DNA of 62,093 nt from Nitrospirota bacterium (GTDB lineage Bacteria; Nitrospirota; Nitrospiria; SBBL01; JAADHI01), in assembly GCA_029261155.1 (NCBI GenBank), contig JAJDBW010000007.1, positions 1 to 62,093 on the forward strand. Direction: 5' to 3'. A model generated the notes under the pieces. The model was not told the origin of the DNA. It saw only the letters and a program-made list of their open reading frames with translations, and did not search any database. This document shows positions 1 through 62,093 of this stretch, in pieces. The first letter of the stretch is position 1. The number at the start of each line of letters is the position of its first letter. The position numbers and the translations under genes are program-made.

Positions 1-123
1 CGGAGAGATATCTTTGACTATATCGAGTTGTTCTATAATCCAAAGCGCAAGCATGGTTATAATGGCAATCTGTCACCCATCGAGTTCGAACGGCAGTATT
101 TTGTGAAGCTAGGAACTGTCTAG
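1..123 (+). CDS. IS3-family transposase OrfB, C-terminal fragment
   Basis: This is a partial gene cut by the window edge. Forty codons are visible, containing the typical end of the IS3 OrfB integrase core: a FDYIELFYNPKRKHG stretch followed by a SPIEFE motif. These belong to the region after the last catalytic Glu of the DDE domain. Whether the full transposase upstream is intact cannot be judged here. The identification rests on motif recognition and is fairly secure for the family but not for the subgroup. Confidence 0.75.
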   Translation, partial: RRDIFDYIELFYNPKRKHGYNGNLSPIEFERQYFVKLGTV

Positions 124-143
124 AAAATCGGGGTCGATTCACA
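1..143 (+). mobile_element. IS3-family element, right end only
   Basis: The window opens inside an insertion sequence. The last 40 codons of an IS3-type OrfB run to a stop at 121-123, followed within about 20 bases by the sequence GTCTAGAAAATCGGGGTCGA, which resembles the terminal inverted repeats of the IS3 group. The exact right boundary near 143 is inferred, because the left end and the target duplication lie outside the window. Confidence 0.7.
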
Positions 144-278
144 ATGGAATTTCTTATTGAGATAGGGAAAACATAAGCGCTCATTTCAATACTCAGATTC
201 GGTAAATAAAGCACTGTAAGTCTCAGTAATCTACCCTTTGAAAGATTGTCCAGTATAGACGACCCTGAGGTCTTTAAA

Positions 279-1727
279 ATGAATATCAACATTGGACAAA
301 AACTTACAGTCGGGTTTTCTATCCTGCTCCTCTTCATGGGGATCATCTCTATTTCCAGTTACCTTTCCTTAAATGGAATGCGCGAGGCGACAGATCTCGT
401 TCATTCTCGAGTTAATGCTTCGGCAGCGATGAATCGGCTACGCCACAAAATGGAAGAATCATTGAGCGCAAATGCGTTTGCCATTGCTGGAGATATCGAA
501 GAAAAAGTTGTTTTCGATCTTAAAATAAAATCCATGGAGGATATTTTTGATGTCGCAGCAAAGTATGATCTAGGGGAGATGGATGTTCTCTTGAATGGCG
601 TAAGATCGCAATATATAGAAATACAAGAGAAAACAAACCTTCTCTATCGGATTGCTGAAGAGGAGGAAGACAAATTCGATAGTGACCCTGTCTCTGAATT
701 GGTTATCGAAATTGAGGAAATTCAGATTTCAATGATTGAGAATATGAAGGGTTTAGCGCTTTTTCTAGAAGACTGGATTACCCTTGCAGTGAGTCAAGCT
801 GAGATAACCAGGAGCAGGGGCGTTTTCATTACTGGTGGTCTATCGATCATTGCGATCTTATTTTCAATGACTGCGGCATTTGGGCTGACCCGAGACATTA
901 CGCTCCCTGTTCGATCTCTGGTTGCAGCGACACAGGAAGTCGCTGGAGGGAACCTGGAAGTCCGGATCGAAAATTCACGTCATGACGAAATTGGGGAATT
1001 GAACCAATCATTCAACAAAATGACCGATCAACTTCATGCGGTGCATCTACAGGTTACTCGAGTAAACAAAGAACTGGAGGCATTCAGCTATTCTGTTTCG
1101 CATGACCTTCGTGCCCCTTTGCGGCGCATCGATGGTTTTTCTCAAGCCTTACTCGAAGATTATGCAGAGATATTAGACGATGAGGGGAAAGACTATATTC
1201 GTCGGGTGATTCATTCTACACGAGATATGACAAAACTAATTGAAGATTTACTTACGCTATCCAGAGCGTCTCAAGGCGATCTCCATTTGGAATCGGTTCA
1301 GCTGAGTGATATGGTTGAGTCGATTTTAAGTGAGTTGCGAGATACAATTCCAGAACGACCGATTGAATCCACTGTTGAAAAAGGTATTGTCGCCACAGGC
1401 GATGAACGGCTTTTACGGGCTTTGATGACAAACCTTTTGAGTAATGCATGGAAATATACGGGTAAAGAACCCCAAGCCAAAATTGAATTTGGTACAATAG
1501 AACAAAATGGGAAAGTCGCTTACTTTATCCGTGATAATGGCGCAGGCTTTTCAATGTCTTATGCGGATAAGCTCTTTGTCCCGTTTCAGCGGCTTCATAC
1601 ATCGGAAGAATTTGAAGGGACGGGCATCGGTTTAGCGACTGTTCAGCGTATTGTCAATCGCCATGGTGGAGATATCTGGGCTGAATCAGCCTTGGAAAAG
1701 GGTGCCACTTTTTATTTTACTCTTTGA
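279..1727 (+). CDS. Membrane sensor histidine kinase (HAMP-HisKA-HATPase)
   Basis: This is a probable membrane-bound sensor kinase that phosphorylates a response regulator. From the chosen ATG there is a first membrane segment at about 9-31, an extracytoplasmic region of about 150 residues, a second membrane segment near 180-203, HAMP at 204-257, then a HisKA helix with H275 in SVSHDLRAP and a HATPase domain with NLLSNAWKY, DNGAGF and GTGIGLATV boxes. The SHDLRAP type is common in phytochrome-like kinases. The ATG at 279 has a GAGG eight bases upstream; a TTG at 246 is possible but less likely. The next gene begins 10 bases downstream, so the regulator at 1738 is the likely partner. The signal sensed is unknown. 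Confidence 0.9.
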   Translation: MNINIGQKLTVGFSILLLFMGIISISSYLSLNGMREATDLVHSRVNASAAMNRLRHKMEESLSANAFAIAGDIEEKVVFDLKIKSMEDIFDVAAKYDLGEMDVLLNGVRSQYIEIQEKTNLLYRIAEEEEDKFDSDPVSELVIEIEEIQISMIENMKGLALFLEDWITLAVSQAEITRSRGVFITGGLSIIAILFSMTAAFGLTRDITLPVRSLVAATQEVAGGNLEVRIENSRHDEIGELNQSFNKMTDQLHAVHLQVTRVNKELEAFSYSVSHDLRAPLRRIDGFSQALLEDYAEILDDEGKDYIRRVIHSTRDMTKLIEDLLTLSRASQGDLHLESVQLSDMVESILSELRDTIPERPIESTVEKGIVATGDERLLRALMTNLLSNAWKYTGKEPQAKIEFGTIEQNGKVAYFIRDNGAGFSMSYADKLFVPFQRLHTSEEFEGTGIGLATVQRIVNRHGGDIWAESALEKGATFYFTL

Positions 1728-1737
1728 GGTTATAGTC

Positions 1738-2199
1738 ATGGAAACAGATGATAAGACGATTCTTTTGGTTGACGATAGTGAAGATGACGTCGCTTTAACA
1801 CAGCGGGCGCTTAAAAAAAACAACATCGGAAATCGAATGTTTGTCGCACGGGATGGACGGGAGGCCTTAGACTATCTCTTCGGTCGAGGGGATGACGAGG
1901 GCGACAAGGATAATAATAACAAACGGCGACGGATGCCTTCGGTTATTTTTCTGGATATAAATATGCCGAAAATGAACGGATTCGAAGTTTTAAAGCGGAT
2001 CCGTGCTGACGAACGGACACGTCTGCTTCCCGTATTGATCTTGACGACTTCCGATGAAGAAAAAGATCTGAGAGAAGGCTATCGTCTCGGTGCCAACAGT
2101 TATATCTGTAAGCCCCTCGATTTTAGTCAATTTTGTGAAGCCGTAAAACTGATGGGCGTCTATTGGCTGATGTTAAACGAATTTCCTTCAGGAATATGA
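1738..2199 (+). CDS. Single-domain response regulator, Rcp1-like
   Basis: A 153-residue stand-alone receiver domain with no output domain. The acidic pair in LLVDDSEDD, the phospho-acceptor Asp in FLDINMP, the Thr in LTTSD and the Lys in ICKPLD are all present. An Asp/Asn-rich insertion lies before the phospho-acceptor strand, a feature of Rcp1-type regulators that pair with phytochrome-like kinases. The ATG at 1738 follows a TTGAGG ribosome site, and the stop codon overlaps the next gene's ATG (ATGA). It probably passes phosphate from the upstream kinase to a later partner; that role is inferred from context. Confidence 0.88.
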   Translation: METDDKTILLVDDSEDDVALTQRALKKNNIGNRMFVARDGREALDYLFGRGDDEGDKDNNNKRRRMPSVIFLDINMPKMNGFEVLKRIRADERTRLLPVLILTTSDEEKDLREGYRLGANSYICKPLDFSQFCEAVKLMGVYWLMLNEFPSGI

Positions 2200-3959
2200 A
2201 GTCGGAGATGGGAATACCACTTCGCGTACTTATGGTCGAAGATTCGGAAGACGATGCTGCCTTGATTGTGCATAATCTGAAACGTGGAGGTTATGATCCG
2301 ATCGTCAATCGTGTAGAGACGGCAGCGGAGATGGAAACCGCATTGGTTCAAAAACAGTGGGACATCGTCCTTTGCGACTACTGTATGCCGCAGTTCAGCA
2401 CAGTCCACGCCTTGGATGTTGTGCATCGAAGTCAGCTTGACCTGCCTTTTATCATTGTGTCAGCCACAATAGGTGAAGAAGTCGCAGTGGCCATTATGAA
2501 AGCGGGGGCACACGATTATGTGATGAAAGGTAATTTGGCGCGACTGAGTGCAGCCATCGAAAGGGAATTGCGGGAAGCGGAAATACGCCAAGAACGCCGA
2601 CGGGTCGAAGAAAAAATGAAGCAGATGGCCTTTTATGATCCCTTGACCGGTCTGCCGAATCGTAACCTATTTCATGACCGCCTGGATCAGGCTATTTTGG
2701 GTGGGCAACGGGAGAAAACCACGGTTGCTTTATTGCTTATCGACATAGATCGCTTTAAAGATGTGAATGACACCTTAGGCCATCAGCAAGGTGACATCGT
2801 TCTACAGCAGGTGGGGAGGCGGATCCAAGCCCTTCTCCGAAAATCGGATACCATCGCACACTTGGGCGGAGACGAATACGGGGTCCTACTTCCAGAGACG
2901 GGGGTGGAAGGCGCAATCAGTACGTCTAATAAAATATTAGCTGCCCTCGAGAAGCCGATTGTTTTAAATGATCTGCCACTCTGTATTGAAGTCAGTATTG
3001 GAATCGCGTTATTTCCGGAACACGGTGGCGATACGGAGACACTTTTGCGCCGAGTCGATATGGCAATGTACGTGGCCAAACAGGGTGGAAACCGACACAC
3101 CGTCTATGTTTCAGAACTCGACCGACATAGCGCATTTCGACTGACCCTCATCAGCGAGTTGCGAAGGGCGATCGAAAATGATGATCTTTTTTTAGTGTAT
3201 CAGCCTAAGGTTGACATGAAAAAAGGGTGCACAATTGGGGTTGAGGCATTGGTTCGATGGCAGCATGGCGATCGTGGATTGATTTTACCTGAATCCTTTA
3301 TCACGCTGGCCGAACGAACAGGATTGATTAAGTCCCTAACGCTGTGGGTTTTAAAGGCATCGATTCAACAGTGTCGCCAATGGCAATTAAATAACCTTCC
3401 CCTGGATATCGCTGTAAATCTCTCTGCCCGAAACCTACATGATCCTGAGCTTTCTGAGAAAATCGCAGACCTGCTCAGTACTTCCGGACTCCCTGCAGAA
3501 AAACTGCAACTGGAAATTACGGAAAGCGCAATCATGGTGGATTTGGGGCGGGCCATGGAAAATCTTAATCGCTTAAGAGAAATCGGTATACGGCTTTCGA
3601 TTGACGACTTCGGTACCGGACATTCTTCTTTGAGCTATCTCAAAAAACTTCCGGTCAACGAGCTCAAAATTGATATGTCCTTTATTAAGGATATGGATGA
3701 AGATGACGATGATGCCGTCATCGTTAAATCTACAATCGATCTGGGCCACAACTTGGGCTTAAGCGTCGTTGCCGAAGGCGTGGAAAAAGAATCCACTTGG
3801 AATCGTTTATTGAAGATGGGTTGCGATTCGGCACAAGGATACTATATGAGCCATCCCATCGAACAAACTGAATTGACACGCTGGTTACAAAAAACATCTT
3901 GGGGTTTAAGCATGCCTTCCCAATCCCTTCCTCAAATCAAGTCTCGCGACGTGGCTTAA
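2196..3959 (+). CDS. REC-GGDEF-EAL cyclic-di-GMP signalling protein
   Basis: A 587-residue protein that may both make and degrade cyclic di-GMP under receiver control. The receiver domain (about 8-125) has its acceptor Asp at 61 in LCDYCMP. A linker helix leads to a GGDEF domain with an intact GGDEY active site (224-228) and an RxxD inhibitory site five residues before it. The EAL domain has EALVRW at about 350 and DDFGTG, so both catalytic modules look competent. The ATG at 2196 overlaps the previous stop (ATGA) and has AGGA upstream; a TTG at 2163 is less likely. Together with the two genes before it this forms a three-gene phosphorelay to cyclic-di-GMP output. Confidence 0.93.
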   Translation: MKSEMGIPLRVLMVEDSEDDAALIVHNLKRGGYDPIVNRVETAAEMETALVQKQWDIVLCDYCMPQFSTVHALDVVHRSQLDLPFIIVSATIGEEVAVAIMKAGAHDYVMKGNLARLSAAIERELREAEIRQERRRVEEKMKQMAFYDPLTGLPNRNLFHDRLDQAILGGQREKTTVALLLIDIDRFKDVNDTLGHQQGDIVLQQVGRRIQALLRKSDTIAHLGGDEYGVLLPETGVEGAISTSNKILAALEKPIVLNDLPLCIEVSIGIALFPEHGGDTETLLRRVDMAMYVAKQGGNRHTVYVSELDRHSAFRLTLISELRRAIENDDLFLVYQPKVDMKKGCTIGVEALVRWQHGDRGLILPESFITLAERTGLIKSLTLWVLKASIQQCRQWQLNNLPLDIAVNLSARNLHDPELSEKIADLLSTSGLPAEKLQLEITESAIMVDLGRAMENLNRLREIGIRLSIDDFGTGHSSLSYLKKLPVNELKIDMSFIKDMDEDDDDAVIVKSTIDLGHNLGLSVVAEGVEKESTWNRLLKMGCDSAQGYYMSHPIEQTELTRWLQKTSWGLSMPSQSLPQIKSRDVA

Positions 3960-4282
3960 CGGTATCTTGGAATGCTCGGGTCGACCGTTTGAGAATAAGC
4001 GTCTATTCCACCACTTAGGTTTTTTACATTAGAAAATCCATTTTGAAGTAGGATGTTTAAGGCGGACTGACTTCGCATGCCATGGTGACACATAGCCACA
4101 ATGGCTTTTGATGGATCCAGTTCGGCGATTCTCGATAACAATTGGCCTAAAGGAATCAGGACAGAATCAGGAATGTGCGCGATTTCATATTCCATGGGTT
4201 CCCGGACATCCAGAATAATAAAATCTTCACCTGCATCTCGATTTTCTTTAACTTCTAATGGCGATATTTGATTGTTATCCAA
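3956..4282 (-). CDS. Single-domain rhodanese-like protein
   Basis: A small cytoplasmic sulfurtransferase-like protein of 108 residues. It has the LDVRE box near the start of the fold and the active-site loop CHHGMRS, with the catalytic Cys near residue 65, so it is probably active. The substrate is unknown. The start chosen is a TTG at 4282, placed five bases after a strong GGAGG; another TTG at 4294 overlaps that site and is less likely. Its stop overlaps the stop region of the convergent GGDEF-EAL gene by four bases, so there is no room for a terminator between them. Confidence 0.85.
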   Translation of the reverse strand: MDNNQISPLEVKENRDAGEDFIILDVREPMEYEIAHIPDSVLIPLGQLLSRIAELDPSKAIVAMCHHGMRSQSALNILLQNGFSNVKNLSGGIDAYSQTVDPSIPRYR

Positions 4283-4426
4283 TGCAACCTCCAAGCTTAA
4301 GTGTCCTACGAATTTTTAGATGATATCGCTTTTCCCTTCAGATCGTCAAACCTCATCGAACAAAGTATGCGCTTCTGCTTTCTCGGAATGGCTATTTCAA
4401 AATATGTTCGACAAAATCAAGACAAT

Positions 4427-5011
4427 CTATTGTTTTAAAACGATGGGTAGCATCAAACGAAAGGACGCTAAGACCGCTTTGTTTAGGGTCCCTTCTCGGA
4501 TGGTGGGATGGTCAAAATCGAGGTAACAATGTAGTTTTAAAAAGGACCTCGTTTCAAGTGCTTTTTCCACCGCTTCACGATTATCTCCACGAATTTCTAG
4601 AAGATTTTCCGGTTCCTTCTGCCAGTCCCAGAGGCTGTCCTTCATTAAAATATATAGTCCTTTATCGGCCAAGCGCGAATAATGCTTCAATAGCCGATTT
4701 TTATAGAACTGAAGGCCTGCGCCTTCTAATATCCAAGAAAAAACAAAAAAATGCCCCCACCAAAAAAGTGTTCGAAAAGTGAATTTTTCCTCATGCTTAA
4801 AATATTTTGGATAATCAAGATAAAGGTAAGGAAAATCCCCAAGATGTTCTCCTTTGACAAATTGATGGGTATGGCGCTTGAATCCATCAGGTGCATGGAA
4901 AGAGGCCGTGTCAACTTCAGCTTGAAGCGTATCATGGATTTGATGAAGAAAAACTTTAACTTTTTTTGTGATAACCGCCTTAGTGGTAAAAAATGTTTTG
5001 TCTTGAATCAA
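4427..5011 (-). CDS. Uncharacterised protein with possible non-canonical start
   Basis: I do not recognise this protein. At least 194 residues, rich in aromatic residues (a FRTLFWWGHFFVFSWILEG stretch near 80-98), with many Lys and Asp residues and no signal peptide. It may be a cytoplasmic enzyme; the Asp/His/Tyr-rich segments are not a motif I can name. The first usual start codon is TTG at 5011, which lacks a ribosome site. The frame stays open upstream to 5065, where a clear GGAG sits 7 bases before an ATC codon at 5050, so translation may begin there. The gene stands alone between the rhodanese and a TPR gene. Confidence 0.6.
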   Translation of the reverse strand: MIQDKTFFTTKAVITKKVKVFLHQIHDTLQAEVDTASFHAPDGFKRHTHQFVKGEHLGDFPYLYLDYPKYFKHEEKFTFRTLFWWGHFFVFSWILEGAGLQFYKNRLLKHYSRLADKGLYILMKDSLWDWQKEPENLLEIRGDNREAVEKALETRSFLKLHCYLDFDHPTIREGTLNKAVLASFRLMLPIVLKQ

Positions 5012-5115
5012 AGCTTGTTCTTTTGGGCTAAAGCCTTCAGTTAAATCGATAGGAATTCTCCTTCTTCAATTTTCTATTGGTTCTGGTTTATGACTCAGGG
5101 TCGCAGATGGTCAAC

Positions 5116-5904
5116 TTAAATAGTCTGAAGCCGTTTAAGCCATTCTTCGTCCAATGGACTGGCTTGCATTTGAAAACGACGATTGATTTCTTTGATTCGC
5201 TCTAAACACTGAATCGCCAGAGTGGGGTCTTTTCGATGCTCGTAAGCTTCCGCCAAGCCACGTAGCGCTTCAATTTGGCCGCCTGGATCACCAAGTGCCC
5301 CAAAATGGCTGCTGGAATAATTAAAACAAGTTTCCGCATCATGACCCTTTTTTAATTGGAGAAAGATGCGTCCCAAGTGCAACCAAGCCGCAGCCAATCC
5401 TTCTTCATAGCCCGTTTTCTTGTGCAAATCGATCGCTTTCTCCAAAAAGCCTTGGGCATCGACAAGCGCGCCTACGTCCTGGGAAAGGAGGCCGAGATTC
5501 GCGTAGAGCATTGCCAGGGCTTGCTTTCCTCCCGACTCGAGTAAGAATTCTTCCGCCTCCAAATAGTAGGCTTGGGAACGCGCTAATGCGCCGGATTCTC
5601 GGCAAAGGTTTCCGAGATTCACCAAGGTGAGTCCGATGGCATGGGCATCGGGCGATTCTCTTTGCAGATCCAGTACTTCTTGATAGTAGGTCCGAGCAGT
5701 TTCTTTTTCACCCATTTGTGCGTGGATATTGCCCAGAGTGACTAAGAGCTCTATTGTTCGTTCCTCTTGTCCACTTTGCCGTGTTTGTTCCAATGCAGAT
5801 TTAAAGCAACGTAACGCGGAGCGGTAATCTCTGCGATGCATGAAACGGTTTCCATTAAGGTATAGGTCTGCGGCTTTTTGTAAGTGGGTTTCGCGCTCAT
5901 TCAT
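5116..5904 (-). CDS. TPR-repeat protein
   Basis: A 262-residue helical-repeat protein built mostly of tetratricopeptide repeats spaced by 40 residues: blocks such as ALxxLGNIHAQMGEKETARTYY, LVNLGNLCRESGALARSQAYY and YANLGLLSQDVGALVDAQGFL. These are usually protein-binding scaffolds. No signal peptide is seen, so a cytoplasmic place is likely. The ATG at 5904 begins the first helix; the frame stays open to 6015, but the extra N-terminal stretch is not TPR-like. No enzyme domain is visible. Partner and function are unknown. Confidence 0.78.
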   Translation of the reverse strand: MNERETHLQKAADLYLNGNRFMHRRDYRSALRCFKSALEQTRQSGQEERTIELLVTLGNIHAQMGEKETARTYYQEVLDLQRESPDAHAIGLTLVNLGNLCRESGALARSQAYYLEAEEFLLESGGKQALAMLYANLGLLSQDVGALVDAQGFLEKAIDLHKKTGYEEGLAAAWLHLGRIFLQLKKGHDAETCFNYSSSHFGALGDPGGQIEALRGLAEAYEHRKDPTLAIQCLERIKEINRRFQMQASPLDEEWLKRLQTI

Positions 5905-6141
5905 TGTGGAAGACTCATTTAAGGACGGTAAGGGTGTGAGATTGATTTTTCGAATATTGAGGGCATATCCAATGCCAATGCCTTTACTGTAAGGGCTTGA
6001 CCGCTCTTGGGTCAAGCCCCGTGATTTTAGACAGACTTCGAGAAGTCATGTCAGTATTTTCTTTGAAATATATGTTCTTGTTTAAGGATTTGAAAAGCGA
6101 GCGGCATATTTTGATGTGTCGGACGAAAACATGACATCATT

Positions 6142-8619
6142 TTATTCATTCGGCATGATGTCGAGTACATGGCGGATTCGTTTTGCCAATTCTGTTTTGT
6201 GGTAGGGTTTGCTCAAGAGGTGTTCTGAAAATTGTGAAAAGCCGTCGCGTGGGATCGATTTGGCTGTGAAACCCGAGGTCAGTAAGATCTTAATCGCTGG
6301 ATTGAGGCCCACCGCTTTTTGTGCCAATTCGTAACCATTTATGCCTCCAGGCATGACGACATCGCTGAACATGAGGTCGATTTTTTTTCCATTTGAAAGC
6401 AAGGAGATTGCCTGGGCACTACTTTCGGCCAAAATCGTTGTATAGCCCAAGTCCGACAAATATTTATCGACCAAATATAAAAGTTCGACTTCATCGTCAA
6501 CAATCATAATTGTTTCAGTCCCCGTAGGCATCTCTGTATTATTGGAACTGTCGGCCATCTCAAGAGGTTCCGTAAGGGGAGTTCGCGGTAGAAAAACTCT
6601 GAAGGTCGTTCCGATATCCGGTTCGGAATACACTTTGACGGTACCGCCATAGCGTTTCACAAAGGCGTGAACCATGGCAAGGCCCAGCCCCGTACCTTTC
6701 CCTTCAAGTTTTGTGGTATAGAAGGGTTCAAAAATACGAGACTGAATGGCTTTGGTCATCCCGGTTCCGGTATCGCTAATCGCCAATTCAACATAGTGGC
6801 CGGGGGCGATTCCCGTGTTTAGGGCGATCGATGATCGATCGAGTTCCCGATTTAGGGTTTCGATAATGAGCCGGCCGCCTTTGGGCATCGCACTGTGGGC
6901 ATTCGAGATTAAATTGAGAAGCATGTCGTTAAATTCATTCGGATCGATTTGAACTTTCCAGATATCGTCTTGAAAGCTATATTCGACTTTAACTTCGGAG
7001 GTGAGGGCCTGCTCGATGAGGTCATCCATTTCCTGGATCATGTTGTTGATATTAATTTCTAGCTTTGTTGCCCCTTGTCGTCTGGAAAACGTCAGGAGTT
7101 GACGGGTAAGGCCCGTACCGTGTTGGGCTGCTTTCATCGCTGAATTAACCCATTTTAATGGCTCTTCAGTCCCTGATAAATGATCTTTCAAGAAATCGAG
7201 ATAGCCGATAATGACGCCGAGCCAATTGTTGTAGTCGTGAGCGATCCCTCCTGCCAAAAGACTGACCGCCTCCATTTTTTGATTTTCTCGTCCTTGATCT
7301 TGCAGTGTGTCGTACTCCCTTTGTGCCCGCAAGGTTCGAATCCCAAAAGCGAGATTATCGGCTAATATCTGAAGCTCCAGAACCTCCTCATCATTAAAGG
7401 CCGCTGTCTCGGCGGCATAGATATTTAAAATACCAAAGGCGACTTCTTTTTCAATGAGTGGAAGCGAGACCGTGGAATTGAATCCTTGTTGAAGCGCGGC
7501 TTGTTTCCATGGGGCATAGCGGGGTTCCGAAGCAATGTCTTGAATATAATCGGATACGCCGGTACGAATGGCTGTACCACTTGGACCTTGCCCGTAGAGA
7601 TTCTGCCCCCAGCTTATTTTGACCGCATCGAGATAGGGTTTCCCTTCACCGGCGAAGGCCATGGGTTGAATGGTTTTGTCGGTGTTGTGTTCTAAAAATC
7701 CGACCCAGGCAAATCGGTAGCCTGCCATCGTGACAATAATGGCGCATATTTTATTCAGGAGTTCGCTTTCGTCTGTGATTCGCATCATGGCTTCGTTGCA
7801 GGCGCTAAGGGCCTTGAGCGAGCGGTTGCGTTTTTGGAGCGAGAGTTCGGTTCGATGAAGCTGGGTGATCTCTTGAACGGTGTGAAAAATATGGAGAATA
7901 TTCCCCTTTGTGTCATAAGTGGGTTCAGAGTGTTGATGGGCGTATTTAATTCGTCCATCTTTCATCAAAAAGCGATACGAGATGTCGTAAGGACCAGGAT
8001 TGGCGATTAAGTTTTGATGGGCTTGATCGAAGCGGTCCCGGTCGTCTGGGTGAATCGCAGCAAGAAAGGTTTCGTAATGCGGTTCTTGATCTTCCGAATC
8101 GATTTCTAAAATACGGAAGAGTTCGTCGGACCAGTGTAATGTATCCTTCCTGTAGTCCATATAACAGGATCCAATATGTGCAATCCGTTGGGCTTCAGAC
8201 AATAAATTCTGATGCGTGCGCAGGACTTGATCGGCTTTTTTTCGCTCTGAAATATCGTTAACAATGGCGAGAAACATGGGAGGAGAAGTCTCTCGAGCCC
8301 GTTGCAAGCGGACTTCAACAGGGTAGGTGCTGCCGTCCTTGCGTTGGTGTTGCGTTTCGAAGACGACCCGTTGTCGTCGTTTTTCACGCAAGGGCAAGAG
8401 GAGTTTCAAAAAAGCTTCGGGGCTGACGCCGGCTTTAATGTCGGAGGGTGTCAGTTGCCTGATTTCTTGAAGCGTATAGCCGAGGTTATGTAGAGCGCCT
8501 TGGGAGACTTGTACGAAATTTAAGGTTTGGGCATTGAAGAGGTAAATCTCGTCGAAGGCATTTTCAAGAACGCTTTCCCAAGAGCTGCTGGAATTTGATG
8601 ATGTCGAAGCTTGATCCAT
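6142..8619 (-). CDS. Hybrid histidine kinase, PAS-PAS-GAF-HisKA-HATPase-REC
   Basis: An 825-residue soluble hybrid kinase. Two PAS domains (about 15-130 and 150-260, each followed by an NDISERK or VQEITQ exit) precede a GAF domain (about 275-430). HisKA has its His near 461 in GGIAHDYNN. The HATPase has NLISNAHSA, DTGTGM and GTGLGLAMV boxes, and a C-terminal receiver carries the Asp in MFSDVVMPGG and a Lys in LSKPY. There is no membrane segment, so it senses a cytoplasmic cue or ligand. The ATG at 8619 is preferred over 8628 because AGAGGA is nine bases upstream of it but touches the earlier ATG. No cognate regulator lies next to it. Confidence 0.92.
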   Translation of the reverse strand: MDQASTSSNSSSSWESVLENAFDEIYLFNAQTLNFVQVSQGALHNLGYTLQEIRQLTPSDIKAGVSPEAFLKLLLPLREKRRQRVVFETQHQRKDGSTYPVEVRLQRARETSPPMFLAIVNDISERKKADQVLRTHQNLLSEAQRIAHIGSCYMDYRKDTLHWSDELFRILEIDSEDQEPHYETFLAAIHPDDRDRFDQAHQNLIANPGPYDISYRFLMKDGRIKYAHQHSEPTYDTKGNILHIFHTVQEITQLHRTELSLQKRNRSLKALSACNEAMMRITDESELLNKICAIIVTMAGYRFAWVGFLEHNTDKTIQPMAFAGEGKPYLDAVKISWGQNLYGQGPSGTAIRTGVSDYIQDIASEPRYAPWKQAALQQGFNSTVSLPLIEKEVAFGILNIYAAETAAFNDEEVLELQILADNLAFGIRTLRAQREYDTLQDQGRENQKMEAVSLLAGGIAHDYNNWLGVIIGYLDFLKDHLSGTEEPLKWVNSAMKAAQHGTGLTRQLLTFSRRQGATKLEININNMIQEMDDLIEQALTSEVKVEYSFQDDIWKVQIDPNEFNDMLLNLISNAHSAMPKGGRLIIETLNRELDRSSIALNTGIAPGHYVELAISDTGTGMTKAIQSRIFEPFYTTKLEGKGTGLGLAMVHAFVKRYGGTVKVYSEPDIGTTFRVFLPRTPLTEPLEMADSSNNTEMPTGTETIMIVDDEVELLYLVDKYLSDLGYTTILAESSAQAISLLSNGKKIDLMFSDVVMPGGINGYELAQKAVGLNPAIKILLTSGFTAKSIPRDGFSQFSEHLLSKPYHKTELAKRIRHVLDIMPNE

Positions 8620-8779
8620 GGCCTGCATTCCTCTAAAAGGCGCGCACGAACTAGCTGTTCCAGTTCTTGAATCTCAAGACTTTTTAATGAAGGTATCTAG
8701 CGCAATAAGGCAGTTAGTTCATAAGATCGTGTCTATTCGTGGCATCGTTTGGGTTTTCCAATACCCAATACGCCATAGA

Positions 8780-9703
8780 CTACTGTGTCTCTTTTTGCTT
8801 CCGATGTTTAACTTTTGCATCAATAAAATCGCGGTGGGAGAACCGGAGGTTATACGCGATACTACGGGCCGCTTCGACCTCTGCATGTGCAAGATGATCA
8901 TCGGCGCCGGCAACATCGAATAGGCAGTCTAAAAGTTGGCGCCTCTGCTCGATGCTGCTTCGTGTGTAAAACTCCCTGCTCATTCGGAAGGCATCTAGGT
9001 TTTTTGCATCGGCGTCTTGAACAACCGAAACAATTAAAGTGACGGTTTCATTATTAAATCCTTCGATCGATTTTAAAGAGCGGCCTAGTGCCTTAAGCTC
9101 TGGAGGCGATAGTGGATCGTGGGCGGACGCGGCGAAGGCGAGAAGCCCTGCAAAGAGAGAGGCATAGGCCAATTCATTCGGATGGGCTTCGATATCTAAT
9201 TTTTCTCGTTCCAGGGCGCGGCGAACTTTAAAAAGGATACGGTTATTGAGGAAATCATCGAGTTCTTCCTTACGTCGTGATCCGTTATTTTGTTTTAAAA
9301 GGGTTTCTCGGAAAAGCCCTTTGATGCCGCCAATGAGCGCAGAGGCTGGCCCCGATTCGCGGACGAGTGCGTAAAACCGTTTTAAAAATGCCTCTTCTTC
9401 GGGATGCCGAACCCCATCGGAGGAGGTGAGTCCTTCTAGGAGAGAAATGACCTCTTCGCGTTCTTTTTTCCCGCCCAATCGCTGTACGAAGTCTTGAATA
9501 AGCACCTCGGCTTCGTCGGGTGGAATGGGATCTTCAAGGTAGAGTTCGATCTTGGCCCAATCTTCTCCGCTGAAATCGAATTTATAAAAGAAATCCTTCA
9601 GGAAGTTAATCTCTTCATTGCTGATCTCGCCATCGGCCCAGGCCAGGGCGATGAGCACACGCATTAGGGCTAATTGTTTTTCGGTTGGGGGGCTGTTTTG
9701 CAT
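8780..9703 (-). CDS. Tandem TerB-domain protein
   Basis: A 307-residue protein with two copies of the all-helical TerB fold. Copy one (about 10-130) has the acidic loop ALAWADGEISNEE; copy two (about 180-295) has the equivalent DVAGADDHLAHAE. TerB domains bind divalent cations on conserved acidic residues and are found in tellurite-resistance and membrane-stress proteins. No signal peptide or membrane segment is seen. The ATG lacks a good ribosome site, while a TATAAA lies six bases before it on the coding strand, but no convincing -35 box is present. The function is unknown. Confidence 0.75.
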   Translation of the reverse strand: MQNSPPTEKQLALMRVLIALAWADGEISNEEINFLKDFFYKFDFSGEDWAKIELYLEDPIPPDEAEVLIQDFVQRLGGKKEREEVISLLEGLTSSDGVRHPEEEAFLKRFYALVRESGPASALIGGIKGLFRETLLKQNNGSRRKEELDDFLNNRILFKVRRALEREKLDIEAHPNELAYASLFAGLLAFAASAHDPLSPPELKALGRSLKSIEGFNNETVTLIVSVVQDADAKNLDAFRMSREFYTRSSIEQRRQLLDCLFDVAGADDHLAHAEVEAARSIAYNLRFSHRDFIDAKVKHRKQKETQ

Positions 9704-9975
9704 TCGGTTTTTATAAATCCCGAAAATTATAAAGCATTTCCGTAAACCCGATCATAGCGGTCGATGTAGAGGCTGTCAAGGGAATTGAGATCTGATTTTC
9801 CTTCTTTCTCTTAAGTCTTTACGTTTCACCGCTTCCGGAATGGATTAAAATATTGCAATACTTTCAATAAGTTATATATGAATGGATCTTAATATTCAGT
9901 CCATTCCTTATTATTGACAGCTTTGGCGTTCTATGTGAAGATATCGACCTTTAATCCCTTTAATGAGAACAAAGC
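9704..9975. other. Divergent intergenic region before cstA
   Basis: 272 bases between two divergent genes. It is AT-rich in the middle. On the plus strand TTGACA at 9914-9919 could be a -35 box for cstA, but no good -10 lies at normal spacing. On the minus strand TATAAT lies near 9728-9733. I see no gene or RNA. Confidence 0.35.
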
Positions 9976-11676
9976 ATGGCCGTGACAATTGCACTCGGTG
10001 TTTTGGCTCTATTTTATTTTTTGGGCTATCGCGGATATTCTAAATTTCTGGCACATAAAGTTTTTGCTCTTTCCAACAAAGAACGAACACCCGCGCACGA
10101 TCCAAAATTGCGTGATGATTACGACTATGTGCCCACTCAAAAACACATCCTTTGGGGACATCACTATACCTCCATCGCTGGGGCGGCCCCGATTATTGGG
10201 CCTTCCGTTGCAATCATTTGGGGATGGTTTCCGGCATTGTTTTGGATTGTTTTTGGCACGATTTTCATTGGCGCGGTACACGATTTCGGGGCCTTAGTCC
10301 TCTCGGTGCGAAAAGATGGACATACGATGGGAGAACTCGCCGCTTCCGTTATCTCCCCCCGGGTCCGCATCCTTTTTCAAATCATCATCTATTTTTTAAT
10401 TTGGATTGTCCTCGCGGTCTTTGCATTTGCCATCGGCATTCTTTTTCACCGTTACCAAGCTGCGGTGATTCCGGTCAATTTTGAAATTATCGTTGCGATC
10501 ATCATTGGCTGGCTATTCCATAAAAAGAAGGGTGGCATTCTTATCCCCTCCATTTTTGCCCTGATCTCACTCTACGCCATGGTCGCCGTTGGTGTGGCCT
10601 TTCCGATTTCACTCGAAGCCCTTGTCGGCCCGGAGGGCGATCCCGTCATCGCGTGGGCGGTGATTCTGCTTCTCTATTCCGCCATCGCCAGCCTATTGCC
10701 TGTGTGGCTGCTTTTGCAGCCGCGTGATTACATTAACTCGCACCAACTTATTGTTGGCCTGGCGGCCTTGATTTTGGGCTTAATTGTCTTGAATCCGGAG
10801 ATGCACGCGCCCGCGCTCAATCTTCATCCTGAGGGTGCGCCGCCTCTTTTCCCGATCATATTCATTACGATTGCCTGTGGTGCAATATCGGGGTTTCATG
10901 GCCTTGTGTCCAGTGGCACGACCTCTAAGCAACTGGATCATATGGGCGATGCGCGTGCGATTGGCTATGGCGGCATGCTCGGAGAAGGGGTACTGGCCAT
11001 GATCGCCACGCTTGCCGTCTCGGCGGGTTTGCCGGAATGGAAGTCCATCTATGCCTCATGGAACGACTCGGGTATTAACGCCATTTCAAATTTTGTGACT
11101 GGCGCAGGCACATTTTTGGAAGCCTTGATGTTTTCGAAGGAATGGGCCCAGGCCATTGTCGCCATCCTCGCGATTTCGTTTGCGGCAACGTCGATGGACA
11201 CCGGCGCGCGGATCCAACGCTTTGTGGTTTCGGAGGTCGGTGCTGCGCTTAAAATCCGCTTCCTTCAAAATCGATATGTCGCGACCTTCATCGCAGTGGG
11301 ACCGGCCATTCCGCTCGTCCTGGCGGGTCCAAAGGTCTGGATGCCTTTATGGCTTTTATTCGGCACAACCAATCAATTGATCGGCGGCATGACCTTGCTC
11401 GTCCTCTATGTCTATCTTTTTAGAAATAAGCGGCCCTTGCTAAACTATGCCATTCCGATGGTTTTTCTCGTGACCATGACCACCGGCGCAATGATATTCA
11501 ATATTGTCACCTGGGTTCTTCAAATGGGGAAGGCAGGGGAAGCGGCGAATGGCTTAACCCTGATCATCGGATCGGCCATTTTATTGCTGGAAATTTGGAT
11601 GATTATTGAGGCCGTCCTTATCGTTAAAAAACTTCGAAACGAACGCATGACAGAATCGCTTCGCTTCGAAACCTAA
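9976..11676 (+). CDS. cstA: CstA-family carbon starvation / peptide transporter
   Basis: A polytopic inner-membrane protein of 566 residues with about 14-16 hydrophobic helices. CstA proteins take up peptides or pyruvate under carbon limitation. Family features are LWGHHYTSIAGAAPIIGPS, a GAVHDFGALVLS stretch, GTTSKQL and FAATSMDTGARIQR. It is shorter than the E. coli protein of about 700 residues, matching the short CstA class. The start follows a weak ribosome site. It is a single gene, convergent with the metal ABC permease, with 66 bases between stops. The exact substrate cannot be told from sequence. Confidence 0.92.
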   Translation: MAVTIALGVLALFYFLGYRGYSKFLAHKVFALSNKERTPAHDPKLRDDYDYVPTQKHILWGHHYTSIAGAAPIIGPSVAIIWGWFPALFWIVFGTIFIGAVHDFGALVLSVRKDGHTMGELAASVISPRVRILFQIIIYFLIWIVLAVFAFAIGILFHRYQAAVIPVNFEIIVAIIIGWLFHKKKGGILIPSIFALISLYAMVAVGVAFPISLEALVGPEGDPVIAWAVILLLYSAIASLLPVWLLLQPRDYINSHQLIVGLAALILGLIVLNPEMHAPALNLHPEGAPPLFPIIFITIACGAISGFHGLVSSGTTSKQLDHMGDARAIGYGGMLGEGVLAMIATLAVSAGLPEWKSIYASWNDSGINAISNFVTGAGTFLEALMFSKEWAQAIVAILAISFAATSMDTGARIQRFVVSEVGAALKIRFLQNRYVATFIAVGPAIPLVLAGPKVWMPLWLLFGTTNQLIGGMTLLVLYVYLFRNKRPLLNYAIPMVFLVTMTTGAMIFNIVTWVLQMGKAGEAANGLTLIIGSAILLLEIWMIIEAVLIVKKLRNERMTESLRFET

Positions 11677-11742
11677 GTAAACTAGGCCCTCCTGCAGCAA
11701 CGATTTCGAAACCGAATCGTATAATCCAATGCATTGATTTTT

Positions 11743-12729
11743 TTAAGACGGAGTATCCGTGTGATGGCGGTGTTGTGCCGATTTTTCTTGGCGGTCTTCA
11801 GCTTGGGGATGGCGATGTTCGTGGACGTGCTTAAATCCATCATGATCATGATGATGCGAGTGTGTGGGGAGGCTTTCAACTGGCGCAGGCATTTCTTCCG
11901 CCTTCAAATGGACAGAGCGGGAACGGACTAAATAGATAAGGTAGCTGATGGCAAAGAGTGTCGCGGCCGTGAGGACGATGGTTGCCCCGGAGGCCAGATC
12001 GAAGTAAAAACTGAGGTACATGCCGATCGTACCGCAAAGGATGCCGATAATAACAGATAAAAAAATCATCTTATTGAAATTGTCCGTCAGGAGGCGAGCG
12101 GTAATTGCGGGCACGACAATGGCGGCAGCGATCATGGTAACGCCCATAACCTGCATGGACACGATGACAATGCTGGCCAGAATAAAAGAAAAGAGGGCTT
12201 CGGTCCAGGCGACGGGCACGCCATAAATTCGGGCCACATCGGCATCGAAAGTTGTAAACAGAAATTGGCGGTAAAAAATAAAGATGAGTAGGGCGGTGAC
12301 CACAGACACGATGCCGATAATCCAAAGATCGTTTGTTGTGACACCGAGTATGTTACCGAAGAGGGCGGCATCGAAGCTTTTTGTGAAGCGTCGATAGCGG
12401 CTGATGATGGCCACACCAACCGCGAAACTCGCCGTCGTAATGACGCCGATTGCAGCATCGGCACCCACTTTTTTTCGCCGCGCGATGGCATTGATCAACA
12501 GAACGGAGAGGAAACCCCATAGTCCTGCGCCCAGATAAAAATTCCACTTCATCACGTAGCTGACGACGGCGCCGCCAAAGACGGCATGCGAGAGACCATG
12601 GCCAATGTAGCTCATCCGGCGCAAGACAATATACACGCCGATGAGTGCGCACATGCCCCCGACTAATATCCCGGCGAGAAGTCCGTGGGTAAAAAATTCG
12701 TATTGCAATGGTGCAGTGATGATATTCAC
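11743..12729 (-). CDS. Metal ABC transporter permease (ABC-3 / ZnuB-MntB type) with His-rich tail
   Basis: A 328-residue inner-membrane permease of the ABC-3 family, which moves zinc, manganese or iron. Eight or more hydrophobic helices carry family motifs YIGHGLSHAVFGG and VTMIAAAIVVPAITARLL. After the last helix a hydrophilic tail of about 60 residues is packed with His (HSHHHDHDG, HVHEHRHP), likely binding Ni, Zn or Co on the inner face. The GTG start comes directly after the ATPase stop, so the two are translated together. It is the last gene of the operon that starts with the porin. NikR upstream suggests nickel, while the permease family suggests zinc or manganese. Confidence 0.92.
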   Translation of the reverse strand: MNIITAPLQYEFFTHGLLAGILVGGMCALIGVYIVLRRMSYIGHGLSHAVFGGAVVSYVMKWNFYLGAGLWGFLSVLLINAIARRKKVGADAAIGVITTASFAVGVAIISRYRRFTKSFDAALFGNILGVTTNDLWIIGIVSVVTALLIFIFYRQFLFTTFDADVARIYGVPVAWTEALFSFILASIVIVSMQVMGVTMIAAAIVVPAITARLLTDNFNKMIFLSVIIGILCGTIGMYLSFYFDLASGATIVLTAATLFAISYLIYLVRSRSVHLKAEEMPAPVESLPTHSHHHDHDGFKHVHEHRHPQAEDRQEKSAQHRHHTDTPS

Positions 12730-13629
12730 TTATTCCTCATGCCGATGACTTTGACCCAAATCTTCAGGCAGAGTATGGGTATGTGTTTTAGATGAACCTT
12801 CAGAAAGATGGTGTGTGTGTTTTTTAAAATGATGACCTGCACGCGGACTATCATCGACCAGAATAACATCTCCTTTTCGAACGACGCTCATTTCGGATTC
12901 GTAGGTCCGGGATAGAATTTCTGAGGTAAAGATTTCTTCCGGATCGCCTTGGGAGACGATCCTTTTGTTAAAGCAAATGACCCAGGGCAGATGGCGTGCG
13001 ACGGCATTGAGGTCGTGGGTGGTCAATAAAATGGTTACGCCGTTACGGTTGATTTCACCGAGTAGATGGAGGATAGCATGTTGCGTCTTTAGATCCACAC
13101 CCGAGGTGGGCTCATCGAGAATCAAGAGCTTGGGATCTCCGATTAAGGCGCGTGCAAGAAAGACGCGCTGTTGTTCTCCACCGGAAAGTAATTTGATTTG
13201 ACGTTGTGCATAACGGCCAATGTCGAGTTGATTTAGCAAGCGATGGATTTGTTCGCGTTCGTCGTGGGTAATCCAGGGTAAGCGTTTCGATTTTCTGTAC
13301 AGCCCCATGGCAACGACCTGTTCGACCGTCACGGGGAAATCCCAGTCGACTGTTTCGATTTGAGGGACATAGCCGATGTCTGATGGGATCTTTCCTTTGA
13401 CTTCTTGTCCGGAGACAGAAATTGTTCCAGCAAGCGGAGGGGTAACGCCAAGAATCGCTTTTAATAAAGTCGATTTTCCTGCCCCACTGGGTCCAACCAA
13501 GCCGGCAAATTGACGTGGATAGAGCTGGAAACTGAGGTCTTGGAAGACCACTTTTTTTTGATAACCACAAGCGACTTTAGAAAAAGAAACGAGGGGTATT
13601 GAGGACGAGGTATCGTGGGGTTTCGCCAT
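12730..13629 (-). CDS. Metal ABC transporter ATP-binding protein with His-rich tail
   Basis: A 299-residue ATPase energising the adjacent permease. Walker A is GPSGAGKST, the signature is LSGGEQQR and Walker B is LLILDEPTSGVD; a helical-domain Q-loop motif (YVPQIETVDWDFP) is typical of Zn/Mn ABC ATPases. The last 60 residues add a His-rich tail (HHFKKHTHH, THTHT, HRHEE) not seen in most family members, which mirrors the tail on the permease. The ATG begins two bases after the nikR stop, so both are in one transcript. Confidence 0.93.
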   Translation of the reverse strand: MAKPHDTSSSIPLVSFSKVACGYQKKVVFQDLSFQLYPRQFAGLVGPSGAGKSTLLKAILGVTPPLAGTISVSGQEVKGKIPSDIGYVPQIETVDWDFPVTVEQVVAMGLYRKSKRLPWITHDEREQIHRLLNQLDIGRYAQRQIKLLSGGEQQRVFLARALIGDPKLLILDEPTSGVDLKTQHAILHLLGEINRNGVTILLTTHDLNAVARHLPWVICFNKRIVSQGDPEEIFTSEILSRTYESEMSVVRKGDVILVDDSPRAGHHFKKHTHHLSEGSSKTHTHTLPEDLGQSHRHEE

Positions 13630-13631
13630 GG

Positions 13632-14048
13632 TTAATGCAGATCTTTGCCTGTGGTGGTTGCCGTCAGTTTGCCATGCTTAACGCCTTTGGTGGCGATGAG
13701 ACCGTCTGCGACTTTTCTGATGTTAGCGCTTTTGCCGCGCACAACAAGTACTTCCAGACATCGGTGGGCATCGAGATGGATATGCAGGGTCGATTGGATG
13801 AGTTTGCTGTATTGATGTTGCAAGTCGGTGAGTCGCTCCATCAATTCGGGGACGTGATGATCGTACACGATGGTAATGGTGCCGACCGTCTCCTTGTTAT
13901 CATCCCATTCTTCTTCAACGAGGTGTTCTCGAATGAGGTCGCGCAAGGCCTCTGAGCGATTGGTATAGCGTTTCCGCTCGATATAGCTGTCGAAGTCTTT
14001 CAGTAGGCTTTCGTCTATCGACACCCCGAAACGGATCAGTTTTGACAT
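13632..14048 (-). CDS. nikR: NikR nickel-responsive transcriptional regulator
   Basis: A 138-residue ribbon-helix-helix regulator with a C-terminal ACT-like nickel-sensing domain. The N-terminal strand is LIRFGVSIDESLLKDFD, followed by the RSEALRDLIR helix. The high-affinity nickel site is complete: H78, H89, H91 and C97 match in spacing the E. coli ligands H76, H87, H89 and C95. Holo-NikR normally represses nickel uptake genes. It lies inside the operon it probably controls, between the binding protein and the ATPase. I found no convincing copy of a known NikR operator upstream, so the target sites remain inferred. Confidence 0.93.
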   Translation of the reverse strand: MSKLIRFGVSIDESLLKDFDSYIERKRYTNRSEALRDLIREHLVEEEWDDNKETVGTITIVYDHHVPELMERLTDLQHQYSKLIQSTLHIHLDAHRCLEVLVVRGKSANIRKVADGLIATKGVKHGKLTATTTGKDLH

Positions 14049-14084
14049 TGATATTCACTCCTGTCGTTTAAGTATAGCTTAATA

Positions 14085-15044
14085 TTATTGGTTTTTAGGA
14101 TCGATTCCATTTAAGGATTCGGCATTGCCGCCCAAAACATCGGCCATGGTTCTCACATTTTCCAGCATCATTCCGATATAGCTGTTTTCGGCTGAGCCCT
14201 CTTCTCCGGGAAGGTCGTCGTCGCGCAGGGTAGAAATAAATTTTACCCCAGCCTCTTTCCCAATTTGATTTAATATTTTGCTGGGAAAGACCTCGGAACC
14301 AAAAACGGCGGGAACATCGGCGGCCTTAAGCTGGTCAATAAGACGGGCCATTTCTCTTGGAGAGGGAGAAGAAAAATCGGCAGGTTGAATGGCGCCGATG
14401 ATCTTGCAGCCGTAGCGTGGACAAAAGTAGGCCCAAGAATCGTGATAGGTGATGAGCTTCCGATTTTTCTCCGGAATGGTCGCAATGGTTTTCATAATCG
14501 CTTGGTCGAGGGCATCGAGCCTGGTGTTGAAACGCATCGCGCGTTCTTCATAATGGGCTTTGTTCAAGGGATCGGCACTCACCAAGGCATCGCGGATTAA
14601 TTCGACATATTTCATTGCGTGGGCAACGTTGAGCCAAAGGTGGGGGTTGGGATGGCCTCCCGATTTGGGAAAACTAAAATCGAATTGCCATTCTTCTTTG
14701 CTGATTGTCGCATCGCCCAGTTTGAGAAAGGTCGACCCCGCTTTTTGATTGGCTTTTGCCAATTTTTCGGTCGGGATCTCAAGGTGGAGACCGTTGTAAA
14801 TCAATAGATCAGCAGCCACGAGAAATTTAATATCCGAGGGCGAAGGTTCAAAGGTGTGAGAGTTGGTGCCCTCTGGGACGATGCCTTCAATTTCGATTTT
14901 ATCTCCTGCGACATTTTTAACGAGGTTGGTGATCGGGGAGACCGTGGTCACGACATTCAGTTTGGCCAAAGCGGCATCCGGCAAAGAAATAATCATTAGA
15001 TAAATAACGAAGAGTTGAATGGTTCGGGTTGTTGGGCTTTTCAT
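14085..15044 (-). CDS. Periplasmic metal-binding protein (ZnuA/TroA family)
   Basis: A 319-residue cluster A-I solute-binding protein for the ABC transporter downstream. The ATG at 15044 is chosen because it gives a clean signal peptide ending in DAALA; the frame stays open to 15083. Expected metal ligands are His in GTNSHTFEPSP, His in NPHLWLNV, His in ITYHDSWAYF and an acidic residue near FGSEVF. The His-rich loop typical of ZnuA is replaced by a short insertion (SFPKSGGHPNPH). Metal preference is uncertain: the fold fits Zn or Mn, the NikR neighbour suggests Ni or Co. Confidence 0.92.
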   Translation of the reverse strand: MKSPTTRTIQLFVIYLMIISLPDAALAKLNVVTTVSPITNLVKNVAGDKIEIEGIVPEGTNSHTFEPSPSDIKFLVAADLLIYNGLHLEIPTEKLAKANQKAGSTFLKLGDATISKEEWQFDFSFPKSGGHPNPHLWLNVAHAMKYVELIRDALVSADPLNKAHYEERAMRFNTRLDALDQAIMKTIATIPEKNRKLITYHDSWAYFCPRYGCKIIGAIQPADFSSPSPREMARLIDQLKAADVPAVFGSEVFPSKILNQIGKEAGVKFISTLRDDDLPGEEGSAENSYIGMMLENVRTMADVLGGNAESLNGIDPKNQ

Positions 15045-15103
15045 AACGATTCCGATAGGTCCTTTCTTTGATTGTGGTTTCACGTTTCTTAGCGAAATGA
15101 TGA

Positions 15104-16495
15104 CTAAAAAACCAGTTGTGTCCGTATACCGTAAACGGTGATGGGATCGATAAGGCCGTTTCCACCGGGGTTGATAATATGTTGAATATCGGGTGAAAGG
15201 TGAATACCTTGGGCGACCTTAAAATTATAATATATTTCTGCTGTGATCTCGTTTTTATCGAGGCCATTCTCACGCTTATTTTCATCGCTGACCCAGGTTT
15301 TTCCCAAGGCGATCCCGATAAAATCATCTGAGCGTTTAAAGGGGTTTTTGATCTGCAGACCGACTGAAGCATGTCGGTCGAATTCAGAGACTTTTCCATC
15401 CTGCATGCCGAAGCGGGTCCAAAGGCCGAGCGCCTTGGTCAGCTCATGGTCGAAACTGATGGCGAATCCGCGATTATGAGAGGCACTGACGGTAGGGTTT
15501 ATTATTTCAGCACGATTGGTTTCGTTTGACCAAAAAATAAATCGATAATGACCCTCCAGATTTTCTCCATGGTATTCTAGTTCGATTTCGGCGATGATAA
15601 AGGGCTGGTCGAATAGATCGATGTAGTTTCCATCGCCTTCAAAAACGCCGAGATTAAATTCGATAGCTTCGATAGGATGTATATGAAAAGCAAAGCCCGG
15701 CCCGTAGCCGTTTTGATCTCCACCCCAGTTGATCGCAGGATTGTTCCCAAAAAGGGGTGAGATGAATTGGAAGGTTTCGCTGTTTGCGAATTCGTTGAGA
15801 TCGAAATAAGAGGTTGTGTCTATCTGCCCGAAGGCGAAACGATAACGCTCCTTGCCCCAGGTTTGTTCGTATAAGGCTTCAATAAGATGAAAGCTGTCGG
15901 GGCCGCCTATGAATGTTTCTATATCCGCATTCACACCCGCCGCAAGCGGTGGCAGGCGAGTGAGCCCCTCGCCACGCATGAAATCGCCCCGTACGATTAA
16001 TAGGCCATTTTCGCGAATTTCACTCTCAAAAATGAGGTCGATAGACAAACTGCCGTCACCCCCATCGCCGCCGAATTGGGGACGATTGTTTTGAATGCCT
16101 TGTGCAATGAAAGTTAGGCCGCCGCTCAAATGAGTTTTGGTTGAGGTTTGAAGCGGATAGGCCAGGTCATCGACGATTCCTTCTTCGCTGACTATCGGTC
16201 GCCGCTCGCTATCGCGTTCAATCGATTCTAACCAAGCCTTAATTTGCTGTAGTTCTTCATGAATATGCGGTTTTGCGGGAAGTGTTTTTTTGCTTGGATC
16301 TCGCTTTTGTTTTCCTTCTTCTTGGAGCTTTTGTTTTTTCTTTTTTTGGGATGGATTGATTTCCTGTGTGAGTAGGATTTCGTGCTGACCGTCTTCCGCA
16401 TGGGTAATTTCTAGGCGGATCAAACACAGCATAGTGGTGATTAATGCGATATAAATCAGTGTCGTTTTTTGTCGCACAGGAAGAAACTTCTTCAA
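15104..16495 (-). CDS. OprB-like outer-membrane porin with coiled N-terminus
   Basis: A 463-residue outer-membrane barrel. The start is a TTG at 16495 because a strong AGGAGG lies seven bases upstream and it gives a proper signal peptide ending near THAED. A Lys/Gln-rich segment (KKKKQKLQEEGKQKR) and a short helix precede the barrel. The rest shows alternating beta strands, a WGGDQNGYGPGF turn and a terminal aromatic (QLVF), as in carbohydrate-selective porins (OprB). It is the first gene of the metal import operon, so it probably passes a metal or metal chelate into the periplasm; that is inferred only from position. Confidence 0.75.
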   Translation of the reverse strand: MKKFLPVRQKTTLIYIALITTMLCLIRLEITHAEDGQHEILLTQEINPSQKKKKQKLQEEGKQKRDPSKKTLPAKPHIHEELQQIKAWLESIERDSERRPIVSEEGIVDDLAYPLQTSTKTHLSGGLTFIAQGIQNNRPQFGGDGGDGSLSIDLIFESEIRENGLLIVRGDFMRGEGLTRLPPLAAGVNADIETFIGGPDSFHLIEALYEQTWGKERYRFAFGQIDTTSYFDLNEFANSETFQFISPLFGNNPAINWGGDQNGYGPGFAFHIHPIEAIEFNLGVFEGDGNYIDLFDQPFIIAEIELEYHGENLEGHYRFIFWSNETNRAEIINPTVSASHNRGFAISFDHELTKALGLWTRFGMQDGKVSEFDRHASVGLQIKNPFKRSDDFIGIALGKTWVSDENKRENGLDKNEITAEIYYNFKVAQGIHLSPDIQHIINPGGNGLIDPITVYGIRTQLVF

Positions 16496-16722
16496 TCTAG
16501 GGCCTCCTACATTTTGTAAATTGTCCGTTAATGGTGGTGCCACGTAATATAAATATGGAATCAGTTAATAACACAATAAAATATAAAGTAGCACTCGTTT
16601 GCTTTTTTGTCAAGACCGGCATTTATAAAAAGCCGAGAATCAGACGGGCTTGCCAAGCTGGTGTTGCCGTGTTATCTTCTGCGAAGACAGTCGCGCTAAG
16701 TTAGGGATTCAATAACAACAAT
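16496..16722. other. Divergent control region of metal import and efflux genes
   Basis: 227 bases separate the NikR-containing import operon (minus) from the efflux operon (plus). It is AT-rich near 16545-16600. It holds a minus-strand promoter (see 16585-16613). The stretch 16545-16580 has only an imperfect dyad; I cannot call it a NikR operator. No RNA gene is seen. Confidence 0.5.
16585..16613 (-). promoter_or_regulatory. Sigma-70-type promoter of the porin-NikR-ABC operon
   Basis: On the minus strand TTGACA (16613-16608) is followed after 17 bases by TACTTT (16590-16585). The -35 box is perfect and the -10 box matches four of six. It would give a leader of about 80 bases before the TTG at 16495. 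Confidence 0.55.
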
Positions 16723-17223
16723 ATGAAATTTTTTTCACTTAATCTTCAAAGACTGAGACTGAGGTGGATTATTTTTGGGCTCATCCTCTCGCTCTTTTTT
16801 TCCGGAGCAGGCACGCTGACCAGCCTTCCACTCTTCTATGCAACCCTTGCCCATGCGCATCCCGTTTTTGTCGCGGAAGTGGATCAAAAACTTCGTCTGA
16901 CTTTTCATCATCCAGGGAATCACGACAGCCATGAAAATGCTTTGAGGCCAAGGCTTCGTCATCGGCACGATTTCTTCGACCAAGCCCTTTCTTTTTCTAG
17001 AAATGGGAAGACCTCGCACCGCGATCATGTTATCGAATTAACCTCTTTCGAGGCCCAAGATTCGACCACACCTAAAAATGGAGTCATTAAGGCAAAGCGT
17101 GTTGCCCTTCCCCAGGCCTTGCCGCTTTCGGTCAAGGTGACTGCCTTTGGAATTTCGAGCCCTTCTCCCCCCAGGGCCCCTTCCTTGCCGGGTTTCATTC
17201 GTCGCACCGTTCTCATCATCTGA
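16723..17223 (+). CDS. Small His-rich exported protein
   Basis: I recognise no family. 166 residues with an N-terminal hydrophobic segment (about 13-45) ending in LAHAHP, probably a signal peptide, followed by a His-rich stretch (HHPGNHDSHEN, RHRHDFF, SHRDHV). The C-terminal half is Ser/Pro-rich (SSPSPPRAPSLPG). It is the first gene before a heavy-metal RND operon, a place where small exported metal-binding or regulatory proteins such as CzcI occur, so a periplasmic metal-sensing or buffering role is plausible. The ribosome site is weak. It might also be a membrane-anchored protein. Confidence 0.6.
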   Translation: MKFFSLNLQRLRLRWIIFGLILSLFFSGAGTLTSLPLFYATLAHAHPVFVAEVDQKLRLTFHHPGNHDSHENALRPRLRHRHDFFDQALSFSRNGKTSHRDHVIELTSFEAQDSTTPKNGVIKAKRVALPQALPLSVKVTAFGISSPSPPRAPSLPGFIRRTVLII

Positions 17224-17300
17224 TTCCTCTATAAAATTGGTGTTTACTTTTCTCGTTATCTGATTGATTACGGGATAGGACCCTTTTTTTGGAGGATCGC

Positions 17301-18680
17301 ATGTCGATTGCCATCACACTACTTTCACTTGTTCTTTTTATTTTAGCGCCCATTAAGGGTCTCGCGCCTTGTTTTGCCGAGTCGGCATTGCCTGGGTCGC
17401 GTCCCCTGGGTAAATCAATACGAAGTATTCAGTCTAATGATTTACCGAATAAGCACGTGCCCCCATTTTATAAGGAGCCGACCGGCAAGATCACTTTGGA
17501 CGATGTCCTTTCCCTCACCCTCATGAATAACCCAGAATTGGCCACTTTTTCCTGGGAATTGCGGGCGCAGGATGCCGCTGTCTTTCAAGCCGGATTGTTT
17601 CCTAACCCGGAACTTCATTTGGAAATGGAGAATATCTTCGGGTCGAACGGTCTTCGCCGGACAGATCAAGCAGAAACGACACTTTCACTGACTCAGCGCA
17701 TCGAAACAGCCGGAAAGCGGACAAAACGTGAAAACCTGGCCGCATTGAACCGGGACCTGGCCGGATGGGGTTACGAGTCCAAACGGCTTGACCTTTTCAC
17801 AGAGCTTTCTCAACGATTCATCGATGTGTTGGGCAACCAGGAAAAGCTTGCACTTTCTGAAGCCTTGTTAAGTCTTGCCACGCAGGTTGCCGAAACCGTC
17901 ACCCGTCGGGTGGATGCAGGGAAGGTCTCTCCTGTTGAAGCGGTCAAAGCCCGCATTGCACTTTCGTCTGCGAAGATTGAATTGACGCGTGCCACGCAGG
18001 CCCTAGATGCCTCCCGCAAGACGCTCGCTGCGATGTGGGGCAGTCCACATCCAAAATTTGATCAAGTTGCGGGGCCGCTTGCTCCCGCGTCAAGGCTGCC
18101 GGATTTTGAGCAAATTCTGGATCGTCTCTCTCAAAACCCGGAAGTGGCGCGAGAAGAAAGTACGCTTTCGCAAGGTCAAGCCGCCCTCGATTTGGAAAAA
18201 GCGAAGGCCGTGCCAGATATTACTTTTGCAGGGGGTGTTAGACAATTTAATGAAACAGACGACAATGCCTTTCTGGCCGGACTTACTTTTGAATTGCCGG
18301 TCTTTGATCGTAATCAGGGCGGCATTCGTTCCGCCAGAGCGAAGGTTTCAAAGGCCCTCGCGCAAAATCATGCGACAAAATTGCGTCTAAAAACAGCACT
18401 AGTAGAGGCTTACACCCGTTTATCGAGTCGTTATTCGGAAGTTGAAGGTTTAAAAAATGAACTGCTGCCGGGTGCGGTCAAAGCCTTTGATGCCGTGAAT
18501 GAAGGGTATCGTCTTGGAAAATTTGATTTGCTGGATGTACTTGATGCGCAGCGTACCTTGTCTCAAGCGCGTTCACAATTTCTACAGGCGCAAATCGATT
18601 ACCACAAAGCGGTCGTGGATGTGGAGCGTCTCATCGCGGAAAAACTCAATGTGGGGAAAGTGCCTCATGAAGGAGAGTAA
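17301..18680 (+). CDS. czcC: Outer-membrane efflux channel (TolC/CzcC family)
   Basis: A 459-residue outer-membrane factor that forms the exit duct of a tripartite metal efflux pump. The ATG at 17301 follows GGAGG by five bases and gives a signal peptide; a TTG at 17289 overlaps the ribosome site. Two OEP repeats of long helices are visible, each with the LTLxxNPELA and ARAKVSKALAQNHATKLR type of pattern, and a late EGYRLGKFDLLDVLDAQRTL motif is typical of CzcC. The next gene starts two bases after its stop. It is placed by context with CzcB and CzcA; the metal exported is not known. Confidence 0.9.
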   Translation: MSIAITLLSLVLFILAPIKGLAPCFAESALPGSRPLGKSIRSIQSNDLPNKHVPPFYKEPTGKITLDDVLSLTLMNNPELATFSWELRAQDAAVFQAGLFPNPELHLEMENIFGSNGLRRTDQAETTLSLTQRIETAGKRTKRENLAALNRDLAGWGYESKRLDLFTELSQRFIDVLGNQEKLALSEALLSLATQVAETVTRRVDAGKVSPVEAVKARIALSSAKIELTRATQALDASRKTLAAMWGSPHPKFDQVAGPLAPASRLPDFEQILDRLSQNPEVAREESTLSQGQAALDLEKAKAVPDITFAGGVRQFNETDDNAFLAGLTFELPVFDRNQGGIRSARAKVSKALAQNHATKLRLKTALVEAYTRLSSRYSEVEGLKNELLPGAVKAFDAVNEGYRLGKFDLLDVLDAQRTLSQARSQFLQAQIDYHKAVVDVERLIAEKLNVGKVPHEGE

Positions 18681-18682
18681 TA

Positions 18683-20017
18683 ATGGATATTAAAAAACCG
18701 GACACCAAAGAAACCAAAGGACGAATGTTGCTTGTGATGATCTCCATCCTCGTACTGGTGGCTGGAGGAATACTCTGGTTTCAGTTTGGAATAAAAACAG
18801 GCAATACGGGCCTTATTGCAAGTGAAAATATGGAAAAGCACAACGATGAATCGGGGCATAAAGAAGGCGCCGATGATGATCATGTGGATCACGGAGAGGA
18901 AGGTGCTCACGGAGGCGAAGCAGAGCATGAGGAGCATGGTGATCATGGTGATGAAACTGAAGGTATTAAACTATCCAAAGCTGAAATGGACGAATTTGGC
19001 ATCAAACTCGCTCCGGCCGATGCGGGAAAACTTTACCGTTATGTCAGCTTGCCAGGGGAAGTTCGGCCCAACGGAGATCGCCTGGCACATCTTGTGCCCC
19101 GTGTTTCCGGTGTTGTGCGTAAAGTTTTAAAAGGTTTTGGCAATCACGTGAAAAAAGGGGAAGTGATGGCCATTTTGGACAGCCGGGAACTTTCCGATAC
19201 GAAAGCCGCTTTTTTGGCCGCAAGCGAACGCGTATCGCTGGCAAAATCCAACTTTGAGCGTGAAGAGGCTTTATTTCAAAAGAAAATTTCTTCCGAACAG
19301 GAATACCTTGAGGCCAAACAAGTACTGGCCGAGGCCCGTATCGATCGCCGTTCTGCCGAGCAAAAACTGCATGCACTCGGGTTTTCCAATCGTTACCTGG
19401 ATGAGTTGCCCAATCATCCTGAGGAGTCGTTTACACAATATCAAATTATTGCGCCTTTTTCAGGAACCATCATCGAAAAACACATCACGCTTGGCGAGTT
19501 TTTAAAAGATGAGGCGGATGCTTTTATCATCGCCGATCTTTCCAGTGTCTGGGTGGATCTCTCCGTTTATCAAAAAGATCTGCCCTGGGTAGCTAAAGGG
19601 CAATCCGTTGTGGTGGAAGCCACGCAAGGGAACCTTAAAACAACAGCAGCGCTTGCCTATCTTGGGCCTGTCATTGGGGAAGCCACACGCACGGCTTTGG
19701 CACGGATCGTTCTTCCAAACAAAGACGGTGAGTGGCGTCCGGGTCTTTTTGTGAATGCAAAGATTGCAGTAGATGCATTTGAAGTGAAGCTTGCCGTTCC
19801 TCGGTCTGCGCTGCAAAAGTTTGCAGAGGGCACGGTGGTTTTTGTCCTTTCGGACGGCGAACTAAAACCGAGGCCTGTGACCCTGGGGCGACACGATGAA
19901 AACCAGGCCGAAATTACGGGGGGTATTCATTGGGGAGAGGAAGTCGTTGTCGAAGGGGCTTTTACATTGCGTGCGCAACTCGAAAAAGGGAATTTGGGCG
20001 ATGGCCATAATCATTAA
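18683..20017 (+). CDS. czcB: RND periplasmic adaptor (CzcB family) with His/Asp-rich segment
   Basis: A 444-residue membrane fusion protein linking the inner-membrane pump to the channel. It has one N-terminal membrane anchor (about 15-37), then a His/Glu/Asp-rich stretch at about 50-95 (HVDHGEEGAHGGE, HEEHGDHGDE) that likely binds metal. A barrel-sandwich (VSGVVRKVLKGFGNHVKKGEVMA), an alpha hairpin (about 175-225) and beta-barrel domains follow. The His-rich segment supports zinc, cobalt, nickel or cadmium rather than drugs. Start is the ATG after GGAGAGTAATA. Spacing to czcA is 71 bases. Confidence 0.93.
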   Translation: MDIKKPDTKETKGRMLLVMISILVLVAGGILWFQFGIKTGNTGLIASENMEKHNDESGHKEGADDDHVDHGEEGAHGGEAEHEEHGDHGDETEGIKLSKAEMDEFGIKLAPADAGKLYRYVSLPGEVRPNGDRLAHLVPRVSGVVRKVLKGFGNHVKKGEVMAILDSRELSDTKAAFLAASERVSLAKSNFEREEALFQKKISSEQEYLEAKQVLAEARIDRRSAEQKLHALGFSNRYLDELPNHPEESFTQYQIIAPFSGTIIEKHITLGEFLKDEADAFIIADLSSVWVDLSVYQKDLPWVAKGQSVVVEATQGNLKTTAALAYLGPVIGEATRTALARIVLPNKDGEWRPGLFVNAKIAVDAFEVKLAVPRSALQKFAEGTVVFVLSDGELKPRPVTLGRHDENQAEITGGIHWGEEVVVEGAFTLRAQLEKGNLGDGHNH

Positions 20018-20088
20018 TCTTTTTGCAAGGGAAGGTTTGAAACCCGCCTCTGCATACGATAAATGCCCATTCAAAATAAAGGACGATC

Positions 20089-23000
20089 ATGATGCAGAAA
20101 CTGATTGATTTTACATTAAAAAACCGCCTGCTGATGCTGGTTTTTGGCTGTCTCGTTTTGGCCGGAGGGATGGCCAGTTATTTAAAACTTCCGGTCGATG
20201 CCTTCCCGGATGTCACTCCGGCCCTGGTGCAGGTGTTTACCGAAACGGAAGGCCTTGCGCCTGAAGAAGTGGAACGTTACGTGACCTATCCCGTTGAAGT
20301 GGCGATGAACGGTTTGCCGAATCTGAAGCAAATCCGTTCCGTTTCAAACTTTGGTCTTTCTGTGGTGAATATCTACTTTGAGGACGGGACGGACATTAAC
20401 TTCGCACGTCAATTGGTGAATGAGCGTCTTCAGCTTGCACGAGAGTCCATTCCACCTGGTTTTGGCGAACCGGAAATGGGGCCGATTTCAACAGGGCTGG
20501 GCCAGATTCTGTTCTTTTTTGTTGAAGATGAAACCCAAAAACGCAGTGCCGAAGAAATGCGGGGAATTGCCGATTGGGTGATTAAATTCAACCTTCAAAC
20601 GGTGCCGGGGATTACCGAAGTATTGTCCTTAGGCGGGGAAGTGAAGCAATTTCAGGTACTTGTTCGCCCTTCCGATTTGTTACGTTACAAACTGTCCCTG
20701 AGTGAAGTGGTCGAAGCCGTGAAGGCAAATAATGCCAATGTTGGTGCGCAATACATTGTGAAAGACGCCGAGCAGTTTCTGATTCGTTCCGTGGGGCTGG
20801 CGACTTCGATTGTCGATTTGAAGCGAATTATTGTGAAGTCGGTAGACGGCACGCCGATATTTCTGGAACAGATTGCGGATATCGAAATTGGCGGAGAAAT
20901 GAGGCAGGGGCTGGCCACTCGGGATGGACAGGGTGAAACTGTTGTGGGCATGGTACTGAAACTCATTGGAACCAATACCTCCGACGTTATCCGTGATGCT
21001 AAAATCCGGATGGAAGAGATTAATAAAATTCTCCCGCCGGGGATCAAAGTCGTACCCTATTACGATCAGGCCACGCTCGTTGCAAAGTGTGTACAGACCG
21101 TCACGGAAGCCCTGTTGCAAGGCATCGTGCTGGTTGCTCTGGTATTGCTTGTGTTTATGGGCGGCATCCGGCCCAGTATTGTTGTGGCACTGTCGATTCC
21201 ATTTTCCATCTTTTTTGCGTTCATCATGATGAATCTGTACGACATTTCCGCCAACCTTATGTCACTCGGCGGCTTGGCCATCGCCATCGGGATGATGGTG
21301 GATGGCACCATCGTGATGGTTGAAAATGTAGATCAGCGTTTGCGCGCATCGAAAAGTTCAGAATCCCGTATGCATGTGATCTCACGGGCTTGCGCAGAAG
21401 TCGCGCGTCCGATTTTTTTTGCCATCGCCATTATCATTATCGTGTTTCTCCCTCTTTTCACGCTTCAGGGGGTTGAGGGAAAAACATTCAAGCCTCTGGC
21501 CTATACGGTGTCACTGGCGATGGCTGGCTCGCTTATTTTTGCGATTTTGTTGTCGCCGGTTCTCTCAAGTTTTTTGATGCGACGGCCAAAGGGAGAGGGG
21601 GAGGCCAAAGAAAGTATTGTGGTTCGGATGCTTTTGATTCCCTATCGTCCACTCGTGATGATGTTTGTGCAATACCGCATTCTCGCCGTGGTTTTGTCGA
21701 TACTCATGCTGGTGAGCGGTGTGGCAATTTTTAAACAACTCGGATCTGAATTTGTCCCGCGTTTAAACGAAGGGGATTTACTGGTTCGCGCCACAATGGC
21801 TCCCTCGATTTCTCTGGATGAAGCGGCCAAGACAATCACACGTTTTGAGCGTCGACTAAAAGAGCAGTTTCCGGAAGTCATTCGTGTAGTCTCGCGTGTC
21901 GGGCGGGGAGAGGTCGGAGCACATGCCGATCCGGTGAACAATGCGGAAGCCTTTGTGGGTCTGAAACCTCAGGCAGAATGGACGAGTGCAAAGACACCGG
22001 ATGCACTGTATGCCAAGATGAGTGAAGCCTTCGAAAATTTTCCGGGAGTGCGTTTTAACTTTACACAGCCGATTGCAGCAGCCGTGGATGAATTGCTCAC
22101 CGGCACGAAGGCGGAATTGGCGATTAAAATTTTCGGCCCGGATATGGCGGTTTTAAAAGAAAAATCAGCGGAGATTGAGTCCGTCATTCGTGCGGTGCCG
22201 GGCTCTGCTGATGTGCAAAAGGATCAGGTGACGGGCACGCCGCAGCTTCGGATCATTGTCGATCGAGAAGCGATCGCCCGGTTTGGAATCAATGTCGGAG
22301 ATGTGCAAACGGTTATCAGAACTGCGGTCGGCGGTGAAAAGGCAGGACAGATTTTTGAAGGTACTCCACGTTTTGACATTCTTGTCCGTTACGATGCCAA
22401 AAGCCGAGACCGGGCCGAAGCCATTCGCCAAATTTTGATTCCTTCACCCGAAGGGGTCATGGTGCCTTTGTCCGATCTTGCGACCATCGATGAAATCGTT
22501 GGGCCCAGACAGATCACCCGTGAAAATAATCAGCGTTTTATTACCGTGCAAACCAATGTGCGCGGACGGGACATGGGATCCTTCGTGGCCGAAGCGCAGG
22601 CCGCCATCGACCAAGAAGTTCAGATGCCTCCGGGATATTTTGTGACCTGGGGTGGCCAATTTGAGTTGCAGCAAGAGGCTAATAAACGCCTCGCTCTTGT
22701 GGTTCCAGTGACTTTGGGTATTGTTTTTCTTCTGCTTTTTATGAGTTTTAATTCTCTGAAAAATGCAGTGCTGATTATTCTGAATATTCCGCTCGCGCTG
22801 GTCGGCGGTGTCATGGGTCTTTGGCTGACAGGACAAAACCTTTCCGTTCCTGCTTCAGTGGGTTTTATCGCTCTTTTCGGGATTGCCCTGGAAAACGGCA
22901 TGGTGTTGGTGACCTATCTAAACGAGCTCTTGCAGGAAGGCATCGACATCGACAAGGCCTCGATTCAAGGGGCTTGCCGAAGACTCCGGCCTGTATTAAT

Positions 23001-23187
23001 GACGGCGATCACGACCGCTTTGGGATTGTTCCCATTACTCTTTTCTTCAGGCACGGGCAGTGAAGTGCAGCGACCCTTGGCAACCGTGGTGATCGGGGGA
23101 TTGGTGACTTCAACCATTCTCACCTTGCTCGTGGTGCCTTCGCTTTACAAGTGGTTTGTGGCCGAGGCCGAGATTGTTAGAAGTTAA
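20089..23187 (+). CDS. czcA: Heavy-metal RND efflux pump (CzcA family)
   Basis: A 1032-residue proton-driven inner-membrane pump of the HME-RND family. The start has LKLPVDAFPDVTP and the paired periplasmic domains; twelve membrane helices are arranged as in RND pumps. Helix 4 reads GGLAIAIGMMVDGTIVMVEN: Asp and Glu of the DG..EN proton relay are kept, but the first Asp of the DFG motif seen in classic CzcA is replaced (AIG). That may mark a different metal class, so Zn, Co or Ni is uncertain. Start is the ATG after AAAGGACGATC. It is the last gene of the pump operon. Confidence 0.95.
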   Translation: MMQKLIDFTLKNRLLMLVFGCLVLAGGMASYLKLPVDAFPDVTPALVQVFTETEGLAPEEVERYVTYPVEVAMNGLPNLKQIRSVSNFGLSVVNIYFEDGTDINFARQLVNERLQLARESIPPGFGEPEMGPISTGLGQILFFFVEDETQKRSAEEMRGIADWVIKFNLQTVPGITEVLSLGGEVKQFQVLVRPSDLLRYKLSLSEVVEAVKANNANVGAQYIVKDAEQFLIRSVGLATSIVDLKRIIVKSVDGTPIFLEQIADIEIGGEMRQGLATRDGQGETVVGMVLKLIGTNTSDVIRDAKIRMEEINKILPPGIKVVPYYDQATLVAKCVQTVTEALLQGIVLVALVLLVFMGGIRPSIVVALSIPFSIFFAFIMMNLYDISANLMSLGGLAIAIGMMVDGTIVMVENVDQRLRASKSSESRMHVISRACAEVARPIFFAIAIIIIVFLPLFTLQGVEGKTFKPLAYTVSLAMAGSLIFAILLSPVLSSFLMRRPKGEGEAKESIVVRMLLIPYRPLVMMFVQYRILAVVLSILMLVSGVAIFKQLGSEFVPRLNEGDLLVRATMAPSISLDEAAKTITRFERRLKEQFPEVIRVVSRVGRGEVGAHADPVNNAEAFVGLKPQAEWTSAKTPDALYAKMSEAFENFPGVRFNFTQPIAAAVDELLTGTKAELAIKIFGPDMAVLKEKSAEIESVIRAVPGSADVQKDQVTGTPQLRIIVDREAIARFGINVGDVQTVIRTAVGGEKAGQIFEGTPRFDILVRYDAKSRDRAEAIRQILIPSPEGVMVPLSDLATIDEIVGPRQITRENNQRFITVQTNVRGRDMGSFVAEAQAAIDQEVQMPPGYFVTWGGQFELQQEANKRLALVVPVTLGIVFLLLFMSFNSLKNAVLIILNIPLALVGGVMGLWLTGQNLSVPASVGFIALFGIALENGMVLVTYLNELLQEGIDIDKASIQGACRRLRPVLMTAITTALGLFPLLFSSGTGSEVQRPLATVVIGGLVTSTILTLLVVPSLYKWFVAEAEIVRS

Positions 23188-23372
23188 GCGAAATAGGTTT
23201 TCGTGATAGAGTGGGACAATCCAAATTACGGTCCTGTTCTACTCTTATTGAAGGTCTGACTGGCGCTAGGGAATGCTTATGATCTAGAAATAAAAATGGA
23301 GAGAATGTTTATTGGCATTTGATGGGGCGCGGTCTTTCTCAAAAAGAGCGACGTTTGAATAAGGAGATATGA

Positions 23373-24158
23373 ATGAATCTTAAGAGATACAAGATCTGCG
23401 CTGTGGCATTGATACTGAGTTTGATTCCTGTATTGGCGCTGGCGCACGGCATTTCCGAATCGGACAAGCAGGCGATGATCGACGGCGGTTATTTACAATA
23501 TGTCTGGCTCGGGGCAAGCCACATGCTGACGGGCTACGACCACCTGCTTTTTATTTTCGGAGTCATCTTTTTTTTAACCGGCTTTCGGGACATTGTGAAG
23601 TTCATCACGATCTTTACCCTCGGGCACAGTCTGACCCTGATCTTTGCGACGGTTTTGGGCATCTCGGCGAATTATTTTCTGGTTGATGCCGTGATTGCAC
23701 TGAGTGTGTGTTACAAGGGTTTTGATAACCTGGATGGCTTTCGGAAATATTTGAACATGCCCTCGCCCAATCTCTTGTGGGTGATTTTTGGATTTGGGTT
23801 GATTCATGGTTTTGGGCTTTCGACTCGCCTTCAACAACTGCCTCTGGGTGACAGCGGTTTGATTTTACGTATTCTTTCTTTTAATGTGGGGGTCGAATTG
23901 GGACAGGTTACGGCCTTAAGCATTATGCTGGTCTTGATAGTAGGATGGCGCAGGTCTAATTCATTCAAGCAATTTAGCACGGTTTCAAATGCCGGACTGA
24001 TTGCAGCCGGCGCCTTTCTGTTTTTGATGCAAATGCATGGATACACCCACACGACCGACCCGGACAGTTTTGGATTTAGTACGGACAATCATTTTCATGA
24101 ACATAAACAAATGGAAGAAAAAATTATCGAAGAACAAAAACACGACTCAATTTTTTAG
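23373..24158 (+). CDS. HupE/UreJ-family membrane protein
   Basis: A 261-residue membrane protein. A cleavable signal-like segment ends at ALAHG, followed by six or seven helices. The HMLTGYDHLLFIFGVIFFL stretch corresponds to the HPxxGxDH motif of HupE/UreJ proteins, which carry nickel or cobalt in hydrogenase and urease clusters; GHSLTL and GLIHGFG are also typical. The C-terminus is His-rich (DNHFHEHKQ). It follows the efflux operon and is probably co-transcribed with the next gene (gap nine bases). Direction and metal are inferred only from family and context. Confidence 0.85.
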   Translation: MNLKRYKICAVALILSLIPVLALAHGISESDKQAMIDGGYLQYVWLGASHMLTGYDHLLFIFGVIFFLTGFRDIVKFITIFTLGHSLTLIFATVLGISANYFLVDAVIALSVCYKGFDNLDGFRKYLNMPSPNLLWVIFGFGLIHGFGLSTRLQQLPLGDSGLILRILSFNVGVELGQVTALSIMLVLIVGWRRSNSFKQFSTVSNAGLIAAGAFLFLMQMHGYTHTTDPDSFGFSTDNHFHEHKQMEEKIIEEQKHDSIF

Positions 24159-24167
24159 GAGAATGAC

Positions 24168-24515
24168 ATGAAAAAAATATCAGCGGCTTTACTCGTCTTA
24201 TTTCTGTTTTCAAGTGCAGTGGTTTTTGCCGGCCCCGGTAGCGACCACAGCCATGAACCCTCTGCGCCCATTTCAGAGGAAAAAGCACTCAAAACGGCAG
24301 GGGATGTTGTCGTGACGAATGTAAAAAAGGGGAAACTGGATCAATCCTGGGAGAATGTGAAACCGACGAAGATCATCCAAAAAACATTCAAAAAAGAACC
24401 GGAATGGGTGATTATTTTTAATAACGATAAAATTGTTGATCAAAATAAACAGACATTGTATGTCTTCCTCAGTTTGTCAGGCCATTACTTGGGGGCCAAT
24501 TACACTGGAAATTAG
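24168..24515 (+). CDS. DUF6488-like exported protein
   Basis: A 115-residue protein with a signal peptide ending at VFAGPGS, then a short His motif (DHSHEP) and a compact alpha/beta domain (about 35-115) with WVIIFNND and YVFLSLSGHYLGANYTG. It resembles DUF6488-type periplasmic proteins often found beside metal transporters. No catalytic residue is recognised. It is nine bases downstream of the HupE-like gene with a clear AGGAG ribosome site, so the pair is an operon. It could be a periplasmic partner of the HupE-like protein. Confidence 0.65.
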   Translation: MKKISAALLVLFLFSSAVVFAGPGSDHSHEPSAPISEEKALKTAGDVVVTNVKKGKLDQSWENVKPTKIIQKTFKKEPEWVIIFNNDKIVDQNKQTLYVFLSLSGHYLGANYTGN

Positions 24516-24752
24516 CATCACACGATTCGTAAGGTATTGATGCAAGCCGATCACATTTTTTAGGCTATCTCCGCAGTTTCCTCGACATTATATCCTTGGC
24601 ATAGCATGATCCAAAGGCCTTATCTCGTGAAGAAGACGCTAGGACTTGTAAAACGATAATCAATACTGGACTTCATCCCATAAAAGATATTGCGTGGGGT
24701 CTCTTCGTCGCGTCTAGGGCCGATGCGAAAACCGATTTAGGATAAAAAGATC

Positions 24753-25967
24753 ATGTCGATCTCACTCAAGGATGTCCAGTCAGCCGCTGCAATTCTTTCT
24801 GGTAAAATTGTCCTCACCCCTTTCAGCCACTCACAAATCCTCTCGAAGATTACGGGCGCAGAGGTCTTTCTTAAATTTGAAAATCATCAGTTTACGGCAT
24901 CGTTTAAAGAACGTGGGGCGCTGAATAAGCTCGTAAGCCTCTCGGCCTCGGAGCGAAGGCGAGGCGTGATTGCCATGTCGGCAGGAAACCATGCCCAAGC
25001 GGTGGCCTACCATGCGAAACGGCTTGGCATTTCGACGACAATTGTAATGCCGCGATTGACCCCGAATGTGAAGGTCGAAAGAACGCGTGCATTGGGTGCG
25101 GAGGTTATCCTTCATGGTAAAGGATTGGACGAAGCGCGCCAATTTACGGAAAATCTAATGGAAGAACGGAAGCTCTGTTTGATCCATCCCTATGACGACG
25201 AAAAGGTCATCGCGGGACAGGGGACACTTGCGCTTGAGATGATAAATGCCGAGCCTGACTTGGAGGTTTTGGTGATTCCGGTGGGCGGGGGTGGTTTGAT
25301 TGCGGGTAACGCAATTGCATCGAAAGCGATTCGACCGGAGATTGAGGTGATCGGAGTACAATCTGCACGCTTCCCGGCAATGTGCCAGGCACTTAACGGC
25401 TTGCCAATCCACTGCGAGGAGATGAGTGTTGCGGAAGGGATTGCGGTGCAAGAGCCGGGGCGACGGACATTGCCGATAATTCGTGAGCATGTGGATGAAA
25501 TTTTCCTTGTCGAGGAAAAGGAAATTGAAGCCGCCGTGCTACTGTTCCTGGAGGTCGAGAAGACTGTCGTGGAAGGCGCCGGCGCGGTCGGCCTTGCGGC
25601 ATTGCTTAATCATCCGGCGCGCTTTAAGGGAAAGAAGATTGCCTTGATTCTTTCAGGTGGGAATATCGATATGCTGGCGCTATCCTCGATTATTCAACGC
25701 GGTCTTGTTCGATCCGGCCGGATTATCCGTCTTCGTATTGGTGTTCCGGATGTTCCGGGCGGCCTGGCCGATGTCACGGCAATTCTAAAAAAAATGAATG
25801 CCAATGTCATCGAAATTAATCATCAGAGAATGTTCACAAGTCTTCCACTTCGTTCTGTAGAAGTGGAGTTTATTATTGAGACACTCGGACGGACCCACCG
25901 AGAAGAAATTTTATACGCATTGCAAGAGGCAAACTATCTATTTACCGTGCCGGAAATAAATCAATAA
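24753..25967 (+). CDS. ilvA: Threonine dehydratase (threonine ammonia-lyase)
   Basis: A 404-residue PLP enzyme that turns threonine into 2-oxobutanoate, the first step toward isoleucine. The PLP Lys is K52 in TASFKERGA; a GGGGL phosphate loop and SGGNIDM are also seen. A C-terminal ACT domain (about 325-404) suggests feedback control. Its length fits the single-ACT class rather than the two-ACT class of about 510 residues. The start at 24753 has only a weak ribosome site (AGGA 11 bases upstream). It is a single gene. Confidence 0.93.
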   Translation: MSISLKDVQSAAAILSGKIVLTPFSHSQILSKITGAEVFLKFENHQFTASFKERGALNKLVSLSASERRRGVIAMSAGNHAQAVAYHAKRLGISTTIVMPRLTPNVKVERTRALGAEVILHGKGLDEARQFTENLMEERKLCLIHPYDDEKVIAGQGTLALEMINAEPDLEVLVIPVGGGGLIAGNAIASKAIRPEIEVIGVQSARFPAMCQALNGLPIHCEEMSVAEGIAVQEPGRRTLPIIREHVDEIFLVEEKEIEAAVLLFLEVEKTVVEGAGAVGLAALLNHPARFKGKKIALILSGGNIDMLALSSIIQRGLVRSGRIIRLRIGVPDVPGGLADVTAILKKMNANVIEINHQRMFTSLPLRSVEVEFIIETLGRTHREEILYALQEANYLFTVPEINQ

Positions 25968-26244
25968 AAAATATGTCGATTTTGAGTGTTTTTAGGATAT
26001 AATGAAATGGCAATCGATCGAAGGGACAATAAAAGGAAAGAGTGCTCGAATATCGTTCTTAAGTCGAACACGCAGAAATACGCCGATTAAAGGTTTGTAT
26101 CTCAAATTCATCTTTTCTCTTTTCCCCTTCGTTTAATTAATGTCGGAGCATAAGATTTGTGTTGACATTATTAATTTGTTTGCGGTAAAACTCACTACAT
26201 TCTCAACAGTGTTTCTTTTCAAAACAACTTAATAGGAGGAAAAT
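25968..26244. promoter_or_regulatory. Upstream region of the cytochrome gene with a candidate promoter
   Basis: 277 bases without a gene. On the plus strand TTGACA at 26162-26167 and TAAAAC at 26186-26191, 18 bases apart, form a plausible but imperfect sigma-70 promoter, about 55 bases before the cytochrome ATG. A strong AGGAGG lies next to the ATG. Nothing else is seen. Confidence 0.4.
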
Positions 26245-26763
26245 ATGACCAAGTGGAAGTGGTTACTCATGGCTATTCTGGTTGCCGTGACTGCAAATGC
26301 CTATGCACAAGCCAAACCTGAGCACGAACCGCTTAAACCCCGGGTTCCGCCGGATGCCCTTGCAAAGGCCAAGGCCATGAAACCCCCCATGCCCTCGTCT
26401 CCCGGAGTCATCGCGGAAGGCAAGGCGCTTTTTGCCGGCAAAGCCACCTGCTTCGTATGCCATGGCATGGAAGGCAAAGGCGATGGTCCCGGAGCTGCGG
26501 GCACATCGGTCGGGCCGCGTAACTTCACCAATAAGGCTTTCCATAAGGCGAAATCTTGTGGAGAAATTTTCTGGGTGGCGGCAAACGGAAGTTTGGGCGA
26601 TCATTCCGGAGAAGATCCAAGCCATGAAGGTGGAACAGGAATGGTCCCTTACCTCCAGGGACATGAATCCGAATTGGAACTTGAAGGCACCCCAACCGTC
26701 AACGACGAGGAGCTTTGGAAGATTGTTCACTACGAAGCCAGCCTCGGCGGCGCGAAGTGCTAA
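26245..26763 (+). CDS. Periplasmic monohaem c-type cytochrome
   Basis: A 172-residue electron carrier with a signal peptide ending at AYAQA. One CxxCH haem site lies at C69-C72-H73 (CFVCHGMEGKGDGPG), and the distal Met is likely in GTGMVPY. A Pro-rich linker (PRVPPDALAKAKAMKPP) precedes the haem domain. Two further Cys, one in AKSCGEIFW and one as the last residue, could form a disulfide. The mRNA is likely to be well translated (strong ribosome site) and ends at the hairpin terminator at 26855. The electron partner is unknown. Confidence 0.9.
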   Translation: MTKWKWLLMAILVAVTANAYAQAKPEHEPLKPRVPPDALAKAKAMKPPMPSSPGVIAEGKALFAGKATCFVCHGMEGKGDGPGAAGTSVGPRNFTNKAFHKAKSCGEIFWVAANGSLGDHSGEDPSHEGGTGMVPYLQGHESELELEGTPTVNDEELWKIVHYEASLGGAKC

Positions 26764-27092
26764 GATGTCCTACTTTTTCTTAATTTGAGCAAAATCGCTT
26801 CAGTTAAGGATAAAGTTAAAAGGCGTCATACCATCAGTTCTTGAGTTGGTTATTAAAAGGGAGTGGATCGATGATCCACTCCCTTTTATGCTTCTAATCG
26901 TGATAACACATCGCCCATTCTGATCAACCTTAATGTATTCCTAGCCCGTATCTTTGAGAAGTTATTTATAAAGATCGGCTATTGCTTTATTTATTTTATC
27001 TCCAAATCAGGGCAGTCCGTCTTAACCTTGTGTAAATACATCAATAACGTTCGAACGCGTTTATTGACATCTTTCCAAAGCAGAAAGGGCCC
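26764..27092. other. Intergenic region after the cytochrome gene
   Basis: 329 bases with no gene. The only clear element is the terminator at 26855-26887; the rest is AT-rich. TTGACA at about 27064 lies too close to the next ATG to be its -35 box. Confidence 0.5.
26855..26887 (+). terminator. Rho-independent terminator of the cytochrome gene
   Basis: A perfect 15-base stem, AAAAGGGAGTGGATC and its complement, around a GAT loop, flanked by A and T runs so it could act on both strands. It lies about 90 bases after the cytochrome stop codon. Confidence 0.88.
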
Positions 27093-27455
27093 ATGGCGAA
27101 ACGCATCTCATTTCCGACAATTATTAAATCCGTTGGTAATATGCCGAAGGTGATCGAAGAATACATCGGCCGGGTCAATTCCAGTCAGACGGAGCTGAGC
27201 GTTGCAAAGATGAAAAGTCCGAGTGGCTGGACGGAGCCCGGTCAAACCCCAGACTTCGACGAATATACCTTGGTGCTTAAGGGGATACTTAGAGTGGAGA
27301 CCCGAGCTGAATCATTGGATATTGAGGCCGGGCAGGCCGTGATCGCCAAACGGGGAGAATGGGTACGATACAGTTCACCGAGTCCTGAGGGTGCGGAATA
27401 TGTGGCGATTTGCCTTCCCGCTTTTTCTCCTGACCATGTCCATCGAGATGAGTAG
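27093..27455 (+). CDS. Small single-domain cupin protein
   Basis: A 120-residue cytoplasmic cupin barrel. The DEYTLVLKGILRVE stretch and AGQAVIAKRGEWVRY are the two cupin motifs. The usual His pairs are largely lacking in motif 1 (PDFDEYTLVLKG), so the metal site, if any, differs from typical enzymes. The start follows AAAGGG by three bases. It stands alone between the cytochrome and the convergent HNH gene. A ligand-binding or EutQ-like role is possible; no substrate can be assigned. Confidence 0.75.
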   Translation: MAKRISFPTIIKSVGNMPKVIEEYIGRVNSSQTELSVAKMKSPSGWTEPGQTPDFDEYTLVLKGILRVETRAESLDIEAGQAVIAKRGEWVRYSSPSPEGAEYVAICLPAFSPDHVHRDE

Positions 27456-27642
27456 AGTGGATCTTGAGTTCCAAGGACCCGTAATATCGTAAAAGGCAGT
27501 TGGGCTTTCTAGCGAACGCGATGGTCTTCTGCGGAATACACGCGAAAAGGATGAACCGGATTGTTAAATTTTGGCACTTAATTAAAAGGGCATTCCGAAC
27601 TTAAGGCAAGCTATTTTTTCTATGATTGAAAACAATGTACGA

Positions 27643-28203
27643 TCAAACCACTTCATTGCTTTCGAGCATCTTATCCTCGTCGAGGGCGAGGTGCCAATAC
27701 AGATAGTCTCGCCAGTTTTTAGGCATTCGTTTAAGCCCGATTGTAATGCTTAAGGTGGGATGCCAACGTGGTTTGATGGGTTTTTTAATCAGGTGCATGT
27801 GCGCTTCTAGGGGTGTTCGACCGCTCTTTCTGTTGTTGCAAGGTAGACAGGCGGTGACGATGTTCGTCCACGTTTTTTTGCCGCCTTTGGCAATAGGTAT
27901 AACATGATCGAAGGTCAAGGCACTGGCTTTGAAATGCCGTCCGCAATATTGGCAACTGTGCTTATCTCGGGTAAAGATATTACTTCTTGAAAACTTAACA
28001 ACGCGTTGATTGGCTTTAATATGGACAAAAGAAATGAGACGCAACACGGAAGGTAGTTTAAAAGAAATAGAGACCGATCGGATCTCGCGATCGTGGACTT
28101 GCAAGACTTCCACCTTGTCTTGCACCAAGAGCAAGATGGCTTTTTTCCAGGAGATGACCCGCATCGGTTCATAAGTCGAATTGAGCAGGAGTGTCATTTC
28201 CAT
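27643..28203 (-). CDS. HNH endonuclease-domain protein
   Basis: A 186-residue protein with a C-terminal HNH nuclease fold. Zinc ligands CQYCG and CLPCNNRK bracket the DHVIPIAKGG active-site loop, and an Asn follows in TNIVTAC. The N-terminal part (LLLNSTYEPMRVISW, then VSISFKLPSVLRL) is typical of a widely conserved group of small HNH proteins of unknown biological role in bacteria. No signal peptide and no neighbouring phage genes, so a defence or mobile role is not indicated. The start codon ATG at 28203 has no clear ribosome site. Confidence 0.82.
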   Translation of the reverse strand: MEMTLLLNSTYEPMRVISWKKAILLLVQDKVEVLQVHDREIRSVSISFKLPSVLRLISFVHIKANQRVVKFSRSNIFTRDKHSCQYCGRHFKASALTFDHVIPIAKGGKKTWTNIVTACLPCNNRKSGRTPLEAHMHLIKKPIKPRWHPTLSITIGLKRMPKNWRDYLYWHLALDEDKMLESNEVV

Positions 28204-28226
28204 TGTTTTAACTCACAATGAATATT

Positions 28227-28253
28227 GACCCAGCCATCAGGGTGGCTGGGGTC
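28227..28253. other. Hairpin between tRNA-Leu and the HNH gene
   Basis: GACCCAGCCA and TGGCTGGGGTC can pair with one bulge around a TCAGGG loop. No T run follows on either strand, so a classic terminator is not obvious. It lies in the leader of the HNH gene and after the 3' end of the minus-strand tRNA. Confidence 0.5.
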
Positions 28254-28295
28254 AGAAAACCATAAAAAAGGAGAGGCGTATTGGAGGATGTTTTT

Positions 28296-28381
28296 TGGTG
28301 CCGAAGGGGGGATTTGAACCCCCACGGGTTACCCCACACGCCCCTCAAACGTGCGTGTCTACCAGATTCCACCACTTCGGC
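28296..28381 (-). tRNA. tRNA-Leu (GAG)
   Basis: On the minus strand a type II cloverleaf with a long variable arm. The acceptor stem is GCCGAAG with CTTCGGC, then A and an encoded CCA end. The anticodon loop TTGAGGG between CACGT and GCGTG gives anticodon GAG. The T arm is GGGGGTTCAAATCCCCC. Confidence 0.95.
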
Positions 28382-28484
28382 AAGCTCAAGCATTATATTT
28401 TTTTGAAGCCAGCCTGTCAAGAGATGAAGCAATAAAGTCGGCGTAACCTATTATAAATTTACAGGGAAAAGCACTTCGCTTGAA

Positions 28485-29072
28485 ATGAAAATTACATCGG
28501 TTGAATATATCAAAGGCGTTCCGAAGTGGGATGATGGACCTCGGGACGGTTTGCCTGAGTTTGCGATGCTGGGACGATCCAATGTAGGAAAATCGTCTCT
28601 GATCAATTTCTTGTTAGGCAGAAAAAAAGCCGCCTATGTTTCCAAGACACCGGGAAAGACGCAATTGATCCACTTTTTTTTAATTAATCGATCTTTCTAT
28701 CTGGTAGACCTGCCGGGTTATGGCTACGCCCAAACCGCGCGTACGTTGCGGGAATCGTGGGGACCGATGATGACGAGCTATCTGCTTAAGCGACCTACGC
28801 TTTCCGCTGTAGGCCTTCTCATCGATATCCGCCGACCCGACAGTCCGCTTGACAGCGAAATGTCTCAGTGGCTTTACCAGAACCGTATTTCGACCCTCTT
28901 TATCGCCACGAAGGCTGACAAGATTTCAAGAGGAAAAAGAAAGGCGCAGATCGATTCAATTAAAGCAGAATTTGGCATGCCGGAATTAGTCGTGACATCC
29001 GTATTAAAAAAAGAAGGACGGATGGACGTTTGGCGAGGAGTAAAAACGCTGATTTCTACTAGAACAGACTAA
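28485..29072 (+). CDS. engB: Ribosome-biogenesis GTP-binding protein EngB/YsxC
   Basis: A 195-residue essential GTPase that acts in 50S subunit assembly. G1 is GRSNVGKSS (30-38), G3 is DLPGYG (75-80) and G4 is TKAD (142-145); the length is normal. The ribosome site is weak. The stop is only three bases from the convergent surA stop. Confidence 0.95.
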   Translation: MKITSVEYIKGVPKWDDGPRDGLPEFAMLGRSNVGKSSLINFLLGRKKAAYVSKTPGKTQLIHFFLINRSFYLVDLPGYGYAQTARTLRESWGPMMTSYLLKRPTLSAVGLLIDIRRPDSPLDSEMSQWLYQNRISTLFIATKADKISRGKRKAQIDSIKAEFGMPELVVTSVLKKEGRMDVWRGVKTLISTRTD

Positions 29073-29075
29073 GTG

Positions 29076-30086
29076 TTAAGGATCGATTGCGGAGAGAAAT
29101 TCGGGTTTGATATCTATATACGCACGTTCGAATAGTCCTTCAATCCATTTCGATTGTCGCGCCGAGCGCAATTTTGAGAGCAGCTTCTCTTCGATTTCTT
29201 TTTGAACCTTATCCAAGGGCTCGCGCCTGCCTCGTTCTACATCTTCGATTTTAAAGAGGTGAAAGCCAAGCGGACTTTGAATGGGTGATACGATGTCGCC
29301 TTTTTTTCTTCCAAATACCGCACGATCGATTTCAGGCGCAAGATCTCCTTGATTGAAAAATCCTAAATCTCCAGCCTCCGCCTTTTCTGGCCCCTCGCTG
29401 TACAGGTGAACAAGTTGATCGAAGGGCCGACCTTTTATGGCATCTTCATAGAGGGCATCTGCTTCTTGTTTGAGGGTTTCGATTTGCGCTTCCCCTGCTC
29501 CAGAAGGGAGTTGAAGCAGAATCTGCTTAAGTCGGACACGATCTGGAAGCGTGAAGGCCTCGGGGTGTGTCTCGTAATAGTCTAGTGTCGCTTCGGGTTC
29601 GATTGAAATATTCATGTCGATTTCCCGGTTTAACAACTTTAAAACCAGCAACTGGCTCTTTAAAGACGCCACATAAGCCTCCCAAGATGGCGATTCCAAA
29701 GCCACGGCTTGTCGGAAGGCCTCCCGGCTTGGAAAACGGTTTCGCGTTTCGATATCGTTTAAGGCAAATTCGAGCTCCGCTTCGCTCACGGAGATGTTTT
29801 TTCTTTTAACCTCTTGAAGGATCAAACGCTCTTCAATGAGTTGCCGAGTGAGTTCCCAATGGCTTTGAGGATGATCCTTTGCTGATGGGCCTTGTTTTGA
29901 ACGTTTGAGTCGGTCAAGATCACTTTGGGTAATGACCTCCTCTCCGACAATCGCAACAACCCGGTCAATGACAGGACCGCTGAATGCACGAGTGGGCAGA
30001 GAAAGTAGGAGGGCCAACATTGTCATGAAGAAGGGCACTCTTTTTAAAAGCCAGGTTTTAAGAGTGCTTTTTGAGCAAGGCTTCAT
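29076..30086 (-). CDS. surA: Periplasmic chaperone / peptidyl-prolyl isomerase SurA
   Basis: A 336-residue outer-membrane protein chaperone. A signal peptide ends near AFSGP; the SurA N-terminal domain (VVAIVGEEVITQSDLD) is followed by one parvulin domain (about 185-285) with RLKQILLQL, GDLGFFNQGDLAP and SPLGFHLFKIED. It has a single parvulin domain where E. coli has two. The start at 30086 overlaps the previous gene by 29 bases; later starts at 30038 (GTG) or 30026 (ATG) would give shorter signal peptides. It is the last gene of the bamD-rfaE2-mfd-ppiC-surA unit. Confidence 0.88.
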   Translation of the reverse strand: MKPCSKSTLKTWLLKRVPFFMTMLALLLSLPTRAFSGPVIDRVVAIVGEEVITQSDLDRLKRSKQGPSAKDHPQSHWELTRQLIEERLILQEVKRKNISVSEAELEFALNDIETRNRFPSREAFRQAVALESPSWEAYVASLKSQLLVLKLLNREIDMNISIEPEATLDYYETHPEAFTLPDRVRLKQILLQLPSGAGEAQIETLKQEADALYEDAIKGRPFDQLVHLYSEGPEKAEAGDLGFFNQGDLAPEIDRAVFGRKKGDIVSPIQSPLGFHLFKIEDVERGRREPLDKVQKEIEEKLLSKLRSARQSKWIEGLFERAYIDIKPEFLSAIDP

Positions 30087-31008
30087 CGATGCTCACCTCC
30101 GTTCTCTGTCTTAGTTTTGACATCCATTCCGTGAAAACTTCCTCTCTTTTTTTGTCTTTCAGGGTTCGGGCGATACGATCTCGAACTTCTTTCAAAGCGC
30201 GCGTCCGGGCGGGTCTTCGATCTTCGACTCTGACGATATGATACCCGAACTCGGTTTTAATGACGGGGCTGATTTCGCCGATTTCAGCGCGAAAGAGCGA
30301 ATCAAATTCGATTGGGGTCGCCTGTTTTTGTAAATAGCCTAATTCAACGCCATCTCCAACACTTTGTTTTGAGTTTGCTTTGGCCGTTTCTTCAAAGTCG
30401 GCCCCGTCTAAAATAGACAGGTAGAGGGTTTCCGCTTCTTCTTTTGTCTGGGTGACAATCTGCCACAACTTAAGTTCTTCTCCGACCTCCCATTCTTCCG
30501 GATGGCTTTCGTAATAGTCTTGAATTTCTTGCTCCGAAACAACTCGGGGTTTTGAGGAACTCTGCTCAGGAAGGTGTTTAAGTAGCTTTTCGATTAACAA
30601 ATCAGATTTTGTCGCAGCCTCAAAAGCCTCCCGCGCCTCTGTTTCTTCTTTGCGCATGAGCTGAGACAAGGCCTGTTCATCCATGGCCGCTTTCATCTCG
30701 GATATTTTTGCATCGAATTCTTTCTGAGTGAGTTGGATATTTAAACGCTTTGCTTCTTGGAGGAGCATCTTTCTTTCGATGAGATGTTCTAGAAGGGCAT
30801 GCTGCAATGCGAAGCGTTCTTCCTCGCTTGTACCGGCGTTAAGCGGGTGCTTTCGATCCTCCTCGGGAGAAAGGGCCATGAGTTCGGCCACCGTAATCGT
30901 TTCGTCATTAACACGGGCCAGGCTTGCCTGCATCGAAACCGACTCTGTTTTCGAACAGCCTGAACATAAGACGGTCAGGAGCAATAGGCCGACGCTAAGG
31001 GCATTCAT
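30058..31008 (-). CDS. Lipoprotein peptidyl-prolyl isomerase (PpiC/PrsA type)
   Basis: A 316-residue periplasmic foldase. The ATG at 31008 overlaps the mfd stop (ATGA) and gives a lipoprotein signal with lipobox LCSGC; the frame remains open to 31038. A SurA-N-like helical domain is followed by a parvulin domain (about 185-285) with ELKLWQIVTQT, GVELGYLQKQATP and TEFGYHIVRVED. Together with surA downstream it forms a paired foldase unit. The lipid anchor should place it on a membrane facing the periplasm. Confidence 0.88.
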   Translation of the reverse strand: MNALSVGLLLLTVLCSGCSKTESVSMQASLARVNDETITVAELMALSPEEDRKHPLNAGTSEEERFALQHALLEHLIERKMLLQEAKRLNIQLTQKEFDAKISEMKAAMDEQALSQLMRKEETEAREAFEAATKSDLLIEKLLKHLPEQSSSKPRVVSEQEIQDYYESHPEEWEVGEELKLWQIVTQTKEEAETLYLSILDGADFEETAKANSKQSVGDGVELGYLQKQATPIEFDSLFRAEIGEISPVIKTEFGYHIVRVEDRRPARTRALKEVRDRIARTLKDKKREEVFTEWMSKLRQRTEVSIDEALLKKHS

Positions 31009-34000
31009 AGGGCTTCGGTTTGCATTAGCTTGAGACATAAGGCGGTATCTAGATAAATATCTTCCCAGGCTGTGCTTCGCAGTGTGAGTTCAAAAGAAAA
31101 AGGCGTATCGAAATGCACCTTAGCCTCAAATCTATCGAGAAGCCTTTGCATTCCGGCTTCGGGCGGGGGATATGCAGGATCGAAAGAAAAATGGACACGT
31201 GTTCCACGTTCTTCTAACTTATCGATCTTGAGTGTTTTTGCCAGTCCTTTTAATTGGATAATTTGTATAAGTTGGCGTACCGGAAGGGGCACTTCGCCAT
31301 AGCGATCTTCCAATTCGCTTCGGATGGCTTCAATTTCACTTAACAATTGACAGCGGGAGAGGCGTTTGTACAAGGCGAGGCGCTGATCGGCGTCGGAGAT
31401 GTAATCTTCAGGAATAAAAGCCGATATTCGAAAATGAAGGGCGGGTTCGATCTCTTTTTCAATGGGCGAACCTTTAAGTTCGGCGACCAGCTCATTAATC
31501 ATTTCCAGATAGAGTTCGAAGCCAATTGCGGCGATTTGGCCGGATTGTTCCCGTCCTAATAAGTTTCCCGCGCCGCGAATCTCGAGATCGCGCGCCGCGA
31601 CCCGAAAGCCGGAACCGAGCTCTGTGAATTCTTGAATCGCGTGCAGACGCTGGCGCGCTTCGGTGGTGAGGATCCGCTCTTCCTGAACGAGTAAATAGGC
31701 GTAGGCCTGTTCTCCCGAACGTCCGACCCGGCCTCTAAGCTGATACAGTTCCGAAAGACCGAAGCGTTCGGCATTATTGATCAAGATGGTGTTTGCAGTT
31801 GGAATGTCGATTCCCGATTCGATAATGGTTGTCGTCAAGAGTAGATTATAGTCTTTATTGAGAAATTTTAACATGACCGCTTCGAGTAATTTTTCGGGCA
31901 TTTGACCGTGGGCGATCCCGATCTTCGCCTCGGGTATAAGTTCAGCAAGAAATTTTCCAATTTGTTCGATATTGTGAACGCGATTGTGTAAAAAGAAAAC
32001 CTGCCCACCGCGTACCAATTCGCGAAAGACGGCTTCTCGAATAATGGCCGGATCGAAGGGCGCCATGATTGTCCGGATCGCGAGCCGATCGGAGGGCGGT
32101 GTCTCAATAATCGAAAGGTTGCGGACTTTGGCGAAGGCCATCTGCAAGGTACGAGGGATCGGGGTCGCGGTCAAGGTTAAGACATCGACCTCTTTTCTAA
32201 TTTGCTTTAAGCGCTCCTTGTGCCGAACACCGAAGCGGTGTTCTTCATCAATCACAATCAGGCCGAGTTCAGCGAAAATGACATCTTTTTGAAGCAGGCG
32301 GTGTGTTCCAATGAGGATATCGACCGTGCCTTTTTTGAGATCGGCCAGTACGACGCGTTGTTCGGCTTTGCTGAGAAAACGGCTGATAACGGCCACACGG
32401 ACGGGGAAGGGCGCAAAGCGGTCTAAAAAGGTTTGATGGTGTTGATGCGCCAAGAGGGTCGTCGGGACAATCACAGCCACTTGCCTGTTGTTCATCACCG
32501 CTTGAAAGGCCGCACGCATGGCGACCTCGGTCTTACCATAGCCCACATCTCCGCAAACCAAGCGGTCCATGGGCTTGGGTTTTTTCATGTCCGCTGTGAC
32601 TTCCTCTATTGTTCTCATTTGGTCTGGCGTTTCGTCATATTCAAAGGCGGCGGCGAATTCTTCGGCATCGGCAATGGGCATCTCGAAAGCATGTCCTTCC
32701 ACGACTTCACGTTGGGCATATAGTTCGAGCAGTTCGCCTGTCATCTTTTTGATTTCACCTCGAACTTTTTCTTTTGTTTTTGCCCATCGGTTTCCACCTA
32801 AGCGGTCTAGTTTTGGCGCCGCGCCTTCTAAACCCACGTAGCGCTGAACGAGATTGAAAGACTCCAGCGGCACGTAGACCTTGTCTCCTGCGGCGTACTC
32901 CAATACCATGAAATCGGTTTCATAGCCCTGATCGCGTTCCTGTTCACGGATTCGAAGCCTTTTCAAGCCAAGGAAACGACCAATGCCGTGGTCGATATGG
33001 ATTACCGTGTCAGCGGGTTTGAGGTCTTCAAATGTCGTTAAGAATCCGGCTTGCTTCTCGTCATTTGAACTGCCGCTTGAACGCTTTATATGTCGGTGGT
33101 GCGACCCTTTTTTTACACCCAAAAGTTCTTCTTCTGTAAGGAAGACAATGCCGGATTGCGCAAGAAAAAATCCTTCCGAAAGCGCGCCGACCTGCAAGAG
33201 CACGGGAGCGGGGGGCTGGAGGGTGGTGCCCTTACTGTCGCGTGCATAGGCCCAAGGGATGTCGTGATCCGAAAGGAGTCGTCCAAATCGTGCCAGTTGG
33301 GCTTGATTTTTGACAGAAAGGATGACGCGTTGTTCTTGTCGAATTGCGTCCAAACTTTGGCTGGCTTCCTCAAAACCTTGCCCCAAGCGATTAAAACCCA
33401 ATGCTGCAGCGGATCGACTTTCGAATAAAAATCTCAGTGCGCCTTTGTCTGCTTTGAGGTAGAGTGATTCCAGATCGATCGTGCTTCGCGCCGTACCGGC
33501 ATCGATGAGGTGAGCGATGGGCAAGTAAAGGTCCTCGGCCTTAGGGTAACTCGGGTTTCTGCGTTGGGCAAAAAAAGAGGCTTCCTTAATTTCCTCCAAG
33601 TCGCGTTTACCCTTTCGGGCTAAATCTTCGGGTTCGTCTACAACGAGAAGGGCTGTATTCGAAAGGTAATCCGAAAAGGGGACGCGATGATAATTCGGAT
33701 CAAAAATATTTTCACGACCGAGGATGATTTCAACCTCCTCGCGTGCTTCCAAAGATCGTTGGGTTTCCAGATCGAAGGTTCGAATCGATTCGAGTGTATC
33801 CCCAAAATATTCAATACGGATCGGCCGTTCGGAGCTTGGCGGAAAGAGATCTATGATCCCACCGCGCACCGCGATTTCTCCTGGGTAAGCGACCGCATTA
33901 CAAACTTCGTAGCCACATTGGTAGAGCCGTTCGACAAGATCCTCCCTCGAACGCGTTTCTCCACGTTTTAAGACAATCGTGCGTTCCTGGAGAAACGTTT

Positions 34001-34406
34001 TGGAGACCACGCGTTGTAGGAACGCGTCGATCGTGGTTACGACGCAATGCGCTTCGGATGAGGCCATGCGGTGCAGCGTGGTCATGCGCGTGGCAATCCA
34101 GTCGGGTCGGGGATTTGAGGGCTCGTAGGGGAGAATGTCCCAGGGGGGGAAGAATAAAAGCGATTGGGGATCCTCAGTCTCTCGGCCATCGAGATCCATG
34201 AAGAACTGAATTTCTTGAAAAAGGGATTCTGCCGTCTCATAAGAAGGGACGACAAGGCAGTAGGACGCGCCTGCCTTTGCGAGCTGTGCAAGAAAGAAGG
34301 CGCGGGAAGATCCAGAAAGGCCATTGATTTTAATTTTTCGCGCACCCGCTTCGAGGGCTTTTAATATGGGCGTAAAAGGGGTTTGCTTCTGTTGATCGAT
34401 ATTCAT
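31005..34406 (-). CDS. mfd: Transcription-repair coupling factor Mfd
   Basis: A 1133-residue SF2 translocase that removes stalled RNA polymerase and recruits UvrA. The N-terminal UvrB-homology region (PPWDILPYEPSNP), the RNA polymerase-binding domain near IDHGIGRFLGLKRL, Walker A CGDVGYGKTEVA, the DEEH box IDEEHRFGV and a RecG-like motif (QLRGRVGR) are in order, and the length is normal. The start overlaps the rfaE2 stop by four bases. Confidence 0.97.
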   Translation of the reverse strand: MNIDQQKQTPFTPILKALEAGARKIKINGLSGSSRAFFLAQLAKAGASYCLVVPSYETAESLFQEIQFFMDLDGRETEDPQSLLFFPPWDILPYEPSNPRPDWIATRMTTLHRMASSEAHCVVTTIDAFLQRVVSKTFLQERTIVLKRGETRSREDLVERLYQCGYEVCNAVAYPGEIAVRGGIIDLFPPSSERPIRIEYFGDTLESIRTFDLETQRSLEAREEVEIILGRENIFDPNYHRVPFSDYLSNTALLVVDEPEDLARKGKRDLEEIKEASFFAQRRNPSYPKAEDLYLPIAHLIDAGTARSTIDLESLYLKADKGALRFLFESRSAAALGFNRLGQGFEEASQSLDAIRQEQRVILSVKNQAQLARFGRLLSDHDIPWAYARDSKGTTLQPPAPVLLQVGALSEGFFLAQSGIVFLTEEELLGVKKGSHHRHIKRSSGSSNDEKQAGFLTTFEDLKPADTVIHIDHGIGRFLGLKRLRIREQERDQGYETDFMVLEYAAGDKVYVPLESFNLVQRYVGLEGAAPKLDRLGGNRWAKTKEKVRGEIKKMTGELLELYAQREVVEGHAFEMPIADAEEFAAAFEYDETPDQMRTIEEVTADMKKPKPMDRLVCGDVGYGKTEVAMRAAFQAVMNNRQVAVIVPTTLLAHQHHQTFLDRFAPFPVRVAVISRFLSKAEQRVVLADLKKGTVDILIGTHRLLQKDVIFAELGLIVIDEEHRFGVRHKERLKQIRKEVDVLTLTATPIPRTLQMAFAKVRNLSIIETPPSDRLAIRTIMAPFDPAIIREAVFRELVRGGQVFFLHNRVHNIEQIGKFLAELIPEAKIGIAHGQMPEKLLEAVMLKFLNKDYNLLLTTTIIESGIDIPTANTILINNAERFGLSELYQLRGRVGRSGEQAYAYLLVQEERILTTEARQRLHAIQEFTELGSGFRVAARDLEIRGAGNLLGREQSGQIAAIGFELYLEMINELVAELKGSPIEKEIEPALHFRISAFIPEDYISDADQRLALYKRLSRCQLLSEIEAIRSELEDRYGEVPLPVRQLIQIIQLKGLAKTLKIDKLEERGTRVHFSFDPAYPPPEAGMQRLLDRFEAKVHFDTPFSFELTLRSTAWEDIYLDTALCLKLMQTEAL

Positions 34407-34894
34407 TGACTCGATTTGATATTCTTTCTGATCCGTTCGATAAGCGTGCTGGTTGAAGCGCCGGGTACCGTTTTAATTCGAACGACTTTACCGCCTTGTG
34501 CTTCGACCACTTCACGACCCACAATATCTTTAAGCGGCCAATCGCCGCCTTTTACAAGGATATCCGGCTTCAGCGCGGTGATCAAGCGTAAGGGCGTTTT
34601 CCCGCTGAACAAAACGAGGTAATCGATGAACCAAAAAGCGGAAAGAATTTCAAGACGTTCTCGCTGGGGCACAACAGGGCGTGAGGTGCCCTTTAGTCGC
34701 CGGACCGATTGATCGGCGTTAACTGCGACAATTAATCTATCGCCGAGTGCTCGGGCTGCGCTAAGGTAACGCACGTGGCCGACATGAATTAAATCGAAGC
34801 AACCGTTTGTAAAAACACAACGCTTGCCCTGGCGCTGAAGGGCTTTAACCTTTTTTTGGAGACTTAAGAGGGTTTGGACTTTTGGGTTTTTCAC
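34403..34894 (-). CDS. rfaE2: D-glycero-beta-D-manno-heptose 1-phosphate adenylyltransferase (HldE C-domain type)
   Basis: A 163-residue nucleotidyltransferase that activates heptose for lipopolysaccharide core synthesis. It has the FTNGCFDLIHVGHVRYL HxGH motif and the ISTSTL-like end (GASTSTLIERIR). It is a stand-alone C-domain rather than the fused HldE of E. coli. It overlaps both neighbours by four bases (ATGA), so translation is coupled with bamD and mfd. The kinase partner is not in this window. Confidence 0.9.
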   Translation of the reverse strand: MKNPKVQTLLSLQKKVKALQRQGKRCVFTNGCFDLIHVGHVRYLSAARALGDRLIVAVNADQSVRRLKGTSRPVVPQRERLEILSAFWFIDYLVLFSGKTPLRLITALKPDILVKGGDWPLKDIVGREVVEAQGGKVVRIKTVPGASTSTLIERIRKNIKSSQ

Positions 34895-35625
34895 GAACGA
34901 GATATGGCGTTCTTAAGTTGGGGATGGCGCTTTAGAATCTTGGACTGATACGCGGAGTTCGGATATTTTTCTAGGAAATCTTGAAAAGTTTTCATGGAGC
35001 GATCTTTGTCTCCGCTGTGAAAGTAAGACAGTCCGAGAAAATAAAGGACATCCTCGTTCATCGGTTCTTCTTCCGACTTGGACAATATATTTTCGAAGCG
35101 CACAATGGCTGCCGGATAGGCCTTGGTCCTAAAATAAAATCTACCGATATGAAACTGGTGTTGGATGTCCCTTTGCTTGAGTTCGCTTATTTTTTCTTGG
35201 GCCTCATCAATGTAGAGTGATTGCGGAAATTGGGAGACAACCTTCTGAAAGGATGACATGGCCTTTTCCATGGGTGCGGGATCTCGATCGATGGAATTAA
35301 TTTGGTGATAATAACTCATTGCCACTTTGTATTGCGAAAAAGCCGCCATACGGTGGAAGGGATAGAGCGATAGAAAACGTTCGAATTCTGCAACGGATTC
35401 GATGTATTCGGCTTTAACGAAATAAGCTTCACCGCGCTTGAGGAGCGTAATGGCGTCGTAGGTATTATCGGTATTTTGGTCGCTGGCGTCGACGATTTTT
35501 TCATCGACGCCCAACAAGGATAAGAGTTCTGATTTCTCTTCTTTTCCCGCACAGCTGATTAATACGATTGAGGCTATGCCCAAAAAAAGGAGTAATCTCA
35601 TATGAGCGTGCTTCATAGAAAACAT
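34891..35625 (-). CDS. bamD: Outer-membrane assembly lipoprotein BamD
   Basis: A 244-residue TPR lipoprotein of the BAM complex that inserts outer-membrane barrels. The lipobox is LISCAG. Five TPR-like units follow, with RGEAYFVKAEYIESVAEFE and FRTKAYPAAIVRFENIL. The ATG at 35625 is chosen because a GAGAG lies upstream; the frame stays open to 35649 and another ATG lies at 35616. It is first in the minus-strand unit leading to mfd and surA. Confidence 0.88.
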   Translation of the reverse strand: MFSMKHAHMRLLLFLGIASIVLISCAGKEEKSELLSLLGVDEKIVDASDQNTDNTYDAITLLKRGEAYFVKAEYIESVAEFERFLSLYPFHRMAAFSQYKVAMSYYHQINSIDRDPAPMEKAMSSFQKVVSQFPQSLYIDEAQEKISELKQRDIQHQFHIGRFYFRTKAYPAAIVRFENILSKSEEEPMNEDVLYFLGLSYFHSGDKDRSMKTFQDFLEKYPNSAYQSKILKRHPQLKNAISRS

Positions 35626-35727
35626 GGTGATTTCTCTCAGGGCTTTCAAATAAAACTATAGATAACAGATATTTATTTAAATCGCAAGGATCGTTCTCCA
35701 CGCGCGTTCTGTGCCCCTTCCACCCGA

Positions 35728-35757
35728 TTGACAGGCCTGTCTTGAGGCTTTTATAAT
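35728..35757 (+). promoter_or_regulatory. Consensus sigma-70 promoter immediately before fabH
   Basis: TTGACA (35728-35733) and TATAAT (35752-35757), both perfect, 18 bases apart. Only nine bases separate the -10 box from the fabH ATG at 35767, so the transcript would begin within about three bases of the start codon. Confidence 0.82.
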
Positions 35758-35766
35758 TCGGTCCCC

Positions 35767-36777
35767 ATGCCCTCAACCATTATCGGAACAGGCCGAGCAC
35801 TTCCAAAGCGCGCGATTAGCAATGAAATGCTTTCGCAAGCCATTGGTATTAGTGAAGAAGAGATCCTGAAAAAAACAGGAATCGCGCTTCGTTATTGGGC
35901 CGATGCAGAGGAGACCACCTCAAGCCTTGCCCTTGCCGCCTCAAAAAAAGCCTTGGCTTCATCCGGTATTGGTCCTGAAGACATTGATCTAATCCTACTG
36001 AGTACCTCATCACCCGATATGTTTTTTCCCGCGACGGCCTGTTTGGTTCAAAAAGGACTTTCAGCACGGCCCGTGCCGGCTTTTGATTTCAACGGTTCCT
36101 GCACAGGTTTTATTTATGGCCTCTCGATTGCGGACCAATATATTCGAAACGCATCGGCGAGACATATTTTGGTGATTTCGGCCGAGGTTAAATCTCGTTC
36201 AATCGACCCGAGTGATCGATCTACCGCGATTTTATTCGGCGATGGTGCCGCTGCTGTGGTGCTTTCCGAAGGAGATCGGGGAGTCCGAAAAATAAAAATC
36301 GGTGCAGATGGTACGCGACATCGGCTAATTCGGCTTCCGGCCGGTGGCTCCCGTGAAGCCTTGAGTCTCGACAGCCTTAAGATGGACAGGCACTTTATGA
36401 AAATGGCGGGTCAAGACCTGTTTCGCACGGCGGTTAAAACCATGGAGCGTGCGCTGCTTGATTTTATGAAGGAGGCGTCCTTCTCTTTAAGTGAAATCGA
36501 TCACTTTATATTTCATCAAGCCAATTTAAGAATATTGGAAGTCCTTTTCAGGCGATGCGGGATTCCAGTCGAGAAGGCGCAGTTAACCTTACCCCGATAT
36601 GGCAATACCTCTTCTTCCTCCCTTCCGATTGCCTTGGATGTGGCCCATGAAGAGGGCCGATTAAAAAAGGGGGATACTGTTCTCTTATCGGCCTTCGGTG
36701 GAGGGATTACATGGGGTAATGTTCTGCTCGATTGGGACCTGCCTCAAAAAACCGGCGCTCCCAAAAGCCATCTTTAA
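35767..36777 (+). CDS. fabH: 3-oxoacyl-ACP synthase III (FabH family)
   Basis: A 336-residue ketoacyl-ACP synthase that condenses an acyl-CoA with malonyl-ACP to start fatty-acid chains. The catalytic triad is C112 (NGSCTGF), H250 (FIFHQANLR) and N280 (RYGNTSSSS). The N-terminus starts directly with the usual IIGTG strand, so the ATG at 35767 is right although no ribosome site is seen. A perfect promoter lies just before it. No other fatty-acid genes are near, so it might also be a FabH-like enzyme for another product. Confidence 0.92.
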   Translation: MPSTIIGTGRALPKRAISNEMLSQAIGISEEEILKKTGIALRYWADAEETTSSLALAASKKALASSGIGPEDIDLILLSTSSPDMFFPATACLVQKGLSARPVPAFDFNGSCTGFIYGLSIADQYIRNASARHILVISAEVKSRSIDPSDRSTAILFGDGAAAVVLSEGDRGVRKIKIGADGTRHRLIRLPAGGSREALSLDSLKMDRHFMKMAGQDLFRTAVKTMERALLDFMKEASFSLSEIDHFIFHQANLRILEVLFRRCGIPVEKAQLTLPRYGNTSSSSLPIALDVAHEEGRLKKGDTVLLSAFGGGITWGNVLLDWDLPQKTGAPKSHL

Positions 36778-36894
36778 ATAAGGGGCTTTTATAGTTCTTT
36801 GCCTCAGAAGCAGGTGAGCCCTTGTGATTAGAAAGGCCCTCAAAAACACAGGTAATCTAGGCTGGAATTCCTTTCTTTCAAGTGCGGTGCATGT

Positions 36895-36900
36895 TATAAT
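36895..36900 (+). promoter_or_regulatory. -10 element of the tRNA-Leu (TAG) promoter
   Basis: A perfect TATAAT 50 bases before the tRNA. The matching -35 position (36872-36877, TTTCTT) is weak. The downstream CCAAAACGCG is GC-rich at the start site, as in many stable-RNA promoters. Confidence 0.5.
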
Positions 36901-36949
36901 CCAAAACGCGATTCGGGCTGAGGCGCTCTCAGACCAATCGCGATCCAGC

Positions 36950-37030
36950 GCGAGAGTGGCGGAATGGTAGACGCGCCAGATTTAGGATCTGGTGGGGATT
37001 CCCGTGGGGGTTCAAGTCCCCCCTCTCGTA
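36950..37030 (+). tRNA. tRNA-Leu (TAG)
   Basis: A type II cloverleaf with a variable arm. The acceptor is GCGAGAG paired with CTCTCGT (first pair G-T). The anticodon loop TTTAGGA lies between CCAGA and TCTGG, giving TAG. The T arm is GGGGGTTCAAGTCCCCC. CCA is not encoded. Confidence 0.94.
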
Positions 37031-37070
37031 CGTCGTTTTAAAGACAGGCCGTGTTTCGGTGACACGACAG

Positions 37071-37099
37071 TTGACAATAAACGGGGTCATCGATAGAAT
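37071..37099 (+). promoter_or_regulatory. Sigma-70 promoter of tig-clpP-clpX
   Basis: TTGACA (37071-37076), 17 bases, then TAGAAT (37094-37099): perfect -35, one mismatch in -10, ideal spacing. It lies about 55 bases before tig and after tRNA-Leu. Confidence 0.82.
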
Positions 37100-37157
37100 A
37101 CGGCGCTTTTAAGGCCTTAGAAATAATTACGACATTTCAAAAATATAGAAGGACTTC

Positions 37158-38438
37158 ATGAAGGTCGAAATCGACGAAATTACATCCGTTAAAAAATCGC
37201 TGAAAGTGGTGATCCCACAGGAAATCGTTTCCGAGGCTTATATCCATGCCTACGCCGATTTAAGCAAGAAGGTGAAGGTCCCTGGGTTTCGCTTGGGAAA
37301 GGTGCCGGTATCCTTACTCGAGAAAAAATATGGTCCTTCTGTAACCGACGACATAATTCGAAAGTTAGTTCCCGATTACTATCAAAAGGCCGTTGAAGAG
37401 GCCGGTATTTTTCCGGTTGATATGCCTTCCTTCGAAAACATTGAAGCGAAAAAAGACGCCCCGATGTCGTTTACCGCGACAGTTGAAGTTCGACCCAAAA
37501 TCGTACTTTCTGGCTATGGCGATATCCCCGTCCCGAGAAAACCCCTCAAGGTTGCGGATGAAGAGGTTGAAAAGACCCTTGAACACGAGCGAGAATCTCA
37601 AGGGCAGCTGGAGGCATGTGCAGAGGATTACCCAATTGTTTCAAATGATTATGCTATAATAAATTTCGATGGAACGATAGAAGGTAAAACCGTCGAGGGC
37701 GGGAAAAACGAAGGCTACACGATACAGCTTGGCTCTAAGACCTTTCCAGAGCCTTTCGAGTCTTCACTCTTGGGCAAAAAAAAGGGAGATCGCTTCAATT
37801 GTGAGGTTTCCTACCCGGAAGATTTTCAAAATAAAACCATTGCGGGCCAGACGATTCATTTTGATATTGAAGTAGTTGAAGTGAAAAAGAAGGTTTTGCC
37901 TGCCCGCGATGACGAGTTCGCCAAGGACCTTGGCCATGCCAGCTTGGATGCCTATAAAGTGCATCTTAAGGAGCTCCTTTTGAAGCAAAAAGAAAACCAG
38001 CAAGAGCAGGAGCAAAAGAAGGTTTTGGTTGACCAGTTAATTACGACACATCCTTTTGAAGTGCCTTCTTCTCTTGTTTCCCACGAACTTCAAACCATGA
38101 TGGATTATTTTCAAAACCCCGAGTCCAAACCCGAAGACACCCAAACCTTGATGAAAGAGTTGGAGCCACTCGCAGCAAGACGGGTAAAGGAAGCCTTGAT
38201 CTTAAATGAAATTGCAAAACAGGAAAAAATTGAGGTTAGCGATGCTGAGGTCGAAGATGAGATCGTGGCCATGGCCAAACGAAGAGGTTTTCCTGTCCAG
38301 GAAATGAAGCAGAAATTTTATCAAAAAGAAGGGGCAGTAAATGGCTTGAAATCACAGATCAAAGAATCCAAGGCACTCGATCTTGTGTTTTCCAAAGCCC
38401 GATTTGAGGATGTTGTTGAGAAAGGAGAAAAATCCTGA
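37158..38438 (+). CDS. tig: Trigger factor chaperone
   Basis: A 426-residue ribosome-bound chaperone and prolyl isomerase. The ribosome-binding motif FRLGKVPV lies near residue 45; the FKBP-like domain (about 155-240) has [10 protein letters not shown] and [10 protein letters not shown]; and the helical C-domain follows. Its stop codon overlaps the clpP ATG by one base (TGATG). The operon order tig-clpP-clpX is conserved in many bacteria. Confidence 0.96.
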
Positions 38439-39034
38439 TGTTGGTACCGATGGTAATTGAACAGTCAAATCGAGGTGAACGAGCCTACGATATCTACTCC
38501 CGGCTCCTGAAAGATCGGATTATTTTTTTGGGGACAGGCATTGATGACAATGTTGCAAACCTTATTATCGCGCAGCTCTTATTTTTGGAAGCAGAGGATC
38601 CCGATAAAGACATCAGCCTCTATATCAACTCTCCAGGAGGAATGGTCACTTCGGGTATGGCCATTTACGACACGATCCAATATATTAAATCGCCGGTTTC
38701 GACCATCTGTATTGGTCAGGCCGCAAGCATGGGCGCCCTGCTTCTTGCCGCAGGGGCAGATGGAAAGCGTTTTGCACTCCCAAACGCACGTGTGATGATT
38801 CATCAGCCGATGGGCGGTTTTCAGGGGCAGGCCAGCGATATCGATATTCATGCCCGTGAGATTTTGAAAATTAGAGAACGCTTGAACGAGATCTTCGTTA
38901 AGCATACCCAACAGCCCCTTGAAAAGATTCAGAAGGATACAGAAAGAGACTATTTTATGTCGGGTGAAGAAGCAAAGGACTATCGTATCGTCGATGAGGT
39001 TATCGAGCGGGCGCCGAGTCACGATAATAAATAG
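38438..39034 (+). CDS. clpP: ATP-dependent Clp protease proteolytic subunit
   Basis: A 198-residue serine protease that forms a double heptamer with ClpX. The catalytic residues are S97 (GQAASMGA), H122 (MIHQPMGG) and D171. The length is normal and no long propeptide is seen. It starts at the tig stop and is followed by clpX after 46 bases. Confidence 0.97.
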
Positions 39035-39080
39035 GAATTGATTAAGGGCTTAAGACCAAGAAGGGGCTGAGGAGAATTAC

Positions 39081-40334
39081 ATGCCAAAACAAGAAAAAAC
39101 CGATATCAATCTTCGTTGCTCCTTTTGCGGAAAAAATCGTGACGAAGTTAAAAAATTAATCGCCGGACCCACCGTCTATATCTGCGACGAATGTGTCGAC
39201 CTTTGCAACGACATTATCGCCGAAGAATGGGAAGAAGAAAAGGGCGCAGCCGCCTCGGCCCTTCTGAAACCGATCGAGATTAAAAAAATATTGGACCAGT
39301 ACGTCATCGGACAAGATCGCGCGAAAAAAGTGCTTTCCGTTGCCGTGCATAATCATTACAAACGCGTCGCATCCAATATGCAGAAAGACGATGTAGAGCT
39401 TCAAAAAGGCAATATCTTGATGGTTGGTCCCACGGGTACAGGCAAAACACTGCTGGCCCAAACCTTGGCGCGGATACTTGATGTTCCTTTTACCATTGCC
39501 GATGCCACCACCTTAACCGAGGCCGGCTATGTAGGTGAAGACGTCGAGAATATTGTCCTTAAGCTTCTGCAGTCCTCGGACTACGATGTCGAAAAGGCCG
39601 AAAAAGGCATTGTGTATATCGATGAAATCGACAAGGTCTGCCGAAAAAGTGATTCGCCTTCCATTACCCGTGATGTCTCCGGGGAAGGCGTACAACAAGC
39701 TTTGCTTAAATTAATTGAAGGAACCGTTGCCAATATTCCACCTCAAGGTGGACGAAAGCATCCCCACCAAGAGTTTATTCAAGTCGATACCACCAATATT
39801 CTCTTTATCTGTGGTGGGACTTTTATCGGCCTGGAGAACTATATTGGTGAGCGCATCCGCAAAAAATCCATGGGTTTTGGGGCCGAAATTAAAAGCAAAG
39901 ACGAACAGAAAATTGGCGATATCTTATCAAAGGTACAGGGGAAAGATTTGGTTCGCCATGGTCTGATCCCAGAATTTGTCGGAAGGCTTCCCGTGATCGC
40001 CACTTTCGACGATCTCGATGAAGAGGCCCTGGTCCGAATCTTGACGGAGCCGAAAAATGCGCTCGTGAAGCAGTATGAAAAGCTGTTTTCACTCGAAAAG
40101 GTAAAGCTCAAATTTACAGAAGGGGCCTTGGCCGCCGTGGCCAAGAAATCCTTTGTTCAAAAGACGGGCGCCCGAGGTCTGCGATCCATCCTCGAAAAAG
40201 TGATGCTTGAGTTGATGTATGAAATCCCCTCGCTTCCACAGGTGAAAGAATGTGTCATCACCGAAGAGGTCATCAACGGTTCAGCTGAGCCGGTTCTTCT
40301 ATACGAACGGGAAAAAGAAATTAAATCTGCCTAG
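39081..40334 (+). CDS. clpX: ATP-dependent Clp protease ATP-binding subunit ClpX
   Basis: A 417-residue AAA+ unfoldase that feeds substrates to ClpP. The N-terminal zinc domain has CSFCGKNRD and CDECVDLC; Walker A is GPTGTGKT, Walker B is [10 protein letters not shown], and the RKH (GERIRKK) and IGF-type loops are seen. The ribosome site is GAGGAG. The terminator at 40366 ends the operon. Confidence 0.97.
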
Positions 40335-40365
40335 GCACTCATCATTCTATATCTTGTTTATTTCT

Positions 40366-40403
40366 AAAAATAGCGACGGGTTTTCTCTCCTGTCGCTATT
40401 TTT
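40366..40403 (+). terminator. Rho-independent terminator of tig-clpP-clpX
   Basis: A stem of 15 pairs (12 perfect from AAAAATAGCGAC to GTCGCTATTTTT, then a G-T and two G-C) with an eight-base loop and a T run, 31 bases after the clpX stop. Confidence 0.9.
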
Positions 40404-40632
40404 ATTATCCATATATTAATTCCGGGCTTTGGGGGTCTAGTGCCCAAAGCCTATAATGCGCTCTATTCACCTCATTATTTATATCCTGTTATTTTAATTT
40501 GGGTTGATGTAAAATAACACTGATAGATTAAGCGCTTTTAAAAACATTGATCAAGTCCGAGTCTAAGTTTATGGCCTGTTTAAAAGCTAAGTTCCCAAGT
40601 CTGTTAAAAGGGAATCTCGGAGAAGCCACACG

Positions 40633-41256
40633 ATGAATAATAGAATAAAAATATTATCGGGGATGCTCTTCCTATTGATAATGGCTGGATGTGCCGCTTG
40701 GGGGACCGTCGTCCCTGAAAACCTTAGGGAGGGCATTACACCCGGATTGAGCTTCAGCGAAGTCAGTCAAAATCCCAGTGCCGCGATCGGTAAAACGGTG
40801 CTTTGGGGCGGGACCATCATCAATACAATCCCTCACAGTGAGGGGACACGATTAGAAATTCTTCAAAAACCGATGGGCTACCAAGATCGTCCTCTAGAGG
40901 GTGACGAGAGTCAGGGGCGTTTTTTTGTTGAACGTAAAGGTTTATTTCTTGATCCGGCTGTTTACGAAAAAGGCCGGGAGGTCACGATTGTCGGTGAGAT
41001 TACTGAAGAGCGAAAAGAGATTATCGGCGAGTTGGAGTATCGCTACCCTTATATCGTTGCTTCTCATATTCATCTCTGGCAAAAGCGGCCGAGCTATGCC
41101 AGAAATGACACCCTGTTTTATCCCTCCCCTTGCTGGTATGGCTACCGGGCTTTTCCCTACGACTTTTATCCCGATCCTTATTGTTATCGGGGCGCGTATT
41201 GGCCGATCGTCCATCCTTTGCGGCACTCGCACTTTCGTCACAAAGCCGAACAATAA
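40633..41256 (+). CDS. slp: Slp-family outer-membrane lipoprotein
   Basis: A 207-residue lipoprotein with lipobox IMAGC. The Slp domain (about 25-155) has VSQNPSAAIGKTVLWGG, TRLEILQKPM and a GRFFVERKGLFLDPAVY stretch. Slp proteins are outer-membrane lipoproteins induced in starvation or stationary phase. The C-terminal tail is unusually rich in Tyr, Trp, Pro and His (WYGYRAFPYDFYPDP). A GGAGAAG ribosome site precedes the start. It is single and convergent with the ABC-F gene. Confidence 0.85.
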   Translation: MNNRIKILSGMLFLLIMAGCAAWGTVVPENLREGITPGLSFSEVSQNPSAAIGKTVLWGGTIINTIPHSEGTRLEILQKPMGYQDRPLEGDESQGRFFVERKGLFLDPAVYEKGREVTIVGEITEERKEIIGELEYRYPYIVASHIHLWQKRPSYARNDTLFYPSPCWYGYRAFPYDFYPDPYCYRGAYWPIVHPLRHSHFRHKAEQ

Positions 41257-41283
41257 AGGTCGAGTTTTCTTAGAGATTGAGAA

Positions 41284-43251
41284 TTAGGGAGACAGGTCTT
41301 CAGCCTCAAGAGAGAGCGATTCCCAGGCTGAAGTATCTCGCTCAATTTCTCCCTTAAGGTTATTGTGCCGTTCCATGACCTTGTAAAAACGGTCTTTTTC
41401 CTCGTAGATGCCTTGTTCTGACAGTTGAGCAACACAGCTTTCGTATTCTTTGGTGTTTTTATCCAGCCTTGTTTCCAAGGTCTTTATTTTTTTCTTTAAA
41501 GTTTGAAGCGCCCGATGATTTTGATTGCGCGATTCCGCTTCTTGACGTCTCTGTTCTTTGGTTTTCTGTTTTCGCTTGCCTTGTGGCGATTCGGCCAGAC
41601 CCTTTTTTTTGGGTGCGACGGCTTTGGATGCCCTGATTAGAGTGCTGGACTGTTGTTCTTTTTTATAGAGATAATGATCGTAATCGCCACGATACAAAGT
41701 GGCCTTTCCTTGATCGATTTCTATAATCGTATTGGCCGCTTGCCGAATTAAATATCGATCATGAGTAATAAAGCAGAGCGTGCCACCATAGTCGCTCAGT
41801 GCAGCTTCCAGCGCGTTTCTAGAGGGAATATCGAGGTGATTGGTCGGCTCATCCAATAAAATAAAATTCGCCGGCCGTACCAGCATTTTCGCCAGCGCCA
41901 GACGGCTCTTTTCTCCACCGCTGAGTACGGAAACCTTCTTAAAGACATCATCTCCACGGAATAGAAAAGCACCCAAGATGCCGCGCAGATTTGCCGGCGC
42001 GCTCTCTGGGGCCATCGCCTGAATTTCCTGCAAAGGGGTATTGTTCGGATTTAAGTTGTCCAACTGGTGCTGGCTATAGTAGGACAGGGTGATCTTACTT
42101 CCCAAGAGACGTTTTCCCTGGTCTATTTTCAATCTTCCGGCCAGGATCTTAATGAGGGTCGATTTTCCCGCGCCGTTTGGTCCAACCAAGGCCACTCTGT
42201 CTCCGCGTTCCAGGGTTAAATCAAAATCCTTAAAGACCGTTTTGGGTCCGTAGGCTTTCGAAATTCCTTGCAGCAGAATGACTTCTTTATTTCCTTTTTC
42301 AGGTTGAGGAAAGGTGAATCGTACTTTTTTGTCCTCTTGAGTCGGTGCAACCCGTTCAATCTTTTCGAGTTGCCGCACGCGGCTTTGTACCTGTTTCGCT
42401 TTCGTGGCCTTGGCGCGGAAGCGATCAATGAAGCGTTGGGTTTGATCGATTTTTTTCTGTTGGTTTTCGAAAGTTGCTTGTACAATGTCTGCCGATTCTG
42501 CTTTCGCCGTCAGGAAGCGATCATAATTTCCTGGGTAATTGTTCAGCTTGCCATGTTCAATTTCAACGATGCGATTTGCCAAACCATTGATAAAGGATCG
42601 ATCGTGCGAAATAAAAAGAATGCCGCCCTTGTAGGCCTTTAAAAATTCTTCCAGCCAGATCACCGAGGCCAGATCCAAGTGGTTCGAAGGCTCGTCTAAT
42701 AATAGGATATCGGGTTGTGATAAAAGCAGTTTGGCTAAGGACACGCGCATCCGCCAACCGCCACTCAGATGTCCGGGTGTGCCAAGGATATCCGCTTCGA
42801 GGAAGCCAAGACCCGCTAAAATGGTCAGGGCCTCCGATTCAATCTGGTAGCCGCCCTTGGCCTCGAAATTGGCTTGAATCTCGGCATAACGCAGCCCTAA
42901 ACGACTTTTATCGCCCTCCTTTGTTGTTTGGTTCATCTCCTTTTCGATTTGGACCATTTGTTTTTCGTGGCGATAGATTTCGGCACAACCGGAAAGGACT
43001 TCGTCCAAGATTGTTCGGCCCTTCATATCAGAAAGTTCTTGTCGGAGGTAACCGACGGCGATGGATTTCGAAACGACGACTTCGCCTTCATCCGGCTGAG
43101 TTTCGCGAGCAACGATATCTAAAAAAGTCGTTTTACCCGCGCCGTTGTTTCCGATGAGGGCAATGCGGTCTTTGGCTGTAAATTGAAGGGTCCCTTTTTC
43201 GAAGAGGGTACGTCCACCGATACGCTTTGTGACATTGATGAGAGAAATCAT
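41284..43251 (-). CDS. ABC-F family ATPase (YheS/Uup type)
   Basis: A 655-residue soluble twin-ATPase of the ABC-F class, which acts on ribosomes during translation rather than in transport. Walker A motifs are GNNGAGKT and GPNGAGKS, signatures LSGGWRMR and LSGGEKSR, and Walker B motifs [11 protein letters not shown] and [10 protein letters not shown]; there is a P-site-type linker near 240-310 ([20 protein letters not shown]). The C-terminal 110 residues are a charged coiled coil (about 545-655). No membrane domain is present. The precise subgroup is a guess. Confidence 0.9.
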
Positions 43252-43369
43252 TTTGAATCTATAGCCTAAAAATCAATCGGTATCCATATACCGAAACAGC
43301 TTGTCTGGCTTGTCCCATATTTTGTAATATCATCAGTACGGAACACAGAAGTCTTCATGGAGACAAAAA

Positions 43370-43398
43370 ACAGCCCAAGAATGGTATTCCTGGGCTGT
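43370..43398 (-). terminator. Terminator after the TusA gene
   Basis: On the minus strand ACAGCCCA, a single mismatch, then a second stem block pair around a three-base loop, followed by a run of Ts. It sits about 20 bases after the TusA stop and ends the reductase-TusA transcript. Confidence 0.85.
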
Positions 43399-43419
43399 AA
43401 TAAAAATATAATGGGGAGT

Positions 43420-43665
43420 TTATCCAGCGTTCTCGATCACCAGTCTGTGGTGACCGTCTTCGGTTTCTTCCAGTTCGAGTATTTTGTGCCCTTCGGCCTT
43501 CACGCTTCTGGGTACGTTTTTAACGGGATCACCGTCATCGAGAATCACCTCTAGAATTTGTCCCGGCGCCATCTCTTCGAGCTGAAGTTTTGTTTTTACG
43601 AAGTTCATCGGGCACATCACGCCCGATAAATCTAAGAAACTGTCTGGTTTTTTATCTGCTTCCAT
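43420..43665 (-). CDS. TusA-family sulfur carrier protein
   Basis: An 81-residue SirA/TusA-like protein. The key Cys is in LSGVMCPMNFVKTK, the family signature with CP-x-P changed to CPMN. These proteins carry persulfide sulfur for tRNA thiolation, cofactor synthesis or sulfur metabolism. It begins eight bases after the stop of the siroheme reductase, suggesting co-transcription and a role in sulfur rather than nitrite reduction. Function is inferred from context. Confidence 0.8.
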   Translation of the reverse strand: MEADKKPDSFLDLSGVMCPMNFVKTKLQLEEMAPGQILEVILDDGDPVKNVPRSVKAEGHKILELEETEDGHHRLVIENAG

Positions 43666-43673
43666 TTGTTATC

Positions 43674-45836
43674 TCACCCAGTTCGAGTTTGAACCTTCTC
43701 CGTTTTCTTGAATTTCATTTTTGAATCAATTCGGTCGTAGGCCTCTCGGCATTCCTTAACGAAAGCGAGTCCTTCATCGAGCATCGGTTTTAGGCTTTCT
43801 GCGGTGCCTCCGAAAACAGCCCACTTTCCAAGTTCTTCAGTAAAGATTTCGAATCGCTCAGAGAGGAGGCCTTGTTCGACAAATTTCTGTTGGAATTCTT
43901 TGAGGATTTGATCATCGTGTGGCGAGTCTGTCCCAAAAGTATACAAAAGCGATCGTGCATCGAAGAGGATGGCTTCTTTGATGAGATCGCCCGCTTCTTC
44001 GTATTTATTCCGATCGAAGGCGCGCGCGGCTTTTGTGATTGATTCCTCGGCGCGTCGTAAGTTGTGTTCGATCATGTCGACCACAGTACCCGAACATTCT
44101 CCGGGACCGATTTCATCGAGCGAAAAAACTTTATCTTCTTCCTTCCAATCCCGATACATCGAAAGGGCCCCATCGATGGGGGGCAGGTCGGTAAATTCAG
44201 AAAGCTTTTCGCCGATGGCCTCACGACCATAGCGATCAATAAACGCATTAAAGCCTTCTTCTCCTTCACGATTTTCGCGAAACAGCTTGATCAATGCCAT
44301 AATGGCCGATGGGATGTTCTTGGCTGGGAGTTTGATTTTAGATTTGCCGATCACGGCTTTATCGGCATTGACGCCGCCACCGAGATGCATCTGATAGTGG
44401 GGGACCAGTGTGCCGTTTACTTTTTTGGCCACGCCATGCAAACCGATGCCCGCAATATGATGATGCCCACAGGAATTGGGACAACCCGAAATGCGCACGC
44501 GAACACCAGCCAAATCGTCATAGTTATCGAGCTCGCTTGAGAATTTATCGACGATGGCGCCTCCGACACCCATGGAATTGGTCAAGGCCAGCTGACAGGT
44601 ATCGGCTCCGGGGCAGGCGATCACATCCACCACGCGCTCGGCACCCGCATCGGCTAAACCAATGGCGTTTAAGGCTTCATAAAGCCCAGGAATTTGTGTC
44701 GCGGTGATTCCTTGTAGAATGATATTTTGCTGATGGGTGGTTCGAACCGTTTTGGTTTCAAATTGATCGACGACATCCGCCAAACCGCGGAATTGTGCGA
44801 CAGTAATATCACCGAGGCGTAGTTTGATTTGAACGGCGCAGCTTTCGTCCACTTGCGGGATAATGTTCGTCTTGCGCCATTGTTCAAAGCGTTGCGCATT
44901 TGGCTCTGTCCCTTTGCTTTCTTGCACAAGCGGCATTGTCGGCGTTTTCGTTTTTAATCCCGGAAGCGGAAGCGTTGGAAACTGTTGGCCGATATCCTTA
45001 ATTTCCGCCAGTATTTTTGTCATTTCTTCTTTGAACTTGTCCATCCCCCAGTTTTCGAGTACAAACTTCATCCGCGCCTTGCTCTTGTTGCGTCGATTTC
45101 CGTGGGTGTCGAAGAGTTTAAGAATGGCTTCGCAAAAAGGAAGGACTTCATCCATTGGGAGAAATTCCGTGTATAGCTGTGCCAGTTTGGGGTGCGATCC
45201 TAATCCACCTCCGACAAAAACCTTAAATCCAAGTTCTGTCTGACCTGCTGCTTCACGGCTTCCGGCGACAAAACCGATGTCGTGAATGGCGGCCAGTCCG
45301 CATTCGCTGGTGCAGCCGGAAAAAGAGATCTTGAATTTTCGCGGAAGATCCTGGTTAATGGGGTTCCAAAGTAGGTGATAGGCGACCTTTTCGGCGATTT
45401 CGGAAACATCGAACAACTCGGTCGGACACATCCCGGCCAAGTGGCAGGAGGTTACGTTCCGTACGGTGTTTCCGCAAGCTTCGCGTGTGGTCAGGCCGAC
45501 TTTGGAGAGAGCGGTCATCACTTCGGTTACTTTTTCCAGCTTCACATAGTGGAACTGAATATCTTGCCGCGTGGTGACGTGGCCGATTCCCGTGGCGTAG
45601 TGTTCGGCGATGTCGGCCAGGCCGCGCAATTGCTTGGCTGTCAGGTGTCCGGTGGGGATTTTCACGCGGACCATCTGGCTTCCCGGTTGTCGCTGTCCGT
45701 AAATGCCATTTTGTAGCCGGTAGCGCTTAAACTTCTCCTCAGGGATTTCCTTGTTCAGATATAAGGAGACCTGTTCCTCGAATTTTTGGATCTCCTTGCC
45801 GAAACTTTCTTGTATATCTGTGCCGTTTTGTTTCAT
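43674..45836 (-). CDS. Siroheme sulfite/nitrite reductase with HEPN-like C-terminal extension
   Basis: A 720-residue ferredoxin-type reductase for sulfite or nitrite with siroheme and a 4Fe-4S cluster. Two pseudo-symmetric halves are seen. The usual ligand set is in half two: C408-x5-C414 and C452-x3-C456 (GCPNSCGHHH). Half one has an equally complete set, C131-x5-C137 and C175-x3-C179, which I recall as lost in most relatives. After about residue 570 an all-helical extension (ITKAARAFDRNKYEEAGDLI) resembles a HEPN domain. The neighbouring TusA gene favours sulfite. The ATG has AGAGG upstream. Confidence 0.88.
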   Translation of the reverse strand: MKQNGTDIQESFGKEIQKFEEQVSLYLNKEIPEEKFKRYRLQNGIYGQRQPGSQMVRVKIPTGHLTAKQLRGLADIAEHYATGIGHVTTRQDIQFHYVKLEKVTEVMTALSKVGLTTREACGNTVRNVTSCHLAGMCPTELFDVSEIAEKVAYHLLWNPINQDLPRKFKISFSGCTSECGLAAIHDIGFVAGSREAAGQTELGFKVFVGGGLGSHPKLAQLYTEFLPMDEVLPFCEAILKLFDTHGNRRNKSKARMKFVLENWGMDKFKEEMTKILAEIKDIGQQFPTLPLPGLKTKTPTMPLVQESKGTEPNAQRFEQWRKTNIIPQVDESCAVQIKLRLGDITVAQFRGLADVVDQFETKTVRTTHQQNIILQGITATQIPGLYEALNAIGLADAGAERVVDVIACPGADTCQLALTNSMGVGGAIVDKFSSELDNYDDLAGVRVRISGCPNSCGHHHIAGIGLHGVAKKVNGTLVPHYQMHLGGGVNADKAVIGKSKIKLPAKNIPSAIMALIKLFRENREGEEGFNAFIDRYGREAIGEKLSEFTDLPPIDGALSMYRDWKEEDKVFSLDEIGPGECSGTVVDMIEHNLRRAEESITKAARAFDRNKYEEAGDLIKEAILFDARSLLYTFGTDSPHDDQILKEFQQKFVEQGLLSERFEIFTEELGKWAVFGGTAESLKPMLDEGLAFVKECREAYDRIDSKMKFKKTEKVQTRTG

Positions 45837-45924
45837 ATTTGAAACCTCTAATCATGCGAATAATTAACAAAAAGGATACACCATCACCCCGCAGATAAGC
45901 AAATTGAAATCATAGACTTGGCGC

Positions 45925-45954
45925 TTGACCTCTTTTTTAAAAGCGCGCTACAAT
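45925..45954 (+). promoter_or_regulatory. Promoter of the Kelch gene
   Basis: TTGACC (45925-45930), 18 bases, TACAAT (45949-45954). Each box has one mismatch to consensus. The ATG at 45962 lies seven bases beyond the -10 box, implying a leaderless mRNA. Confidence 0.68.
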
Positions 45955-45961
45955 CGCCTTT

Positions 45962-46924
45962 ATGCGGCAAATTTGCTTTAGGATCCTCGCAAGGGGACTT
46001 GGCCTACTTTTCATTGTTTTTCAATCCAATCCGGCTTTGGCCTTGGGTTGGGAAACGGCCCGTTCTGCACCCAGCGCCAGAACGGAGATCGCAGCGGCTG
46101 CATTGAAGGGGAAGATCTATATCCTCGGTGGGTTTAAGTTGACGGGGGTGAGCGCTGGTGTCGAGCGCTACGATCCTGTAACGGATCGTTGGGAGGATAG
46201 AGCAGATTTACCGGAGGCCGTCCATCATGCGGGTGCGGCCGTCGTTGATGAGGTCCTCTATGTCGTCGGAGGCTTCGGAGGCCTTTTTTCATGGAAACCC
46301 AGCAATAGGGTCTGGGCTTATGACGAACAAGGAGACCGCTGGATCGAAAAAAAAGCCATGCCGACCGCCCGAGGCGCTTTGGGTTTGGCCGTTTGGCAGG
46401 GAAAACTCTATGCCATTGGCGGTTTGGCTGAGACATCGAGTGGGAAAATGAATGTCGATGCGAACGAGGCCTACGATCCTTCCTCCGACACTTGGGAATC
46501 TAAGGCCCCACTGCCCTTCGCACGAGATCACCTTGCTGCCGCAGAATTAAATGGCAAAATTCATGCGATTGGCGGGAGACTCGACAGCGCTTTTTCAAAG
46601 AATCTCGACCGGCACGATATCTACGATCCCAAATCCGATCAATGGCTCACCGCCACACCACTCCCAAAACCGCGCAGCGGGATCGCCGCCGCCGTTCTAA
46701 AAGGTAAAATCTATGTCTTTGGTGGCGAATCGCCGGCGGGGACCTTTAAGGACAATGACGCCTACCACCCGGAGACAAATCAATGGGAAGCCTCCCTCCC
46801 AATGTCGACGGCACGTCACGGTTTGGGTGCGGTAACTGTGAAGAATAAGATTTACGTGATCTCGGGTGGAAGGAAACCCGGCGGATCACGAAGTAAGATC
46901 AATGAGGTTTTTTCTTTAGAATAA
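45962..46924 (+). CDS. Exported Kelch-repeat beta-propeller protein
   Basis: A 320-residue secreted propeller. A signal peptide ends at PALAL. Six Kelch units of about 47 residues follow, each with a GG pair and a conserved Tyr and Trp (for example ILGGFKLTG, YDPVTDRWEDR, GGRLDSAFSK, YDPKSDQWLT). Such propellers bind sugars or proteins; no galactose-oxidase copper site is visible. It has no ribosome site, but a promoter lies seven bases upstream. It is convergent with the phosphatase/PFK gene. Confidence 0.85.
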   Translation: MRQICFRILARGLGLLFIVFQSNPALALGWETARSAPSARTEIAAAALKGKIYILGGFKLTGVSAGVERYDPVTDRWEDRADLPEAVHHAGAAVVDEVLYVVGGFGGLFSWKPSNRVWAYDEQGDRWIEKKAMPTARGALGLAVWQGKLYAIGGLAETSSGKMNVDANEAYDPSSDTWESKAPLPFARDHLAAAELNGKIHAIGGRLDSAFSKNLDRHDIYDPKSDQWLTATPLPKPRSGIAAAVLKGKIYVFGGESPAGTFKDNDAYHPETNQWEASLPMSTARHGLGAVTVKNKIYVISGGRKPGGSRSKINEVFSLE

Positions 46925-47010
46925 GTGCGGTTTAAACTCGCCTTTAACTCTGTTTTTTTAAGGAACACTTTTCCCCCGAACCTGATATGTATTTTATCTT
47001 TCAACTTCGA

Positions 47011-49320
47011 TCAAGAAGCTTGTTTCTCTCCGCCGTGCATCCTTGAGAAAACGTCCCAATCGAAGGGTCTGGACTGAACATCGTGCAAGGGCGTTGCCAT
47101 GAATTTCCCTTCCGATTGACGTTTGAGGAGGCAACCGACGGCGGTCTGCGGTTCATCGATCAAACGCCGAATGGTTTCGTAGGCCAGATCTTGGGCAAGG
47201 ATTTTATCCTCCGGCATGGGGGGCGCGCCTCGGAGGGTGTGACCTAAAATCGTCGCCTTGGTGGCCACGGCCAAGGGATAAAATTTCCCTTTCGGTCGAT
47301 GCCATTTTGAAAGGGTATCGGAGATATACTCTACTAGGCCATGAACACCCCCAAGTGGGTGATGTCGGTGGGGTGTTTTCTCGGCAACAATAAAAAGATG
47401 ACTTTTATTCGGAACACCGAGAGATTGCTTTAAAGTTCCCAAAATCACGTCTTCGATATATGCGTCGGGGTCCGGATGTTCGTTGACCAAGATCCCTTCG
47501 GCCCGGGCCTGGTAGGCACAAGTTAAGGCTAAATGCCCGGAGCCTGCGCCCATCAATTCCACTAAAAATACACTTCCCATTGCGGCACTGGTGGCCTTTA
47601 GCGATTCGAGCGAATGGTTGGCCAAGGCAACGGCAGAGTGGAAACCCAAGGCAGTTGTTCCCGCAAGATTGTTGTCGATGGTGCCGGGGAGGCCGACGAC
47701 CTGAACACCGAAATTTTCGAAGAGTGCGCGCGCACCCCGCAGGCTGCCATCGCCGCCAATCACAACCAGGGCGCCATTTTCTAAATAGGGTTGGAGGTGG
47801 CGGATGGCAACACGCTGAATGGCTTCGTCTTTAAAATCCTCAAAGCGGCTGCTGCCAATGGGGCTACTTGCTTGCTTGGCCATGCCGCGCATCTGTTGTT
47901 CACTAAAAAATTCGATCCAGTTGTTCGCGAGGCCGAGAAAGCCGTGTCGAACAAAGTGCACCTTCAAGCCCATGCGCTCACCTGTCGAACGTAATTCCTT
48001 TAAGGCCGCACCGGCCCCGGAAAAGTCACCCCCAGAAACGAGGGCGACGACTTGTTTGATCTGTCCCGGCCTTAGGCTTACGCGCTTCAGCCTTTGGTCT
48101 TCCATCGTTTGCGCCGTTTCTCTTGCGGCCCGCTCATGCGCAGAAAGGCCGACGGCGGTCGAATATCCGGATAAACGCCCTTTTTCGTAGGTGAGAAGAA
48201 CGACATTGTCCTGCCCTTCTTTATAAGATCCGAATTCGCCGTAGGCTTCCTGAAAAGGACGCGGATCCAAGTAGGTTATCACTGCCCTCAGGGTGGAGCT
48301 ATGCGTATAAAGACAGGCCACATGACCTTGATGCGATTTCGAAAATTCTTGTAGACCGTCGACGACACCAACATAAAAATCAAAGAAACTATGCCCGCCG
48401 GGCGGGCAGTACAAGGGATGCTTTAAGAATTGATGTGCTGTCTCGGCATCCACCCCAAAAGCCTCAGAAGCGAGTTCGACTTCCTGCGATTTTTTCATGC
48501 CGGTGGCCCAGCCGAAATCTTGCGATTCCAATATGGGTTCGATCGCGGCTCGGGGGCCTTCTTTGTCTGTTGGCATCAGTGCTGTAATAACGCGCTCGAA
48601 AAGTTGCTGGGTATTTGGGCTGCTACTAATTCGATGGATAATGGTTTGGGGATCGAGATAATTTTCTAGATTGAGAAAATCGAGTTGCCGGCCCACAACA
48701 CCGACCATTTTGGCCAAGGCGGCCCCGACGGCATCTGCCTTAGCCACACCGACGTTCTCATCGAGGGTGTTGGACATGCGACGACCGACTTTATAGATCT
48801 TGCTGTCGATATGAGAAAGGCCGTGCCGCATTGTAAAGAGGAGGGTTCTTTCACTCAGATCTTTTGGTAAAAGCCAAAAACGGTCGTCGCCGAGATCGAT
48901 CACAATTCGCCCTTCCGCCAAAAGCGGTGTGAGCTCTTTCCTGGGTACAATCGCGACTGGGCGTTGACTCATGGGTTTCTGCACCCTACCGATAGGCGCG
49001 CGATAGAGCGCCGTCAGTGCGCCCTTGGCCAGAAGGAAATTCCAGGCCGCAAAGAACACCAATTCATCCCCACCGCAGATCTCGTCGATGAGCGCACAAC
49101 GCGAACGATGATATTGGTCGGCATCGGGAAAGCCGGAAGCAGCGCGCCCCACGAAGGCGCTCATCTCCGGAATGGCATCCTTCGTTTGTTTAAGGCGATT
49201 TTCCGTGTCCGGAGGCGCCGGCGGAAAGAGTACCCCATCCGGCTGCCTTTGCTTCGATAGGGTTTCCCCATAGCCCAATAGGCCTTCAATGGAAACAAAG
49301 GAGAACGCAGTTTCTTCCAT
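47011..49320 (-). CDS. Fusion of a histidine phosphatase and a PfkA-like sugar kinase
   Basis: A 769-residue cytoplasmic protein with two enzyme-like halves. Residues 1-150 are unrecognised. Residues 160-395 are a phosphoglycerate-mutase-like histidine phosphatase: R165-H166-G167, the Glu-Asp-Phe-Gly region near 265, and the second His in YTH at 340. Residues 420-760 follow PfkA: GGD at 430-432, GSSRF, GGDGS at 522-526 and PGTIDNN at 545-551. By eye-alignment with E. coli PfkA the Arg residues that bind fructose-6-phosphate (R162, R171, R243) become S, A and K, so the substrate may differ. A ribosome site (AAAGGA) precedes the ATG. No operon partner is seen. Confidence 0.87.
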   Translation of the reverse strand: MEETAFSFVSIEGLLGYGETLSKQRQPDGVLFPPAPPDTENRLKQTKDAIPEMSAFVGRAASGFPDADQYHRSRCALIDEICGGDELVFFAAWNFLLAKGALTALYRAPIGRVQKPMSQRPVAIVPRKELTPLLAEGRIVIDLGDDRFWLLPKDLSERTLLFTMRHGLSHIDSKIYKVGRRMSNTLDENVGVAKADAVGAALAKMVGVVGRQLDFLNLENYLDPQTIIHRISSSPNTQQLFERVITALMPTDKEGPRAAIEPILESQDFGWATGMKKSQEVELASEAFGVDAETAHQFLKHPLYCPPGGHSFFDFYVGVVDGLQEFSKSHQGHVACLYTHSSTLRAVITYLDPRPFQEAYGEFGSYKEGQDNVVLLTYEKGRLSGYSTAVGLSAHERAARETAQTMEDQRLKRVSLRPGQIKQVVALVSGGDFSGAGAALKELRSTGERMGLKVHFVRHGFLGLANNWIEFFSEQQMRGMAKQASSPIGSSRFEDFKDEAIQRVAIRHLQPYLENGALVVIGGDGSLRGARALFENFGVQVVGLPGTIDNNLAGTTALGFHSAVALANHSLESLKATSAAMGSVFLVELMGAGSGHLALTCAYQARAEGILVNEHPDPDAYIEDVILGTLKQSLGVPNKSHLFIVAEKTPHRHHPLGGVHGLVEYISDTLSKWHRPKGKFYPLAVATKATILGHTLRGAPPMPEDKILAQDLAYETIRRLIDEPQTAVGCLLKRQSEGKFMATPLHDVQSRPFDWDVFSRMHGGEKQAS

Positions 49321-49634
49321 GGCAATGTCCTTTCCTCAAACAAGAAAACGGATAAGAAGTGTATCGGATAGACCAATCCGCATTCAACTGGCTGCTTTAT
49401 GAATCATTCCTACGGGGCTAGTTTTTGGGAATGTTCTTGAGGGGAGATAAAAGACAGTGAAGGTTTGATTTGGGAGGCAGGATCTATTTTTTTAATGGGC
49501 AGATCCAATGCCGTCAGGTTCGGAGAATAATTGGACTAATTGGAAATAAGTACATCTTAGAACTCTTCAGTTTTATAGCCGTACCAAAAACAACGATTTC
49601 TACTTGAAAGGACGTTTCATGTGGAAAGCATGCT
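49321..49634. other. Intergenic region between the PFK-like fusion and IS21
   Basis: 314 bases with no gene. It probably holds the promoter of the fusion gene on the minus strand, but I see no strong boxes. A GGATCT...AGATCC inverted pair lies at 49480-49506 with a 15-base loop, of unknown meaning. Confidence 0.45.
49629..49634. repeat. IS21 target-site duplication, left copy
   Basis: CATGCT, identical to 53366-53371, immediately outside the left terminal repeat. Confidence 0.85.
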
Positions 49635-50094
49635 TGACCAGAGTCAATTATAATTCCCCCCTGACGACAATTATTTCTCCCGATTGATTACGAACTCGGT
49701 TATTCAAGTCCGACGAATGGAGGACTTGAATGATCACAGACAATCAAGCGAGGAAATTGATGAAGTATTTACAGGAGAAAAGGACCTTGGGGCTCTCAGC
49801 CTCGAAGTCCGGGATGGATGAAAAGACGGCCCGGAAATATCGTGATCTTGACAAGCTTCCCAGTGAGTTGAAGGCGGAGCGAACACGAACATGGCGAACG
49901 CGTGAAGATCGATTCGAAGCAATATGGGCGCGGGCTCAATCGTTTTTGAAAAGTAATTCGGGCCTTGAAGCCAAGACCTTGTTTGAGCATTTTCAGAGAC
50001 AGGACCCCGGTCGTTTTTAAGATGGTCAGATTCGAACCTTTCAGAGAAGGGTGAAACACTGGCGGGCAACAGAAGGTCCTGCCAGGGAAGTCTT

Positions 50095-50102
50095 CTTCCC
50101 AC
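50095..50102. repeat. IS256 target-site duplication, left copy
   Basis: CTTCCCAC, identical to 51433-51440; 8 bp is the usual length for IS256-family insertion. Confidence 0.9.
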
Positions 50103-51432
50103 GAGGGTGTTCAAAATTTTGTGTCAGTTAACCGAAGCTGATAAATTCAGCTTTTAATAAGGAGGACTGACATGAAAAAAGAAGAGAGCGGTTTTGATTT
50201 TCAAAAGGCCCTGAAAGCCATCCAAGACGGACAACCCCTTCTTGGAAAAGAAGGCATCTTAAACCCCCTGATCAAGAACCTCACCGAAGCGGCGCTTGAG
50301 GGGGAAATCGATTCTCACCTTGGGCAAGAAGTTGCGGCGAACCGGCGCAATGGCAAAAGTAAGAAAACCATCAAGTCCCTCAATGGGAATTTTGAATTGT
50401 CCACGCCGCGGGATCGGACCGGGACCTTCTCGCCAAAACTGGTCAAGAAACACCAAACCACCCTCACGGACGAGATTGAGAAGAAAATCATTGGTCTTTA
50501 TGGCTTGGGGATGAGCTACCAGGACATTGCCCGCCATATCGAGGAAATGTACGGCCTGGAAATCTCAACGGGAACGTTGGCGGCCGTGACCGACAAAATT
50601 ATCCATACGGTCAAAGCATGGCAGGCGCGTCCCTTAGAATCTATCTATCCGATCCTCTGGCTGGATGCCATCCATTACAAAATTCGGGAAGAGGGCAAGG
50701 TAAGAAATAAGGCAGTCTACACCGTCTTGGGTGTCGATCTTCAGGGGAAAAAGGATGTGCTGGGCCTGTATCTCTCCGAGAACGAAGGATCTCATTTCTG
50801 GCTTTCCCGTGCTGACGGATCTTTCAAATCGCGGCGTGAGCGATATCCTGATCGCCTGTATTGATGGACTGAAAGGCTTTCCCGAGGCCATCGAAAGCAT
50901 CTTTCCGAAGACCGAGGTTCAACTATGCATCGTGCATCAAATCCGCAATTCCCTAAAATATATCGGCTGGAAAGACCAGAAGGCCTTTATGATGGACCTC
51001 AAGAAGGTTTACAGAGCGGCCAACAAGGAGCTGGCGTTTTCCGAATTGGATCGGCTGGAGGAAAAATGGGGAGAGAAATATCCCATCGTCATTCGGTCGT
51101 GGAAAAATAACTGGGAGCGGCTCTCTCAATATTTCAAGTATCCGGAAGCCATTCGCCGGATCATCTACACGACCAATACCATAGAAGCCGTGCATCGGCA
51201 ATTTAGAAAATTAACCAAGACCAAGGGCGCGTTTCCCAATGCGGACAGCCTTTTGAAGCTCTTGTATTTAGGTATCCTGAACGCTGAAAAGAAATGGACG
51301 ATGCCGATCCAAAATTGGTCGCTCACGCTTTCCCAACTGGCGATCTTTTTTGAAGGCCGGCTGGATAAGGAACTATCAATTTGTTAAGCTTCAAAAACCA
51401 AAAAAACCTGACACAGAATACTGAACACTCCC
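50103..51432 (+). mobile_element. IS256-family element inserted in istA
   Basis: A 1330-bp element with 25-base terminal inverted repeats (left GAGGGTGTTCAAAATTTTGT, right GGGAGTGTTCAGTATTCTGT, 20 of 25 matching overall) and a perfect 8-bp target duplication. It holds one transposase gene, which has a frameshift. The insertion point is between codons for FFP and QV of IstA. Confidence 0.93.
50172..51387 (+). pseudogene. IS256-family (mutator) transposase with a +1 frameshift
   Basis: The gene would encode about 405 residues. The first Asp lies in WLDAIHYKIR, the second in CIDGLKGFPEAI and the Glu in TNTIEAVHRQF. The frame breaks at 50806-50808, where CCC stands in place of an expected CC (WLSVLTDLS); codons after that continue in the next frame to the stop at 51385. 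A good GGAGG ribosome site precedes the ATG. IS256 elements are not known to use programmed frameshifting, so this is probably a loss-of-function change. Confidence 0.9.
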
Positions 51433-51440
51433 CTTCCCAC
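51433..51440. repeat. IS256 target-site duplication, right copy
   Basis: CTTCCCAC, matching 50095-50102. Confidence 0.9.
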
Positions 51441-52555
51441 AAGTCCACCCACCTGGAAAATTAAGCCAGTCTGATTTCACCCACATGGAGAAATTAGGCG
51501 TCACGATCGGCGGCGCGCCCTTTGATCACCTGATCTATCATTTTTGTCCTCACCTATTCGAACTGGGAATACGGCACGATCTGTTTTTCTGAAAGTTTTG
51601 AGAGCCTGAGTGAGGGTTTACAGCAAGCCTTATGGAAACTGGGTGGCACTCCCCAGTTTCATCAGACGGACAGTCTGTCCGCCGCAGTGAGTAAACCAGA
51701 GAGTCCGGAAGAATTTACCCGACGCTATCAGGGACTCTTGTCTCATTACCGATTGGTCGGACGGAAGACCCAGCCGGCACATCCCAACGAGAATGGGGAC
51801 ATAGAGCAGCGGCATCATCGCTTCAAGCGGGCTTTGGATCAGGCGCTCATGCTCCGTGGCCGTCGTGAGTTTGCCACTCGGAAAGAATATGAGGCGTTTC
51901 TGGAAGGACTTTTTTCGCAACTCAACGCGAACCGGCAAGACCGTTTCAAGGAAGAGCTGGCCTTATTGCGGGCATTGCCGAATAAGCGCTTATCCGCCTG
52001 CACCCCGTTCACGATTTCCGTGGGGCCAAGCAGTACGATTCGGATCAACCGTAATGTCTATTCGGTGCACAGCCGACTGATCCGGGAGAAGATATGTGTT
52101 CGGCTTTACGCAGAGCGCCTGGAGATCTGGCAGGGCCAGAGCCATATCGAAAACATCCCTCGGCTCTTAGGTTCAGGCAAGCACAAAATTCAATATCGGC
52201 ACATTATCGACTGGCTGGTCAGAAAGCCCGGCGCCTTTGAGAACTACCGTTACCGCAGCGATCTTTTTCCGACGAGCCGTTTTAGAATGGCCTACGATGC
52301 CCTGAAACAAGATCATGCCCTTTCAAAAGCGGGCAAGGAATATCTTCTGATTCTGGAGTGGGCGGCCAAGGAGAATGAAGCGGCCGTGGATGATGCCCTT
52401 CGCTTCCTGTTCGATCGGAGTTGGCCCATATCCGTAGCGTCTGTGAAGCGTCTTGTCCTCGCAGGCCAGAAGCCCGCGGCGGCAACGGACGTGACCATTT
52501 CTGCGGTTCCTCTGCATGCCTATGACTCCCTTTTAGAGAGCGTGGAGGTGCGGGC

Positions 52556-53329
52556 ATGATTGAAATACATGGCGAATTGACCCGGCACCTGAAAGAGCTG
52601 CATCTCCCAGCTTTCCGGGAATGTTATCGGAGCGAAGCGGATTTGGCTCGCCAGGAGTCATTGTCCCATGAACAGTATCTCCTGGAGTTGGTCAAAAGAG
52701 AATGCGAGGAAAGAGCGCATAAGCGGATTGCCCGCTATCTGCGTGAATCAAAGCTGCCCCTTGAAAAAAACATGGAGACCTTTGAACGAAAACGTCTCCC
52801 GGACAAGGTTAACGGCCTGGTTGATCATCTTCTTGACGGGTCCTTTATGGACCGGAATGAAAATGTCTTGGCTTTCGGCAACCCCGGCAGCGGCAAGACG
52901 CATTTGCTCTGCGCTATTGGGCAGATCTTAATCCAGCAAGGTCATCGTATTCTATTTACCCTCTGCAACCTGCTGGTGCAAGAACTACTCATTGCCAAAA
53001 GGGATCTAAAGCTTGCGAAGGTGCTGAAAAAATTCTCCCGATATCGTGCCCTGATCATTGACGATATCGGATATGTTCAGCAGAGCCGAGAAGAGATGGA
53101 GGTCCTCTTTACCCTGCTGGCGAATCGATACGAACGGGGCAGCGTCATGTTAACAAGCAATTTACCCTTTTCCAAGTGGGAACAGATTTTCAAAGACCCC
53201 ATGACCACCGCTGCGGCCATTGACCACCTGGTTCATCACAGCATTATTTTGGAATTGAACCTGCCAAGCTACCGCTTGGAGCAGTCCAAAAAGGAGAAAA
53301 AAACAGGCGGACGGAATCGGGAATTATAA
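52556..53329 (+). CDS. istB: IS21 helper ATPase IstB
   Basis: A 257-residue AAA+ ATPase that helps IstA choose targets. Walker A is GNPGSGKTH (about 108-116) and Walker B is ALIIDDIGYV. It is full length and looks intact. Its ATG overlaps the istA stop (ATGA). With istA broken it has no partner in this copy. Confidence 0.94.
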   Translation: MIEIHGELTRHLKELHLPAFRECYRSEADLARQESLSHEQYLLELVKRECEERAHKRIARYLRESKLPLEKNMETFERKRLPDKVNGLVDHLLDGSFMDRNENVLAFGNPGSGKTHLLCAIGQILIQQGHRILFTLCNLLVQELLIAKRDLKLAKVLKKFSRYRALIIDDIGYVQQSREEMEVLFTLLANRYERGSVMLTSNLPFSKWEQIFKDPMTTAAAIDHLVHHSIILELNLPSYRLEQSKKEKKTGGRNREL

Positions 53330-53365
53330 TTGTCGTTGACCGGGAAGAATAATTGTCGTTGATCA

Positions 53366-53371
53366 CATGCT
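53366..53371. repeat. IS21 target-site duplication, right copy
   Basis: CATGCT, matching 49629-49634. Its last two bases form part of the stop codon of the minus-strand methyltransferase gene (53370-53372). Confidence 0.85.
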
Positions 53372-54113
53372 ATTTGATCCCTTTAAGATAATCGAAATGG
53401 TCGATAAAGCGAAGCACCGAGTTATCATGGTACTTTTCCTCCATTTCCTTCAAGCCCGCTTCCATCTCGTTTTCGTCAAGGGAGGTGAGGGCGGACATGT
53501 AACAGCTTCGGACCATTTCGAAATACCTGTGTTTTGGGATGGCGTGAGGGAATCGCAGCGCATCTCTCTCGACCCGAAAATTGGCTTTCTTTAGTTGTTC
53601 GACGAGCTCATCTGGATCGGCATGCCAATTTCTACAACGCTCAAGCGCCTTTTCAAAAATAGGGTATTCGACTTTGGGAGGAACATGGACGAGAAGTAAA
53701 ATGCCGCCTTTGTTCAGCCGTTCAAAAAGATTTTTGAAGAGTACCTCCCTTTCAGGAATATGATGGACCGCCTCTTTAATCAAGATTTTGTCATAAGACC
53801 CTGGTCGTTTCGAGAAATCAAGCGCGTCTGCCTCGACGGCGCGCACCTTCGCATCTTGGGGGATCTGCGCCAACATTTCCGGATAGGGATCGACTGCGAT
53901 GATCTCCTCTTTAAGCGGAGCCTGTTTGATCATATCAATCGAATACATGGCCGTGCCGCAACCCAGATCGACAAGCGTGTCCGTTTCATGGAGTTCGAGC
54001 ATCTCGATCATTTTCGAGGTGAGGGTCCTGACAAATTCGGGCGAATAATAAAGAAAATCGTCATAACGGTCCGCGAGACGTTTGTAGTGTGTATCCAAAA
54101 CTTCTTTCGACAT
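53370..54113 (-). CDS. SAM-dependent methyltransferase at the end of the ectoine operon
   Basis: A 247-residue class I methyltransferase. Motif I is VDLGCGTAMYS, an acidic residue follows in AVDPYPEML, and a later motif is KEAVHHIP. The substrate is unknown. It starts 29 bases after the ehuA stop in the same direction, so it is probably the last gene of the ectoine operon. Insertion of IS21 just after its stop codon left the frame intact. It could modify a compatible solute or a lipid, or be unrelated to ectoine. Confidence 0.88.
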   Translation of the reverse strand: MSKEVLDTHYKRLADRYDDFLYYSPEFVRTLTSKMIEMLELHETDTLVDLGCGTAMYSIDMIKQAPLKEEIIAVDPYPEMLAQIPQDAKVRAVEADALDFSKRPGSYDKILIKEAVHHIPEREVLFKNLFERLNKGGILLLVHVPPKVEYPIFEKALERCRNWHADPDELVEQLKKANFRVERDALRFPHAIPKHRYFEMVRSCYMSALTSLDENEMEAGLKEMEEKYHDNSVLRFIDHFDYLKGIK

Positions 54114-54142
54114 TTTTCTCTCCTTGGGCTCAAACCCCTTTT

Positions 54143-54919
<777 letters not shown>

Positions 54920-54922
54920 GCT

Positions 54923-55579
54923 TTAAGGTCTCACTGCGAAACGCAGCTCCAGCCGCCGGATAAACTGCGAAGACAACAAGCTGACCAAGAGGAAAAGGAC
55001 GCCCGTCATCGTCAGCGGTTCGAGATAGCGGAAGGACTGGGCTCCGATCAGCTTCGCCGTTTGCAACAGCTCCATGACCGTAATGGCGGCCAGCATGGGC
55101 GTGTCTTTAAACATGGCCACCAGATAGTTTCCAAGCGCCGGTATGGCGGGCGGGAGGGCTTGGGGGAGGATGACGGACCGCCACATGCGGTAGCGCCCCA
55201 TGTTGAGCGCGACAGCGGCCTCCCATTGTCCCTTTGGAACGCCTTCAATGCCGGCGCGGTAGACCTCTGCCGTATAGGCGCTGTAGTGCAGGCCCAAGGC
55301 GATAAATCCCGTGGTCAGCGGAGCAAACTGGAGGCCGAATTCCGGCAGCACGAAAAATATAAAATAGATCTGTATCAGCAAGGGCGTACTCCGGACAAAC
55401 TCGATCAAAGTCGAAGCCGCCCCGGTGAGGAGCCGTCGCCGTGAGCGCCGAAGGATGGCCCATACGAGTCCGGCGACAAGGGCAATGGCCATCCCCACGA
55501 GGGTGGCCTCGACCGTGACCAGGAAGGCCCGCAGAAGCATCGGCGTGATCTCAAGTGTGAAACGCCAGTCGAATATCAT
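54923..55579 (-). CDS. ehuD: Ectoine/hydroxyectoine ABC transporter permease EhuD
   Basis: A 218-residue inner-membrane permease of the His/Glu/Gln family with five helices and the EAA motif near GVPKGQWEAAVALNMG. Its start overlaps the end of ehuC by four bases. It pairs with EhuC as the membrane core of the importer. Confidence 0.9.
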   Translation of the reverse strand: MIFDWRFTLEITPMLLRAFLVTVEATLVGMAIALVAGLVWAILRRSRRRLLTGAASTLIEFVRSTPLLIQIYFIFFVLPEFGLQFAPLTTGFIALGLHYSAYTAEVYRAGIEGVPKGQWEAAVALNMGRYRMWRSVILPQALPPAIPALGNYLVAMFKDTPMLAAITVMELLQTAKLIGAQSFRYLEPLTMTGVLFLLVSLLSSQFIRRLELRFAVRP

Positions 55580-56235
55580 TCAATCACTCCGTAATCCCGT
55601 CCCAGTGTGAAGCGTTTCTCAATCATCTTCACCCCTTGATTCAGGGCCTGCGCGATCAGAAAATAAATCACCAGAACGATTATAAAAATTTCTGCGGAGC
55701 GGAGCGTGGATGCGCGGAGCACCTGCGCCTCGAAGGTTAGATCGCTGAGGGTGATGAGTGAAACCAAGGCCGTGGATTTGAGCAGTTCGATCAAGAGGTT
55801 TCCAAAGGGCGGCAGCATGGCGACCAGTGCCTGGGGCAGGATGATTCGCCGCATGGCCGTGGCGTGTGTGAAGTTGAGGGCTGCTGCGGCATCCCACTGA
55901 TTCCTTGGAACGGCCTGGACGGCGCCGCGGACCACTTCCGCGCCGTAGGCGCCGATGTTCAGCCCCAGCACGACAATGCCCACCGTCATCGCATTCAATT
56001 CTATACCAAGCAGAGGCAGGGCGAAGTAGGCCCAGAAGAGCTGAACCAAGGCCGAGGTTCCCCTGAAAAAGTCGATGTACACGAGGGCCAAGGCCCGAAG
56101 CAACCGCACCTTCGAAAGCCGCGCCAAGCCGGCTGCAAAGGCCGCAACAAAGGCCAAAAGGGCGCTCGAAAGGGTGATGACGAGGGTGATCTTCAATCCG
56201 GGAAGCAGGTTTTTCATCAGTTCGAGTGTGTCCAC
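55576..56235 (-). CDS. ehuC: Ectoine/hydroxyectoine ABC transporter permease EhuC
   Basis: A 219-residue homologue of EhuD with a similar fold: the FRGTSALVQLFWAYFALP segment and the EAA loop VPRNQWDAAAALNF. It lies 26 bases after ehuB. Both permeases belong to the same family and only gene order separates them. Confidence 0.9.
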   Translation of the reverse strand: MDTLELMKNLLPGLKITLVITLSSALLAFVAAFAAGLARLSKVRLLRALALVYIDFFRGTSALVQLFWAYFALPLLGIELNAMTVGIVVLGLNIGAYGAEVVRGAVQAVPRNQWDAAAALNFTHATAMRRIILPQALVAMLPPFGNLLIELLKSTALVSLITLSDLTFEAQVLRASTLRSAEIFIIVLVIYFLIAQALNQGVKMIEKRFTLGRDYGVIE

Positions 56236-56261
56236 GTCTTATCATCCCCCTGTCCGTTTTG

Positions 56262-57146
56262 CTAACCTGCTGATCCATTCGGTCCCTTGCACAGCGTTTC
56301 AGCCCTGACATCCCCCGGAAGCTCGGATTCCGTCAATCCGAAAGGGGCAACCATTTTTCGATGCGCCTCGGAGCCGATAAAATCTTCTAAGTGCATGTTG
56401 AGTCCCTTGAGAAGCGTCTCGTCCTCCTTCCGGACGCCGAATGCGCCGTAGCCGATCACCCGTTTTCCTTCGATGACGGGATCGGTAAAGGGCGTGGCTT
56501 TCTCGAGCTCTTTTTCATCCACCTTGTTCATCATGTCGTTGATGGTGAGACTTGTTCCTGCATAGGCATCGATCCGGCCCGACTGAACCGCGGCGACCGC
56601 GCTCGGCGCATCCGGAAGGATCGCGATGCGGTCATCCGGCACGCCGACGGCGCGCGCGTATCCGAGTTCCACCGCGCCGGCAACAACGCCGAGGCGCGCA
56701 TCGGGCGTTTTGGCAAGATCTTCGTAGCTGTGGAGCTTGAAAGGATTCCCCTTTTTAACGAGAAAGGCCTCACCCACTTTGTAGGTGGGATGCGTAAAGG
56801 CGATCTCCTTGCAGCGTTCGGGCAGGATGTACATGCCCGCCGCGATCATGTCGAAGCGCTTTGCCTTGAGCCCCGGGATGAGGGCGCCGAACTCGGTCAG
56901 CACGCCCTCGACTTGCTTAATGCCCATCCGCTTTGCAAGTTTCCGGGCAATCTCCGGGGCCTCGCCGGTCAGGCGATCCGCTTTGGGGTCGTGATAGGCA
57001 AAAGGGGCCTCATTGGCATAGCCGATCTTGAGGACGCCGTCACGGCGGATCCGCTCCAGGGCCGGGGTCTGATCCAGCCCTTTGTCCTGGCAGGCGTTTG
57101 CCGCCAAAAGACAGAGGACAAGGACCGGCAAGATTTGAAGGCGCAA
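56262..57146 (-). CDS. ehuB: Ectoine/hydroxyectoine-binding protein EhuB
   Basis: A 294-residue solute-binding lipoprotein. The lipobox is LAANAC. The family-3 start VLKIGYANEAPFAYHDP, the GEAPEIARKL stretch and the AAGMYILPERCKEIAFT segment match EhuB. It is the first transporter gene, 22 bases after ectD. The transporter normally acts in nutrient uptake, but here sits with synthesis genes. Confidence 0.9.
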   Translation of the reverse strand: MRLQILPVLVLCLLAANACQDKGLDQTPALERIRRDGVLKIGYANEAPFAYHDPKADRLTGEAPEIARKLAKRMGIKQVEGVLTEFGALIPGLKAKRFDMIAAGMYILPERCKEIAFTHPTYKVGEAFLVKKGNPFKLHSYEDLAKTPDARLGVVAGAVELGYARAVGVPDDRIAILPDAPSAVAAVQSGRIDAYAGTSLTINDMMNKVDEKELEKATPFTDPVIEGKRVIGYGAFGVRKEDETLLKGLNMHLEDFIGSEAHRKMVAPFGLTESELPGDVRAETLCKGPNGSAG

Positions 57147-57168
57147 AGCAGGGCCGATGCGTCTTTGT

Positions 57169-58104
57169 TTATATCCGTTCAGATGCGACCGCCTCCAAAG
57201 GGCTGTAGTCCCTGTTACTCAGAAAAGGCGGCCGAAAGCGCCCGGCGCCAAAGGGCTTGGGGGCGGGGAGATTATGAACGCTGTTGAAGACAAAGAAGGT
57301 ATTCGTCCTTGCCCTGGGGGATATATTATCGGGCGATCCGTGCATGATGTTTCCCTCGGTCAAAACGAGTGTCCCCGGCGGCCCGTAAACGCCCACCAGA
57401 TCCCCCTCGTCTACAAGCCGCGCAATGGCCGCTCTGCTCGGTGAGCCGTAGGCCTGCTTTTTGAGCGATTCCTTGAAATGGTTCTGCGGGGTTTGTCCCG
57501 CACAACTCACGAAGCGTTTGTGCGAGCCCCGGATCAGGTAGAGGGGGCCGTTGAATTCGGTGTTCTCCGTCAGCATGATGCATGCCGAAAGACAGCGTGG
57601 CCGTGGAAAGCCGTCCTCGGCATGCCAGGTTTCAAAGTCCGAGTGCCAGGGAAAGGATTTCCCTTCGAGCCCCCTTTTGATGTTGATTCTCGAATGATGG
57701 ATGTAAACATCCCCACCAAGTATCTGCCTCACCTTGTCCAGAATCCGGCGGTCTCTTGAAAGCCTGTCGAACACCGCGCTGAAGCGATGCGGGCTGAAAA
57801 TGGTCCGCAACGCACCGCTTTCCGGCTCGGTAACGTATTCATCCCTTGTTTGAAGGGATTCGGATTGGATGAGGTCTTTGAAGGCTTCGAGAAAAACCGC
57901 GACTTCTTCTTTGGAAAAGAGGGAGGGGAAAAGCATGAATCCGTTTTCTTCATACGATCCAAGCGCTTCCTTGTTCAGGCCGTGTTTGATTTCGCCCTGG
58001 AAGCCTTCATAGACAACGGGATCGCAACGATCGAATATTTTTTCCTTTTCACGGCGGGTGGGATAGTCGTCCTTGATTTCCTGTACTTCCGCTATTTCCG
58101 GCAT
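57169..58104 (-). CDS. ectD: Ectoine 5-hydroxylase
   Basis: A 311-residue Fe(II)/2-oxoglutarate dioxygenase that makes 5-hydroxyectoine. The family signature FPWHSDFETWHAEDG holds H154 and D156, and H255 (NIMHGSPDN) completes the iron triad, matching the spacing of known EctD (H146, D148, H248). The ATG at 58104 is chosen because AGGAG is seven bases upstream; an ATG at 58110 touches it and the frame stays open to 58194. A 250-base gap to the gene upstream contains a palindrome, so it may have its own promoter. Confidence 0.95.
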   Translation of the reverse strand: MPEIAEVQEIKDDYPTRREKEKIFDRCDPVVYEGFQGEIKHGLNKEALGSYEENGFMLFPSLFSKEEVAVFLEAFKDLIQSESLQTRDEYVTEPESGALRTIFSPHRFSAVFDRLSRDRRILDKVRQILGGDVYIHHSRINIKRGLEGKSFPWHSDFETWHAEDGFPRPRCLSACIMLTENTEFNGPLYLIRGSHKRFVSCAGQTPQNHFKESLKKQAYGSPSRAAIARLVDEGDLVGVYGPPGTLVLTEGNIMHGSPDNISPRARTNTFFVFNSVHNLPAPKPFGAGRFRPPFLSNRDYSPLEAVASERI

Positions 58105-58327
58105 TTTCATTCTCCTGTTGTTTCCGCATGACAGATTTCGCCTCACCCGCCGGCCCAGAAAATTCCACAAGAAACAATAGGCGAAGACATTCACGGAACA
58201 CTTAGCTTATTTGCAGGCCGGTTTGGCGTAAGGGAATCCGCTTTATCTTCCGCGACGCGATCTTTTCTATGGAATCGCCAATTGCAGGGAAGGATCGTTT
58301 GCTTTACGATGGCACCTTAAATATGTA

Positions 58328-58351
58328 TTACCGGGGATGCATTCCCGGTAA
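58328..58351. repeat. 24-base palindrome between the LEA-like gene and ectD
   Basis: TTACCGGGGATGCATTCCCGGTAA is self-complementary except for one mismatched pair (G-T). It lies four bases after the LEA-like stop codon. It could be a weak terminator on the minus strand (no T run) or a protein-binding dyad. Confidence 0.55.
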
Positions 58352-58354
58352 CGC

Positions 58355-58909
58355 TCACTTTGCGGGAGACGCTTCCTTGCCCGTCCTTTCCTCTTTCAAC
58401 GCTTTTTCAATTTCTGTGATCTTTCTAAAGTCCTCTGCAAGTAATTTATCAACATCACTTAATTGTTGTAATTTTTGCGCTTGATAGTGTTGCCAGAGTT
58501 TTTCCCCGACGGACTGAAACTGCTTGTCGCGTTCGGATTTTAAGTGATGTTCTTCTATCTTCATTTTGGTTGCCTGAACGGCTTGGGTGGTTAACTCACC
58601 TAATTTTTCGGCCCCTTCTTTGACGAATTCGCCTAATTTTTCGGCCCCCTCTTTGAGGGTCTCCTTCGTTTGATCCGTTCCTGTCTTCAAGGCTTCACCG
58701 CCCTTTTCGGCTCCCTCTTTGAGGGTCTCCTTCGTTTTATCTGTGGCGGCGCCGGCAATGTCTTCCCACTCGGATGCGTGAGTCAGCTTATCCTCTTCTG
58801 CCAGATTTTCCTTGCCGACTGTTTCTGTGTGGGTTTCGTTGATTTTTACATTGCTTCCCTTGGTGCTGCCGGACATTTCTTGAGTCTCTTGTTTATTATT
58901 TGTTGTCAT
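58355..58909 (-). CDS. LEA-like hydrophilic repeat protein
   Basis: A 184-residue protein that is very hydrophilic, with no Cys and one or two Trp. It carries 11-residue repeats of the group-3 LEA type (TKETLKEGAEK, LGEFVKEGAEK, LGELTTQAV) and a longer helical C-terminal half. Such proteins protect membranes and enzymes during drying or salt stress. It lies between ectC and ectD, 64 bases after ectC, in the operon direction. It is not part of known ectoine clusters that I recall. An alternative is a phasin-like coiled protein. Confidence 0.75.
   Translation of the reverse strand: MTTNNKQETQEMSGSTKGSNVKINETHTETVGKENLAEEDKLTHASEWEDIAGAATDKTKETLKEGAEKGGEALKTGTDQTKETLKEGAEKLGEFVKEGAEKLGELTTQAVQATKMKIEEHHLKSERDKQFQSVGEKLWQHYQAQKLQQLSDVDKLLAEDFRKITEIEKALKEERTGKEASPAK
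58638..58740. repeat. Internal direct repeats in the LEA-like gene
   Basis: A 37-base unit (58638-58674) recurs at 58704-58740 with two or so changes, a period of 66 bases or 22 residues, two LEA-type 11-mers. Confidence 0.85.
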
Positions 58910-58973
58910 TGGTCCTCCTTTTTATCCTTGGTTTATCCATTGCGGAGCATATGCTTTTTCCCAGTAGCCCGAA

Positions 58974-59369
58974 TCACCCTTCTACGATTAAAGGATATGC
59001 GCCCTCGTCATCGTGGTTTTCCCGGCCGGTCAGCGCCGGGGTGAAAGCACAGATCAACCGCATGTCCGTTTTGGCTTTAAGCAGGTGGCGTTCATGCCGG
59101 TTGAGTGCGTACAGGGTGCCGTCCGAAATTGCATGGGTTTTACCCGTCTCCAAATCCTCGATCTCCCCTTCGCCTCCGACACAATAGACGGCCTCCAAAT
59201 GATGCTTGTAATACAAATAGGTCTCCGTTTCGGCAAAGACCATTGTCTCGTGAAAAGAGAAGCCCATGCCATCGTTTCTCAGGACAAAACGGCGACTGAC
59301 CCAGTTCCCGTTTTTGGCCTTGATGTCCCGTTCGGTCCCGATGATGTCTTTCAGGCGCCGAACAATCAT
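58974..59369 (-). CDS. ectC: L-ectoine synthase
   Basis: A 131-residue cupin that closes the ectoine ring from N-gamma-acetyl-diaminobutyrate. The start MIVRRLKDIIGTERDIKAKN, HETMVFAETETYLYYKHHLEA and CVGGEGEIEDLETG are highly typical. Length is normal. It overlaps ectB by four bases. Confidence 0.96.
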   Translation of the reverse strand: MIVRRLKDIIGTERDIKAKNGNWVSRRFVLRNDGMGFSFHETMVFAETETYLYYKHHLEAVYCVGGEGEIEDLETGKTHAISDGTLYALNRHERHLLKAKTDMRLICAFTPALTGRENHDDEGAYPLIVEG

Positions 59370-60637
59370 AGGGCGCTTCCTACGGCAAACACGGTCTTTG
59401 ATCGAACGGTTTCCTCGAGCGCTTCGTCTATGATGTTCAATCCTTCTTTTAGCAGCGGCTCTTCAATCGTTAGGGGCGGCAGCAGCTTTAAGACTTGGGA
59501 ATCGCAACCCGAGGTCTCAATGAGCATGCCTTTCTCGAACGCGGCTTTAGACACCTCTTTGGCCGCCCCGTTTTTCTTTAAATCCAGGCCCCAGATCATG
59601 CCGCAGCCCCGTAGTTCGCAACCGGGAGATTTTTCCAGCATACTTTCCAGCGCTTCTTTCATGATGGCGCCCTTGAACAGAACCGCATCGGACAGCTTGT
59701 CGTTGTCCCAGTATCTAAGCGCCTCCGTTGCCGCGACAAACGCAAGGTTGTTGCCGCGGAATGTCCCTGTGTGCTCACCCGGCTGCCATTGATCGAGTTC
59801 GGGCCGCATCAAAAGCAAGGCCAGCGGAAGGCCGCCGCCGATGGACTTCGACATCGTCACCATATCCGGCGTGATCCCGGCCCGCTCGAAGCTGAAAAAG
59901 GGTCCGGTCCGTCCGTTTCCCGCCTGGATGTCGTCGACGATCAGGAGAATGTCGAATTCGCGGCAGAGATGCTCAAGGTCTTGAAGCCATTCGTCCCGTG
60001 CCACGTTGACCCCGCCTTCGGCCTGAACGGTTTCGACGATGGCCGCCGCCGGCAAGTCCAGCCCGCTGCTGCCGTCCTCAAGATAACGCCTGAGGTAATC
60101 GATAGTATCCACCTCCGGTCCCAGGTAGCCGTCGTAGGGCATGAAGGCCGTATTGGCCCGAATGCCGTAGGATTCGTCCCGGTAAAAAGAGTTGCCTGTA
60201 ACGGCAAGGGCGCCCATTGTGAGGCCGTGGTAGGCATTTGTAAAAGCCAAAATGCTGGAACGTTGCTTGACCAATCGCGCAAGCTTTAAAGCCGTTTCAA
60301 CGGCGTTGGTCCCCGTGGGACCGGTAAATTGCACTTTGTAATCGAGATGTCTGGGTAATAAGATGGTGTCCTCGAGTTTCTGAAGAAAATTCCTTTTGGC
60401 CACAGTCGCCTTGTCTAAGCCGTGGATAACGCCATGACCCTCCAGATATGCGATCAGCGCTCCGGTAATATCCGGGTTGTTGTGGCCATAGTTGAGTGTC
60501 CCGGCCCCGGAAAAGAAATCCACGTAGCGCTTGCCCTGCTCGTCGTAGAGGAGGGCGCCTTTTGCGGTGTCGAAAATAGCGGGAAAGGACCTTATATACC
60601 CTCTTACCTCGGATTCACGTCGTTCGAAAATACGCAT
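59366..60637 (-). CDS. ectB: Diaminobutyrate-2-oxoglutarate aminotransferase
   Basis: A 423-residue PLP aminotransferase that makes L-2,4-diaminobutyrate from aspartate semialdehyde. The N-terminus (FERRESEVRGYIRSFP) is family-typical; the PLP Lys is K264 (TMSKSIGGG), with the Asp in IVDDIQAG. The ATG has a GGGGGAG ribosome site and lies 26 bases after ectA. Confidence 0.96.
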   Translation of the reverse strand: MRIFERRESEVRGYIRSFPAIFDTAKGALLYDEQGKRYVDFFSGAGTLNYGHNNPDITGALIAYLEGHGVIHGLDKATVAKRNFLQKLEDTILLPRHLDYKVQFTGPTGTNAVETALKLARLVKQRSSILAFTNAYHGLTMGALAVTGNSFYRDESYGIRANTAFMPYDGYLGPEVDTIDYLRRYLEDGSSGLDLPAAAIVETVQAEGGVNVARDEWLQDLEHLCREFDILLIVDDIQAGNGRTGPFFSFERAGITPDMVTMSKSIGGGLPLALLLMRPELDQWQPGEHTGTFRGNNLAFVAATEALRYWDNDKLSDAVLFKGAIMKEALESMLEKSPGCELRGCGMIWGLDLKKNGAAKEVSKAAFEKGMLIETSGCDSQVLKLLPPLTIEEPLLKEGLNIIDEALEETVRSKTVFAVGSAL

Positions 60638-60663
60638 CAGTTTTCTCCCCCTCAGATAAAGAT

Positions 60664-61161
60664 TTATTGTAGAAACGGACCTATCGTGAGGCGGATTTCC
60701 TGCTCATGGACCGTCTCTCCGAAATGTTGCGATTCCAGAAATGTATCCTCGCGGCAAACAACGCCGAGGCGTTTTGCAAGCTTTTTGAAAAGATGTTTCG
60801 ATGCTGCGTTAGAAGGCGTCACCGTGGCCTCAAGATACCTTACACTTCGACAAACCGGCCGGGAGAGGATGTCATCGATCATGGATTGCCCGATCCCTTT
60901 GCCGCGCGCTTCTTGGCGAACTGCGAGCTGCCAGATGAAAAGGCGGTCTTTTTCATCCGGGAGTCGATAGGCGGATGCAAAGCCGACCATTCTATCGCTG
61001 CTCTCCACGACCGCGCTTGTCTCGGAGAAGTGCGCCCCGACAAGAAAATATAGGTACTTCGAATTTAGATCCAAGGGAGGTCCACATGAACGCACCAGGT
61101 TAAATATCCCCCTGCCGTCTTTTGTGTGGGGTCTTCGTATCAAAAACGCCGCGTCGGTCAT
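60664..61161 (-). CDS. ectA: L-2,4-diaminobutyrate gamma-acetyltransferase
   Basis: A 165-residue GNAT enzyme, the first ectoine-specific acylation step. The acetyl-CoA loop is RQEARGKGIGQSMI and the PLDLNSKYLYFL stretch is family-typical. The ATG at 61161 is preferred to a TTG at 61176. It leads the operon; no dedicated regulator such as EctR and no aspartokinase lie alongside. Confidence 0.95.
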   Translation of the reverse strand: MTDAAFLIRRPHTKDGRGIFNLVRSCGPPLDLNSKYLYFLVGAHFSETSAVVESSDRMVGFASAYRLPDEKDRLFIWQLAVRQEARGKGIGQSMIDDILSRPVCRSVRYLEATVTPSNAASKHLFKKLAKRLGVVCREDTFLESQHFGETVHEQEIRLTIGPFLQ

Positions 61162-61436
61162 GGCTTTATCGTTCAATTTTATAGAGATAGGAATCCCAGC
61201 CCCCTCATTGAATTATGCCTTTTCCTTGCACGAAATAGTGCACTATGCGTTCCCTCTCGTTTCGAAACCGGTGAGAGGTGTTTTGTCTTTTCTTTTATCG
61301 TCTGCCAACACGGCAACATTCTCTATGTATGTTTAGAACTTTACAATCTGCAAGGCCTTCCCTCGTGGCAGCGGTATGAGTCTCCCATCTATAAGAAGGT
61401 GACATGTCGAACCGGGCCTTAGACTCACTATGTTCT
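61162..61436. other. Intergenic region upstream of ectA
   Basis: 275 bases before the ectoine operon. Minus-strand TATAAA near 61179-61184 could be a -10 box, but no strong -35 is seen. No gene is recognised. Confidence 0.35.
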
Positions 61437-61916
61437 TCATTGTATTCCCCACAGCTTCCATAACGCCTCCTTTGCTAGCTCCTCCACATCCCCTCCCTTG
61501 TCGAGTTCGGCCGCCTTTCGGTAGGCCTCTTCGGCATTCTCTTCATCGTCACAGTTTAAAAGCGATTCGCCCAGAAAGAGAAAGGCCACGGGGCTTGTCG
61601 GCGTTGCCTCGGCAATCTGAGTGTATACTCTGACTGCGTCTTGAAATTCCCCGAGCCGTTGGTGGCAGATTCCCATGATGTATTTTGCCGTTATGTTTGA
61701 AGGCTCCATCAAAACGGCCCGTTTCGCATAGGCCTTGGCGGTTCCGTAGTCTTCCATGAGGACATTCGCATGAGACATGAGCGTTAGAACCCTCGGATGC
61801 GATGGGTATTGACCGAGGAGGGAGGACAAGCGCTCGTAGGCCTTTGAAGGGGACGTTTCGATGACCTCCTCGATTTCTCCCAATTTTCTGTCGAGCAATC
61901 GTTTCGGATCCGGCAT
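61437..61916 (-). CDS. Small TPR protein
   Basis: A 159-residue protein made mostly of tetratricopeptide repeats (HPRVLTLMSHANVLMEDYGTAKAYAKRAV, AKYIMGICHQRLGEFQDAVRVY, AFLFLGESLLNCDDEENAEEAYRKA). No signal peptide from the ATG at 61916; the frame stays open to 62045. No enzyme domain. The gene is upstream of ectA and reads the same way, but is 275 bases away and has no known link. Confidence 0.65.
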   Translation of the reverse strand: MPDPKRLLDRKLGEIEEVIETSPSKAYERLSSLLGQYPSHPRVLTLMSHANVLMEDYGTAKAYAKRAVLMEPSNITAKYIMGICHQRLGEFQDAVRVYTQIAEATPTSPVAFLFLGESLLNCDDEENAEEAYRKAAELDKGGDVEELAKEALWKLWGIQ

Positions 61917-62093
61917 GATTATAGAAAAAGTTTTACTAAAAACCTCTTTATTTAACTTGCCTCTTAACAATTCACAGCTTGCTTCAGAACGGGTGTATGT
62001 TGCACACACAGGCTTAAAAGTCGATTGGGAAGTTGGGGCTCCCATTGTCTTCGATTAAACCGGTAACAGAATTCATTGAGATACTCTTGTAAA

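Follow-up and report, generated by a model that had tools for sequence, protein, structure and literature searches.

Fusion of a divergent histidine-phosphatase-like domain with a phosphofructokinase-type kinase of altered acceptor site in the class Nitrospiria

Layout and distribution of the fusion gene

The window (the whole stretch of DNA that was analysed, 62,093 nucleotides) carries a single uninterrupted ORF at 47011-49320 on the minus strand, which opens with ATG and encodes 769 aa followed by a stop codon. The first-pass annotation had described the product as a phosphatase and a PfkA-type kinase joined in one protein, and this was borne out by the intact ORF and its matches to both PF00365 and PF00300. 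The boundaries between the three regions of the protein (~1-150, ~151-410 and ~420-769) are approximate.

47011..49320, minus strand: fusion gene, an ORF with colinear Nitrospiria homologues 61-80% identical over the full length
49328..49336, minus strand: Shine-Dalgarno-like sequence AGGAAAGGA 5' of the ATG
48871..49320, minus strand: N-terminal region, residues 1-150, with no Pfam/NCBIfam match
48091..48870, minus strand: divergent branch-1 histidine-phosphatase domain, residues 151-410; PF00300 barely above cutoff, dN/dS 0.03-0.09
47014..48063, minus strand: PfkA-type kinase domain, residues 420-769; PF00365 at 2.9e-54, alignment to E. coli PfkA (1pfk) at 1.4e-32

The Pfam match to PF00365 (PFK) spanned residues 425-718 and profile positions 3-275 of 277, and the same profile matched 22 of 22 fusion members; no P-loop kinase match was obtained with Pfam. 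The match to PF00300 (His_Phos_1) was marginal (8.2e-5, residues 253-359, 22.8 bits with the cutoff at 21.7) and was seen at E<=0.01 in 17 of the 22 members. For the NCBIfam equivalog TIGR02482, the fusion scored 171.5 bits, far below the cutoff of 371.35. Residues 1-150 gave zero matches to Pfam or NCBIfam families. Structures predicted for the full-length protein and for the phosphatase domain alone had pLDDT values of 42-43, probably since only six sequences were eligible.

Within the window, this is a solitary gene, flanked by a Kelch gene and transposase remnants. The Kelch gene (45962-46924, plus strand), convergent with the fusion gene, encodes a likely signal sequence followed by about six Kelch repeats. 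At 43674-45836 on the minus strand lies a gene whose 720-aa product is sulfite/nitrite-reductase-like, having two NIR_SIR modules and, towards its C-terminus, a weak HEPN-like stretch. A Mutator-family (IS256-like) transposase (50172-51387, plus strand), located some 850 bases upstream of the fusion gene, is divided between two overlapping ORFs that are in different frames, and it looks frameshifted. An IS21-type pair was also observed at 51687-53329 (plus strand), consisting of an IstA-like transposase, of which the C-terminal part is present, and then an IstB ATPase.

The search for the same fusion in other genomes, which had been proposed as a check, found it to be conserved. Colinear, single-copy homologues were present in 33 of 58 relatives, the other 25 being without the gene, and 41 of 198 genomes of the phylum Nitrospirota carried one copy each, all within the class Nitrospiria. 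A scan of genome contigs with short exact peptide patterns returned named homologues from Nitrospira/Nitrospirales only. No fusion relatives were found outside Nitrospirota in a plasmid search at 80% coverage, nor any in the viral contigs searched. In a tree, the fusions formed one clade with a long stem and modest support (0.72). One relative (G017) has the fusion gene broken by a frameshift into two overlapping ORFs, which is what an assembly or gene-calling artefact would look like; the G017 transaldolase gene is fragmented likewise, and the fusion gene is intact in dozens of independent genomes. An artefact is thereby refuted, and its probability is negligible.

Within the reach of these searches, the fusion is a domain architecture new to the PFK superfamily and confined to Nitrospiria. 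A literature search found no papers on it. The text of a 2025 review of the PFK superfamily, which foresees new domain fusions in unsampled phyla, contains no word starting with 'phosphatase' or 'Nitrospir' (PMC12203962).

Donor and acceptor sites of the kinase domain

Site residues were tallied in 49 distinct fusions aligned with 30 stand-alone PFKs, E. coli PfkA among them. Kinase site numbers such as R162 and D127 follow the E. coli crystal numbering.

47668..47682, minus strand: TIDNN, residues 547-551; catalytic D549 (D127) kept in 49/49, N551 in place of D129 (N in 49/49)
47572..47574, minus strand: S583 for Arg162, a 6-phosphate ligand from the adjoining subunit; S46 T2 N1 versus R in 30/30 stand-alone PFKs
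47545..47547, minus strand: A592 for Arg171; A in 49/49
47359..47370, minus strand: HRHH, residues 651-654, an insertion after Glu222; H651 and H653 in 49/49, H654 in 48/49
47257..47259, minus strand: K688 for Arg243, a 6-phosphate ligand; K in 49/49 versus R in 30/30 stand-alone PFKs
47230..47241, minus strand: H694 and R697 (His249 and Arg252), phosphate ligands kept in 49/49

On the donor side, G11, R72, G102, D103, G104, S105 and G124 were present in all 49 fusions, and the Gly104 and Gly124 pair is that of the ATP-dependent 6-phosphofructokinases. The GGDGS and TIDNN motifs picked out earlier were located at residues 522-526 and 547-551, and the catalytic Asp and the GGD motif were retained throughout, as claimed, with the GGDG donor loop kept in 49/49.

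On the acceptor side, a by-eye alignment had proposed that the Arg ligands of fructose-6-phosphate (F6P) are replaced by S, A and K, and D129 by N. The tallies reproduced each replacement (R162 to S583, R171 to A592, R243 to K688, D129 to N551), with the stand-alone PFKs keeping R162, R243 and D129 in 30/30 and R171 in 26/30. What that list had overlooked are the 6-phosphate ligands H249 and R252, which were kept in every fusion, as were E222 and M169. Of the F6P phosphate-ligand set R162/R243/H249/R252, R162 was present in 0/49 and R243 was uniformly K, so that half of the phosphate clamp is retained, namely H249 and R252 together with the Lys replacing R243. In classical PFK, R243 is contributed by the neighbouring subunit. 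With R162 likewise coming from that subunit (PMC12203962), the inter-subunit half of the clamp is the part that has changed.

In total, 91 positions were fixed or nearly fixed in the fusions and rare in stand-alone PFKs; several lie around the acceptor site, and they include most of an SHQR to AMGS change. Directly after Glu222, the fusions alone carry the insertion P-H-x-H-H..GGV.GL, where 30/30 stand-alone PFKs have a gap. Also replaced were R54 and K213, effector-site residues of the E. coli type.

The kinase half resembles bacterial ATP-PFK (E. coli PfkA, 1pfk; PF00365) in its fold, GGDGS, G104/G124, D127, E222, H249 and R252. It differs from E. coli PfkA by R162S, R171A, R243K, D129N, the HxHH insertion, the changed effector-site residues and ~415 extra N-terminal residues. 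Among the PPi-dependent PFKs (C. thermocellum Pfp and others), some likewise have M, Y or C in place of R162 (PMC10339645); those enzymes use PPi and have H249 replaced, whereas H249 and the ATP-type G104/G124 are both present in the fusion. Judged from these residues, the kinase half looks active, of the ATP type and rebuilt at its acceptor site, and a novel substrate is plausible.

An alternative is that the protein is an ordinary ATP-dependent 6-phosphofructokinase, in which a catalytically dead phosphatase-like domain serves in allosteric sensing or in oligomerisation. The retained donor site, D127, E222, H249 and R252 are consistent with this, and with R54 and K213 replaced, regulation could have shifted to the new domain. 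R162 is dispensable in some PFKs, since PPi-PFKs with R162M/Y/C, some also with H249L/Y, are active on both F6P and sedoheptulose-7-phosphate (S7P); loss of R162 alone thus does not exclude F6P (PMC10339645). Set against an ordinary PFK is the finding that R162, R171, R243 and D129 were changed jointly and fixed, while the sampled stand-alone PFKs keep R162, R243 and D129.

Since S7P use in PPi-PFKs goes together with the loss of R162 (PMC10339645), the fusion might instead be an S7P kinase working in place of transaldolase. Of 58 genomes, 53 have transaldolase-family genes, and nearly all carriers are among them; this counter-argument is not absolute, as the family includes F6P aldolases. Replacement of transaldolase was accordingly rejected, and we consider an S7P kinase of this kind very improbable.

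The histidine-phosphatase domain

48820..48828, minus strand: RHG motif, residues 165-167, invariant in 49/49
48607..48609, minus strand: Q238, at the usual position of the second catalytic Arg (SPLxR); R25 E13 K7 T2 Q1 H1 in 49
48523..48525, minus strand: S266, at the usual position of the acid/base Glu; S in 49/49
48301..48303, minus strand: H340, second catalytic His (THSSTLRA), 49/49

The register of Q238 was read by hand from an alignment to E. coli GpmA/GpmB of weak profile similarity, and that of S266, also by hand, from the FG/YG motif versus GpmA. The RHG motif and the second His, named in the first-pass annotation as the marks of a phosphatase, were present and invariant in all 49 family members, as in branch-1 histidine phosphatases; to this extent the assignment stands. 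The rest of the site departs from it. The second catalytic Arg (R152 of PGAM5, R62-type) was not conserved, unless its part is taken by a different Arg, R181 for example, and Ser uniformly occupies the position of the acid Glu, leaving two of the five classical catalytic residues not conserved in the family. Invariant alternative candidates in the domain are R181, N184, D268 and K277. Work on PGAM5 describes two His and two Arg as an invariant cluster and the Glu position as one that varies across the superfamily (PMC5501728).

The domain is like the branch-1 enzymes (dPGM/GpmA, CobC, PGAM5) in its RHG, in a second His with an HxxxLRA-like context and in similar motif order. It is unlike them in having no conserved second Arg, Ser for Glu and G[HN]S for GES, and the similarity is very weak; a profile search of the PDB matched no histidine phosphatase to it. 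Estimates of dN/dS, which are rough as distant pairs are near synonymous saturation, were 0.03-0.06 for the kinase, 0.03-0.09 for the phosphatase domain and 0.08-0.36 for the N-terminal region. The phosphatase domain is under strong purifying selection and nearly as constrained as the kinase, which argues against decay. Given that neither the second Arg nor the Glu is conserved, the domain may be catalytically dead; on its residues, it would be either rearranged, ligand-binding or dead.

A likeness to eukaryotic PFK-2/FBPase-2 (PFKFB) had been noted, and it holds for the architecture, a sugar kinase and a histidine phosphatase on one chain. It does not extend to homology of the kinases, the kinase half here being PF00365 without a P-loop kinase match. 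The two systems have opposite domain order, kinases of unrelated fold and different acceptor chemistry. PPIP5K/Vip1, which controls one signalling metabolite, likewise combines a kinase and a histidine phosphatase on one chain; it differs from the fusion in its unrelated kinase, its phytase-like phosphatase and its inositol pyrophosphates (PMC11836120). The fusion is built like these kinase/histidine-phosphatase switches and is not a member of either.

Genomic context and candidate roles

No conserved operon was found around the fusion in 32 intact-gene loci, where the pyruvate kinase gene alone recurs, in a third of them. This main recurring neighbour adjoins the fusion gene in 10 of the 32 and is divergent in 9. 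The neighbouring pyruvate kinases form two groups that share only ~38% identity and lie among different flanking genes. This suggests a functional tie to lower glycolysis, not simply the common descent of a single locus. A glgC-like gene is divergent from the fusion in one locus. Downstream of the fusion homologue in three loci (L003, L007, L043), a Barstar-like gene (178 aa) was seen within a conserved run of small genes in one Nitrospira group.

In the window genome (G000, 3.56 Mb), a different contig encodes one more PFK, of the ordinary kind (L001, G000:C44:33032-33952), which combines G104 with K124. That combination is usually tied to PPi or mixed donor use, so that the organism may possess a PPi-type PFK alongside the ATP-type fusion. 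Most fusion carriers also have an ordinary PFK and class I FBPase, and a role beyond that of a plain PFK is likely for this reason. Several replacements were considered and rejected. FBPase is not replaced by the fusion, as class I FBPase occurs in 57 of 58 genomes (GlpX in 0 of 58). Nor is iPGM, which is present in the window genome and whose pattern of presence does not track the fusion. The presence of glycogen phosphorylase showed no clear correlation with the fusion.

In five carriers (G009, G024, G047, G054 and G057; G054 is single-contig and 99%-complete), the fusion was the sole PF00365 protein found, and there it may be the ordinary PFK. This and the adjacency of pyruvate kinase speak for an ordinary phosphofructokinase, while the additional PFK in most carriers speaks against it; taken with the acceptor-site changes, we regard it as a serious contender, though a doubtful one.

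A true bifunctional enzyme, one that both forms and breaks down a signalling sugar bisphosphate as a convergent analogue of PFK-2/FBPase-2, would account for two strongly constrained domains on one chain, and the ordinary PFK and FBPase kept in most carriers are enzymes that such a signal could control. The two classical phosphatase residues that are not conserved weigh against it, as do the lack of a known receptor or product and the relatives without the gene, some of which have ordinary PFK and FBPase. We consider it quite unlikely.

The reading we prefer, tentatively and at somewhat less than an even chance, is an ATP-dependent PfkA-superfamily sugar-phosphate kinase with a rebuilt acceptor half-site and a divergent histidine-phosphatase domain, serving as a regulated switch in the central carbon metabolism of Nitrospiria. 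It draws on the colinear single-copy fusion, the site tallies with the 91 fusion-specific positions, the HxHH insertion, the invariant RHG and H340, the constraint, the pyruvate kinase adjacency and the ordinary PFK and class I FBPase of most carriers. Counting against it are the use of F6P by R162-less PPi-PFKs (PMC10339645), the five carriers with the fusion as their sole PFK-family protein and the phosphatase domain's non-conserved Arg and Glu positions. In such a switch, Mg-ATP would be the phosphate donor and the acceptor would be a sugar phosphate, either similar to F6P or a related monophosphate (S7P, for instance), whose phosphate would be held by H249, R252 and K243, perhaps aided by the HxHH insert. 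The phosphatase domain, with its rearranged site, would bind or slowly dephosphorylate a related phosphorylated metabolite and could thereby tune or oppose the kinase.

In sugar metabolism, the fusion probably acts as a control point of a novel type. A bolder and unlikely possibility is a bacterial bifunctional kinase/phosphatase with an evolutionary origin separate from PFK-2/FBPase-2; by adjusting the amount of a sugar bisphosphate, which need not be F1,6BP, it would control the switch between glycolysis and gluconeogenesis in nitrite-oxidising Nitrospira. These bacteria rank among the major oxidisers of nitrite, and little is known about how they direct carbon towards fixation, storage or breakdown. 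The PFK annotation of the fusion genes in Nitrospira models may carry the wrong substrate, and the class-wide fusion of a rebuilt PFK with a phosphatase-like domain offers a concrete, testable candidate for control in these organisms.
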